DNA of 47,668 nucleotides from an uncultured Candidatus Poseidoniales archaeon. GTDB taxonomy: Archaea; Thermoplasmatota; Poseidoniia; Poseidoniales; Poseidoniaceae. Made by a program: the position numbers and the translations under genes. The stretch spans positions 1-47,668 of the forward strand of contig CAJJCP010000005.1 of the NCBI GenBank assembly GCA_905182715.1. Reading direction: 5' to 3'. This document shows, in pieces, positions 1-47,668 of this stretch. The notes under the pieces are model-generated. The model had not been told where the DNA came from, made no database searches, and saw nothing but the letters and a program-made list of their open reading frames with translations. How positions within the stretch are numbered: the first letter of the stretch is position 1; the number at the start of each line of letters is the position of its first letter.

Positions 1-110
1 CAGCGTGGTCATCACCGTCTTCGTCAGCATGGTCATCACCGTCTTCGTCAGCATGGTCATCACCGTCTTCGTCAGCATGGTCATCACCGTCTTCGTCGGC
101 ATGGTCATCA
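1..110 (-). repeat. 24-bp in-frame tandem repeats encoding HADEDGDD
   Basis: Four or more near-identical 24-base units, read on the minus strand as the octapeptide HADEDGDD, within the lipoprotein gene. The array continues out of the window on the left. Differences between units are synonymous or absent, which points to recent expansion. Confidence 0.85.
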
Positions 111-2509
111 TGACCTGCATGATCATCATGGCCGCCCTCGGCCATCAAGATGTGGAATTCAACATCCATTGGTAGAGCAAATCCATAGTCGCCTTCAGCG
201 TTAATGTGGATTTCAACGAAACCAGCAGGGTGTTCATCGTGTTCATCGTGTCCTTCCTCATGTCCTTCCATCGTTTCGAGGAAGTCAATGAGTTCTGTGA
301 CATTCAAAAGTTGGTTTCCATCAGCATCAGATGCGTTGAACAATTGTTTGATTTCATCAGCACTCATTTCAACATGTTCATCATGTTCGTCGTGTCCTTC
401 TTCATCATGTTCGTCGTGTCCTTCTTCATCATGTTCGTCATGTCCTTCTTCTTCATGTTCGTCATGTCCTTCTTCTTCATGATGTTCGAGTTCGATCCAA
501 AGGTAACCTTCACACTCTGCTTGAGTTGAGTTTGCCGCAACGTGTGTACCAGTGTTGTAGCATCCTGTGAAGGATGAACCGTCTGGCATGGTGCTGTTTT
601 CGAGGTAAGTGTACTGACCGCATGTTGTTTCATTGTCCATCGATACTTCGTGACTGACCGTGTTGTAACAGAAAGAATCGTCTTCCTCATGTTCGCCGTG
701 ATCGTCGCCGTGGTCGTCGCCGTGAGCGTCGTGGCTCATGTTCCAACCGGCCCAAAATTCATCCCAAGAAAGATGGCTGTCTTCGTCAGCATCGTAATCT
801 TCAAGCATGTGTTCTGCGGAAACATGGTGTTCATGTTCTTCCATCATGTTGATGAATGTACCAAGTTCGCTGAGGTTGAGCAGTGCATCACCGTCAACAT
901 CTGATTGGTTGAACATTTCCATCAATTCAGACATTTCTTCGGCTGAGTCCTCATCATGAGAATCATGTTCGTCGTGTCCTTCTTCATCATGTTCGTCATG
1001 TCCTTCTTCTTCATGTTCGTCATGTCCTTCTTCTTCATGATGTTCGAGTTCGATCCAAAGGTAACCTTCACACTCTGCTTGAGTTGAGTTTGCCGCAACG
1101 TGTGTACCAGTGTTGTAGCATCCTGTGAAGGATGAACCGTCTGGCATGGTGCTGTTTTCGAGGTAAGTGTACTGACCGCATGTTGTTTCATTGTCCATCG
1201 ATACTTCGTGACTGACCGTGTTGTAACAGAAAGAATCGTCTTCCTCATGTTCGCCGTGGTCGTCGCCGTGGTCGTCGTGGTCATCTCCCCAAGAGTTCCA
1301 GAATTCATCCCAAGAGAGGTGGCTGTCGTTGTTCATATCGAATTGTTCGAGCGCTTCTTCAGGAGTAAGAAGACCTTGGTGGTCATCGTGGTCGTCGTGG
1401 TCTGCGTGGTCGTCGTGGTCATCTTCCATCCACATGTGGCCAGCAGCTTCACAGTCTTCCTCAGTCGTGTGGTTTGTGTTTTGGTGCGATGAAGTATCGT
1501 GGCAGTAGTCGCCTTCATGGTCATCATGGCCATCTTCTTCCATCCAGGTGTGGCCAGCAGCTTCGCAATCGGCTTGGTTGTCGATGTCGTTGTTGGAATG
1601 GTCGCCCATGTTGTGGCAGACGCCGTGAATATCTTCTCCATGGTCATCATGTTCGTCACCGTGGTCGTGATGGGCGTGACCGCCGAGCATTTTGAGAACA
1701 GTCATTGTGAAATCTTCAGGGTGGTCCGCATCAAATTCGATGACATATTCGCCTTCTTCAAGGTGGAAGATGGAGATCATTGTATCAGCAGGACATCCGG
1801 TAGGGTTGGAAATGGTCTCTTCGGCTTCAATGTGAGCATGCCCTTCGTGTCCTTCTTCATCTGAATGTTCATCGTGAACTTCGGTTTCATTGTTTTCATC
1901 GTGACCGTCCTCATCAGCATGGTCTTCGCCTTCTTCATGAGGGAACGTGATGTTGTACGCAGTGTATTCTGCGTGAATTTCAGCATCGTTTGCGTGTTCT
2001 TCTTCGTCGGCAAGTTCAACATTTTCGTATGGTCCTACGGAGAGTGTCTTGCACAAATCTGATACGAGCAACGATTCGTAATCAAGCGTCTCTTCCCCAT
2101 CATGCATTGTGTGGACTTGGATTGAAGTTGGTGCAGCACTACCGAGGGATTCGAGCGTTGCATCGACCCAGGGTTCGAGCCCTAAACCGTGGTAAAAGAA
2201 CACATCAGCGTTTTGGAGTCGTATTAGATCTGATGTTGACGGTTCGTAATCGTGGACTGGGATGTTGTCAAGGCTCATGTATTCCATGTCGACATGTTCA
2301 CCAGCAATTGCTTTCACGAGTTCTCCGACGTGGTATGTAGAAACCATCACGGAACCCAGCATTCCAATATCAGTCGAATTGTTTCCATCATTTGTCATGT
2401 CAGTGGCTTCTTCAATGGTTTGAATATCCTCATCCCCAAGGCATCCAGCCAAACTGGATAAAATCATTATCGCACTTACAAAAATTGCTCGAACACTGTT
2501 GCTTCGCAT
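1..2509 (-). CDS. Giant ZnuA/TroA-like metal-binding lipoprotein with EF-hand and His-rich insert (partial, C-terminus beyond left edge)
   Basis: An uninterrupted minus-strand frame runs from ATG at 2509 to base 1 (836 codons, no stop). The start is a lipoprotein signal with lipobox LAGC (Cys23). Residues about 55-160 match the N-terminal lobe of zinc/manganese ABC-transporter binding proteins (PF01297): the motif VHDYEPS, with the family's first His ligand, then a stretch ending GLEPWVD. Where the family usually has a short His-rich loop, this protein has at least about 650 residues of His/Asp/Glu-rich sequence. It contains four canonical EF-hand loops (starting at residues 391, 537, 573, 728; for example DMNNDSHLSWDE), repeated Cys segments (DCEAAGHTW, DCEAAGHMW, ECEGYLW) and HDEHDEEG runs. 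The second family lobe is not reached, so it should lie outside the window. Likely role: extracytoplasmic capture of Zn2+ or Mn2+, perhaps with Ca2+ binding. No transporter subunits are visible here. Confidence 0.8.
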   Translation of the reverse strand, partial: MRSNSVRAIFVSAIMILSSLAGCLGDEDIQTIEEATDMTNDGNNSTDIGMLGSVMVSTYHVGELVKAIAGEHVDMEYMSLDNIPVHDYEPSTSDLIRLQNADVFFYHGLGLEPWVDATLESLGSAAPTSIQVHTMHDGEETLDYESLLVSDLCKTLSVGPYENVELADEEEHANDAEIHAEYTAYNITFPHEEGEDHADEDGHDENNETEVHDEHSDEEGHEGHAHIEAEETISNPTGCPADTMISIFHLEEGEYVIEFDADHPEDFTMTVLKMLGGHAHHDHGDEHDDHGEDIHGVCHNMGDHSNNDIDNQADCEAAGHTWMEEDGHDDHEGDYCHDTSSHQNTNHTTEEDCEAAGHMWMEDDHDDHADHDDHDDHQGLLTPEEALEQFDMNNDSHLSWDEFWNSWGDDHDDHGDDHGEHEEDDSFCYNTVSHEVSMDNETTCGQYTYLENSTMPDGSSFTGCYNTGTHVAANSTQAECEGYLWIELEHHEEEGHDEHEEEGHDEHDEEGHDEHDSHDEDSAEEMSELMEMFNQSDVDGDALLNLSELGTFINMMEEHEHHVSAEHMLEDYDADEDSHLSWDEFWAGWNMSHDAHGDDHGDDHGEHEEDDSFCYNTVSHEVSMDNETTCGQYTYLENSTMPDGSSFTGCYNTGTHVAANSTQAECEGYLWIELEHHEEEGHDEHEEEGHDEHDEEGHDEHDEEGHDEHDEHVEMSADEIKQLFNASDADGNQLLNVTELIDFLETMEGHEEGHDEHDEHPAGFVEIHINAEGDYGFALPMDVEFHILMAEGGHDDHAGHDDHADEDGDDHADEDGDDHADEDGDDHADEDGDDHA
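404..700. repeat. 297-bp perfect direct repeat, copy 1
   Basis: Bases 404-700 match bases 962-1258 at every position I compared, an offset of 558 bases (186 codons), in frame in the lipoprotein gene. They encode a Cys-containing segment (SFCYNTVSHEV to ECEGYLW) and a His-rich tail. Flanking sequence is related but diverged (first mismatches 403/961 and 701/1259). Confidence 0.9.
962..1258. repeat. 297-bp perfect direct repeat, copy 2
   Basis: Second copy of the repeat at 404-700. Both flanks code for similar EF-hand segments that have drifted apart, so the identical block is younger than the duplication itself, or has been homogenised by gene conversion. Confidence 0.9.
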
Positions 2510-2530
2510 GGCACGGCCACCGATATTAAC

Positions 2531-2538
2531 TATTTAAT
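2531..2538 (-). promoter_or_regulatory. TATA-like box for the metal-binding lipoprotein gene
   Basis: ATTAAATA on the minus strand, centred about 25 bases before the ATG at 2509, so transcription would start at or next to the ATG (leaderless). Upstream, 2545-2575 holds an AT-rich imperfect repeat with ACTAA and TTAGT arms about 11 bases apart, a possible operator site. Confidence 0.5.
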
Positions 2539-2658
2539 GAAAACTAATAATTCGCAACTTAGTAATTATTATTCGTACTGCTATTATGGCCGACTGCGTT
2601 CAAATGAATCAAAAATCATTCACTTCATCCAACTGAAGAACCAGCATGTTTGAGTTCT

Positions 2659-3417
2659 CTACTGTTTCGAATCTTTTTGTGCCTTGAGAATTGCTTCAAC
2701 TAAGGGCTCAAACGTATCGCCATGGAAATGAGGTGAACAAACATCTGCTGCATCAGAAACAGAGTCGAAGGCACCCTTGACTGCGACGGACCAATGGGCG
2801 GTTTCGAACATCGAAAGGTCATTTGGTGCATCTCCAACACAGAGCATATCTTCTTTTGACCATCCCATTCGGTCGAGAATAATCTCCAGTCCGCTCCCTT
2901 TCGAAAGATGAGGCTCCATCAAATGAATCGCAAATCCGGTTCGGAGTGCCGATAAATGCGACCACTCACTTCCAGAGAGTCTCGTACGGATCTGTTCCAA
3001 ATCTTCATTTGGTTCGAGACACCATTCACTTTCTCTCCATTGATTCGATTCGATTCCTTTCGCATTGATTGGCATGACGGTTGAGAGCCATTCAGCAGCC
3101 CGCTTTGCCTCAGAGCCATCGGCTTGGAAAATTGGCTCATCGAAGGATGGGTGCCAAAGCACACCACCATTCTCGCAGCAAATCGGACCAGTGAGTTTGA
3201 GGAATCGCCAGAGTCCGTAGGTAATCGCACGTACATTTCCTGTCGCTAAAATGACTGGAATTCCCGCATCTTCGAGTCGTCGCAGCGCATCTAAGGCGCG
3301 CGTGTTAAGTTGTTTTTTGTCATCGGTGAGCGTACCATCGATATCGACCGCGACAAACTTCGGATGCCAATCTTTCGGTAGCCACTCCATACCATCTGCT
3401 CGTCGTGGGGGTGTCAT
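2659..3417 (-). CDS. pgp: Phosphoglycolate phosphatase, archaeal HAD type
   Basis: A HAD-superfamily hydrolase of 252 aa. Motif I is DIDGTLTDD (nucleophile Asp, acid/base Asp two on), followed by ALDALRRLEDAGIPV and an ATGN segment. A CENGG motif lies in the cap region, SKGSGLEIILD supplies the motif III lysine, and GDAPNDLSMF is the motif IV metal site. The order and the GN...GP..CENGG pattern match archaeal phosphoglycolate phosphatases such as Thermoplasma Ta0175, which hydrolyse 2-phosphoglycolate. A sucrose-phosphatase or Cof-like sugar phosphatase is the alternative. ATG at 3417 is chosen because a TATA-like box sits 27 bases upstream; the next ATG (MEWLPKDW) is ten codons in. Divergent from the metal ATPase. 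Confidence 0.8.
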   Translation of the reverse strand: MTPPRRADGMEWLPKDWHPKFVAVDIDGTLTDDKKQLNTRALDALRRLEDAGIPVILATGNVRAITYGLWRFLKLTGPICCENGGVLWHPSFDEPIFQADGSEAKRAAEWLSTVMPINAKGIESNQWRESEWCLEPNEDLEQIRTRLSGSEWSHLSALRTGFAIHLMEPHLSKGSGLEIILDRMGWSKEDMLCVGDAPNDLSMFETAHWSVAVKGAFDSVSDAADVCSPHFHGDTFEPLVEAILKAQKDSKQ

Positions 3418-3441
3418 CAATTTTCGCTCCGATTTACCTCA

Positions 3442-3447
3442 ATATAC
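3442..3447 (-). promoter_or_regulatory. TATA-like box for the HAD phosphatase
   Basis: TATATT on the minus strand, centred 27 bases from the ATG at 3417, consistent with a leaderless transcript. It lies in the 77-base divergent gap with the metal ATPase. Confidence 0.5.
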
Positions 3448-3494
3448 CCTGTTTGCAGGGATGTATTCTTGAGGGGGGGACTTGAGGAGACATC

Positions 3495-6188
3495 ATGTCA
3501 ACAGGCAACGATGAGGAGGTTTTTCTCTCGCTTGATGATGACGATGTATTGGAAACACCCAAAGCAACGGAAAAAGCCACACGAAAACCTCGTGTAAAAA
3601 AGCCCAAAAAACCATCTGTAGCCTCGCAAGAAGTCCTCGATGCAGAAATTCTTGATGCCGTGATTATTCGACAAGCGACCGGTCAATTCGAAATTGGATG
3701 GGCGCTGATGGGCATGGATTGTCCTGACTGTGCGAGTAAAGCCACTCGTGCACTCAACATGCTCCCCCAGGTGACTGAAACAGCAGTATCTGCGACAGCC
3801 GGGACGGTCAAATTAACCGTTGACCTTGAACACGGTTCTCTCTCTCAAGCCTCTTCTGTTCTACGTTCACTTGGGCATGCCCCAGATGTGGGGTTCAATG
3901 AGCTCATAGGAGTTCGAAGTTCACAAGTTGCTCACCGAAACGGTGTCGACCAAAGGAAACTCGGGAAAATCTTCCGTCAACAACCAGGAATCCTCGATGT
4001 TGAATTCACCGATGATGAGCGAATTCTTCTCCAATTCGCTCCTGATGTACCGCAAGAGTTGTTCAAACTCCGCGACTCATATATCTCAGAAGTCACAGGT
4101 GCTCCCGTCAAGTATGTTCCCGCAGAATCCTATCGTATTCGTCCTGATCAGTGGCGTTTAATCGGCGGTGGTATTGCACTACCTCTTTTGGTGTTGGTTA
4201 TTATCGGAGAACTCATCGGCTTCTCTTCTTTTTTCATAGGACTGATTGCAGTACCTGGATTGGTTATCGGGGGTTCGCAGATGTTCAAAGAAGCCTTTGC
4301 CAGTATTCGTAACCGTCAACTTGGATTTCAAGTACTGACAAGTTTGGCTGTCATAGGTGCAGCAGTTCTTGGAATGTGGGAAGAGGCACTGGTTGTTGCG
4401 ATTCTTGTCGCCTTTACAGCTCACCTTGAAGGCGATGCACTTGTCAAAGCCCGAAAAGCAATGCAAGGTGGCCTTGACCGTCTTCCTCGGACTGCACGGA
4501 GGGTTACGGGGAACAAACCTAAGAAAATAGAACCTAAAAAAGCGCTCGCCTTTGCTTTGCAGATGTCTTCCCCAGCCCCGCTTCTCGGCGCAGATGGTTG
4601 TGAACTTCCAGATCCTGAGGCTGAACATGAATCAGTTCCGATTGAATTGATTCAAATTGGTGATTTGATCGAGGTGCGGAGTGGCGAATTAATCCCTGCA
4701 GATGGAGTGATTACCGAAGGTCACGGTTCTTTGGATAAGGCACCATTGACTGGAGAATCAGTACCTGTTGAAGTTTCATTAGGCGATGAAATACAAGCAG
4801 GCCTCGTTCTAGCTCGGGGTCCAGTCATCATCAAAGTCATTGCAGTCGGAGAGGATACTCGCTTGTCTGAATTAATTGACGCTGTTCATACATTTCGTGA
4901 AGAACCTCCTCGATTGCAGAGTAGTATTGAACTTTTTACGGCCATCTGGGTTCCAATTGTTCTTACCGGTGCAATCGTCATTTGGTATTTCTTATTCCCT
5001 GACGATTGGAAAGTCATCTTACTCATTTGGGTTGTTGCATGCCCGTGTGCTTTGTTACTTGCAACCCCGGTTCCTCACGCAGCAGCCCTTTCACGTTCTG
5101 CTCATTTTGGAGCAATAGCCCGAGGAGGAGATGTCATCGAACGTCTTTCAAAGGTCAACCATATTCTTCTCGATAAAACAGGTACACTGACATCAGGAAA
5201 ACCGAGGTTGGGTGAGGTCATCATGGCGAATGGGCGTCAACTCTCATCGGCATTGAAACTCGCTGGCGGCCTTGAAGCCCGTTCATCTCACCCCTATGCC
5301 CTCTCGGTGATGGAGTACCTTCTTGAGAAGCAAGTATCTCCTTCACAAGTGATTGGACTTTCGGATATTGAAGCAGGTGTTAAAGGCAGAGCCAGTGGGA
5401 AAGAAGTGATGTTTATTCGGTTCGACCGTTCAAAACAACTCAACGTTCAGGTTCCAAAAGAACTTCAAGAAGCATACAGTGTAGCTGAAACCAAAGGTCA
5501 TGGAGCAAGCCTTCTGGTTCGTGATGGTGAAGGGATTGCATTGTTTACCTTCATTCATGACGATACCCATTCAGGTAGTAAGGAATTGATTGCAGGATTG
5601 AGGAAGCGTTCAATCAATGTTGAAATCCTATCAGGTGACCATCAAGCTGCAGTTTCAGCCTTTGCCAAAAGTGTCGGGCTTCCAGTCTCATCCGCTCACG
5701 GCGGATTATCTCCTGAACAAAAAGTCCAATGGGTGCAAAGCCGTTCCCAAACTCACATCACAATGATGGTAGGTGATGGTTTCAATGATGCCGCCGCACT
5801 TGCTATTGCCGATGTAGGAGTTGCAGTAGGAACTGGAGAAACGGTCAATCTTGAAGCAGCTGACGTACTTATTCCAAGTGATAACCCTCTCATGCTTACC
5901 GACCTCATCGACTTGGCACGCCAAGCGCAAAGAATCCTCTTGGGCAATCTTATCATCACCGTAGGAATCACACTCTCGCTGGTAGCAGCGGTGATTCTAC
6001 AACTCTATGACGAACTTTGGGTTGGCGTCCTCATTCATGAAGCATCGGTCATTCTTGTGATCTTGAATGGAGCACGCCTTGCGGGAGGCGAAGGGGCTAT
6101 TGCTCTTCTCTCCTCGATTTTTGTCTCATTATGGCGGGATACAAAAGAAGCGTTTGAACTTCTCAAAATGAGATATCTTCCCGCCTGA
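3495..6188 (+). CDS. P1B-type heavy-metal-transporting ATPase (probably Zn/Cd/Co efflux)
   Basis: 897 aa. A Lys-rich N-terminus is followed by a heavy-metal-associated domain with GMDCPDCAS (Cys76, Cys79) and a second domain-like stretch without cysteines (about 150-210). The P-type core is complete: TGES in the actuator domain, CPC at 516-518 in the metal-binding helix, DKTGTLT with phosphorylated Asp560, and GDGFNDAAA near 760. About eight membrane helices are expected. The last helix has HEASVILVILNGARL (His848), like the HEG(S/T) motif of the Co/Zn/Fe-type P1B-4 subgroup, whereas CPC is typical of Cu and Zn/Cd pumps, so the substrate is not settled. Start ATG at 3495 follows GAGGAG by six bases. 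A winged-helix regulator gene follows, a usual arrangement for metal-efflux operons. Confidence 0.9.
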   Translation: MSTGNDEEVFLSLDDDDVLETPKATEKATRKPRVKKPKKPSVASQEVLDAEILDAVIIRQATGQFEIGWALMGMDCPDCASKATRALNMLPQVTETAVSATAGTVKLTVDLEHGSLSQASSVLRSLGHAPDVGFNELIGVRSSQVAHRNGVDQRKLGKIFRQQPGILDVEFTDDERILLQFAPDVPQELFKLRDSYISEVTGAPVKYVPAESYRIRPDQWRLIGGGIALPLLVLVIIGELIGFSSFFIGLIAVPGLVIGGSQMFKEAFASIRNRQLGFQVLTSLAVIGAAVLGMWEEALVVAILVAFTAHLEGDALVKARKAMQGGLDRLPRTARRVTGNKPKKIEPKKALAFALQMSSPAPLLGADGCELPDPEAEHESVPIELIQIGDLIEVRSGELIPADGVITEGHGSLDKAPLTGESVPVEVSLGDEIQAGLVLARGPVIIKVIAVGEDTRLSELIDAVHTFREEPPRLQSSIELFTAIWVPIVLTGAIVIWYFLFPDDWKVILLIWVVACPCALLLATPVPHAAALSRSAHFGAIARGGDVIERLSKVNHILLDKTGTLTSGKPRLGEVIMANGRQLSSALKLAGGLEARSSHPYALSVMEYLLEKQVSPSQVIGLSDIEAGVKGRASGKEVMFIRFDRSKQLNVQVPKELQEAYSVAETKGHGASLLVRDGEGIALFTFIHDDTHSGSKELIAGLRKRSINVEILSGDHQAAVSAFAKSVGLPVSSAHGGLSPEQKVQWVQSRSQTHITMMVGDGFNDAAALAIADVGVAVGTGETVNLEAADVLIPSDNPLMLTDLIDLARQAQRILLGNLIITVGITLSLVAAVILQLYDELWVGVLIHEASVILVILNGARLAGGEGAIALLSSIFVSLWRDTKEAFELLKMRYLPA

Positions 6189-6257
6189 GTTCTCAAATCG
6201 CTTACTTTACGCGGCATCTTCAAACCGGAGAGGGGGTTCTGCCCAAACGGTGAGGAG

Positions 6258-6761
6258 ATGGCACGAGTTCGAGCAGACCCAGTCACAACCGCACTCGCCC
6301 ACCCAACTCGCCGAGCATTGTATATCGCTTTGGCAAACAAAGAAGAAATGAGTACAGTTCAACTTCAAGCCGAAGTGAATGTTGAACGTTACAATCTTTA
6401 TCATCACTTGAAAAAATTAGCATCGTTGAACTTAGTTGAAAATCATCGTGACGCCGGACGTTCACGATGGTGGAAAAAAACGACACACATTGATTTACCT
6501 GAAATCCTTTCACCATCAATTGACCGTCCTATGACAACACTGACTTCAGTCGTACCTGGAGACCTTTCTTTACTCCCTGAGACACTTGCTGATGCTGTTG
6601 TTGAAGGTGGAGAGATACATATCATTCAGCTTGAAGGTTCCAGGGACCAAGTAGGGGCGAAACTCATGCTCCAAATATTAGCCAAAGAGCATGGAATTGA
6701 ACTGGATTTACCTTGGAACTTTTTACCAGTGAGAATTGCTTTGATTGCAAATAAAAAGTGA
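6258..6761 (+). CDS. Winged-helix transcriptional regulator, ArsR-like
   Basis: 167 aa. The N-terminal 85 residues form a winged helix-turn-helix: ALAHPTRRALYIAL, then MSTVQLQAEVNVERYNLYHH as helix-turn-helix and HRDAGRSRWW as the wing. This resembles ArsR/HTH_20 archaeal regulators. The C-terminal half (about 90-167) is not recognised and may sense a ligand or mediate dimerisation; no Cys/His cluster for metal sensing is obvious. It lies 69 bases after the metal ATPase on the same strand, so control of that pump is a reasonable inference. GGTGAGGAG abuts the ATG. Confidence 0.75.
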   Translation: MARVRADPVTTALAHPTRRALYIALANKEEMSTVQLQAEVNVERYNLYHHLKKLASLNLVENHRDAGRSRWWKKTTHIDLPEILSPSIDRPMTTLTSVVPGDLSLLPETLADAVVEGGEIHIIQLEGSRDQVGAKLMLQILAKEHGIELDLPWNFLPVRIALIANKK

Positions 6762-6814
6762 TTGAGGCATTCAGATAGCAAATACCTCAAGAAGAGAGAA
6801 CCGGAGCGGAGACC

Positions 6815-7207
6815 ATGGGCGAAGAATTAACAGTCGAATCTCGAGTCTCTCCTCCGCCACTTTCATGTCCAAAGTGTGACGGATTGTTGCCAAATGAACT
6901 TGGTGAAGTTCGGTGTACATTATGCCATGCGCGGGTTCGAATCGACCACCCAATTACTCGAAAGAAATGGGCCGAAGAAAAGATTGGTTGCCCCGATTGT
7001 GGAAAAGTACTTGTCGTCGGCGTCAACAAACGCCCTGCACATTTGAAATGTGCAACCTGTTCATGCCACTTCACTCTCGTTCCAACCGTGGCTCGTGTAG
7101 AAATCTCTTGTCCAGGATGCGATCGTCAATTACGTATGAAACGCCGTCCGGGTGAGCGACAAATCGAGTGTCCAGCTTGCGATACAACTTTCAAAGTTAC
7201 GTTTTGA
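6815..7207 (+). CDS. Multi-zinc-ribbon protein
   Basis: 130 aa with six CxxC knuckles, CPKC, CTLC, CPDC, CATC, CPGC and CPAC, evenly spaced as three pairs. Each pair would bind one zinc, giving three tandem ribbons of about 35-40 residues. No membrane segment or other domain. Such stand-alone ribbon proteins usually bind nucleic acid or act as adaptors, but the sequence does not say which. The ATG is preceded by GGAGCGGAG. It starts 53 bases after the winged-helix gene, so it may share its transcript. Confidence 0.7.
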   Translation: MGEELTVESRVSPPPLSCPKCDGLLPNELGEVRCTLCHARVRIDHPITRKKWAEEKIGCPDCGKVLVVGVNKRPAHLKCATCSCHFTLVPTVARVEISCPGCDRQLRMKRRPGERQIECPACDTTFKVTF

Positions 7208-7383
7208 ATGATTGAATTTGAACAAAGGCGTCAAAGTCACCCCTTTCCTACTCTCGTAGTGTTGGAAGTAAATTCAAGCAACTTGGTCGGTCGCATAACC
7301 TCCAGAAATAGCCTTGAAGCCTCGCGTTCGTGTCGCGCTCCTTATCTATGATGAGAGGTGGATGAACCATTGGATGGGATACG

Positions 7384-9846
7384 ATGGGAATGAGCGCAAG
7401 CAACGGTAGTGAGGCCCTTGAAACTGCTCGAAAGAAGCGTGAAAACGCTGACAAAGTCTCTCTTTCAGCACTTCGTTCCCAGTTCACTTCGACCGCTACC
7501 TCCTCCCTCGATCAAGCAACAATGACAAGTGCACGTTTCCGACAAGAAGAGAGGTTACGAGCCGATTTACGTCGTGAACGACGTATCCGTCAACAAGCAA
7601 TCACCGAACGTGTCGTTGCCATGCAAGAATCCTTGGCCAATGATTTAGCGTTACAACATGAACTCACACTCGATTCTCTTGAGAAAGAGATGAGAGTTGA
7701 AATGGAAAATGATTTGAGTACACTTGAACGAGATTCATTAGCTCGAGAAGAATCTCGAATGCGGGATGAACTGGAATTAAGACTTAATCGAAAACTCGAG
7801 TCACTCCAAGACAAACTGGATGTCGAACAAGACCGCCGGCTTGAGGAACATAAATCTCAACTGAAGTCTCAAATTGAAACACAACTTCAGGACGAGCATC
7901 GCCAACGTCTTGAGATCCAAAAAGAAAGACTTGCAATGGAATACAATCAAGAATTACAGCGTCGAGTCCGAGAAATTGAAGCAAACATCGAACATGAGAT
8001 GGAAGAACGATTCAAAGAAATGGAAGTTTCTGAAATCACACGACTTGAAGAGGGCCATGCAGCCCGTCTTGAAGAGCGCGAAGAGCAATTGCGACGTGGT
8101 ATCCGAACTCGTCTCGAACAACAATTACGCACTCGATTGAAGCAACGTGAAGCACGACTGAAAGCCGAATATGAACGTCGTAGCCTCCGACTTGAAGAAG
8201 ACATTGCTGAGCAACTACAAATGGAACTTGAAGGACGTCTTCGTCAAGAAACCGATGACCTTGAAGAGCGAATGCGTGAAGATGTTGAATTGGCCATCGC
8301 ACGCCGACGTGATGAACTTCGAGTTGAAATTGAACAGCAATTACAAGCACGGCATGCCGAAAGACTCTCAGAACGTAAATCTCGTCTACGTGAAAAGTAT
8401 GACATTACTTTCTCGAAAGCAGTTGACGATATTTCCCGTTCACTCAAAACCGATGTTGAAGCAGAACTTGAAGTTCGAATGGATGATGAATTCAGCAGTT
8501 ATCGAAATGCTCGTGAAGCTGAAATTCAAAATCGCCTTGCTCGTTTCCGATATGAACGTGAAGCAGAATTACGCGAACAACTTGAAGGCCAATACGATTC
8601 AAAGAAGGTTGATTGGTCTGAACGCCTCGAGTTAGAATTCCAATCTCGAGAAGCATCTGCTCGTAAAGCAATCATGTCTGAAGTCGATGCGGGCCTTCGT
8701 AACGAACGCCTAACATTCGAAACTGATCTTGACCTTCTCAAAGAAGAAACTTCACTTGAACTCGAAGTTGATATGGAAGAGCGCCTCAACGAATTCCGAA
8801 CACGAAAGGAAGAGGAAGTTGCTACTCAACTTGAACGTCAACTCGACAAGCGTGAAGAAATCATGCGCAACAAAGCTCTCATCGATGTTCGTAAGCGTGA
8901 AACACATATCCGTGCAGAAATTGAAGCGCAACTTGGCTTAAAGAGAGCAGAAATCCGAACTCGTCTACAGGGCTTGAGTGAAAAGATGGATGCCTTCAAG
9001 GAAATGGCAGAAGATCAGATGCGAACGGCTATCTCAACACAAATTGAAGGTGAAATTGACACTGCTGAAACGGATATTAAAACCCGTGAAGCAGAATTCC
9101 GTGACCTGCAATCGACTGACACTCGTGCTGAAAAGCGGCAAATGTGGATGCAATCAATCTCCGGACAAAGCGCTCCTGCTGTTAGCGGTGATGTCAATCC
9201 GAGTTCTCTTGGTGCTCGGCCTGATGCCCTTGGTTCAAGTGGTGGCCGACAAATGCGCGGCCCTCTTGGTAACCAACAACAAGCACCCCAAGCACGTATG
9301 GGCTTGAGTGGAATGCGAAGTCCGATGACAAGTTCCAAACCACTTGCTCCAAGCAACATACCTCTTACAAGACCCGTCAAAGCACCTCTCGGAGCAGGTT
9401 CCGAACCATCCCTCCCACAGCCGGTTCAGAAACTCGTTCGGGCACCACTACAGCCGATTGCCTCACCTGAGCCTGAAACTCAAATGGAGCAAGTTGCTGA
9501 ACCAATTGTTGAACAAATTGCAGAGTCAGTTCCAGAAATTGAAATCGAATCTGTTGCTGAAGAACCTCAAGAGCAAGACATGTCGGCTACATTGCGTCCG
9601 ATTACTACGGTGCTACAAGCTCTTGAAACTCCAGTGCCTGTGAAGACGACCACATTGACTCCACAACTGAATCGATTGATTCCTCAGGCAAAACGCGGCT
9701 CTCCACCTCAATCAAAGCGGGGAACTAAACCACAAGCAGTTGAAACGACCACGCTCAAACCGGTTCAAAAGTTGACTCCACTCAAACTTAAACCTCCAGT
9801 TCAAGTTCGTTCTGAGAACGAAGATGCCGGAATGGAAGAAGAATGA
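7384..9846 (+). CDS. Long coiled-coil protein with proline-rich tail
   Basis: 820 aa, not recognised as a named family. Residues about 50-590 are an almost unbroken run of Arg/Glu/Leu/Gln heptads (for example RADLRRERRIRQQ, LEEREEQLRR) with no helix breakers, predicting a very long alpha-helical rod. The last 230 residues are low in order, rich in Pro, Gln, Ser and Thr, with short repeated units (LTPQLNRL, LKPVQKLTPLKLKP). There is no signal peptide or membrane helix, so it should be cytoplasmic. A structural or scaffold role (cell shape, chromosome or membrane organisation) is only a guess. The 176-base gap before it holds a TATA-like TTATCTAT at 7342-7349. Confidence 0.75.
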   Translation: MGMSASNGSEALETARKKRENADKVSLSALRSQFTSTATSSLDQATMTSARFRQEERLRADLRRERRIRQQAITERVVAMQESLANDLALQHELTLDSLEKEMRVEMENDLSTLERDSLAREESRMRDELELRLNRKLESLQDKLDVEQDRRLEEHKSQLKSQIETQLQDEHRQRLEIQKERLAMEYNQELQRRVREIEANIEHEMEERFKEMEVSEITRLEEGHAARLEEREEQLRRGIRTRLEQQLRTRLKQREARLKAEYERRSLRLEEDIAEQLQMELEGRLRQETDDLEERMREDVELAIARRRDELRVEIEQQLQARHAERLSERKSRLREKYDITFSKAVDDISRSLKTDVEAELEVRMDDEFSSYRNAREAEIQNRLARFRYEREAELREQLEGQYDSKKVDWSERLELEFQSREASARKAIMSEVDAGLRNERLTFETDLDLLKEETSLELEVDMEERLNEFRTRKEEEVATQLERQLDKREEIMRNKALIDVRKRETHIRAEIEAQLGLKRAEIRTRLQGLSEKMDAFKEMAEDQMRTAISTQIEGEIDTAETDIKTREAEFRDLQSTDTRAEKRQMWMQSISGQSAPAVSGDVNPSSLGARPDALGSSGGRQMRGPLGNQQQAPQARMGLSGMRSPMTSSKPLAPSNIPLTRPVKAPLGAGSEPSLPQPVQKLVRAPLQPIASPEPETQMEQVAEPIVEQIAESVPEIEIESVAEEPQEQDMSATLRPITTVLQALETPVPVKTTTLTPQLNRLIPQAKRGSPPQSKRGTKPQAVETTTLKPVQKLTPLKLKPPVQVRSENEDAGMEEE

Positions 9847-9882
9847 AGTCAAAGACAGTTTGATGCCATCAAGGGCACGCTT

Positions 9883-9888
9883 CATATT
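9883..9888 (+). promoter_or_regulatory. TATA-like box for the Tsp3-repeat protein
   Basis: CATATT centred about 25 bases before ATG 9910, again compatible with a leaderless start. Confidence 0.4.
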
Positions 9889-9909
9889 GATTGAGGTTCT
9901 CGGATTGCT

Positions 9910-12328
9910 ATGAAGAGATTGCTGGTTCTTCTTATTGCAGCATTGATGTTACCCGTTGCTACAGTCATCCCTCTCGTTTCTGCATCGAATTCAACACTCG
10001 TCGATGCAGGCTATACTCAACAAATTCAACCGAGTTTCGTATATTGGAAACAGATGTATGATGGGTCTATTTTAACGGTTGATGACGAAGGAAATGTGAG
10101 CGTTAACAGTTTTGTTAATGGATACCTCATACCTCAATGGCAACTTGATTTGAACGTCAGCACAAATGGTGCTCGTTTAGATGCAGCCCAACAACTCGCA
10201 GTTATTTGTCACGATTCTGGCGTGTATATTGTTCATATGGACCTTCAAATTGCAAATCGAGCCATCACAACTTCTGATGCAGTGAACGATGCAGATTGGG
10301 ATGCCGAAGGCGACCTTTGGTTGGCTTACTATGCGGGACGCCGTCGTGCTGAAGAATACGATTCTGAGGGCCTTAACCGGTGTTCTTTCTCCTCAAATCC
10401 AAACCGGTTTCAGTGCTTTTGAAATTCTTTCAGACGGGCGAATTGTCATGGGTGCTTACGATAAAAAAGTTCACGTTTCTTCCAATGACGGAGTCGCTTT
10501 GACAAACTTAGCAGAATCTTCAGCAATTGTCAATGTGGTCATGGAAGATCATAATGGAGATTTACTTGTAGGAACTGCAAATGGAATATTGTATCGTTAT
10601 GACACGACGAGTTGGGCTGTTGAAACGCTTTCTTTATCCCATGGCAGTTCTATTGTTTCATTAGAGGAATACGACAACCTAACCTATCATGTTGGAACTC
10701 AAAATGGTAAGTTAACACAAGTTGACGTTACTGGATTCACTGAAGGAGACACCTATGCATCTTCGGGGAAAGTGATTGGTTCAAAAGAGGCATTCACAGG
10801 CGAAATTTACATTGTCACCTCCAGTCCGACCACTTCCAAAATCAGACTGTATGATGTTGATACGGATGGAGATGGTGTTACCGACCAAACTGACGCGTTT
10901 CCAATGGAGTTTACTCAATGGGCTGATGCTGATGGAGACGGCTATGGAGATAACCCCAACGGCTACCTTGGAGATATGTTTCCAACTGAACCTACCCAAT
11001 GGGCCGATGCAGATGCTGATGGTTATGGCGATAATGTAGACGGCGTGAACGGTGATGCTTTCCCGAATAACAATGAGCAATGGGCCGATTCTGATGGAGA
11101 TGGCTATGGCGATAACGCAAATGGCCTTGAAGGTGATAAGTTCAAGAACGAACAAACACAATGGTATGATTCTGATCAAGATGGTTACGGAGATAATCCG
11201 AACGGCATCACTCCTGACGCATGCCCAAACACCAACGGCTTCTCCAATGCAGATCGTTTTGGATGCCTTGATTCAGATCTCGATGGCTATTCCAACCCCT
11301 CCGCTGATTGGACGATTGCACAGGGCGCTGATGCTCTACCACAGCAAAGTACCCAATGGAGAGACGGTGATGGTGATGGTTACGGTGACAACATCACTGG
11401 CGCATCCCCTGATGATTGCAATTGGAAGGCCGGTAACTCAACCAAAGCTTGGATTGTGAATACATCTGCAGCAATCGGTTACATCGAAGTACCATCGTAT
11501 GGTTGTGAAGACAGTGATGGCGATGGCTGGGTTGATGTGACAGAGTCTCAAAACATGGAGAATGACCCGAATGAATATTTCGATGGAGACAATGACGGTG
11601 TAGGCTCAAACAGTGACTATGATGACACTCGACCTCTTGTTCAAACCGAAGAAGATCATTGCATGCTTAACTTCGATGACATCTCACTTCCTTGTCAAGG
11701 ATGGCGTAGTGCTGAATATCAGACCTATCTCACTCGAGACAAGGCTGAAAGCGATCCAGATTTGAGTTTCGCTGCTTGGAATGCCAGTAAAAATGCCGGC
11801 TTACTCGATACAAACCAAGTCGATTCAGATACAGTCAAACAAGTAGCTATGTGGGGAGGTGGGGCATTTGTTCTCCTTTCAGTTGTGATTCTTATTGTAG
11901 GCCTTATCATGAAACGCCGAAAAAGCAGTTCACTTGTCAAGATGTACGGAGTTCCGTATATTCCTGAAGAAAACAAATCTGCTGAAAATGAAGCGCTTGA
12001 AGGTACAGCAGGTCTTTCTGCACATGGCGGCATTGAATCAGATTCAGCCTGGGATGATGACGTGGCAAGTCTTGATTTCACAATTGAGGATGATGGTTTG
12101 CCAGAAGAAGATTCAGAATCAAACACCATCGATGCTGCAAGCCTCTATGGCGATGAAGACAGCCTGGAATCGATTGCCGGGGTCGAAACAACTGCGCCCA
12201 CTCCTGAGCCAGAAGTAGTAGATTCGCCATCAGAAGGACCGCCATTGCCAAAGAGTGGCCTCCCTGAAGGCTGGACTATGGACCAATGGAAATGGTATGG
12301 ACAAGAATGGCTCGATAAGAACCAATGA
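9910..12328 (+). CDS. Secreted membrane-anchored protein with thrombospondin type 3-like Ca-binding repeats (one-base frameshift)
   Basis: Two overlapping frames (9910-10369 and about 10370-12328) make one protein of about 805 aa; the frame changes at GAGGGCC (10366-10372), where removing one G restores SEALTGVLSPQ. Features in order: an N-terminal signal peptide ending near VSASN; a propeller-like domain (ILTVDDEGNVSV, DGDLW-like and SDGRIVMGA segments); five or more Asp-rich repeats of the DGDGYGDN type (10855-11400) as in Tsp3 calcium-binding stalks; one membrane helix (GGGAFVLLSVVILIVGLIM) followed by RRK; and an acidic cytoplasmic tail ending LPEGWTMDQWKWYGQEWL. The frame break is probably a sequencing error in GGG, since both sides are intact. 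Likely a cell-surface protein; ligand unknown. Confidence 0.75.
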
Positions 12329-12369
12329 GATTGCGTTCTCCCAAATGGGGAGCCGGACCGTTTTGATAA

Positions 12370-12624
12370 TTAGCGCCAAACAATGGGTAAAGATTCACGT
12401 AGTGCCCCGAGTTCTTCACCAGTATAGACTGGCTTTCCATCTTGCTTTAGTGTGTTCATTATCAGCCACAAGACGCCATTCCAAGCACTGGAGCGCGCAA
12501 AAATCTCAACATAGCCACATGCAGCAGCTTCGAGTAATTTACCTTCATCAGTTTCTTCACTGAACAAGGCCCGTACCAAATTTTTGGTATCGAATTGATA
12601 GCCCTTTGGGCGCCATTCCATCAT
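12370..12624 (-). CDS. Small conserved-looking protein of unknown function downstream of the RHH-like gene
   Basis: 84 aa, not recognised. Probably mainly helical and soluble, with Trp residues (MEWRPKG, SSAWNGVLWLIM). It begins six bases after the stop of the ribbon-helix-helix-like gene, so the two are almost certainly co-transcribed. The pairing resembles a two-gene antitoxin-toxin or DNA-binding module, but nothing in the sequence identifies a toxin fold. Confidence 0.5.
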   Translation of the reverse strand: MMEWRPKGYQFDTKNLVRALFSEETDEGKLLEAAACGYVEIFARSSAWNGVLWLIMNTLKQDGKPVYTGEELGALRESLPIVWR

Positions 12625-12629
12625 GACAA

Positions 12630-12872
12630 TCAGACCTTGAATGGGGCGAGATTAAGCCGGTCAACGAGATGTTCAATCTCGACATCAGCAACTGCCTTCA
12701 TGCGTTCACGTAGCGTTTCAATTTCGCCGTTCATCATCGAAATTTTGTGGGCCCGTACCACGTCTGTTAGCAGTTCATTGACACTCTTGTGTCCACTCAT
12801 CGTTCGCATTGTGTTGAGTTGTCTTCGAACTTCGTAACTCACACTGACCGAGGTCATCCCTTCACCTGTCAT
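12630..12872 (-). CDS. Ribbon-helix-helix-like small DNA-binding protein
   Basis: 80 aa. The pattern TSVSVSYEVRRQLNTMR then SVNELLTDVVRAH is the beta strand plus two helices of CopG/VapB-like proteins, which bind operators as dimers. A helical tail (EIETLRERMKAVADVEIEHL) follows. A TATA-like box lies 27 bases before ATG 12872; a second ATG at 12857 has GGTGA just upstream. It stands about 100 bases downstream of parA on the same strand, so it could serve as a centromere-binding partner for ParA, or as an antitoxin with the 84-aa protein after it. Confidence 0.55.
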   Translation of the reverse strand: MTGEGMTSVSVSYEVRRQLNTMRTMSGHKSVNELLTDVVRAHKISMMNGEIETLRERMKAVADVEIEHLVDRLNLAPFKV

Positions 12873-12893
12873 GCCTATCCCGAACCCTCTTTG

Positions 12894-12901
12894 TTCTATA
12901 G
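12894..12901 (-). promoter_or_regulatory. TATA-like box for the RHH-like gene pair
   Basis: CTATAGAA on the minus strand, centred about 26-27 bases from ATG 12872. It suggests the small gene pair can be transcribed separately from parA. Confidence 0.45.
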
Positions 12902-12977
12902 CCTACTTAACCTGTCCGAACAGTTGATGCAGTGAAACATCGTTTTCAAAGGGTAAAGTGCTTCTTCAAACAGAACT

Positions 12978-13937
12978 TCAGCTGTTTTTCCGATCGAGTA
13001 AAAGCCTCGGATCTTCATTGACGCCAAATTCTCTGCGCATTTCGATAACGCGTTGATGGAATTCCTTCGATAAGGTCCAGTATTCCAAAGATCCAGCACC
13101 TGCACCTGAGTTCGTAGGCTTGTTGAGAAGCACCGTCGGTGCTCCACTCCATGGCGCTTCTGCTACTTTTACCAAACGACGCACCGTGGTTTTGAATAAT
13201 TTATTTGGCATCTTTCGGTTGACTTCATCGCACACATGGCGACTTAGTTTTGAGCGTGCGTCGACCATGGTCATTGCAATCCCGAAAATCTTCAAGTTCC
13301 GATTAATACGACGTTGAATCATTTTTATTGAATTCATCAACATACTGAAACCTTCAAGCGCATAATATTCTGCTTGAACAGGTACCATGACCCAGTTCGC
13401 TGCACACATAGCGTTGATCGAAAGTAAACCCAAAGAAGGCGGTGTGTCAATAATGATGTAATCGAACTGGTCGATGATTGGCATCAAGGCTTCTCTTAGC
13501 CGAGTTTCCCGGCCAATCTTGTGACTCAGTTCAATTTCAGCTCCAGAGAGATGGATGTCACTGGGTAGAAGCCACAAATGTCCAACTGAGAGGTTGTCAG
13601 GTGCTTTCTTGTTATTGTTACGAAGACTCCAGGCATCTCGCATCGATTGCGTGAGTTCTTCTGGTCCAATCAGGTATTCTTCCATTAACGGCAAATCTTC
13701 TCCTGAGTCATTGGCAAGTAAATCATATGCAGTTTTCTTGATGTTTTTCTTTTCAACACCAAAGGATGTTGCACAATTGCCTTGAGGGTCAAGATCGATA
13801 AGCAGAACCTTTGCTTTTGGAAGTCCTTGGCGTGGCGAACCTTTGGCCAAAGCAGCAGCGAGATTCACAGCGGTGGTGGTTTTTGCGCATCCGCCTTTCT
13901 GATTTGCGACTGCAACGACCATCTTGTAGGGATTCAA
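12978..13937 (-). CDS. parA: ParA/Soj-family ATPase
   Basis: 319 aa. It has the deviant Walker A KGGCAKTTT with its signature lysine (in NQKGGCAKTT), the A' motif LLIDLDPQGN, and Walker B IIIDTPPSLG followed by VPVQAEYYALEG, all diagnostic of ParA/Soj/MinD-type chromosome or plasmid partition ATPases. These dimerise on DNA with ATP and are stimulated by a DNA-bound partner. No ParB-like gene is adjacent; the small RHH-like gene downstream is the only candidate partner. A TTG start at 13937 is chosen because GGAGGAGGT lies six bases before it; the next ATG is five codons in. Confidence 0.9.
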   Translation of the reverse strand: MNPYKMVVAVANQKGGCAKTTTAVNLAAALAKGSPRQGLPKAKVLLIDLDPQGNCATSFGVEKKNIKKTAYDLLANDSGEDLPLMEEYLIGPEELTQSMRDAWSLRNNNKKAPDNLSVGHLWLLPSDIHLSGAEIELSHKIGRETRLREALMPIIDQFDYIIIDTPPSLGLLSINAMCAANWVMVPVQAEYYALEGFSMLMNSIKMIQRRINRNLKIFGIAMTMVDARSKLSRHVCDEVNRKMPNKLFKTTVRRLVKVAEAPWSGAPTVLLNKPTNSGAGAGSLEYWTLSKEFHQRVIEMRREFGVNEDPRLLLDRKNS

Positions 13938-14009
13938 CTTAACACCTCCTCCGACAAATTGTAGGAGAACGGTCTTCCCCTTTCAATGCAGGCCCTCTCG
14001 CAGTGAACA

Positions 14010-15041
14010 TCAAACAGGTTGAATGACAGGTACGGGGACTTCGGAGAGAATTTTTCGAACAATGTGCATGCCAGTAATCCCTCGGATTTTTGCTTCAGGC
14101 TTCATGTTGATACGGTGTGAGATAATTTGCAAAGCAATATCTTTGATATCGTCTGGGATGACATAGTTTCGGCCAGCAATCGCAGCAGCAGCTCGTCCAG
14201 TCTTGAACAAAGCTTGTGATGCACGTGGTGATGCTCCGTTGGTCACTCGATGATCTTCCCGAGTGCATTGAACGATTTCAACGATGTAGGAGAGAATTGC
14301 AGGGTCAACGTGGACTGTTTCCAATGCTTTTTGCATAGCAACCACCTTCTTTGGAGAGGTGATTTGTTCGATATCGTGCCCATCCTTTCCACGTAGTTTA
14401 CGTCGAGCGAGAATCGCTTTTTCTTGTGGACGGTCAGGGTATCCCATGCTCATCTTCATCAAGAAACGGTCCATTTGTGCTTCAGGCAGTGGATATGTTC
14501 CTTCTTGTTCGATTGGGTTTTGAGTTGCCAATACGACGAATGGTGCCGGGAGTTTGTGAGTGATTCCTTCAATGGTCACTTGCTTTTCTTCCATTGCTTC
14601 AAGCAAAGCAGCTTGCGTCTTTGGTGGTGCACGGTTAATTTCGTCAGCGAGTAGAATATTGGAAAAGAGTGGACCTGCTCGTAGTTTGAATTCACCAGAT
14701 TTTTGGTCATACATGTAGGTGCCCATGACATCAGACGGGAGCAAATCCGGAGTGAATTGGACACGCTTGAACTTACATCCAAGGGCTCGAGCAAACGTAT
14801 TTGCAAGCAACGTCTTGGCCAAACCTGGGAAATCTTCAAGCAACATATTGCCGTTCGATAAGATTCCGATGGTAACCCATCGTAGGTTCTGTGGTTTACC
14901 AATAATTACCTTTCCTACTTCGCTCATTAAACTGTGCGAAATAGCAGAAACAGTGCCTATTAGGTCTTGTGCGGCGGGGTTTTGACCCATTGCGGGTGCT
15001 CCTGTTAAACCAGCTTCCATGTGTGTTGCCTCCGAGGACAT
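14010..15041 (-). CDS. moxR: MoxR-family AAA+ ATPase
   Basis: 343 aa. Walker A is within NMLLEDFPGLAKT, Walker B is NILLADEINRAPPKTQAALL, and sensor 1 is VVLATQNPIEQEGTYPLPEA, the classical MoxR signature, followed by the lid with GASPRASQAL. These ATPases act as chaperones for maturation of metalloenzymes or surface complexes, normally with a VWA/DUF58 protein. No such partner gene is next to it here. A TATA-like box (CATATATG, 15061-15068) is about 24 bases from the ATG. Confidence 0.92.
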   Translation of the reverse strand: MSSEATHMEAGLTGAPAMGQNPAAQDLIGTVSAISHSLMSEVGKVIIGKPQNLRWVTIGILSNGNMLLEDFPGLAKTLLANTFARALGCKFKRVQFTPDLLPSDVMGTYMYDQKSGEFKLRAGPLFSNILLADEINRAPPKTQAALLEAMEEKQVTIEGITHKLPAPFVVLATQNPIEQEGTYPLPEAQMDRFLMKMSMGYPDRPQEKAILARRKLRGKDGHDIEQITSPKKVVAMQKALETVHVDPAILSYIVEIVQCTREDHRVTNGASPRASQALFKTGRAAAAIAGRNYVIPDDIKDIALQIISHRINMKPEAKIRGITGMHIVRKILSEVPVPVIQPV

Positions 15042-15060
15042 TCAAACAACCTACCCTATC

Positions 15061-15068
15061 CATATATG
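15061..15068 (-). promoter_or_regulatory. TATA-like box for moxR
   Basis: CATATATG on the minus strand, about 24 bases before ATG 15041; a leaderless transcript is likely. Confidence 0.45.
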
Positions 15069-15126
15069 AATGTGAGGTGGAGTTAAGTCAACGAAAACAG
15101 TTGCTTTGACCAAATCAATTGAGCCA

Positions 15127-17139
15127 CTAAGGCTTCCATCCGAAGCCATAACTGTATTCTTCGAGGATATCGCGATGTATTCGAACAATTTCAACAAACG
15201 CGTCCTTTTCCGATTCACTGAGAGCGACTTTTTTCATATTTTTAGAATCGTCTTCGGTAACATTTCCAAAGAATTCTTCATCATTTGTAACGTTGCTACG
15301 TGAAAACCGGATATTGACTTGAATAGGGACTTTCTCGCCTTCATGGGCCACCTTCTGCCCTTCGGTACCGATCGAGTGAATCTTGCCAAGGGTTCGACCA
15401 GAGCCATCGTTTCGGAGGAGTTCTTGTCCGACTCGGATTTGGCCCTTGAGCACTTGAATCCCGAAAACAGCAGGTTTGTCCTTGAATGACATGTTGAGGT
15501 ATCGAATCTGTGCAGGCCTGAACACAGGGCCAGTATTTGCAGCAGCCGCTTGTTCCTGAATCACTTCGATAAGTTCATCGATTTGGTCCATAATCTGGTA
15601 GATAATATCGCCTTGAACATAATGGAAATCAGGGGCATCTTTCGATTTAACAGCATCTTTCAATTCCTTTTCTACCTGAGCATTCCCTTTGACGGCAAGA
15701 GCGATCAGAAATTTATGTTCATCGTTTTTAGTGGTGAGAACTTCCCGCATATCACGCTTGTTAACTGGTCCAACTTCCGCATGACTGATTGGAATTTTCC
15801 GTTTGATGAGTTCGTAAAGAACTGCTTCGAGTCCGCCAAATGTTCTGGCTTTCACCACAGCACCTTCACGTACTTCCCGTGCAGCTTGGCAACCGATTGA
15901 AAACCCTGGTTCTTGTGCATTTGGATTTGTATGTATTTTGGAAAAGTTCTTTCTTGACAGTACTTCATTACAGATACTACACATAATCGGTGCTTCATCG
16001 CGAATTCGCTTATTCTCCTGTTTCATTTCTGTGATGATTGATTCCAAATCATCTTCAGGTTTAGGGAAGAATATTTTACTCCCAATATGAATTTCCTTCA
16101 TGTTCGGGATGACTAATTTTAGCCCAGATGCTGCGGATGCATGCTCTACATTTTCCCAGCGCTTCCCAGCATCCCGCATTTCGGTCATGCCAATCGGTCT
16201 GCGAATCGACCGAATACGAACACTGCTCGAGTCTTGGGCGAACTCTGAATCAGCCATAGGGCCTTCATTCGAATTGTAAGCAACACCATCGCCCACGTGA
16301 ATGGTTCCTTTGGTGAGAATAATATCGATGGTCTTTCCAACTCCGATTTCTTCCCGTGATTCTAAAACATAACCTTCAGCCATGTCTTCATGGTGAATCA
16401 CCAAATCTTCACGAGTAAATTTCTCTGCCATTGCAAGGATGACGAACAGTAAATCCTGCAAACCTTCGCCCTCTTTCGCACTCATTGGGACAAAGAGGCG
16501 GTCGTTATGGATGTCAAATTCTTTGATACCTTCCCAATATTTTGCAAGATTAAATTTCGAATGTGAAGCAACTTGGCCAAGGAGTTTGTAGTAATATTCA
16601 TCTGCCATATCCGTTGCATCTTTGGTCTGCTCATTCCACGATTGCCAAGAAGATCTTCCACGCTTTGATTCCCAACGGTGGATTCGGTCGATTTTATTTC
16701 CAACGATGATGAAGGGGATATTATTTTGTTCAAGAAGTTGAATACTTTGAATTGTTTGAGGCTTGAACCCCTCTACGAGGTCGACAATCAGAATCGCTAT
16801 GTCTGCTACATTACCGCTTCGGGTTCGAATTGAACTAAATGATTCGTGGCCAGGGGTATCAAGAAATATGATTCCAGGGCTTTCAAAGGTAGGCTTTTCC
16901 TTAAACGGCATTGTTTGAATCGCTTTGACAAGTAATTCCGACGGTACATTGGTCACGCCGAGTTCTTGTGTAATTCCCCCGGCTTCGCGGTTCATCACGT
17001 TGGTCTTGTTCCCGCCAATCGAACGGAGCAAATCGAGCAAACTTGTTTTTCCATGGTCAACGTGACCAGTTACTGCCACAATCGGTTGACGAAGTGTTTC
17101 CCCGATGTCCTCAAGGGATTCATTCTCTTCATCAGGCAT
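15127..17139 (-). CDS. infB: Translation initiation factor aIF5B (IF-2-like GTPase)
   Basis: 670 aa, the usual archaeal length. G1 GHVDHGKTS, G3 DTPGHESF and G4 GNKIDR are all intact, with the switch region GGITQELG between. Domains II, III and IV of aIF5B follow (for example VVKARTFGGLEAVLYELIKR, PIQVNIRFSRS). It promotes ribosomal subunit joining and initiator-tRNA positioning. ATG 17139 (MPDEENESLE) is preferred to an upstream TTG. Last gene of the ribosomal-protein/ndk block, 26 bases after ndk, an order conserved in many archaea. Confidence 0.97.
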   Translation of the reverse strand: MPDEENESLEDIGETLRQPIVAVTGHVDHGKTSLLDLLRSIGGNKTNVMNREAGGITQELGVTNVPSELLVKAIQTMPFKEKPTFESPGIIFLDTPGHESFSSIRTRSGNVADIAILIVDLVEGFKPQTIQSIQLLEQNNIPFIIVGNKIDRIHRWESKRGRSSWQSWNEQTKDATDMADEYYYKLLGQVASHSKFNLAKYWEGIKEFDIHNDRLFVPMSAKEGEGLQDLLFVILAMAEKFTREDLVIHHEDMAEGYVLESREEIGVGKTIDIILTKGTIHVGDGVAYNSNEGPMADSEFAQDSSSVRIRSIRRPIGMTEMRDAGKRWENVEHASAASGLKLVIPNMKEIHIGSKIFFPKPEDDLESIITEMKQENKRIRDEAPIMCSICNEVLSRKNFSKIHTNPNAQEPGFSIGCQAAREVREGAVVKARTFGGLEAVLYELIKRKIPISHAEVGPVNKRDMREVLTTKNDEHKFLIALAVKGNAQVEKELKDAVKSKDAPDFHYVQGDIIYQIMDQIDELIEVIQEQAAAANTGPVFRPAQIRYLNMSFKDKPAVFGIQVLKGQIRVGQELLRNDGSGRTLGKIHSIGTEGQKVAHEGEKVPIQVNIRFSRSNVTNDEEFFGNVTEDDSKNMKKVALSESEKDAFVEIVRIHRDILEEYSYGFGWKP

Positions 17140-17165
17140 GTGAATCAACTACAGTATGATTCGAG

Positions 17166-17612
17166 TTATTCATAAACCCATGATGTGATGGTTTGTTCCC
17201 AATCCATCAAACCTTCAGGGAACCAAAGTCCAAGTTCAAACTCAGCGGTATCTGCTGCATCGGAGCCGTGAATCATGTTGAAGCCCATATCCATTCCGAA
17301 GTCGCCTCGGATTGTACCAGGTGCAGCTTCACGACCATTGGTTGAGCCAATGAGGGTGCGAGCAACTGCGATAGCGTCTTTTCCTGACCAAGCCATGCAT
17401 ACAACAGGGCCGGAGGTTACGAAATTAATGAGTCCAGGATAAAAAGGGCGTTCTGCGTGAACTGCGTAGTGAGTTTCAGCGGTTTCTCTGCTTGGTACAA
17501 CAGACTTGAGTCCAACGAGTTTGAGGCCTTTGCGTTCAAAGCGCCCCAAAATTTCTGCAATAAGTCCTCGTTGTACGCCGTCGGGCTTGATCATGATATA
17601 GGTCGTTTCCAT
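17166..17612 (-). CDS. ndk: Nucleoside diphosphate kinase
   Basis: 148 aa. [14 protein letters not shown] at the N-terminus, RPFYPGLI, and NMIHGSD with the phosphorylated histidine. It transfers the gamma-phosphate of ATP to other nucleoside diphosphates. ATG 17612 follows GGTGA by five bases. The 124-base gap to L24e contains a T-rich tract (17691-17700 region), so ndk-infB may have a separate promoter. Confidence 0.96.
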
Positions 17613-17736
17613 TATGTTCACCGATTCAGCCCACTTGACTCCCCTTTATGAGCCATACGGAATAATCACAACAGCAGTTGCACTCTTTTCTTTTTTAAAA
17701 ACAGGCAACAGAGCCGGGTAAAGAGTTCAAAGAGGC

Positions 17737-17925
17737 TCAAATGCCGCCCTTGACGTAGTGTCGAGTCCACTTGACACGACGGGAGTTACGCTTGAGGATG
17801 ACCATGTTCTTGCGAGCCTTGGAGTTCTTGAACCACAAGACGCTACCGTCTCGACGGACAAACATCATTCCTGTACCAGGTTCGATCTCTTCGCCAGAGA
17901 AATTACAGATTCTTCGTTCAGGCAT
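17737..17925 (-). CDS. rpl24e: Ribosomal protein L24e, zinc-ligand-depleted form
   Basis: 62 aa. The fold signature is clear: GEEIEPGTGMMFVRRDGS, then KARKNMVILKRNSRRVKWT. The family normally has four cysteines (CxFC and CxxxC) holding one zinc. Here the first pair reads CNFS and the second pair reads KNSKA, so only one cysteine remains and zinc binding should be lost. ATG 17925 (MPERRICN) follows GGTGA by five bases; another ATG at 17931 overlaps the S28e stop as TGATG. Confidence 0.93.
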   Translation of the reverse strand: MPERRICNFSGEEIEPGTGMMFVRRDGSVLWFKNSKARKNMVILKRNSRRVKWTRHYVKGGI

Positions 17926-17930
17926 ATTCA

Positions 17931-18155
17931 TCACCGTGCATTCAACTTACGGGCTTCTCGGCCAGTGTCCTTGAGCATCAAAATGTCGCCCACTCGAATT
18001 GGACCCAAAACGTTGCGTGAAATGATTCTTCCAACGTCACGAGGATTTGGAGCATCGTTTACACGTACTTTGACTTGAGTTGCTTCGCCTGTCATACCGG
18101 TTCGACCGACAATTTCGACGACTTCAGCAGGCCATCCACCAAGTTCTTCACTCAT
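17931..18155 (-). CDS. rps28e: Ribosomal protein S28e
   Basis: 74 aa. [20 protein letters not shown], then [12 protein letters not shown] and the C-terminal REARKL, typical of archaeal S28e, a small OB-fold protein of the 30S subunit near the mRNA exit. ATG 18155 follows GGAG by nine bases; a start farther upstream would overlap L7Ae. Confidence 0.95.
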
Positions 18156-18178
18156 ATTTGTCATCTCCAAGGTTAAGT

Positions 18179-18559
18179 TCAAGCTTTGAGGCCATTGATG
18201 GCTTCAATAATTTGATCGAATAGTTCTTTAGCGCCTTTGTTAATTTCCATAACGGCAATGGACGCTGCTTTCACACCTGCTGGAAGTCCAGCAGCTTGTG
18301 CAAGGTGTTCTTGTGAAGGGACATATCCGAATGGGATATCTTTCTCAGCACAGATAAGTGGAACGTGAGCAAGGAGTTCAGGGGGGTTAACATCTTCTGC
18401 AAGAATAATGAATTGTGCAGTTCCGCGTTCAGCGGTCTTTGTCACTTCATTGCTACCTTTCTTAATGCGGCCATTGGAATTGGCTTGTAGCATGTCGTAG
18501 ATCTTGTTCGATACTTCTTCTGGGGTTTCAAATTGCACGTGGACAGTCACTGGAATCAC
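18179..18559 (-). CDS. rpl7ae: Ribosomal protein L7Ae
   Basis: 126 aa. [18 protein letters not shown] and [20 protein letters not shown] are the hallmark L7Ae/L30e RNA-binding segments. In archaea it binds kink-turns in 23S rRNA, box C/D and H/ACA guide RNAs and RNase P. The start is set at GTG 18559 because GGAGAGA precedes it directly and there is no in-frame ATG at the usual position. First gene of the translation operon. Confidence 0.94.
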
Positions 18560-18600
18560 TCTCTCCTCTTGTAAGGGCGTTTCTCCGCACAACCTCACGG

Positions 18601-18607
18601 ATATAAA
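18601..18607 (-). promoter_or_regulatory. TATA-like box of the L7Ae operon
   Basis: TTTATAT on the minus strand, about 45 bases before the GTG start. Transcription would begin near 18578 and give a short leader holding GAGGAGAGA. Confidence 0.45.
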
Positions 18608-18693
18608 CACGACGGAAAGAATCAACTGCTCATTTCAACATGATTTAGGGGAATAAAGCAAGTATTAAAATTAATTAAAGGGTTACTGCGAGT

Positions 18694-19641
18694 TCATAGC
18701 TTCCAATCAAGCCGTTCAAACAATTCATTTACGCCGCGTGCTAGTGCCGGGCCGCCGGAGATTACATCGCGTGGATTTGACAACGAACCTGTCGCATGGA
18801 CTCCATCGACATATCGAATCAATCGAGCAATGGCTCCACCCGTGAAAAGTCCGTGAGAGCAGGCCGCATGAACTGCAATTGCCCCTTGGTTACGAAGTGC
18901 TTCAGCAGCGCGACAAATTGTCCCACCTGTAGCAATCATGTCATCGACAATAGCGACAATCTTTCCATCCACATTGAGGTCTTTGGCTTTGTGCACTATA
19001 GTATGAGCATCAATTCTCGTCTTTTCTAAGTATGAGAATTCACAGTTAATCTCTTGAGCAACCTTTGAAGCACGTTCAATCGCACCTTTGTCGGGAGAAA
19101 GGATGAAATCAGGTTGTACTGTTTCTTGAAGGTGAAGTGCGAGTTCAGGCATTGCTGAAGTGAATGCTACTGGGACTGGCAAGTCTTGTAGAACCGAAGG
19201 GGCGTGTAAATCAAAGACAATAATTCCGTCGCAGCGAGAGGCCAGTAGGTGCCCAATTGCTCTTGCAGATACCGCCTCTCCTGGCTTGAATCGCTTATCT
19301 TGCCGTGAATAGCCGAAGTATGGTACTGCCAGTAAAATTCCAGGGCCGACATCCTCCATGCTTTGCGGTTCGACCTCACGGAGATTCTCCATGTTACCCT
19401 TTCGAACATCATTAATGGCTTCAAGCATGAGTAAAGTTTCAACGATTCCAGCATCCGGGAAAGTGTTGGAGACCAGAACTACGGGTTCTTTGCGTACTGC
19501 CTCAATAGTTTCACTCGGTATGCGTATGTACCCCTCTGAGTCGGGGAATCTACGAGTTTCGAGTTGATGATGTTCCCAGTTTAAAGAATCTGCAAGTTGC
19601 TCAGCCAATAAGCGAGAGTTACTCCCTGATAGCACAACCAT
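18694..19641 (-). CDS. prs: Ribose-phosphate pyrophosphokinase (PRPP synthetase)
   Basis: 315 aa. RRFPDSEGYIRI, YFGYSRQDKRFKPGEAVSAR and the PRPP-binding loop VDDMIATGGTICRAA are intact. It makes PRPP from ribose 5-phosphate and ATP for nucleotide, His and Trp synthesis. ATG 19641 (MVVLSGSNS) is chosen; an upstream GTG adds nine residues that do not fit the family. Confidence 0.96.
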   Translation of the reverse strand: MVVLSGSNSRLLAEQLADSLNWEHHQLETRRFPDSEGYIRIPSETIEAVRKEPVVLVSNTFPDAGIVETLLMLEAINDVRKGNMENLREVEPQSMEDVGPGILLAVPYFGYSRQDKRFKPGEAVSARAIGHLLASRCDGIIVFDLHAPSVLQDLPVPVAFTSAMPELALHLQETVQPDFILSPDKGAIERASKVAQEINCEFSYLEKTRIDAHTIVHKAKDLNVDGKIVAIVDDMIATGGTICRAAEALRNQGAIAVHAACSHGLFTGGAIARLIRYVDGVHATGSLSNPRDVISGGPALARGVNELFERLDWKL

Positions 19642-19745
19642 ATGATTCCCTTGTGATGAGCGAAGCACTGCCCCTTCATGTTCTTTGCGAGTGAAGAGGT
19701 CTCGGAAAAAGCCCGTAGAATTACGGCTACTCCGAAGTTAAAGAG

Positions 19746-19819
19746 TGCGCGAGGCAGGACTTGAACCTGCGGCCTCCCGGTTATCAGCCGGGTGCTCTAA
19801 CCGACTAAGCTACCCGCGC
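19746..19819 (-). tRNA. tRNA-Ile (anticodon GAT)
   Basis: 74 bases, cloverleaf complete: acceptor GCGCGGG with CTCGCGC, anticodon stem CCCGG/CCGGG with loop CTGATAA (anticodon GAT), T arm GCAGG-TTCAAGT-CCTGC, discriminator A. CCA is not encoded and there is no intron. It lies about 100 bases upstream of prs on the same strand. Confidence 0.97.
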
Positions 19820-19896
19820 AACTGCAGTTCGGCCGACTCACCTCCCCGTCATAAGAGTGACGGAGTAGACAAGGTCGCAAGGTATTCAATCGAAAC

Positions 19897-20487
19897 TCAC
19901 TCTTCTTCGTCACTCATCTCATTGAGGGTGACATAGGAAGGTAATGTGAGGACTTTGTCGAAAGTTCGTGAAAGAACAACTTCGTCCAGGCGTTCACGTG
20001 TTCGTGAAAACGCATTGATTGGTATTCGCAATTGTGCTTCAACGCCGTATTTCTTCTGAACGCCGATTCGGACTTGAACAATGACGCCTTTGTAAGTGCG
20101 CTTCACTTTGAAGAGGTCGGTGATAACGCCGATCTCTTGTCCTTGGTTGTCAAGGACTGCACGATCAAGCATTTCGTCCGGTGCATACAGCTTTTCATCA
20201 ATACGTACAGTATTGCGCCATCTTCGTTGTAATTCTCTCATCGACTTCGAAAGTTTAACAGTTCCATCGTTTCGGATACTGTGGACCAATTCTTTTGGTA
20301 GAGGTACGAGTTCTGCGGGCTTTCGCATGAACTCATCAGCTACATCCGATTCCACTTGCAATCGCATTGATCGCACGCGTGCTTCATTCGGATGGTGACG
20401 CTCACCAACTATTTTTCCTACTTTCTTATCATTTACGTATACATCTCTTTGGAGTAACTCCTGGATGTCATATTTGTCGTTCGGCAT
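19897..20487 (-). CDS. PRC-barrel domain protein (two domains)
   Basis: 196 aa. Two PRC-barrel-like modules: residues about 10-90 (LLQRDVYVNDKKVGKIVG) and 105-185 (AVLDNQGQEIGVITDLFKVK). PRC barrels in archaea occur in RNA-processing and cell-division proteins; this two-module form has no assigned reaction. The C-terminus is acidic (MSDEEE). ATG 20487 follows GGAGATGGG, and a TATA-like box lies at 20543-20550. Confidence 0.75.
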   Translation of the reverse strand: MPNDKYDIQELLQRDVYVNDKKVGKIVGERHHPNEARVRSMRLQVESDVADEFMRKPAELVPLPKELVHSIRNDGTVKLSKSMRELQRRWRNTVRIDEKLYAPDEMLDRAVLDNQGQEIGVITDLFKVKRTYKGVIVQVRIGVQKKYGVEAQLRIPINAFSRTRERLDEVVLSRTFDKVLTLPSYVTLNEMSDEEE

Positions 20488-20542
20488 TTTCCCATCTCCT
20501 TCACCAGTTCAATCCGGCTTACCCCCTGCTTCACTTGAAAGG

Positions 20543-20550
20543 TCTTATAC
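20543..20550 (-). promoter_or_regulatory. TATA-like box for the PRC-barrel gene
   Basis: GTATAAGA on the minus strand, implying a start of transcription near 20520 and a leader of about 34 bases that includes the Shine-Dalgarno-like GGAGATGGG. Confidence 0.45.
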
Positions 20551-20935
20551 CCTTTGGCGATTAAAAAGCGATTTCCAATTGTATTTGTCGTATAATATGT
20601 TGTCATTCCAATTAGAAAACCGATTATAATTCGATTTTAGGCAATGTCGTATAATTTATTCCGGCAATAGGAGTTCGACAAAGCCGAACACATTTCTTCA
20701 GGTATTCTATAGAGTGAGTGGTTATCGCGATTAAAAGTTAAAATTACTTACTTTTTCAATACGATAAGTGTTATTTTTAACTAATTTCTTAGGCGATTTG
20801 GTGCAGAAATGCTCAGGCGGATCCGTTGTCTTTTTGAGAATCGTTCTTTCTTCAGCCGTTCAATTGCTCAATTACTCTCTCACTCTTTCCAATTGATTTT
20901 TACAATTTCCAATTGAAATATTAGATTTTTTCACA
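20551..20935. other. AT-rich non-coding region with short dispersed repeats
   Basis: No plausible gene. It holds, with its right boundary, three exact copies of GTCGTATAAT (20587, 20646, 20936), three of TTTCCAATTG (20572, 20886, 20906) plus a near copy at 20604, and two of GCGATTAAAA (20557, 20727). It separates two divergent genes. Regulatory or origin-like functions are both possible; no initiator gene is nearby. Confidence 0.5.
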
Positions 20936-20945
20936 GTCGTATAAT
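20936..20945 (+). promoter_or_regulatory. GTCGTATAAT promoter-like element before the 20965 gene
   Basis: The TATAAT part is centred about 24 bases before ATG 20965, making that ATG a likely leaderless start. The same ten bases occur twice more in the gap. Confidence 0.45.
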
Positions 20946-20964
20946 TCTTTCGATGAACAAATTG

Positions 20965-21852
20965 ATGTACGTTTGTCTCTTCGGTGGAACTATGCGTCAA
21001 GCACCTGTTCTTCATCTACGAGGCCTTGACTCAAGTCTTGCTCGCGCTTTAATCGAACGAATCTTCCGCACCAATGCCCATCTTGTAGTCCCTGGAGCAG
21101 ATTTCCAAGAGGTTTCGCAACGCTATGCTACTGAACTGGAATTTGGGGAGTGCGAACTTCATGCCTCAGAAGACGTTGCCTTTGAAGCAGGCCATCGCCT
21201 GATGTTGATTGGTTTGGGCCCTTTTGACGAGCCCAGTGATGGGGAAAACGGATTTGATGTCGATGGTCTTGAGATTATTTTGACAACGCCAGCTCACTTG
21301 GGTATTGAAGTTGATACAGAATGGCTTGACAGTATGATCCTTGTCCACGACCTCCTTCCTCGCATGAAAGATACAATCTGGGGTTCACCTCTGTTCAGTC
21401 ATTGGATGGCTCAATTGAATGCACATACAGCAGCGGTCCCTGATGGTGAAACGGAACATTGGTGGGTAAGCGATATTGATGTGGCTGATGCTTTCGTTCG
21501 AATGTTAATCAGTGACGAACCGTTTCCGAGCTTGATCAAAGTATCTGGCCGTCGGGCATGGAGCCAGGAACAAACAATCGAAGAATTGTCTCTGCTGCAT
21601 GCGCGCACCACTGCAGGTAAAACAGGCCACTTTGGTGTGGAACACCTCACTGCTGCACCCACACCGACCATTGAGGTGAAGTCATTGCTTGTCACTCCAT
21701 CTACACCACTGAGTATGCAAGAAAACTCTCAGCAACGCCCAGACCTTTCTCCATTACACGATGTTTTGCATCGAATAGATGGCGACGGATGGCGTCCATT
21801 GGTGCCGATTCGAACAGCACTCATGCATGCACTCGTCGATTATATCGAATGA
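20965..21852 (+). CDS. Unrecognised protein, possibly a degenerate extended short-chain dehydrogenase
   Basis: 295 aa, no confident family. The N-terminus (VLHLRGLDSSLARALIERIF) and the segment VSDIDVADAFVRML resemble sugar-nucleotide epimerase/dehydratase proteins, but the GxxGxxG nucleotide loop and YxxxK catalytic pair are absent, so if related it has lost activity or become a binding protein. Soluble, no signal peptide. ATG 20965 is favoured over 20953 by the promoter spacing. It converges on the Asp-box lipoprotein gene with a gap of three bases. Confidence 0.5.
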   Translation: MYVCLFGGTMRQAPVLHLRGLDSSLARALIERIFRTNAHLVVPGADFQEVSQRYATELEFGECELHASEDVAFEAGHRLMLIGLGPFDEPSDGENGFDVDGLEIILTTPAHLGIEVDTEWLDSMILVHDLLPRMKDTIWGSPLFSHWMAQLNAHTAAVPDGETEHWWVSDIDVADAFVRMLISDEPFPSLIKVSGRRAWSQEQTIEELSLLHARTTAGKTGHFGVEHLTAAPTPTIEVKSLLVTPSTPLSMQENSQQRPDLSPLHDVLHRIDGDGWRPLVPIRTALMHALVDYIE

Positions 21853-21855
21853 TGC

Positions 21856-23286
21856 TCAAAGAGTCTGTGCGCCACCTTCGGGTAGCATACTCAAACTCGT
21901 AACGTTGCCAACGAGTGTTGGGCCGGTCATGAGTGTCCCCATGATTCCAGTATCTCCGTTCGGGTTGTGGGAAAGAGAAAGCCAGGGTCGTCCAAAGGCG
22001 TCAATTTGCATATCGATAAAATCGCCAAATCCACCACATCGTTCGTAGCCACAGGTTGGGCTTGCATTGTCGAGAGGGTCTTCTGGAGCATTGACTTGAA
22101 CGGTGGTGATGAGGGGTGTTTCATTGAAGGCGTCAGTAATGACGGAGATGTAACCGTGCCATTCCCCATCGCCTGTAGTTCCGATATAACCGAAGGCTAC
22201 ACGACCAGGGTCGCCAGCGATAACAACTGGGAATCCGGTTCCTTCAAGATGACTTGGTCCAACCATAATTGCATCCGACCATGTATTCGCATCATCGACG
22301 GAATATGAGAAGTAAGGCATGTTATCGTTCCCCATCCACATGGCATAGACGTTACTTTCACTATCAGTATCGACTTGAGCTTCTTCCGCATTCCACGTAT
22401 CTGCAGTTCCAGATACCTCTGTAGGTAGGATGTGTTCGGTCCATGTAAGGGCTCCGTCTACAGTTTTATACATCGAATAGCCTGTTCCATCGCAGCCTAT
22501 TTGTCCTCGATAGAAATTCCCATTGTCTGCACCGATGAGATGAGCTGAAAGTCCTCCGCTTTGACAATCAACTGGCGCTCCGGGAAGTTCAGGGCCCCAT
22601 GTGAGCCCGCCATCTTGACTTTGAGAACACAAAGGTGCAGCCCAGTTCCCATTGATACAAAACACCCAGAGCGTTTCATGAAGGATTCCGCCATAAGGCG
22701 AAGACGCAATTGTTTGGTGGTCTTGAACAGAATAGGATGTAGCAACGGATGGGCCAAACCAAGAATCACCTTCGTCATCACTCCATTCAACGGTCATACC
22801 GAGTAACGCATGCATATCGAATTTCATGATGCGGTCGGTCCACGGGTCAACATAGACATATGGATCGTTTGAGTTTGCTACTGGTAACACTGGGCCGTAG
22901 ACATTTTGGCAACTGAAATCTGATAAATTTGTCATCTCAATCATGTTGGTACATTGAACAATAGCTGTAGAGCCTTGAGGTCCATTTCCGTAACTCGTAA
23001 AGTAGATATTATCTGTAGAGGTAATTCCCATGGTAGGTTCAAAAGTTGAGAATCCAGTGCCATAATAGGTTCCCGAACTGGAGAATGGAGTGTTCGTTCC
23101 ACCGAAAGCAGACGTGTTGTTCATTGCATCGATGCCACCAGGATAATGGTACCATGTCAATTCACCAACTTCGAACATGTTTCCTTCATCGTCCATCTCT
23201 CCGACGTCAGGCGCTCCGAAGCAACCTGCTAGCGGCATGAGTGCGATGAGGGCTGTAATTAGAAACGCCATTGGTTGGGACTTCAC
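21856..23286 (-). CDS. Lipoprotein with Asp-box (BNR) repeats, sialidase-like propeller
   Basis: 476 aa. A signal peptide with lipobox LAGC (Cys about 22) anchors it outside the cell. Four Asp-box motifs are visible: SDDEGDSW, SQDGGLTW, TVDGALTW and SVDDANTW. These occur on blades of six-bladed sialidase-type beta propellers and of binding proteins such as sortilin. The catalytic Arg triad of sialidases is not identifiable by eye, so binding or glycan hydrolysis are both possible. The GTG start overlaps the deoxyhypusine synthase stop as GTGA, so the two are coupled. Confidence 0.75.
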   Translation of the reverse strand: MKSQPMAFLITALIALMPLAGCFGAPDVGEMDDEGNMFEVGELTWYHYPGGIDAMNNTSAFGGTNTPFSSSGTYYGTGFSTFEPTMGITSTDNIYFTSYGNGPQGSTAIVQCTNMIEMTNLSDFSCQNVYGPVLPVANSNDPYVYVDPWTDRIMKFDMHALLGMTVEWSDDEGDSWFGPSVATSYSVQDHQTIASSPYGGILHETLWVFCINGNWAAPLCSQSQDGGLTWGPELPGAPVDCQSGGLSAHLIGADNGNFYRGQIGCDGTGYSMYKTVDGALTWTEHILPTEVSGTADTWNAEEAQVDTDSESNVYAMWMGNDNMPYFSYSVDDANTWSDAIMVGPSHLEGTGFPVVIAGDPGRVAFGYIGTTGDGEWHGYISVITDAFNETPLITTVQVNAPEDPLDNASPTCGYERCGGFGDFIDMQIDAFGRPWLSLSHNPNGDTGIMGTLMTGPTLVGNVTSLSMLPEGGAQTL

Positions 23287-24374
23287 GCTTCATCACCTCG
23301 TTGGAAGAGGTCTGCGCCAAGTAGCGGCAGGAGCACACTTGCATCACCTTCAACGCACATATGAGGGGCCTCTGGGCGCATCTTGCCCCATGATATCGCT
23401 TCACGCAAGCGAGCACCAGAAAGACTTCCATCGTGCTCTGGTGCAGTGGTAATGTAGACTGCAGAATCGAGTCCGCCACGGTATTGGTTCCACCAAATGA
23501 CGTGATGCTTCGAAATTCCTCCGCCGACCATGAGCGCATTTGAGACTTCAACATCCCATGTCATGTCGCTCATGACTTGTTCGTCAGCCAGAGTGTCGAT
23601 GTGAAAGTCACGGTGTTTTTGTCGCAGCATGAACAATTGAGCGCCAATAGAACCATCGGTGATTCCAGGGATGACGACGGGGATTTGATGTTTGTATGCC
23701 CAATAGATGAGGGAATCGGGTGTTCCAATACGCTTTCCGAGTTCCCATACCAGGTGAATTGAACCAAATCCAAGCCAAGCATCAGCGCCAGTCTTTCCGG
23801 TTTCTTTGAGCCTGTCTTGATACATTTCTTCCAAGACTGGAGTCAAGACCTCTTCGATGATTTCGCCATAGGAGGAGTTGGGTACGATGACGTTTCCGAG
23901 CCGCATGAGTGAATGCTCTGCCAGTTCAATATCGTCCAGTTCAAAGGCGCCGTGATAGTAGTGTTTGTGAGAGCGAGCAATGTCATGGTCCAGCATTCCA
24001 CAGGTGGTCGAAACAACGTTGAACATTTGTTGTTTCAGTGCTTCGACAAAAAAGCCGCGGGTTCCAGTCGCACACAAACACGCAGGAAACGAAAGCCAAT
24101 TACACACCTTGCTACTGTCTCCATTCACTGCATCAACTTGCTTCTTCATGTCCAATAGAATATCTCTTGCAGTGGCCAGTTTTGTTGCAGTAAAACCTCC
24201 TGCACTTGCCATTTGGTCAAGCAATGAGCGAGGAGTTGAAATCTCGGAAAACGCATAATCGGCCACAGGGACATCGAAGTCATCCGGTTGAATCGCCATG
24301 ACCTTGCCATCTGTCCTTCCTTCAAGAACCTGCCCACAAGTGATACCACACCCGAAGGGTGTGTTGAAATTCAC
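23283..24374 (-). CDS. dys: Deoxyhypusine synthase
   Basis: 363 aa. It carries the NAD-binding and catalytic signature NALMVGGGISKHHVIW with the active-site lysine, and GADAWLGFGSIH earlier. It transfers the aminobutyl group of spermidine to a lysine of aIF5A, the first step to hypusine. The GTG start at 24374 overlaps the uvrB stop (GTGA), as happens again at its own end; an ATG at 24299 (MAIQPDDFDV) would give 338 aa and is a fair alternative because the first 25 residues look unlike the family. Confidence 0.93.
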   Translation of the reverse strand: MNFNTPFGCGITCGQVLEGRTDGKVMAIQPDDFDVPVADYAFSEISTPRSLLDQMASAGGFTATKLATARDILLDMKKQVDAVNGDSSKVCNWLSFPACLCATGTRGFFVEALKQQMFNVVSTTCGMLDHDIARSHKHYYHGAFELDDIELAEHSLMRLGNVIVPNSSYGEIIEEVLTPVLEEMYQDRLKETGKTGADAWLGFGSIHLVWELGKRIGTPDSLIYWAYKHQIPVVIPGITDGSIGAQLFMLRQKHRDFHIDTLADEQVMSDMTWDVEVSNALMVGGGISKHHVIWWNQYRGGLDSAVYITTAPEHDGSLSGARLREAISWGKMRPEAPHMCVEGDASVLLPLLGADLFQRGDEA

Positions 24375-26821
24375 AGTCGTTGTTCCAATTCAAAGACCCG
24401 ATCACGAAGCCGAGCAGCTTCTTCAAAGTCAAGATTTTTTGCAGCAACTTTCATCGCAGCACGCAATTCGCCGAGTAGCTTCTGTATTTGTGGCGGCTCA
24501 AGACCAGAAAGCACATCATCCGGTTCATCATATGTCAATTGAATATTCGATTTTCCAATTGGGGAATCACTTGAATGACCACCCGTGCCATCTTGGCCTG
24601 AACCCGCAGCCCATGCACCTGCACCGATATTGAGATTCTGAGCCCAATCGCCATCTTTCCGACCACCCTTTTTGGCAACAAGCCGTCGAGTCCCATCCTT
24701 TGAAGTCGACGTGCCTGAGATGAGTTCATCAACATCTGAATTCATCTTTGGTAGGGCTTTAATGATGGTCTTTGGAGTGATCTTATGTTTATCATTGTAG
24801 GCTTGTTGACGTTCACGGCGTTCAAGAGTTTGTTGAATCGCTGCACGCATTGCTGGCGACATACTGTCGCCATACAGCAGTACATGTCCATTGATATTCC
24901 GAGCCGCCCGGCCGATTGTTTGCAAGAGGCTCCGTTCATTCCGAAGGAATCCTTGGCGATCTGCATCAAAAATAGCAACTAAACTCACTTCTGGTAAATC
25001 AAGCCCCTCTCGTAGTAGATTAATTCCTACAATCACATCGATGTGGCCAATTCGCAGTGCATTGAGAATTTCAGTACGTTCGAGTGTGTCGATTTCTGAA
25101 TGCAAATGATGTGCCTTTACACCCATCTTGTTGAGGTATTGAGCGACTTCTTCAGCGAACTTAATGGTCAACACAGTCACTAAGGTTCGTTCTCCGTTTT
25201 CTATACGGAGATTTATTTCCGATAATAAATCTGCAACTTGACCACTTGTAGGTCTCACTTCAATTTCCGGGTCAAGCAAACCCGTTGGACGGATTTCCAT
25301 TTTTGCAATCCCGTCAATTTTCTGTACCATGTGATACAAACTCTCACTGTCTGGGTGCTTTTTCTCAATGTCTGGCTGGCCAGCTCCACCTCCTGATTTA
25401 GCGTGCAAAAGGCCATTTGGAAGAGGTTGATTGGTTATTTCACAAAGATGGCGTAGTTCTCTTTCTCCAGGTGTTGCGGAAACATAGACCATTTGAGGGA
25501 TAAGTTTCTGGAATTCAGGAATCTTGAGTGGGCGATTATCCTTTGCAGTTGGGAGCCTAAAACCGTGTTCAACGAGGCTCTCTTTTCGTGAACGGTCTCC
25601 ATAGTACATGCCACCAACTTGAGGTAGGGTGACGTGTGATTCATCCATAATCACGAGGAACTTGTCAGGGCTACCATGAAATTGCTTTGCACAGGCTGCA
25701 AAGAAGTCGAGCAGACAGTAAGGTCGTTGACCTCGTTCACGTCCATCGAAGTGAAGCGAGTAGTTTTCCATCGATTGGCAATGACCTATTTCACGAATCA
25801 TTTCCAAATCATATCGAGTTCTTTGTTCGATACGATGGCGCTCCAGTTCATGACCGAGACTCGAATAATGGGCAATCCGGTCATCAAGTTCATCTTCGAT
25901 TGAAACCAACGCTTCTTCATAACGTTCTGGACTGGTCATGAAAAATTCTTTTGGATGAATCCATGCTTCATCGAGTGTGTCGAGAACTTCCCATGTAACG
26001 GGGTCGCATACCTGGACTTTCGTCACGCCATCAAAATCAAATTGAATTCGAAGGGGGTCATCACGGCTCGGCATCCAAACATCGAGAACCTCGCCACGTA
26101 GGCGGCATTCTCCTCGGGATAAATCGACGGTTGTACGCTTGTATTGAAGCACGATGAGTTCCTTGAGTAGGTCACTTGTCTCAATATTTTGGCCTACGTG
26201 AACTCGAACGTGATATTCGAGGAATGTTTCGGGCGGGTTCAATCCATAAATACACGACACAGAAGACACTATGACGCAATCTGGACGTGTAACCAATGAG
26301 GCGATTGTAGCAAAGCGTTCTTGCTCAATGCGTTCATTGATTGAAAGTTCTTTATCGATGTATAGATCACGTTTTGCCAAATATGCTTCAGGCTGATAAT
26401 AGTCATAATGTGAAACGAAATAATCGACGGCATTCTCAGGAAAATAGCCAGCCATTTCTTGATGTAATTGGCGAGCAAGTGTTTTATTATGGCTGATAAT
26501 GAGTGTTGGAATGTTAAGGTGTTGGATTACCTGCGCCATGGCATAAGTTTTCCCGCTCCCAGTAACGCCGAGAAGTACGGCTCTCTCTTGGCCATTTTCC
26601 AATTGAGAAATCAATTTTTCAATTGCTTTAGGTTGGTCTCCAGAGGGTTCAAATTCGGAGTGAAGGCGGAGACGTTTGACATCGGGGTGTAAATGTTCTA
26701 ATGCTGCACCTTCGAGGGCTTTCGAAAGGTCGAACGGGTCTCTTTCAGTCAGGTCACTTTCCCCAACATCGATATCGGCCATCTTCTCGAAGGCTCCATC
26801 ATTATCCCATTGTTTTACCAT
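24371..26821 (-). CDS. uvrB: Excinuclease ABC subunit UvrB
   Basis: 816 aa, about 140 longer than bacterial UvrB. Walker A VLLGVTGSGKTYAM, the beta-hairpin region YYQPEAYLAKRDLYIDKEL, helicase motifs including GINLLREGLDLPEV and QTIGRAARNINGHV, and the C-terminal UVR motif KNLDFEEAARLRDRVFELE are all present. It verifies DNA damage with UvrA and recruits UvrC. Extra sequence is an N-terminal extension of about 35 residues and a Gly/Ser-rich linker before the UVR motif (DWAQNLNIGAGAWAAGSG). The start is at 26821, after GGAGGTG. The gene is bacterial in type, so ancient transfer is likely. Confidence 0.96.
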   Translation of the reverse strand: MVKQWDNDGAFEKMADIDVGESDLTERDPFDLSKALEGAALEHLHPDVKRLRLHSEFEPSGDQPKAIEKLISQLENGQERAVLLGVTGSGKTYAMAQVIQHLNIPTLIISHNKTLARQLHQEMAGYFPENAVDYFVSHYDYYQPEAYLAKRDLYIDKELSINERIEQERFATIASLVTRPDCVIVSSVSCIYGLNPPETFLEYHVRVHVGQNIETSDLLKELIVLQYKRTTVDLSRGECRLRGEVLDVWMPSRDDPLRIQFDFDGVTKVQVCDPVTWEVLDTLDEAWIHPKEFFMTSPERYEEALVSIEDELDDRIAHYSSLGHELERHRIEQRTRYDLEMIREIGHCQSMENYSLHFDGRERGQRPYCLLDFFAACAKQFHGSPDKFLVIMDESHVTLPQVGGMYYGDRSRKESLVEHGFRLPTAKDNRPLKIPEFQKLIPQMVYVSATPGERELRHLCEITNQPLPNGLLHAKSGGGAGQPDIEKKHPDSESLYHMVQKIDGIAKMEIRPTGLLDPEIEVRPTSGQVADLLSEINLRIENGERTLVTVLTIKFAEEVAQYLNKMGVKAHHLHSEIDTLERTEILNALRIGHIDVIVGINLLREGLDLPEVSLVAIFDADRQGFLRNERSLLQTIGRAARNINGHVLLYGDSMSPAMRAAIQQTLERRERQQAYNDKHKITPKTIIKALPKMNSDVDELISGTSTSKDGTRRLVAKKGGRKDGDWAQNLNIGAGAWAAGSGQDGTGGHSSDSPIGKSNIQLTYDEPDDVLSGLEPPQIQKLLGELRAAMKVAAKNLDFEEAARLRDRVFELEQRL

Positions 26822-26877
26822 ATACTCACCTCCGTTGTTCATTCATACTGAGTCAACGGGTCTTCAACTCTTCAGTC

Positions 26878-27609
26878 TCAAGGGAGATAGAGCCCACCGT
26901 TGACATGGAGTATTGCTCCCGTGATGTATTTTGAATCTTGGCCTACCAAAAAGGAAATCGTACCTGCCATATCTTCGGGTGTGCCTACGCGTTTGAGGGG
27001 TACCTGTTCTTCGCGTTGATCCCGCTTTTCTTTGGAATCTCCAGCAAGAATAGCAGTATCGACAAAGCCAGGGGCAAGGACATTGACTCGCTTTCCTTCC
27101 GGCCCAACAGCTTGTGCAAGTGAACGAGCCCATGTTGAAAGTGCGGCTTTTGATGCGGAGTAATCTGCGCCATGAGGTGAGCCTTTGGTTCCGAGTTGTG
27201 AGCCAACAACGACCATTCGAGCCTCAGGTGTAAGGTGTGGTTGAACCGCTTTCCAGACAGAAACCGCCCCTTCAAAATTTGTCATCATGGTACGGCGTAA
27301 CATTTCAATGGTCAATTCATCAGCCGAAACACGCTCATACGAACCATGATTCAAGACCAATACATCAATTCCTCGTGCCATCCATGGATGGATTCCAAGA
27401 AGTCCAACTTCTCCAGTGTCTGAACAATCAACTTTGACAGCCAGTGCATCATCTCCACCATCTCGAATTTCTTCAACGACCATTTCTGCAGGTTTAGAAG
27501 AGGTATTGTATGTCAACAATACATCATAGCCATCCTTTGCAAGACGTTTTGATGTCGCAGCACCGATGCCTCGGCCGCCTCCGGTAATCAGTGCAACGGG
27601 GCGGGACAT
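26878..27609 (-). CDS. Short-chain dehydrogenase/reductase, FabG-like
   Basis: 243 aa. Cofactor loop TGGGRGIG, NHGS in place of NNAG, catalytic VVVGSQLG serine, and YSASK as YxxxK, ending TGAILHVNGGLYLP. A classical SDR using NAD(P)H; closest in pattern to 3-oxoacyl-ACP reductases, but SDR substrates cannot be called from sequence alone. The ATG at 27609 fits the family; the upstream in-frame extension does not. Confidence 0.85.
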   Translation of the reverse strand: MSRPVALITGGGRGIGAATSKRLAKDGYDVLLTYNTSSKPAEMVVEEIRDGGDDALAVKVDCSDTGEVGLLGIHPWMARGIDVLVLNHGSYERVSADELTIEMLRRTMMTNFEGAVSVWKAVQPHLTPEARMVVVGSQLGTKGSPHGADYSASKAALSTWARSLAQAVGPEGKRVNVLAPGFVDTAILAGDSKEKRDQREEQVPLKRVGTPEDMAGTISFLVGQDSKYITGAILHVNGGLYLP

Positions 27610-27895
27610 GGATGTCCCAATAGCCCAAACATCATCAAACTTCCATTTGGCATATATGCCTTGAATGAGGTGGATTTTATTCAATTAAGTAAAAGAGCAT
27701 CTGTATTTCCCTTCAAGAATCTGTAATTCGTTGCGCCTGAAGTATTGATGTAAAGGAAATCTCTTGTCATGGAGTCGGCCACATCGGTAGCGTTTGCACC
27801 GACCGACTGAAAGACCTTGCCTTCAGTAATTTTGAGCGCTGTCCGTTTAGATATGAAAACATGGGGCTATGTACTATGGTGCTGGCCCGAGAAGT
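27610..27895. other. Intergenic stretch with a 36-base hairpin
   Basis: No gene seen. At 27773-27808 AGTCGG pairs with CCGACT and TCGGT with ACCGA around a nine-base loop, with a five-base bulge. It could be a terminator-like or RNA structure. A promoter-like TTTAGATA follows at 27846. Confidence 0.35.
27846..27853 (+). promoter_or_regulatory. TTTAGATA promoter-like box upstream of a small membrane protein
   Basis: Transcription would start near 27876, between the two candidate ATGs, favouring ATG 27896. The identical octamer occurs at 28536 before the next small gene. Confidence 0.35.
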
Positions 27896-28339
27896 ATGAT
27901 CGCCACCCAACTTATGGCGCTTAAACAGTCCGCGAGAGCGTTGCTCTTGATTGGTGTATTGGCCACAGGAGTGGCGGGTGTGTTGACTCTGGGTGTAGGC
28001 ATGGATACGCCTTGGGCGCCTTGGGATAGGGAATCCGAGACTATGTTCCCTCCAGTGTTATTCACGCTGGCAAGTTTCGTGGCAACCGTTGTTTTCTGTG
28101 CAACTACGGTTGTCTTTCACACCTTACTGAAGATGGTAACCAACAACCCAGACAAGTGGTGGAGAGGCAGTGGCGTTGTATTCTTGGTCGCCTACGGAAT
28201 GTTCTCCTTCGGGTCAGGGACCGTTGAAGCGGCCATCATGCTCAATCTATTGCACCTGATCGTAGGCCTTCCAGCCCTCACCCTCCTGCCACGTGCTTTT
28301 CGTAACCAGCGACATTCCCCCTCGGTAGACATTTTCTAA
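27896..28339 (+). CDS. Small four-helix membrane protein of unknown function
   Basis: 147 aa from ATG 27896 (156 from ATG 27869). Four hydrophobic helices: LLLIGVLATGVAGVLTLGVG, MFPPVLFTLASFVATVVFCA, GVVFLVAYGMFSF and AAIMLNLLHLIVGLPALTLL, with a Glu and His in or near the last two. The layout resembles bacterial DUF6069 proteins, but I would not rely on that. Isolated between an SDR gene and another small gene. Confidence 0.55.
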   Translation: MIATQLMALKQSARALLLIGVLATGVAGVLTLGVGMDTPWAPWDRESETMFPPVLFTLASFVATVVFCATTVVFHTLLKMVTNNPDKWWRGSGVVFLVAYGMFSFGSGTVEAAIMLNLLHLIVGLPALTLLPRAFRNQRHSPSVDIF

Positions 28340-28565
28340 ATTATACCATCCACTGCCCATGAACATTACATTACCTGGATGTGTTGGCAGTGTGCCGAGG
28401 GGCTCAAAACATGTCCACTCCCAGAAAACCAGGTTTAACTCGGTTTTTCTAAACAGTGGGTACCCTTTCAAACGGGGGCATTCGGAAGGGGTCCCCTCTC
28501 GAAATCATTGAATGAATCTAGTACGGTGGGTTACATTTAGATATCGGAATGTCGGACTTCTCAGC
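28340..28565. other. Short intergenic stretch
   Basis: No gene. It has short inverted segments (for example CACTGCC and GGCAGTG around 28351-28393) but nothing that can be named, and a promoter-like octamer near its end. Confidence 0.3.
28536..28543 (+). promoter_or_regulatory. TTTAGATA promoter-like box, leaderless spacing
   Basis: Centred 26-27 bases before ATG 28566, which is why that ATG is taken as the start of the small gene. Confidence 0.45.
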
Positions 28566-28766
28566 ATGGATGATGAAGCACCCTCTCCAGACGGTACCTT
28601 ACGTACCCGTCTTGCGAATCTTGGTTATGCCCTCGTCAGTCGCTTTCTTTACCCTCTTGTGACTGCTACTGTCATCCTCTTCATCCTGTTCAAAGTTTTT
28701 GATATTGGCTCTGGCAGTTCATTTGGAGCGGCGGAAGTTATTGGGTTATTCGGGGGAGAGGCATGA
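28566..28766 (+). CDS. Small single-helix membrane protein
   Basis: 66 aa, unrecognised. An acidic N-terminus (MDDEAPSPDG), one membrane helix (YPLVTATVILFILFKVF) and a Gly/Ser-rich end (GSGSSFGAAEVIGLFGGEA). The start rests on promoter spacing; ATG 28512 would add 18 residues. Confidence 0.45.
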   Translation: MDDEAPSPDGTLRTRLANLGYALVSRFLYPLVTATVILFILFKVFDIGSGSSFGAAEVIGLFGGEA

Positions 28767-29064
28767 AAAAATCGTCCTGTTTGAACCATCAACCAATCAA
28801 TTCGGATATGTTACAAGGGGTTATCCCATTACCCATGCAACTCTAAAAATAGGTTGTAAGGGTTCGCAGTGGGTCGTTTGTATCGCTAGCCTTGGATATG
28901 CTTAACGCCGAATCTACCCTTTGACAATGATTTCTTATCGTGTGCCCTCCATAACGAAGCCGAATCCACACAATGAGAGTGCGATTATACGGCTTTGTAT
29001 TCAGTTCATTCCAAGGATACACCATCACGATAAGGCAAATAGGCCGAGTCCAAGACGTAAGGAT
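28767..29064. other. Intergenic region before the metallo-beta-lactamase-fold gene
   Basis: About 300 bases. An open frame from 28921 continues into the next gene but its first 48 codons are basic and unlike the rest, so I treat it as untranslated. A TATA-like GATTATAC is at 28983-28990. Confidence 0.3.
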
Positions 29065-30501
29065 ATGGGGCAAGAGGAGGTGGTTTCCAATCCCAAAGCC
29101 TCTCTCCGAGTAGCAGGTATCACCCTCTTGATTTTCAGCATCATGCTGTGGCTCTACAGGCACAATTTAAATCCCGTGAATTACCTTTTCTTCGCCATGC
29201 TGTTGCTCCGGTTCGCCGGCCATGGTCTTTCCAAAACATCCCTTTTCCTCAAAGAAGGATTGGATACAAACCGGCGAATATTCGCTCGATGGGGGAAGAT
29301 TTACTCCTCTATCATGGCGCTTATTTTGGTTGTTCTCGTTCTCTCAGCAACCGTATATCTGCAGTTTTCACAACAAGTCGGTGGCAACCCAGGCCACTAC
29401 GACTCAGAGCACTACCATGATGGAGCTTTCCACAATCTTGAGCAACCAGAAGACTTGGAGCCTTCGTTTTTTGGAACGTTGATTCAATACTTTATTGACG
29501 ATGGAAGTAGGGAGCCGGGCAGCGTGCTTCCAACCGTGGCATTCTCTCCACTGGACCTCAGTGAAGACGAGGTTGGGATTACATGGTTCGGACATTCTTC
29601 GCTTCTCATTCAAACAACAAACATTTCACTTTTGTTTGATCCTGTGTTTGGTGATGACAACACGGATCCCTTGTTTATAGGGCCCTCTCCGTTTGCATAC
29701 GAACACACCTACGAACTCGAAGATTTGCCAGAAATTGATGTTGTTTTGATTTCTCACGACCACTATGACCATTTGGACATGGATGCCATCAAACATCTAA
29801 GCGACTCTTTGTACCTCGTTCCACTTGGAGTAGAGGCCCATCTCGTAGAATGGGGTATTCCTTCTTCACAGATTCAAACATTTGATTGGTACCAGGAAGC
29901 AGTGATTACAGAAGATTTGAACGTTGTTTTCACGCCATCTCAACATTTTAGTGGCCGTGGACTTCAACAGGACAACACGCTCTGGGGTGCATGGGCAGTG
30001 TATCTCAACGAGCATGCACTCTACTTCAGCGGGGATGGCGGTTATTCGGAAGAATTTGTCAACATTGGGCAACAGTATGGCCCGTTTGATATCGCCTTTA
30101 TTGAGGCAGGCCAGTACAACGAAGCATGGGCTGATGTCCATATGTTTCCCGATGAAACCGTGCAAGCAGCTATTGACCTCAATGCCACGACTCTTTTACC
30201 CATTCACAACACCAAATTTGTCCTTGCCCTCCACGGTTGGGACGAACCTCTCGAAGAGGTCACTTTGGAGGGGCAGCGTCGAAATCAAAGCGTCACAACA
30301 CCAATGATTGGAGAAAGTTTTGTGCTTGGAGGTTTCATGCCTGAGGAACCATGGTGGAGGGGGGTAACGGTTTACGAGCCTCCAATTCTCAAGCAGAACC
30401 CGTTTGTCGGAGCAGCCATGTATGCAAGCATGCTTCTGGCCATCATGATGATTCGTCACAGATCACCAGCAGTCGTCATCGTAATGGATTCACCTAAATG
30501 A
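29065..30501 (+). CDS. Membrane-anchored metallo-beta-lactamase-fold hydrolase (NAPE-PLD/UlaG-like)
   Basis: 478 aa. Three N-terminal helices (residues about 15-105, for example ITLLIFSIMLWLY, NYLFFAMLLLRF and ALILVVLVLSATVYL) precede the enzyme domain: TWFGHSSLLIQ, LLFDPVFGDD, then the metal-binding ISHDHYDHLD, FTPSQHFSGRG, YFSGDGGY and LPIHNTKF. The order matches the NAPE-hydrolysing phospholipase D/UlaG-like branch, which uses two zinc ions. A last helix near AMYASMLLAIMM closes the protein. The substrate may be a phosphodiester lipid or lactone; not decidable. ATG 29065 is chosen by the start of conserved hydrophobic pattern. Confidence 0.85.
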   Translation: MGQEEVVSNPKASLRVAGITLLIFSIMLWLYRHNLNPVNYLFFAMLLLRFAGHGLSKTSLFLKEGLDTNRRIFARWGKIYSSIMALILVVLVLSATVYLQFSQQVGGNPGHYDSEHYHDGAFHNLEQPEDLEPSFFGTLIQYFIDDGSREPGSVLPTVAFSPLDLSEDEVGITWFGHSSLLIQTTNISLLFDPVFGDDNTDPLFIGPSPFAYEHTYELEDLPEIDVVLISHDHYDHLDMDAIKHLSDSLYLVPLGVEAHLVEWGIPSSQIQTFDWYQEAVITEDLNVVFTPSQHFSGRGLQQDNTLWGAWAVYLNEHALYFSGDGGYSEEFVNIGQQYGPFDIAFIEAGQYNEAWADVHMFPDETVQAAIDLNATTLLPIHNTKFVLALHGWDEPLEEVTLEGQRRNQSVTTPMIGESFVLGGFMPEEPWWRGVTVYEPPILKQNPFVGAAMYASMLLAIMMIRHRSPAVVIVMDSPK

Positions 30502-30573
30502 AATTGAATCAATCGGTTTCTCCAAAGCGGATGAGATGAATAGCCGGTGAGGCTATGTGGCTTTATTTGTGAA

Positions 30574-30951
30574 TCATTCTAGGAATTGAGCCAATTGAGG
30601 TGGTTGCCAGCCTTCCGGTTTGAGCACTTTCCCATCTTCGCGTCGGATGACTTTTCCATCGACAAGTTTGGCCATATTGGAGCGGTGAACTTCGTTGAAT
30701 GCATCGTCGTAAATCTTCTGCATGCCGTGGTTGATGATGGTTCCAGCAAGGATGTAACCAATGTCTGCAAGTGCATCGAGTACTTCGACCATATCGCCGG
30801 CACGAGCGGCTTCTGCGTATTCTTCAACTTCTTCACGGAGCAATTTAATTCGCAGTTCAATCATTTCATCTGTACCAAGTCCTGGCGAATCGAGTTTTGG
30901 AATTTCAAAGGCTTCATTGAATTCGAGCAGTGATTTGACAAGAGGGTTCAT
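30574..30951 (-). CDS. MazG-like nucleotide pyrophosphohydrolase
   Basis: 125 aa, all-alpha NTP-PPase type. LLREEVEEYAEAAR gives the EExxE metal site and VEVLDALADIGYI the ExxD partner. Members hydrolyse NTPs or dNTPs to monophosphates for house-cleaning, or act on phosphoribosyl-ATP; the specificity is unknown here. Single-domain, about half the length of full MazG. Stands alone, convergent with the preceding gene. Confidence 0.85.
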   Translation of the reverse strand: MNPLVKSLLEFNEAFEIPKLDSPGLGTDEMIELRIKLLREEVEEYAEAARAGDMVEVLDALADIGYILAGTIINHGMQKIYDDAFNEVHRSNMAKLVDGKVIRREDGKVLKPEGWQPPQLAQFLE

Positions 30952-31037
30952 GATTTACGGTGAGCCGTTGAAGCACATCAACCTTCCACAGGTGTCGTGT
31001 GGTAATAGTCATCGACTTCTTCTCGAATTTGAAACAT

Positions 31038-31958
31038 TCAGTCCAACATGAATTCAGTGCTAGGCTCAAGCATAAAGCCGATGATTAGAGCAAGGAGAAG
31101 CGCCCATCCTGTCAACATGGATGTACGGAACAAGACCGTTTGGAAATCAACAAACTTCTCTTTTGCCAAGACAACCCAGATGTTCAACACCGCCATCACT
31201 CCTGCAGCAGCAAGGAACCAAACTCCATCGACCGGATTGGCCACAGCAAAGCAAGCAAACCAAACCAACGTCAACTGTATGGTTGTCCGTGTTGTAGCCT
31301 TTTCTCCAAACTTCGAGGGGAATGAATGTATTCCACTCTCGCGGTCACTTTCCACGTCCATTCGGGCGTAATTGATGTCAAATGCAGTAATCCACAAAGT
31401 AACTCCAAGAGAGATTGGGAGAACGGTTGAAGCCCACAAGAATTCAGTGTTGTAGTCAAACATACCTGTAATGGCAGCCCAGCCGTGTATGTCTGCTGCT
31501 ATAGCGACCCAGGCTCCCGCAGGGGCTAGGCCCAAACACAGGCCAAGCCAAAGGTGACACAACCAAGTGTATCTCTTCATGTAAGGATAGATGACGAAGA
31601 CGAGAACAGGTAGCCAAGCCATCATGAGTGCGACAGGGTTGAGAAGGCCAGCACCGATGAGTAGCATGGCCAAGAACACGGCGCAAAGCGTCCATGCCGT
31701 TTGAAGGCTCATCTCACCTGAGGCAAGATGGCGGCCTTCAGTTCGAGGATTTGCCGCATCAATGTCTCGGTCAATAATACGATTCAGTGCCATGGCAAGT
31801 CCTCTTGCCCCGACAGCTGCAAGAAGAATCCAGAGCAGATCTATACTCGGAGGGATATTGAATTGCTCAAGGGCAATGAAATAGCCGATCAGAACAAACG
31901 GGAGAGAGAACAAGGTGTGTTCAATTTTGATGAATGAGAGAATCTGTTTGAAATCCAT
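31038..31958 (-). CDS. ubiA: UbiA-family prenyltransferase (menaquinone/MqnP-like)
   Basis: 306 aa, eight to nine membrane helices. First Asp-rich motif NRIIDRDIDAANPRT and second DINYARMDVESDRESGIHS bind prenyl diphosphate through Mg2+. The pattern fits the UbiA-like enzymes found beside UbiD decarboxylases in 4-hydroxybenzoate or futalosine-type menaquinone routes. ATG 31958 overlaps the ubiD stop as TGATG and is preceded by GGAGGGG, so the two are coupled. Confidence 0.9.
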   Translation of the reverse strand: MDFKQILSFIKIEHTLFSLPFVLIGYFIALEQFNIPPSIDLLWILLAAVGARGLAMALNRIIDRDIDAANPRTEGRHLASGEMSLQTAWTLCAVFLAMLLIGAGLLNPVALMMAWLPVLVFVIYPYMKRYTWLCHLWLGLCLGLAPAGAWVAIAADIHGWAAITGMFDYNTEFLWASTVLPISLGVTLWITAFDINYARMDVESDRESGIHSFPSKFGEKATTRTTIQLTLVWFACFAVANPVDGVWFLAAAGVMAVLNIWVVLAKEKFVDFQTVLFRTSMLTGWALLLALIIGFMLEPSTEFMLD

Positions 31959-33961
31959 CACTCATCCCCTCCAAACGAGAGGTGCGGTGGCCATTGATAT
32001 GCTTCCAATTCAGGATGTTGCCTCACCTTCTCAAGTGTTTCTGGGGAATGTAAGGTAATCGAGGGCCATCTGCGTACGCCATGCTCGACTGATGGGATTG
32101 GAGTCGTGGCATCCCAGCAAAGGCGTTGCTTCTGGTCATCAAAGGTGAGGCCCCGCCCGACATCGAATCGCGATGTGAGCTGCCATAAGAGTCGCCGACG
32201 TGCTTTTTCGCAATGCAAGTCAAGGTCATCGTTCGTGATAAAGAGCCAGCGAAGAGAAGATGAACTATCCAATTGCCAAATTGATTTACGCAATTGAGAA
32301 ATACGCGCTCTTCTTGCTCCTTCTGCATCATCATTCGGCGCATCTTGACCGTCTTGGGGTGTTGGTGAGTTTTCGATATGTGTCGTGACGACCATGATGC
32401 TGTCTCGTAGCATACGTGCATCGGCTACTTCGTCGAGTTTGAGAACATCTCCAAGGCTAGAGAATCCAGGGGCTTTGCCTTTGCCTTGCCTCCATTCAGG
32501 TGTAGGTTGTGCATAGGACCCCTCGAGTGGTTCAGCATCTGAACGGGGATCACGTTGAGCAAGCGTTGTCGCATCGATGAGAAGTTTGCTGTGGACGTTT
32601 TCGTAAGGGCTTGCTGCCTCGAGAGAATCAGCCACCATTCCATCGAGAACCAACACATCAGTTGCAATGTCAACTTTCGAATTCAAAGCATCGAGCAATG
32701 CCTCCAAATCTTTTGGATTGTGATTCTCATCAACGGCAATGATGGTTTTGAGGAACATCATTTGTCCAGCACCCAGTAAACCAAGTGCAGTTTTTCTACC
32801 TTGACGCGGGTACCTTTGTTTCGAAGCAACAATGGCTAAATTATGGAATCCCGTTTCCATCGGAAGGTGAACGCTCTTGACATCTCGATGTTGGAAATTG
32901 AGAACCGGTGAAAACTGCTGACCGATCGCTTCTCCAAGATGTCCATCTTCCATAGGGGGTAGTCCAACAATAGTTGCGGCCAATACAGCATCTTTTCGAC
33001 AGGTAATGGCAGTAACATGCATGACGGGATATTGTCCAGTCAATGAGTAAAATCCAAAATGGTCGCCAAACGGTCCTTCAAGTCGAGTCTCACCAGGTAT
33101 GCAATAGCCTTCAATCACGATATCTGCCTCAGCGGGTACCATCAAATCTTGCGTGAGTGCCTTGGTAATTGGTAATGACTTACGGCCCAAGATCCCAGCG
33201 AACTGGTATTCGCTCAAGTTGTCTGGGAGTGGTGATATCGCTGAAAAAATCAATTCAGGGGGGCCACCCATGCAAATGGCTACAGGCATTCGTCCATCTC
33301 CTCCAGCTTCTTTCACAGCCGCGGCATGGTCGGCACCGTGCTTGTGAATCTGCCAATGCAGACCGATTTGCTTTGGCCCGAAAACTTGAGCACGGTACAT
33401 TCCAAGATTGTGTTCACCGCTTTTTGGGTCCTTGGTGACAACCAGAGGCAGCGTGACAAACGGACCTCCATCCTTGGGCCATGTTGTTGGGATCGGCAGC
33501 CGTGTTAAATCGAGTGGTAACTGTACTCGCTGGCAGTTGCCTTTCCTTTTTTTCCTCGGTGGCATGGCTAAAGCATCCCGAATCAATGGGAGTCCTTTCC
33601 ACGGTTTGCGCATGTAGAGTCCGATATCCGGTTTCATCATTGCAACCATTCGGTCGCCAATTTCAGTAGCGTACGTTGCGCCCAGTGCGCGTAGAGTGCG
33701 ATCTTGGCTTCCAAACAAATTCATGGCAAGTGGAATTTTGCTTATTGTGCCATCGGGAAGTCGTGGTTGTTCGAACAACACGGCAGGGCCATCATTTTTG
33801 ACCAGTAGGTCTGCAATAGCCCCCGCTTCAAATTGAACATCAACGGGCCGCGTAATACGCAGGAGTTCACCGCCTTGCTCAAGATGTTCGAGCCACCGCT
33901 TGGAAGTACGCCACGCCACACCCCTGCGTAATGGAGCCTCCCTTTGAACCGTCGTATCCAC
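31958..33961 (-). CDS. ubiD: UbiD-family decarboxylase
   Basis: 667 aa, longer than most (about 490-610). FLEQ-type opening (WLEHLEQGGELLRI), LPIPTTWPKDGGPFVTLPLV, NLGMYRAQVFGPKQIGLHWQ, and LEGPFGDHFGFYSLTGQYPV, with the Glu-rich catalytic region, mark a prenylated-FMN-dependent decarboxylase. With the UbiA partner it should act on an aromatic quinone precursor. A UbiX (flavin prenyltransferase) gene is not in the window. The GTG start at 33961 is uncertain; a Glu/Asp-rich insert near NSPTPQDGQDAPNDDAEG explains part of the extra length. Confidence 0.92.
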   Translation of the reverse strand: MDTTVQREAPLRRGVAWRTSKRWLEHLEQGGELLRITRPVDVQFEAGAIADLLVKNDGPAVLFEQPRLPDGTISKIPLAMNLFGSQDRTLRALGATYATEIGDRMVAMMKPDIGLYMRKPWKGLPLIRDALAMPPRKKRKGNCQRVQLPLDLTRLPIPTTWPKDGGPFVTLPLVVTKDPKSGEHNLGMYRAQVFGPKQIGLHWQIHKHGADHAAAVKEAGGDGRMPVAICMGGPPELIFSAISPLPDNLSEYQFAGILGRKSLPITKALTQDLMVPAEADIVIEGYCIPGETRLEGPFGDHFGFYSLTGQYPVMHVTAITCRKDAVLAATIVGLPPMEDGHLGEAIGQQFSPVLNFQHRDVKSVHLPMETGFHNLAIVASKQRYPRQGRKTALGLLGAGQMMFLKTIIAVDENHNPKDLEALLDALNSKVDIATDVLVLDGMVADSLEAASPYENVHSKLLIDATTLAQRDPRSDAEPLEGSYAQPTPEWRQGKGKAPGFSSLGDVLKLDEVADARMLRDSIMVVTTHIENSPTPQDGQDAPNDDAEGARRARISQLRKSIWQLDSSSSLRWLFITNDDLDLHCEKARRRLLWQLTSRFDVGRGLTFDDQKQRLCWDATTPIPSVEHGVRRWPSITLHSPETLEKVRQHPELEAYQWPPHLSFGGDE

Positions 33962-34030
33962 TCATAAGAGAAGAAAATGGTTTGGGAATCAAATACATGC
34001 ATTGAAAACCCCTACCGAGTTTCAAAGGTC

Positions 34031-34504
34031 ATGAAATACGTATTCTTCGCCATAGTGCTGCTTCTTTTGAGTACTGGCCATGCCGCTGCAGAAAATGCTT
34101 CAACGGATGTCGTCATCACAGTCGACAGTACAAATTTGCGTTTTAATCCATCAGAAGTAACTCTCCAAGAAGGACAAGCAGTTCGATTTGTCTGGGGCGG
34201 TCAAGCATTGCCTCACAATGCAGTAGCGAAGGATGGCTTATTCGATTCGGGAGATCCTTCTCGTGATGTTGACTATCGGTTTGTATTTGAAAACGGAACT
34301 GCAGGTGATTATGTGTTTGTCTGTGAGCCGCATGAGAGTCTCGGCATGGTTGGCACCATCACCGTAGAGCCAGCTCCTCTCCCACCCCCTGCTGAAGTCG
34401 TTGAAGAGGTCGAAGTTGTTGAAGAAGTGCCAGCCCTCTCGCTTCTTTCTTCAATTACCATGCTCGCTTTTGTCGCAGTTTTGCGACGTCCAGTCGAAGA
34501 ATAA
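34031..34504 (+). CDS. Secreted cupredoxin with C-terminal sorting-like tail
   Basis: 157 aa. Signal peptide (YVFFAIVLLLLSTGHAAAE), then a plastocyanin/halocyanin domain with type 1 copper ligands His (LPHNAV), Cys and His (CEPHESLGM) and the axial Met of the same motif. An electron carrier on the outer face of the membrane. A Pro/Glu/Val linker leads to VPALSLLSSITMLAFVAVL followed by RRPVEE: a short motif, a hydrophobic stretch and a basic end, the layout of archaeosortase substrates. ATG 34031 is used because it starts the signal peptide. Divergent from ubiD. Confidence 0.88.
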   Translation: MKYVFFAIVLLLLSTGHAAAENASTDVVITVDSTNLRFNPSEVTLQEGQAVRFVWGGQALPHNAVAKDGLFDSGDPSRDVDYRFVFENGTAGDYVFVCEPHESLGMVGTITVEPAPLPPPAEVVEEVEVVEEVPALSLLSSITMLAFVAVLRRPVEE

Positions 34505-34574
34505 GCCAGCGGTCTCAACCGTTTCTTTCATGGACTTGATTCGCTAGTTGATGTTCATGGGGGGCGAAGCGAAG

Positions 34575-35798
34575 ATGTACGATGTCTTGGTAATCGGTGC
34601 TGGTCCAGGTGGTGGCTCAGCTGCACTCCATGCGGCCCGAGCAGGTTTGTCGACGCTCATTGTGGAGGCTGACCCGGAAGTTGGAACGCCAGTTCATTGC
34701 GGTGAATGCCTCAGCGAACTTGCCGTTGAAAACCTTGATCTTGAGATACCAGATCACGTTAAAGCCCTCGATGTCAAAGGAATCCGCGTGATTTTCCCTG
34801 ACGGTACTGAAAAGTTACTCACAGAGAAAGGATATGTTCTCGAAAAGCATCTTTTTGAACGATGGTTATGCGATGAAGCCATCAAAGAAGGCGCCGAATT
34901 AAGTCTCCACCACCGTGTGACTTCAATGGAGAGAATATTCAATAGCGAAAATCAATTTTCATATTGGAAAATTGATGGTAAAGGAGAAGGGTTTCCGTTG
35001 GAATGCAAATCGGTGATCGATGCATCAGGAGTATCAGGTGCTGCCTCCAAACTTCTTGACATGGGCACAGAAGTCGAAGTCATTGCTGGTTTCCAATACG
35101 AGATTTTAGATGTAAAAAACGACGGTTACCTTGACTTTTACCTTTGGCCGAAATATTCACCGCACGGTTATGTGTGGATGATTCCAAAAGAAGGTGGAAG
35201 AGCGAATGTTGGATTGGTCACGACCGATAAAAAAGGCGCAATCAAGTATCTGAATTCTTTTATTCAAGACACCTACCTTGATGGGAAACCAACCGTTAAT
35301 CCACCTTGGCGACCCGATGGAGTCAAAGTACGACCCTTTGGTGGGACGATTCCAATCTCGGGCCCACGCTCAGTTACAGTTGGCGATGGTCTGATTTTAG
35401 TTGGTGATGCTGCAGGTTTCACTTCGCCTCTGTTTGAGGGCGGTTCACACCTGGCACTTTGGTCTGGTCGTGAGGCTGCGAAAACGATTGCATCGGCATT
35501 ACAATCAGAATCAATACTTTCAAAAGACCAGTTAATGGATTATGAAAAAGCATGGAAGAAGACCTTTCCACCCTATTCTAAAATCCTCAAAGGAAAAACT
35601 GCTTTGTATGAGTTAACCGATGACGAAATGTCAATCATGGCTCGTTGTTTACCCGAAGAACTCGGCAATATGTCACCACTTCAGAAGGTTGCAATTGGAT
35701 TGAGAATACTTGTTCGTAAGCCGATGTTATTCACGAAAAGTGTGATTCATGTTCTCCTCTCATTTGGTTATTCACGAGCCAAGTTTTTCGGTTGGTGA
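34575..35798 (+). CDS. Geranylgeranyl reductase family flavoprotein
   Basis: 407 aa. FAD-binding VLVIGAGPGGGSAALHAARA, CGECLS (the Cys motif of this family), and GLILVGDAAGFTSPLFEGGS. Saturates geranylgeranyl chains of archaeal ether lipids, or the side chain of menaquinone, which fits the UbiA/UbiD pair next door. ATG 34575 (MYDVLVIG) is chosen over upstream in-frame TTG/ATG. Confidence 0.92.
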   Translation: MYDVLVIGAGPGGGSAALHAARAGLSTLIVEADPEVGTPVHCGECLSELAVENLDLEIPDHVKALDVKGIRVIFPDGTEKLLTEKGYVLEKHLFERWLCDEAIKEGAELSLHHRVTSMERIFNSENQFSYWKIDGKGEGFPLECKSVIDASGVSGAASKLLDMGTEVEVIAGFQYEILDVKNDGYLDFYLWPKYSPHGYVWMIPKEGGRANVGLVTTDKKGAIKYLNSFIQDTYLDGKPTVNPPWRPDGVKVRPFGGTIPISGPRSVTVGDGLILVGDAAGFTSPLFEGGSHLALWSGREAAKTIASALQSESILSKDQLMDYEKAWKKTFPPYSKILKGKTALYELTDDEMSIMARCLPEELGNMSPLQKVAIGLRILVRKPMLFTKSVIHVLLSFGYSRAKFFGW

Positions 35799-35855
35799 AC
35801 ATCCACCTCTTGATGTCTGAACACGCGCAACCTCCTTGAGGGAGCGTCACAACCA

Positions 35856-38490
35856 ATGTTCATGTGGGGGTTGACGATGTGGCTCGCAATCTTTGCAGCA
35901 TCGGTGTTGTTGGTTCGTCCTTTACTGCAACAACAGTCGAAATTGGCTTCACTCACCTGCCATATTCTCATGGCTTTACCGTTTTTTGCACTCGCAAGCC
36001 GTTTCATGGTCAATGACACATCATTTGCACATGTGGTTTCGTACGGAGGTGAGGAACTTCCACTCAAGTACCGATTTGCTGCAACTTGGGCTGCCCGTGA
36101 AGGCCCGCTTCTTCTTTGGGTGATGTGGATGGCACTCCTTGCTTTTGTATGGAGAAAACCGATGGCGGGCGAAAACATCGAGACTACGTATCCTCTTCGA
36201 CTTCGTTTGATTTACGGTTTCAATCTCCTCCTTCTTCTCCTTGCTCTCAACCTCGACCCCTTCAAAGAAAGTACAAGTACGGGTATTGGTCAAGGTTTGA
36301 ATGAATTATTGCAAACTGACCTCATGGTAATACATCCACCTCTTATCTTTCTTGGCGTATTCCTTGTGCCTCCACATCACTTCAATTTCGCTTTCTTCGA
36401 TGTTTGCAGATGCTGGTGGGATCAAAGACCGCATACTGAGCATTGTTCGCCCAGGTTTGTTTGTTGCCACGCTTGGAATAGGTTTGGGTGGATTGTGGGC
36501 GTATTTGATTCTCGATTGGGGTGGTTACTGGGCGTGGGATCCTGTTGAAACAGGCTCGCTGTTGCCGTGGCTTGCCTTGGTGTTCATGTCTCACCTTCGC
36601 ACCCGTCCAGGGAAAACATCCGACCAAACTTGGATTGGAGCCGGATTGGCTGCGGGTGGTCTCGCTCTGTTTGCTACCCTCGTTACACGCGCTGGGGGGG
36701 TTTGGGCATCTTCAGTCCATACCTTTGTCACCAGTTCTGAAGGCACAGCCCCTACTGACGCCTTTTCTCGAATGATGGTGCTCAAATCGGATGCTGGCGG
36801 TGGAGTTGAAGTTATGACTTACCTCATTGTGTTACTGCTCTTCATTGGCTTTTGGCTTCAATTACAACGGAATGAACAAAAGGATTGGAAACCAAATATG
36901 TCCTCTCTTGGCCTTTTCATTCTCCCCTTCCTCGGAGTACTATGCGCATTGATCCTCGGCGCTTATATCGACCAATCGTGTGACACTCCTGCTCTCTCTT
37001 CATGCTCAGTCACTCTGGAGTCTACGGTTTATGCCTATGTCCCATCGTTTGCATTTACATTCATTCTTTTTGCTCCTCTCGGTCTTGAATTCTATCGCGG
37101 CTCTTCCCATATCCATCCAACGAACGGTGGTTGGAGTTTCACAACTCTTGCCAACTCAGGTGAGAAAGACCGAACGAACTTTTTGTTCTTCATACTTATT
37201 CTCATTGCAATACTCGTATTCGGCCTCACAGATAATTTCCTTTACACGGCTCTTTTCTTGATTTTCTTCACGCCCCTCTTTTTCGCTCAAGATGCAACCA
37301 AGTTATGGGCGCATGGTGCAGCTGGAGTCATGCTCGGGCTTGCAGGGGCTTGGTCAGGGATGATCGAAATTCTTTCAGCGGGCGCAGTGATGTTGTTTTT
37401 CATCATTCCATGGCTTCTTGCTCCTGAATCGGATGAGACCTCAACGTTTTCGTTCTTTGAAAAGAAGTCACAACAAAAAATGGCACTTTGGGCCTCCGTT
37501 CTTGTTGTTGGTAGTTACCTAATTCTCACGCTTGTTCTTCTTCTTTCCAGTATTGATGCAATCAATTTTGAAGGCCATGAATTGTATGGTACTCCGTTCA
37601 TTATCGCTTTTGCTGCTGCCTTATTCTTGTATACCAATCGGCGACATGAAGCGAAACGTAATGCTTGGCTTCTCATTGGCACTCTCTTTGTTTCAGTGTT
37701 GTTGGCGATATGGCAACCTACGGCGTTTGGGATGGATTCGAGTACCGCAATGTCGACACTTATTGTTCGAGGCGTCCTTGCTTGGCTGACCCTCCCTGTT
37801 GTGCTTCTTGTCGTCGTTCCAATGGTGAAAGAAGTCGTCATCACTCAAGGTATTAATCGACCTAAAACTCCAGTCTGGAAGCGAATACCACTCGGGGCAC
37901 ATATCGTTCATCTTGGTCTCCTGTTGTTGTTAATTGGGCACGTCTATACTACCGTCCTCGTCGACCGAGGCGATGCAAGCCATCGAATTACCATGGTTAA
38001 GGATGAAATTGTTCTCAATGGAGATTACGGTTACGAATTCACCGGTTTACGTATGACTTCGGAAAATCTTGAAGTCGGTGATGGCTATGTAGGGATTCAA
38101 ATCAATGTCTATGAACTGGATGATGGTGCCGTTGGTGATAAAATTGGTACAGTTGAACCGGGCATGTTACGATTTGACATCACCACCGATAGTGGTTTTG
38201 TACTTCAATCCAAATCGCGCTCTGAGATTGATACTCTGACGCATTGGAGCGGAGATTTAGTCTTCATTTTTGACGGAAGTCAAGCCAACGGGTTGATGCA
38301 ACAAACCGCACAGAACGGCTCTGATTCTGTACAACTCGTTCGCGTAACTGTCTATGACCTCCCAGCATCTCATATGGTTTGGCTCGGCTGGTCAATGATG
38401 TTGCTGGGAATGGGCGTGGTTGTTCTGGGAGACATTTCTAAAAACGAGCGACTGAATACGATTCAAGCCTCTTCAAAGGAAGAAGAGTGA
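35856..38490 (+). CDS. ccmF: CcmF-type cytochrome c heme lyase (one-base frameshift)
   Basis: About 876 aa over two frames; the frame changes at CTTGGCGTATTCC (36351-36363), where dropping the C restores HPPLIFLGYSLCLHI. Family marks: WAAREGPLLLWV, HPPLIFLGY, and the heme-binding WWD motif in DWGGYWAWDPVETGSLLPW, plus SEGTAPTDAFSR. More than ten membrane helices and an extracytoplasmic C-terminal domain. It attaches heme to apocytochromes c. No CcmC/E/G genes are adjacent. The FKBP gene follows within 75 bases. Confidence 0.9.
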
Positions 38491-38546
38491 ACAACTTCTT
38501 CTCCAATGCAATTATCAAGGGGGCGACGGTCGCCGAACTACCCGAA

Positions 38547-38553
38547 AGGGAGG
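38547..38553 (+). promoter_or_regulatory. Ribosome-binding site of the FKBP-SAP gene
   Basis: GGGAGGT seven bases before ATG 38561. It decides this start over an in-frame upstream alternative. Confidence 0.6.
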
Positions 38554-38560
38554 TTATACT

Positions 38561-39418
38561 ATGGAAGAAGGAACAATTGTCCACGTGGATTATGAACTTT
38601 ACAACAATGAAACAGGTGATCTCATCGAGACAACCCGTGAAGCAGTCGCCAAAGAACACGAAAACCATCAAGAGGGTCGTACCTACGAACCTATGGTTTG
38701 TATCGTAGGTGGCGGACAACTGATTCCTGGCTTTGAAGCAGCACTTGGTGAGGCAAAGAAAGGGAAAGAAACTGAAATCGTTATCGCTCCAGCAGATGCT
38801 TACGGTGAAAAAGACACCGAACAAATCGAAACCATCAGTATCGATAAACTCATTCGAGCAGTTAAAGATCCAAATTCACTCTACCTCGGCGCTCCAGTGA
38901 CCATCAACGGTCGTCAAGGGCAACTCTCCTACCTCGCTGCCGGCCGTGCACGAATTGACTACAACCATCCAATGGCTGGTAAATCTCTCAAATATTCATT
39001 CAACATCGTTGATGTTATTGAAGGAAAAGAGGACAAGGTGGTAGCACTTCTCCAAGCAAATACTGGACATTCTGGTTTTGAAGTAAGTTTCTCTGGCGAC
39101 GACCTTTCAATCGTTTTGCCGCAAACTATGCTTTTCGATACGAATGCAGCTATGCTCAAATTCCGTTTGGTCACAACAATCCGAGATGCGATTGAATGTG
39201 GTAAGGTTTCGTTTGTCGAAGTCCACGAACCTCGTGGATTCGGTGTTGAAGACGACGAAGACCATGACCATGCAGACCATGATCACGACCATGACCATGC
39301 TGAAGACCTCTCGTCACTTTCCGTTGCTGAACTTAAGGAACGTTGCAAGGCTGCAGGCCTACCTGTTGGCGGCAAGAAAGCAGACCTAGTTGCACGTCTT
39401 TCCCAAGAAGAAGAGTGA
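38561..39418 (+). CDS. FKBP-type peptidyl-prolyl isomerase (SlyD-like) fused to a SAP domain
   Basis: 285 aa. Residues 1-150 are FKBP with an inserted flap: GTIVHVDYELYNNETGDLIE, PGFEAALGEAKKGKE, and a flap with PADAYGEKD; archaeal long-type FKBPs have the same order. A second beta-rich region follows to about 235. Then a His/Asp stretch (DHDHADHDHDHDHAED) able to bind metal, and a C-terminal SAP helix pair LSSLSVAELKERCKAAGLPV, which normally binds DNA. SlyD in bacteria uses its His-rich tail for nickel delivery. The SAP fusion would tether a foldase to nucleic acid. Confidence 0.85.
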   Translation: MEEGTIVHVDYELYNNETGDLIETTREAVAKEHENHQEGRTYEPMVCIVGGGQLIPGFEAALGEAKKGKETEIVIAPADAYGEKDTEQIETISIDKLIRAVKDPNSLYLGAPVTINGRQGQLSYLAAGRARIDYNHPMAGKSLKYSFNIVDVIEGKEDKVVALLQANTGHSGFEVSFSGDDLSIVLPQTMLFDTNAAMLKFRLVTTIRDAIECGKVSFVEVHEPRGFGVEDDEDHDHADHDHDHDHAEDLSSLSVAELKERCKAAGLPVGGKKADLVARLSQEEE

Positions 39419-39478
39419 AGTCCTTCTTGGTTTAATTGAAAGGTTTTCCAACATCTGCCCACAAAAGATATTGATGAG

Positions 39479-40894
39479 ATGCTCGAGGCAAGAACAGGGA
39501 TGGCTATGTCGAGTCTCAAGAATCTTGAGGAACAACTTGCAGCAGAAGATCCTTCATTGCCTTCAAATGAGTATTCAACACTTGAAAAAAGTGCACTTTG
39601 GCTCACTCTTCTCGGCCTTGGCCTGTTTCTTGTTGGCTTTGTTCTGGCAAATGATTTGGTTTGGACAGACGGGCTGAAACCAATTGTATGGGACCCCATT
39701 ATGGAAGATGCGGGTTCTGCGGGAGATGCAGATTACAATCCAATAAATACAGCACTCTACACGTTCAGCATGCTGGCCAGCGTTGTAGTGTTACAAGCCC
39801 TCTTTCGTAAAGCAAACTTTCCTGCTGATGACCGTATGCTTGTGGCACTTGTAGCATGGGTTTGCTTGGCACCGGTGCTCCGGGTTTTGGAAGATGCAGA
39901 TTTCTTCAGTTCGGAAACGGATTGGTTGTTTATCTCACCCATTATTCATCTTCACTTAGCCGCATGGCTTGTTGGAATTGCCGGTCTTTCTCAGTATCTG
40001 GCTTCGCAGTGGGATGGACTTGATTCAGATCGTGCCGAGAATAAAGTTCGTAAGGCAATGATTCCTCTTCTTTCTCTTGCCTTATTTTTCCATTGGTCGT
40101 ACCTGTATCAACCCGCATATTCCACTCACGAAGATATGGGAGTGTTTTGGATTTGCATTGGGTTCGTTGTATCTTTCCTTGTTCTGTTTGGTGTTATGAT
40201 CAAAACTCGAGGTTGGCCTGCAATCACTCGAGGAATGCTCGCTTTCGGCTCCTCTGCAAGTATTCTTGGTCTTGCGCATTGGCTTCAATTCCTTTCTACG
40301 CCATGGGCACAAGAAAGCTTACGTCTTTCAGAAACAGTGGTATTGTGGCCATTACTGGTTGTCTTTGGAATTCCAGGCCTCGTCTGCTATGTACTGTATC
40401 ATCGAGGGAAAGAGGATGCTCTTCAACTCAAACTTACTGGATATGAAGCCGGTGTTCTTCCACAAGGCATCAGCATCAAATCTTGGGAGAATGCTGGCGA
40501 TGAAATCAAAAGCCATCCTGTTGAGATGCTTTCCAGAAACGCCCTTCTCGCAAGTCCAATGGTTTTAGCAATGGTCTTTGGCCAGTTATGTGATGGATTT
40601 GCAACGATGGTTGGAATCGATTACTTTGGATACGGTGAAAAACACGTAGTCAGTAATCAAGTCATCCTGTATGGCGCTGAAATAAATTCGATGCTTGGAA
40701 TTGAATTAGGGAAAGGTGCTTGGTTGTTCGTACTTTTGAAAGCGGCTTTAGTTGGCGCCATCACTTGGATGTTTATTGAAATGAAAGTTGAAAATAGGCA
40801 ACGGCATATCCGTATCCTGATCGTATTGGCAGTTCTTATTGTAGGATTAGCTCCTGGATTGAGAGACATTGGGCGACTTATGCTTGGAGTTTGA
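39479..40894 (+). CDS. DUF63-like polytopic membrane protein
   Basis: 471 aa, about eleven hydrophobic helices. The late motif CDGFATMVGIDYFGYGEKHVVSN matches the DUF63 pattern of archaeal membrane proteins. No reaction is known. The order of helices and no signal peptide fit an integral membrane protein. Lies between the FKBP-SAP gene and the carboxylase operon. Confidence 0.75.
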   Translation: MLEARTGMAMSSLKNLEEQLAAEDPSLPSNEYSTLEKSALWLTLLGLGLFLVGFVLANDLVWTDGLKPIVWDPIMEDAGSAGDADYNPINTALYTFSMLASVVVLQALFRKANFPADDRMLVALVAWVCLAPVLRVLEDADFFSSETDWLFISPIIHLHLAAWLVGIAGLSQYLASQWDGLDSDRAENKVRKAMIPLLSLALFFHWSYLYQPAYSTHEDMGVFWICIGFVVSFLVLFGVMIKTRGWPAITRGMLAFGSSASILGLAHWLQFLSTPWAQESLRLSETVVLWPLLVVFGIPGLVCYVLYHRGKEDALQLKLTGYEAGVLPQGISIKSWENAGDEIKSHPVEMLSRNALLASPMVLAMVFGQLCDGFATMVGIDYFGYGEKHVVSNQVILYGAEINSMLGIELGKGAWLFVLLKAALVGAITWMFIEMKVENRQRHIRILIVLAVLIVGLAPGLRDIGRLMLGV

Positions 40895-40968
40895 ATCTCA
40901 ACGTTCCGATAATTACCCTGTAGTAGTGTTAAAGACATCCTCCGCCTCCCTCGGTATGAGGGGTGAAG

Positions 40969-42579
40969 ATGGACCGATTACCTACCCGAGTGAATCGCAG
41001 CGACCCTGAGTTTGCGGAGCACAAAGTGTTCAATCAATCCCTTCTCGATACCTTGCAGGAGCGGTTGACTGTCGCTTCAAACGGTGGTGGCGAAAAATAC
41101 GTCGAACGTCACCGTAGTCGAGACAAACTTCTCGCCCGTGAACGAATTGAACGCATTATTGACCCAGGAACTGCTTTCTTAGAACTTTCTCCGCTTGCTG
41201 CGTTCGAACTGTATGATGGCCGTGCGCATTCGGCCGGTATTGTCACCGGCGTTGGGATGGTACACGGCCGTGAATGTCTTTTTGTTGCCAACGATGCCAC
41301 CGTCAAAGGTGGCTCGTATTACCCAATGACTGTAAAGAAACACATCCGTGCTCAAACCGTAGCTCATGAGAACCATTTACCCTGCATCTATCTTGTTGAC
41401 TCTGGCGGTGCATTCCTTCCAATGCAGGACGAAGTGTTCCCGGACATCGGGCACTTTGGGCGTATCTTTCGGAATCAAGCTCGCATGTCGGGCGACAAAA
41501 TACCTCAGATCGCTGCAGTATTGGGCTCCTGCACCGCTGGTGGCGCCTATGTGCCGGCGATGAGTGATGAATCGATTATCGTCAAGGGCAATGGCACAAT
41601 CTTCCTTGCTGGCCCTCCATTGGTAAAGGCTGCAACTGGAGAGGAAGTAACGGCTGAGGAACTGGGTGGAGCAGATGTTCACACTTCACAATCTGGCGTT
41701 GCTGACCATTTCGCTGAAGATGAAACTGAAGCTTTACGAATGGTTCGGAATATCGTTGAAAACCTCGGGCCTCGCACGCTTGCACCTTCTGCGAGTGCTG
41801 CTCCCGAACTCCCTGCGCATGAAATTGATGATTTACTCGGCTTGATTCCGAGCGATAATCGAACACCTGTTGACATTAAGGAAATTATTGCTCGAACAGT
41901 CGATGGCTCACGTTTCCATGAATTCAAATCCCGTTATGGGACAACCTTAGTCTGTGGTTTTGCACACATCCATGGCCACAAGGTCGGCATTGTTGCGAAT
42001 AACGGAATTTTGTTTTCCGAGTCCTCTTTGAAAGGCGCTCACTTTGTGGAATTGTGTGGTCAACGAGGCATACCTCTGGTCTTCTTACAGAACATCACCG
42101 GCTTCATGGTTGGGAAAGCATACGAAGCAGGTGGCATTGCAAAAGACGGTGCCAAATTAGTCACAGCAGTCTCTTGCGTCAATGTGCCAAAATTCACAGT
42201 GATCATTGGCGGGTCTCACGGTGCTGGAAATTACGGTATGTGTGGCCGTGCTTACGACCCACGCTTCTTATTCATGTGGCCAAACAGTCGAATTTCAGTT
42301 ATGGGCGGTCCTCAAGCAGCCGATGTATTAGCGACCGTCAAACAAGACCAACGTGCCCGTGAAGGACTTCCTGAAATGGTCGGCGAGGAACTCGAAACTT
42401 TCCGCGCCCCGATTCTAGAGAAGTATGAGACCGAGGGAAGCCCGTATTACTCGACAGCCCGTCTTTGGGACGATGGCATCATCGACCCGCGTGATACACG
42501 GGATATCTTGGGATTATGTTTGGCAACAGCCCGTAATGCACCCCTACCCGATGACCGTTTTGGCGTATTTAGAATGTGA
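40969..42579 (+). CDS. mccB: Methylcrotonyl-CoA carboxylase carboxyltransferase (beta) subunit
   Basis: 536 aa. [32 protein letters not shown] and [17 protein letters not shown] are the MCC-beta signatures and distinguish it from propionyl-CoA carboxylase. [20 protein letters not shown] is in the C-terminal half. It moves carboxyl from biotin to 3-methylcrotonyl-CoA in leucine breakdown. ATG 40969 follows GAGGGGTG. First gene of a four-gene operon. Confidence 0.93.
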
Positions 42580-42625
42580 TGAATTATTCAATTAGAAAAT
42601 CAAAAATGCAATTGGAGTTTTTTAG
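42580..42625. other. AT-rich gap within the leucine operon
   Basis: 46 bases between mccB and the hydratase, with two AATTG-type motifs and TTGGAG as the likely ribosome-binding site eight bases from ATG 42626. Confidence 0.4.
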
Positions 42626-43483
42626 ATGGTAATGATGGATGCACCACCCGTAACTGAATTGGTTTCAATTGAGATCAACGACTCTGAATGCCACATCAAA
42701 TTAGACCGAGAGGACAAATTCAATGCACTGAATGTGCAAATGATTACCGAATTATGTACCTTGTTTGATTGGACAGCGCAACGCAGTGTTGGAGTTCAAG
42801 GTGAACTTATGGATTCAGCGGGTTCACCGTTTCTACGTACACTTGTCCTTTCGGGTTCAGGGCGACACTTTTGTGCAGGTGCTGACATCAACATGATGCG
42901 TGATGCTGGAGCCAATTCACCGGAAGAAAATCGAATCGATTCTGAGCGACTTGACCGACTGTTCAATGGATTGTGGTCACATCCTTGTTTTACAATCGGG
43001 GCAATCCAAGGTGTTGCCTTAGGTGGTGGAGCAGGTCTTGTAGCATGTTTGGACCATGTCATTGCAACCTCAAATGTAAAAATCGCTCTTTCAGAAGGTA
43101 AACTCGGTATTCTCCCTGCAGTCATTGGACCCTATGTCTACAGGCGTCTTGGCTCTGCATGTTTCCGTCGTTTGGCAATGCAAGCCAGTCGAATCGAAGC
43201 CGAAGAAGCACTTCGAACAGGATTTATTGAAGCAGTGGTTGAATCCGTCGACGACCTTTCGCCAGCCGTTACTGCATTGGTTGAGGAAGTAATGGGCACA
43301 GGGCCACAAGCCGTTACTTTAGCCAAAGAACTCACTCTTCACTTTGATCGGTGGAACGGCAGCGACGAAGCATTACGCGAGTTTACTCTCGACTTTACCA
43401 GCCGCATGCGAGGTTCCAAAGAAGGCCAAGAAGGTCTTTCTTCATTCCTCGACAAGCGTCCGGCTAATTGGAAAAAAGAATGA
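42626..43483 (+). CDS. liuC: Methylglutaconyl-CoA hydratase (LiuC-like enoyl-CoA hydratase)
   Basis: 285 aa crotonase-fold enzyme. Oxyanion-hole segments SGSGRHFCAGADINMM and IQGVALGGGAGLVACLDHV. The later SEGKLGILPAVIGPYV holds the one clear catalytic Glu; the other Glu position of crotonase is Gly, as in LiuC/GnyH. Converts 3-methylglutaconyl-CoA to HMG-CoA, the step after MCC. Genes on both sides are the MCC subunits. Confidence 0.88.
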   Translation: MVMMDAPPVTELVSIEINDSECHIKLDREDKFNALNVQMITELCTLFDWTAQRSVGVQGELMDSAGSPFLRTLVLSGSGRHFCAGADINMMRDAGANSPEENRIDSERLDRLFNGLWSHPCFTIGAIQGVALGGGAGLVACLDHVIATSNVKIALSEGKLGILPAVIGPYVYRRLGSACFRRLAMQASRIEAEEALRTGFIEAVVESVDDLSPAVTALVEEVMGTGPQAVTLAKELTLHFDRWNGSDEALREFTLDFTSRMRGSKEGQEGLSSFLDKRPANWKKE

Positions 43484-43492
43484 GGGGACGGA

Positions 43493-45004
43493 ATGGTTAG
43501 CACAGTCTTGGTTGCCAATCGAGGTGAAATCGCTTGCCGAATTTTGCGTGCTTGTAAAGAAGCAGGTCTTACCAGTGTTGCCATCTATGCTGCCAATGAT
43601 GCCAAGTCGTTATTTGTCGAACTTGCAGACCATGCCGTTCTTCTCGAAGGGGATACGATTACAGATACATATCTGAATCAATCTCAAATTTTGAAAATTG
43701 CAGCAACTTCTGGTGCCGATGCATTACACCCTGGTTTTGGTTTTCTATCCGAGCGTGCAGATTTTGCCCGTGCGGTATCTGAAGCAGGAATCCAGTGGAT
43801 TGGACCAAGTCCAAATGCCATCGAGAGAATGGGCGATAAAATGTCGGCTCGTATCACCATGAGGAATGCAGGTGTACCGGTCATTCCCGGTGAAGAAATC
43901 GAGACCGAAGATGAAGAAGAAGCTCTTATCGCCATTGAACAAGCCAGCACTCGAGTCGGCTATCCCCTGCTGTTGAAGGCATCTTCGGGTGGTGGTGGGA
44001 AAGGGATGCGTGCCGTTGACCGTCCCGAAGATTTACTCGAAGCGGCCCGAAGTGCACGCAGGGAAGCCTTGGCATCGTTTGGCGACGGTCGAGTCTATCT
44101 TGAGCGATTACTCACGGGTTCCAAGCATGTTGAAATTCAAATCTTAGCCGACCGTCACGGCCGTACAATACATCTCGGCGAACGCGAATGCAGTGTCCAA
44201 CGCCGTCATCAAAAAGTGTTCGAAGAAGCACCATGTCCAACCATGACTGAAGAAATACGTTCTGCTATGGGTAAGGCTGCGGTTGCTGCTGCAATGGCTG
44301 TGAATTATGAAGGCGCAGGAACGGTGGAATTCTTACTTGCTCCGACAGGTGAATTCTTTTTCCTGGAAATGAATACTCGTATTCAAGTCGAACATCCGGT
44401 GACTGAAATGATTACAGGCGTAGATATTGTTCGAGAGCAGTTACGTATCGCAGCAGGTGAGCCTATGTCTTGTGGTGAACTTCATCTTCGTGGCCACGCT
44501 ATTGAAGTCCGGTTGTATGCCGAAGATGCGACCAATAATTTCCTACCGGCTATTGGACCACTTGCCGTATTCCAACCACCTGAAGGTCCAGGGATACGTT
44601 TGGATACTGGAGTTCGACAAGGAGATGAAGTCACTCCAAATTATGACCCAATGCTGGCGAAATTGATTGTATGGGCTCCTTCTCGCGTTGAAGCCTTACA
44701 ACGTATGCGCCGATCACTCGACGAGTTCGTTGTTCTTGGAACGGTTACGAATCTCCGATTTTTGCGAGAACTCTGTGACGTCCCTGATGTCGTCGAAGGA
44801 ACAACAGATACCACAATGATTGACCGATTATGGCCAGATGGGTGGGCTCCCTCACTTCCTGATGAATTCGAAGATGGTGCGCTCATGGCTGCTGCCGTTG
44901 CTGAAAGTGCAGGCTTACACCGCCAAACAACATCAACAACTGACGCAACCGGGGATTCCGGTCCTGTTAGTCCGTTCATGACGCTGAATAGGAGGTACCC
45001 TTGA
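43493..45004 (+). CDS. accC: Biotin carboxylase subunit of methylcrotonyl-CoA carboxylase
   Basis: 503 aa. VLVANRGEIACRILRACKEA, ATP-grasp SSGGGGKGMRAVDRPEDL, and FLEMNTRIQVEHPVTEMI are diagnostic of biotin carboxylase. It carboxylates biotin on the carrier using ATP and bicarbonate. Bacterial MccA carries its carrier domain as a C-terminal fusion; here the carrier is the next gene. ATG 43493 is preceded by GAGGGGACGG. Confidence 0.95.
   Translation: MVSTVLVANRGEIACRILRACKEAGLTSVAIYAANDAKSLFVELADHAVLLEGDTITDTYLNQSQILKIAATSGADALHPGFGFLSERADFARAVSEAGIQWIGPSPNAIERMGDKMSARITMRNAGVPVIPGEEIETEDEEEALIAIEQASTRVGYPLLLKASSGGGGKGMRAVDRPEDLLEAARSARREALASFGDGRVYLERLLTGSKHVEIQILADRHGRTIHLGERECSVQRRHQKVFEEAPCPTMTEEIRSAMGKAAVAAAMAVNYEGAGTVEFLLAPTGEFFFLEMNTRIQVEHPVTEMITGVDIVREQLRIAAGEPMSCGELHLRGHAIEVRLYAEDATNNFLPAIGPLAVFQPPEGPGIRLDTGVRQGDEVTPNYDPMLAKLIVWAPSRVEALQRMRRSLDEFVVLGTVTNLRFLRELCDVPDVVEGTTDTTMIDRLWPDGWAPSLPDEFEDGALMAAAVAESAGLHRQTTSTTDATGDSGPVSPFMTLNRRYP
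44990..44996 (+). promoter_or_regulatory. Strong ribosome-binding site of the biotin carrier gene
   Basis: AGGAGGT inside the end of accC, seven bases before ATG 45004. Confidence 0.7.
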
Positions 45005-45474
45005 TGCACCATCAATTCAGAACTGCCGAAGGTCCAGTCGAGGTGACCTTAGCCAAGCAAGGTGAAGTTTGGCATCTCGGTGAACATCAAGCCTCAGTGG
45101 GCCGTGATGGCCGATTGATGATTCAACTCGCAAACGGCACTTCGGGCCATGCAACAGTGGCCAAAGTCGGCGATGTTTGGTGGGTTCACTTTGAAGGCCA
45201 CACTTTTTGCTTGGAACGAATCGAACCGGGAGCTTCACAATCCGAAGATGGAGGGGGCTTGACTGCACCAATGCCAGGAAAGGTCCTCGATGTTTTGGTT
45301 GAAGTAGGCCAATTGGTCGAAGCAGGTCAAACATTGATGGTACTCGAAGCAATGAAAATGGAACATCGAATTCTTGCCTCAACCTCCGGTCAAGTGACTG
45401 GGATACATTTCTCAGCGGGAGAGCAAGTTCAACAAGGTTCAGTCTTACTCGAAATGGCAGAATCTGAAGACTAA
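45004..45474 (+). CDS. Biotin carboxyl carrier protein
   Basis: 156 aa. The C-terminal biotinyl domain has VLEAMKMEH with the lysine to be biotinylated and GGLTAPMPGKVLDVLVEVG. The N-terminal half (about 1-75, HHQFRTAEGPVEVTLAK) resembles a carboxylase linker domain. The ATG overlaps the accC stop as TGATG, so subunits are made together. Confidence 0.94.
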   Translation: MHHQFRTAEGPVEVTLAKQGEVWHLGEHQASVGRDGRLMIQLANGTSGHATVAKVGDVWWVHFEGHTFCLERIEPGASQSEDGGGLTAPMPGKVLDVLVEVGQLVEAGQTLMVLEAMKMEHRILASTSGQVTGIHFSAGEQVQQGSVLLEMAESED

Positions 45475-46352
45475 CGTTTCAGCCAATTTCCTGATTCTAT
45501 TACCTCATATTCTCTTTCATCTTCTTTATTGTAGACGTAAGTCCATGCCCATTCAGAGCCCTGTTCAGTATCAACTCTGACAATAGTTCGAGTGTAGAGG
45601 GAGTGTATTGAGTCATAGCCATAGAATCCCTCAATGGAATCTAAAGTCTGCAAGGTGAGGTACACTTGGTCGATCTGATAGACTTCACCTTGAATCACGC
45701 CTTCTTTTCCTGCAATCATTCCGGGGTAATCGCCTAAATTGAGCAGTGAACCAGTTGTTGTTGCTGGTTTGCCTTCACCATTACTGCATTCCATCATGGT
45801 TGAACTGCGTACCTCTCCGTGCATGAGCGTCCCGTACACAAATATTTTCTCAATGGGATAACTTGGCGTAAAGTTTTCAATAGCGTTTTTTAATTCTGCA
45901 ATTGGGAGTTTTCTCTTCTCAAGGCCTTGTTGAATCAAGTTGGTATAGGCATCCGTCGGCTGAATAAAGCGTCCCTCTCGACTGTTTTGAGTTACACAAT
46001 AGGTCATTGCTTCGACAAAGGTCCCATTCGGAAGAATTACTTTCACATCCCGACGTTCATACGCCTCAACATCAGTCCCTTCCTTTTGATCCATCACTTC
46101 AAGGGTGACATCATTCATTCGAAAGAGAACACCTGGAACTGCATGACCTCGGCCGGTTTCAACGACATCAGCAGCTCCACCCTTTCTACCATCTGAAAAA
46201 TAGTGAAACTTTAGAGAATAGTTCGGAAGCCAACACGGACTTATTTCGACCAATCCATCATAGCGGAGGTTTTTCTTTTCACACCACGATTTCCAGTCAC
46301 CCCAATCAAGGTTTGAGCCGTATCCGAAATACAGCGTACCGTCGCCTTCCAT
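45471..46352 (-). CDS. Two-domain gamma-glutamylcyclotransferase-like protein
   Basis: 293 aa. Two GGCT/AIG2 domains in one chain: YFGYGSNLDWGDW (about 8-21) and IFVYGTLMHGE (about 165-175). Each carries a Glu at the expected active site (MDQKEGTDVEAYERRDV and LDSIEGFYGYDS). Such enzymes release 5-oxoproline from gamma-glutamyl amines, but the fold also occurs in other roles. ATG 46352 is chosen to avoid overlap with the serS end at 46393. It converges with the biotin carrier by four bases. Confidence 0.8.
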   Translation of the reverse strand: MEGDGTLYFGYGSNLDWGDWKSWCEKKNLRYDGLVEISPCWLPNYSLKFHYFSDGRKGGAADVVETGRGHAVPGVLFRMNDVTLEVMDQKEGTDVEAYERRDVKVILPNGTFVEAMTYCVTQNSREGRFIQPTDAYTNLIQQGLEKRKLPIAELKNAIENFTPSYPIEKIFVYGTLMHGEVRSSTMMECSNGEGKPATTTGSLLNLGDYPGMIAGKEGVIQGEVYQIDQVYLTLQTLDSIEGFYGYDSIHSLYTRTIVRVDTEQGSEWAWTYVYNKEDEREYEVIESGNWLKR

Positions 46353-46392
46353 GCATTTACAGCAACGCAAGGCTATATCAAACCTTACTGAA

Positions 46393-47668
46393 TTAGCCCC
46401 AAGTGCATGGTTCAAGGATTTCTTGCCCACCCATCAAAGGTTGTAGCACTTGAGGGATTCGAACTCGTCCATCTTCCATTTGGTTTTGCTCCATAATGGC
46501 AACCAATGCCCGAGAGGTTGCTACAGCGGTAGAATTGAGCGTATGTGCAATAGGTTGTCCTGAGTGACCCGGCTGGCCGTATCGAATTTGCAATCGGTTC
46601 GCTTGGTAATCGGTACAGTTCGAGCACGAAACGATTTCTTTGTATTGGTTTGCCCCCGGAATCCAAGCTTCAAGGTCGTATTTCCGAGCAGCAACCGTTC
46701 CCATGTCGCCTGTACAAATGTTCACGACCTCGTAATGCATTTCCAGTGCATCCCATAAGTCAATGACAGTTCTGCAACAGTTCTTCTTGCAGTTCCCATG
46801 ATTGCTCGGGTGTGGCAATAATGATTTGTTCAATTTTGGTGAACTGGTGCACTCGCCAAATTCCTAAATCCGACTGGCCGTGAGACCCTACTTCCCTTCG
46901 GAAACACGGTGAGACGTCCTACAATCCGCAGAGGTAAGTCGCTTTCAGGTATCGTTTCATTCATGAACATAGCCGTAAGAGTGGATGTTCTGCTGTTGCA
47001 ATCATGTAGTAGTTATCAGGTTCAACCCCATACATGACCGTCTCAAAGTCAGACAAATCTGTTACGCCTTCATAGGCTTCCCGATTCATCATAAGACCGG
47101 GGGCTGGACAAAGGTATAGCCACGCTCTCGAATGAAATTAACAGCAAATTGTTGTAAGGCGAAATCAAGTCGTGCCAAGTCGCCCTTCAGGAAGAAGAAC
47201 CGGCTCCCTACAATCTTTGCAGCGCGTTTGAGGTCAACCCACTTATTCATCTCAATGAGCTCGTTATGGGTTCTTCGGTTCGAATTCAAATTGTGGTTTT
47301 TCCCCATGCACGCTCAGTTGAGTATTGCCTGATTCATCTGCCCCAACCGGGACATCAGGATGAAGGATATTCGGGATACTCATCCGCAGTCGGTCTCGTT
47401 CTGCCATGGCTTGTTCGGTTTTCTTTTCCATCTCGGTAATTTGTGAACCTAAATCAGCAACCTCGGCAAGAATCCGTTGAGCGGCTTGTTCATCACCTGA
47501 TTTTTTGGCAGCCCCAATGCCTCGTGCTGCGGTATTTTTTGTTGCACGAAGTTGATTTGCTTCATGTTGAAGGTTAATCCATTGCTGATCTAAGAGCAAT
47601 GACTTGGTCGATTTTGTCGTGAGGTATAGCCCCGTTTGTCGTGGTCCTTCCGAATCACATCGGGCTCA
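46393..47668 (-). pseudogene. serS: Seryl-tRNA synthetase, partial and broken by about seven indels
   Basis: N-terminus is beyond the right edge (first readable residues PDVIRKDHDKRG). Conserved pieces appear in all frames: the coiled-coil arm (RILAEVADLGSQITEMEKK), THNELIEMNKWVDLKRAAKI, RREVGSHGQSDLGIWRVHQF as motif 2 and QANRLQIRYGQ/HTLNSTAVATSRALVAIM as motif 3. The frame changes near 47620, 47590, 47272, 47092, 46980, 46918 and 46766, mostly by one extra base. Sequence between the breaks is well conserved, so errors at a low-coverage contig end are likelier than decay. It charges tRNA-Ser. Confidence 0.85.

Follow-up and report, generated by a model that had tools for sequence, protein, structure and literature searches.

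A giant-loop variant of a presumed zinc-binding ABC importer lipoprotein in MGII and MGIII archaea

The window analyzed here, a stretch of 47,668 nucleotides from an uncultured Candidatus Poseidoniales archaeon, corresponds to contig C5 in a draft genome of 36 contigs that is 73% complete. At its left end it carries a giant-loop variant of a zinc-binding ABC lipoprotein. The variant is real and lineage-wide; relatives have it intact, and here it is divided between two contigs. The gene appears to encode the lipoprotein that binds the substrate of an ABC importer of the ZnuA/AztC/AdcA kind, with zinc as the presumed metal. Our preferred reading, which we hold with moderate confidence, is that the protein, part of a zinc importer, has a zinc antenna or chaperone built into it that helps gather scarce zinc.

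The lipoprotein gene, its family, and its operon

The gene lies on the minus strand, in a frame that starts with ATG, is free of stops for 836 codons, and runs off base 1 of the window. Its main parts are:

2..2509, minus strand: giant ZnuA-family lipoprotein gene, 5' 836 codons (the rest on contig C29, to C29 base 2141)
2441..2509, minus strand: signal peptide with the lipobox SSLAGC (Cys 23), assigned by motif
2105..2350, minus strand: N-terminal portion of the ZnuA fold, a profile match to PF01297 positions 1-83 that includes PVHDY, the first metal-ligand motif
2..2074, minus strand: insert at the position of the His-rich loop, about 690 aa inside the window, by profile and alignment
1..110, minus strand: 24-nt tandem repeat (DDHADEDG), 4.6 copies, the contig break point, by repeat search

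The first-pass annotation had described, in a stop-free frame of this length, a metal-ABC binding lipoprotein interrupted by a His/Asp-rich stretch with EF-hands, and both observations are borne out. PF01297 matches aa 54-135 of the window protein at profile positions 1-83 of 263 (E 1.2e-16), and the insert of about 690 residues holds four EF-hand loops; its composition (aa 146-836) is 86 His, 109 Asp, 116 Glu, 3 Lys, and 0 Arg. Base 1 of the window is the contig end and falls inside the 24-nt repeat, and the gene does not end there. The same annotation had asked whether the second ZnuA half and its ligands follow to the left, and they do, on contig C29 of the same genome, where a 712-codon frame is succeeded by an ATPase gene (identified by family search) and a permease gene (identified by reading). 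If C29 is the direct continuation, the whole gene would encode about 1019 aa, a figure that is arithmetic from coordinates and not the length of a joined sequence. Intact relatives carry both ZnuA halves within one frame; in the single-contig MGII genome CM001443.1, for example, the gene is intact in one frame of 856 codons.

Several features define the family of this protein. A lipobox L-A-G-C with Cys 23 is invariant by motif in 18 of 18 aligned relatives. Four putative metal ligands, H75, H683, H754, and E829 in the numbering of the relative L053, are invariant in all 34 aligned proteins (34 of the 38 full-length frames were included). In the alignment to pneumococcal AdcA they fall on H, H, H, and E, which we take to be the zinc ligands of AdcA. 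With both halves, the four ligands, the lipobox, and the operon present in intact relatives and in the window plus C29, the gene belongs with the cluster A-I metal-binding lipoproteins. AdcA is the best PDB match by sequence (E 3.3e-36), and zinc-bound AdcA is the best Foldseek match of the L053 model (E 9.5e-12, 181 columns). AztC (NF040870) is the top NCBIfam model for each of the six proteins scanned, at a best score of 126 bits against an equivalog cut-off of 350. In the same six proteins the best scores for the ZnuA equivalog (PRK09545/NF007091) and for AdcA (NF033605) are likewise below cut-off, at 61.3 bits vs. 268 and 68.3 bits vs. 700, and none of the six matches AztD in NCBIfam.

A genome scan found 131 relatives, and the best 80 of the 131 were used as loci; by title they are Poseidoniales/MGII (including Poseidoniaceae and Thalassarchaeaceae), MGIII, and unplaced Euryarchaeota, plus L087, a contig in a Rhodobiaceae bin that is taken to be mis-binned. 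Forty-three of these 80 loci gave a frame with both halves, and a znuC homologue lies downstream on the same strand in 43/43. A permease gene follows the lipoprotein gene in 42/43, the sole miss having 803 bases left. Both genes are also present at all 19 loci of a second set, many of which are the same genes as in the first.

The enlarged loop and its modules

In the alignment to pneumococcal AdcA and Bacillus subtilis YcdH, the match resumes just before DPHSWLSP, which aligns with DPHVWLSP, and in AdcA and YcdH themselves a His/Asp/Glu-rich stretch precedes this motif. Since the alignment resumes right after that stretch, the insert is the classical His-rich loop in enlarged form. The earlier description of a vastly enlarged His-rich region thus stands as to size, but the site is not a novel one, the insert being the known His-rich loop grown.

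Nor is the insert, ranked by the first-pass annotation as the strongest novelty in the window, a one-off; the search for homologues with the same insert found it lineage-wide in MGII/MGIII, and we reject the idea of a unique oddity. Among 49 distinct frames with both halves (seven with ambiguous residues, near-identical ones kept), total length ranges from 527 to 1146 aa (median 865). The stretch from GLGLEPW to xHSW spans 250-850 aa in these frames (median 581), of which roughly 45-50 residues, read off the alignment, also exist in ordinary AdcA. Outside the class, among the matches listed for the phylum sample, most ZnuA frames have about 260-450 codons. The longest of these listed matches are G298 (703 codons) and G203 (697), both propeller-like, followed by G311 (605) and G099 (593, with an unbroken PF01297 match), with G104, G114, and G304 at 464-492. 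PF01297 itself is present in 148 of 293 genomes of the phylum sample, and in 56 of 99 relatives (8/19 among those at least 90% complete); its presence in only about half of the latter was counted against the antenna. Relatives of the gene were also looked for in viral contigs, and none was found.

The insert is modular, and the following parts can be placed in the window:

1658..1807, minus strand: module M1, IFHLEEGEYVIEF...GGHAHHDH, N-terminal beta bookend (alignment)
1538..1618, minus strand: Cys/His/Trp repeat (module M3), first copy (sequence, Cys positions)
1424..1504, minus strand: Cys/His/Trp repeat (module M3), second copy (sequence, Cys positions)
1304..1339, minus strand: EF-hand loop 1, DMNNDSHLSWDE (strict loop pattern)
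866..901, minus strand: EF-hand loop 2, DVDGDALLNLSE (strict loop pattern and Pfam)
758..793, minus strand: EF-hand loop 3, DADEDSHLSWDE (strict loop pattern and Pfam)
293..328, minus strand: EF-hand loop 4, DADGNQLLNVTE (strict loop pattern and Pfam)
110..223, minus strand: module M7, EIHINAEGDYGFALPMDVEFHILMAEGGHDDHAGH, C-terminal beta bookend (L001:1368-1481 converted via the identical overlap)

The bookends M1 (IFHLEEGEYVLEF...GGHAHH) and M7 (IHVEAEGDYGFALP...GGHDDH) occur in 18 of 18 proteins of the first alignment, and by strict patterns each is found in 42 of the 49 frames. M1 resembles M7, and the two may stem from an internal duplication. Between them lie optional modules, namely the Cys/His/Trp repeats, the EF-hands, M2 (FEWAGIF, about 130 aa), and M5 (WYWQLMLWN). 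Four histidines of the insert, H217, H220, H274, and H637 in L053 numbering, are invariant in 34/34, and seven further ones that were checked are each present in at least 31/34. The dN/dS of the insert is low, at 0.084-0.136 in five of six pairs (the sixth is saturated) as against 0.023-0.145 for the two flanking parts, values that are approximate because the linkers are repetitive.

M2 was detected in 10 of 292 genomes, nine times in the same frame as the ZnuA match and once on the same contig in a different frame, about 1.2 kb upstream of that match; searched against Pfam and the PDB, it gave nothing with an E value of 0.2 or below. The likeness of M5 to DUF4430/transcobalamin is not significant (one of 12 members at E 0.3; transcobalamin-1 at E 0.64). 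A few relatives carry repeats resembling LDL-receptor-A, an identity that we rejected since the match is below threshold (E 0.037), and a PRKCSH-like match (E 5.9e-5) is below its own cut-off. Some modules recur elsewhere in the same genome: a fasciclin-like and a PhnD-like protein contain M3-like stretches, while M5-like ones are present in an SCO1-like protein and in the frame adjoining it (these names by reading). The repeated Cys motif need not bind metal, therefore, as it is present in other proteins of the genome.

In the window protein an EF-hand pair (PF13499) scores 43.6 bits (E 3.7e-11) vs. a gathering score of 30, and four canonical EF loops start at aa 391, 537, 573, and 728. Shuffling the insert 5000 times gave a mean of 0.06 loops and reached four in 0/5000. 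With a pair above the gathering score and canonical loops, the window protein is a predicted EF-hand protein; the same cannot be said of every relative. The strict loop pattern is found in 28 of the 38 full-length relatives and EF loops in 34 of the 49 frames with both halves. The source genome has 12 EF-hand pair matches, two of them on the two contigs of this gene, and such matches occurred in one of 14 control genomes. Modules of families with calcium-binding domains have earlier been singled out as specific to both Poseidoniales families (PMC9258230).

The structure of L053 predicted by AlphaFold2, with a mean pLDDT of 74.9 and a pTM of 0.49, has a confident ZnuA core, confident EF-hand helices, and strands in both bookends (239-269 and 602-628); the placement of the parts relative to each other is uncertain because of the low pTM. 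Its His/Asp linkers have low confidence (pLDDT <50) and are predicted to be disordered, which was counted against the antenna. In a model of L123 (mean pLDDT 67.2), M2 (about 533-636) is mostly of high confidence and M5 of low confidence.

Proposed function and relation to known zinc systems

How might such a loop serve a zinc importer? By analogy with its family, the lipid-anchored core would bind a single Zn2+ ion through three His and a Glu, then hand it to the permease and ATPase. The His-rich loop beside the metal cleft would have grown into a modular surface antenna, in which acidic His-rich linkers and His-bearing beta modules could collect Zn2+ from dilute seawater weakly and with high capacity. 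The collected Zn2+ would then be passed on to the cleft close by, so that the insert would perform in cis the task of ZinT, the C-terminal domain of AdcA, or AztD in other systems, with the Cys repeats, the other modules, and permanently calcium-loaded EF-hands as rigid or sticky spacers. That one chain is an importer component which would catch, store, and also deliver zinc is a possibility that we entertain only tentatively.

Known zinc systems offer partial parallels. Gram-negative ZnuA shares the PF01297 fold, the loop position, and the operon with ATPase and permease, and has a His-rich loop of tens of residues; what sets the archaeal proteins apart from ZnuA and AdcA is a between-motif stretch with a median of 581 aa vs. 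roughly 45-50 in AdcA. AdcA of Streptococcus pneumoniae, the top sequence and fold match, has a short His-rich loop at the same point. Its extra domain is C-terminal and ZinT-like, whereas the archaeal extra sequence sits inside the loop, and Pfam scans of the window gene and its relatives gave no ZinT match. The loop and C-terminal domain of AdcA are reported to aid zinc uptake jointly under restriction, with no significant effect when either accessory region is deleted alone (PMC7858048). ZrgA of Vibrio cholerae is another zinc importer component with a very long His-rich region and extra zinc sites in vitro, but it is described as not homologous to the classical family, and its His-rich region as not essential to its function (PMC9820375). 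Given this dispensability and the single AdcA deletions, the archaeal loop may matter little.

The AztC/AztD system of Paracoccus denitrificans bears on the position of the loop. AztC is the top model for the six archaeal proteins scanned, which score far below its cut-off, and AztD is a separate protein that passes zinc directly to AztC, a transfer for which a flexible loop of AztC is needed (PMC6689063). L163 and L164, two other Thermoplasmatota, have a beta-propeller-like insert of some 380 aa at the position of the His-rich loop, and the two inserts are 37% identical. The L164 insert has a PQQ_2 match below cut-off (E 2.3e-5), and a profile of both inserts has short matches to WD40-type proteins, with E values from 1e-4 upwards. 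The L164 insert also matches AztD (E 9.8e-8, 31.1 bits vs. a cut-off of 400); the L163 insert has no AztD match, and the joint profile found no AztD-named match in the PDB up to E 1. That only one of the two propeller-like inserts matches AztD, far below cut-off, was counted against the antenna. Because an AztD-like insert occupies the loop of L164 and the transfer of zinc from AztD needs the flexible loop of AztC, the analogy supports, without proving, the idea of the loop as a place for zinc delivery. The MGII modules show at best weak similarity to the loop inserts of other Thermoplasmatota (M1 to L168 at E 0.01 and L167 at E 0.042, M2 to L170 at E 0.022, and nothing below E 0.5 for M7), and we claim no homology.

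The strongest rival, which we consider rather unlikely, is that the insert is mainly a structural or adhesive stalk of shuffled extracellular modules, that the core alone handles zinc, and that acidity reflects salt adaptation. The recurrence of M3-like and M5-like stretches in other proteins of the genome suggests as much, and part of the insert may for this reason be generic surface material; the EF-hand pairs elsewhere in the genome and the wide variation of the optional modules among species point the same way. However, M1 and M7 and their histidines are nearly invariant despite the variable middle, the insertion site is the His-rich loop, and M2 shares a frame with the ZnuA match in nine of its ten genomes, the tenth copy lying upstream on the same contig. 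Since the EF-hands, M3, and M5 recur in other proteins of the genome, we read them as structural modules and not sensors.

A role for calcium as a signal is more doubtful still. Open seawater has a high and almost unvarying calcium concentration, so the EF sites would be permanently filled, with little to sense. Calcium sensing is also unsupported because the EF-hands are optional, 10 of the 38 full-length relatives being without any strict loop. Of the metal trap sensing Ca2+ that the first-pass annotation had envisaged, the trap remains the best reading; these relatives, the steady seawater calcium, and the EF-hand pairs elsewhere in the genome speak against the sensing part. In its more specific form, a calcium-switched metal buffer in which EF-hand calcium tunes zinc affinity, the idea can point to EF-hand pairs that are real and to the precedent of S100A12, with its calcium-dependent zinc binding (PMC4762610), but the same two objections make it quite improbable.

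In the surface ocean, where phytoplankton growth is known to be limited by low free zinc, MGII are described as the most abundant of the planktonic archaea (PMC6461757). If the antenna reading is true, a collecting domain inside the uptake protein would show how MGII cells compete for zinc. The position of the loop lets one ask whether loops in the ZnuA family act as zinc delivery sites, and M1/M7 and M2 would be well worth determining structurally. Zinc transport in MGII is already on record: Rinke et al. (2018) report a zinc transporter in most Poseidoniales and its absence in deep-water genera, likely as a low-zinc adaptation, and it is probably the same as that of the window gene (PMC6461757). 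The words "EF-hand" and "calcium" are absent from the main text of that article, whose passages on the transporter leave the protein architecture unmentioned. We found no report of the giant-loop architecture among titles and abstract openings on ZnuA, EF-hands, and MGII zinc, a coverage that lies mostly outside the subscription literature.

Contig break, internal repeat, and neighboring genes

Window bases 1-1265, the last in gene order, are shared without a mismatch with C29 326-1590. Upstream of this overlap the contigs diverge, the window continuing with EF-hand 1 and C29 with module M5, and they part (1265/1266) just where a 300-nt repeat has its outer edge:

962..1261, minus strand: first copy, in gene order, of the 300-nt direct repeat, made up of Cys repeats and an EEGHDEH linker, by self-comparison
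404..703, minus strand: second copy of this repeat in gene order, 100% identical to the first, by self-comparison

The difference between the window and C29 reflects either population variants or repeat-driven assembly ambiguity. With identical repeats and a divergence at the repeat edge, the internal order and copy number of the window gene are insecure. A chimeric fusion of a ZnuA gene to an EF-hand protein during assembly might be suspected from a contig that ends in tandem repeats, the exact 300-nt repeat, and two different upstream sequences that run into one shared 1265-nt stretch, but it is scarcely credible and we reject it for the architecture, which many other assemblies, among them a single-contig genome of 2.06 Mb, show as one open frame; doubt remains only on order and copy number.

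Two metal-related genes lie beyond the lipoprotein gene in the window:

3495..6188, plus strand: heavy-metal P1B-type ATPase, above the cadmium-family cut-off and below the copper one
6258..6761, plus strand: ArsR/SmtB-like regulator, scoring 45.5 bits where the family cut-off is 55

The link between these neighbors and the lipoprotein gene is weak. P-type ATPase and ArsR-like genes are close upstream in 2 of the 43 loci (L054 and L064), in an order and orientation unlike the window, and this low count of metal-gene neighbors was counted against the antenna. The neighboring HAD phosphatase, P-type ATPase, and ArsR-like genes are all open frames with family matches.

Propeller-like inserts and module M2 in the loop region

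Inserts of a propeller-like type were found in the His-rich loop of two ZnuA-family proteins of 694 aa, each encoded in a Thermoplasmatota genome:

L163:1048-2190, propeller-like insert in the loop of a ZnuA-family protein
L164:1461-2588, propeller-like insert in the loop of a ZnuA-family protein

These inserts are 37% identical to one another; the L164 insert gave a match to the zinc metallochaperone AztD (E 9.8e-8), and the same comparison gave none for that of L163.

Two further insert features were located in related loci:

L112:7376-7798, module M2 (~130 aa), also seen in ten other sequences in alignment A5
L045:7465-7716, calcium signature of the LDL-receptor-A-like type, DGTEDCGDGSDE, within the ZnuA insert of an archaeon, under the Pfam threshold

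M2 has a confident fold in the predicted structure (L123 model), and its comparison with Pfam and PDB returned no match at E 0.2 or better. Of 292 Thermoplasmatota genomes, 10 carry the module, and every one of them belongs to the class of the window. It lies inside the ZnuA frame in nine of them, and in the tenth (G072) it occupies a different frame on the same contig as ZnuA.

Related stretches in other proteins of the window genome

L190:3967-4866, reverse strand, putative SCO1/SenC copper chaperone-like protein with an M5-like stretch
L190:3303-4037, reverse strand, adjoining frame with another M5-like stretch
L191:1262-3376, forward strand, lipoprotein with two tandem, putatively PhnD-like copies

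The optional module M5 is shared by different proteins. In the L191 lipoprotein, a stretch resembling the Cys module is inserted in the second PhnD-like copy, close to its end.

Gene copies, an internal repeat and bin assignment

One genome (G077) carries two different giant ZnuA genes (L049 and L050), of 678 and 818 aa, and separate znuC and permease homologues lie downstream of each. Within the coding region of the window gene, an exact 300-nt direct repeat (window:404-703 and 962-1261) may reflect recent duplication, gene conversion or an assembly effect. A contig with an MGII-type giant ZnuA (L087, CALDQY010000237.1) belongs to a bin that carries the title Rhodobiaceae; contamination is the probable cause.
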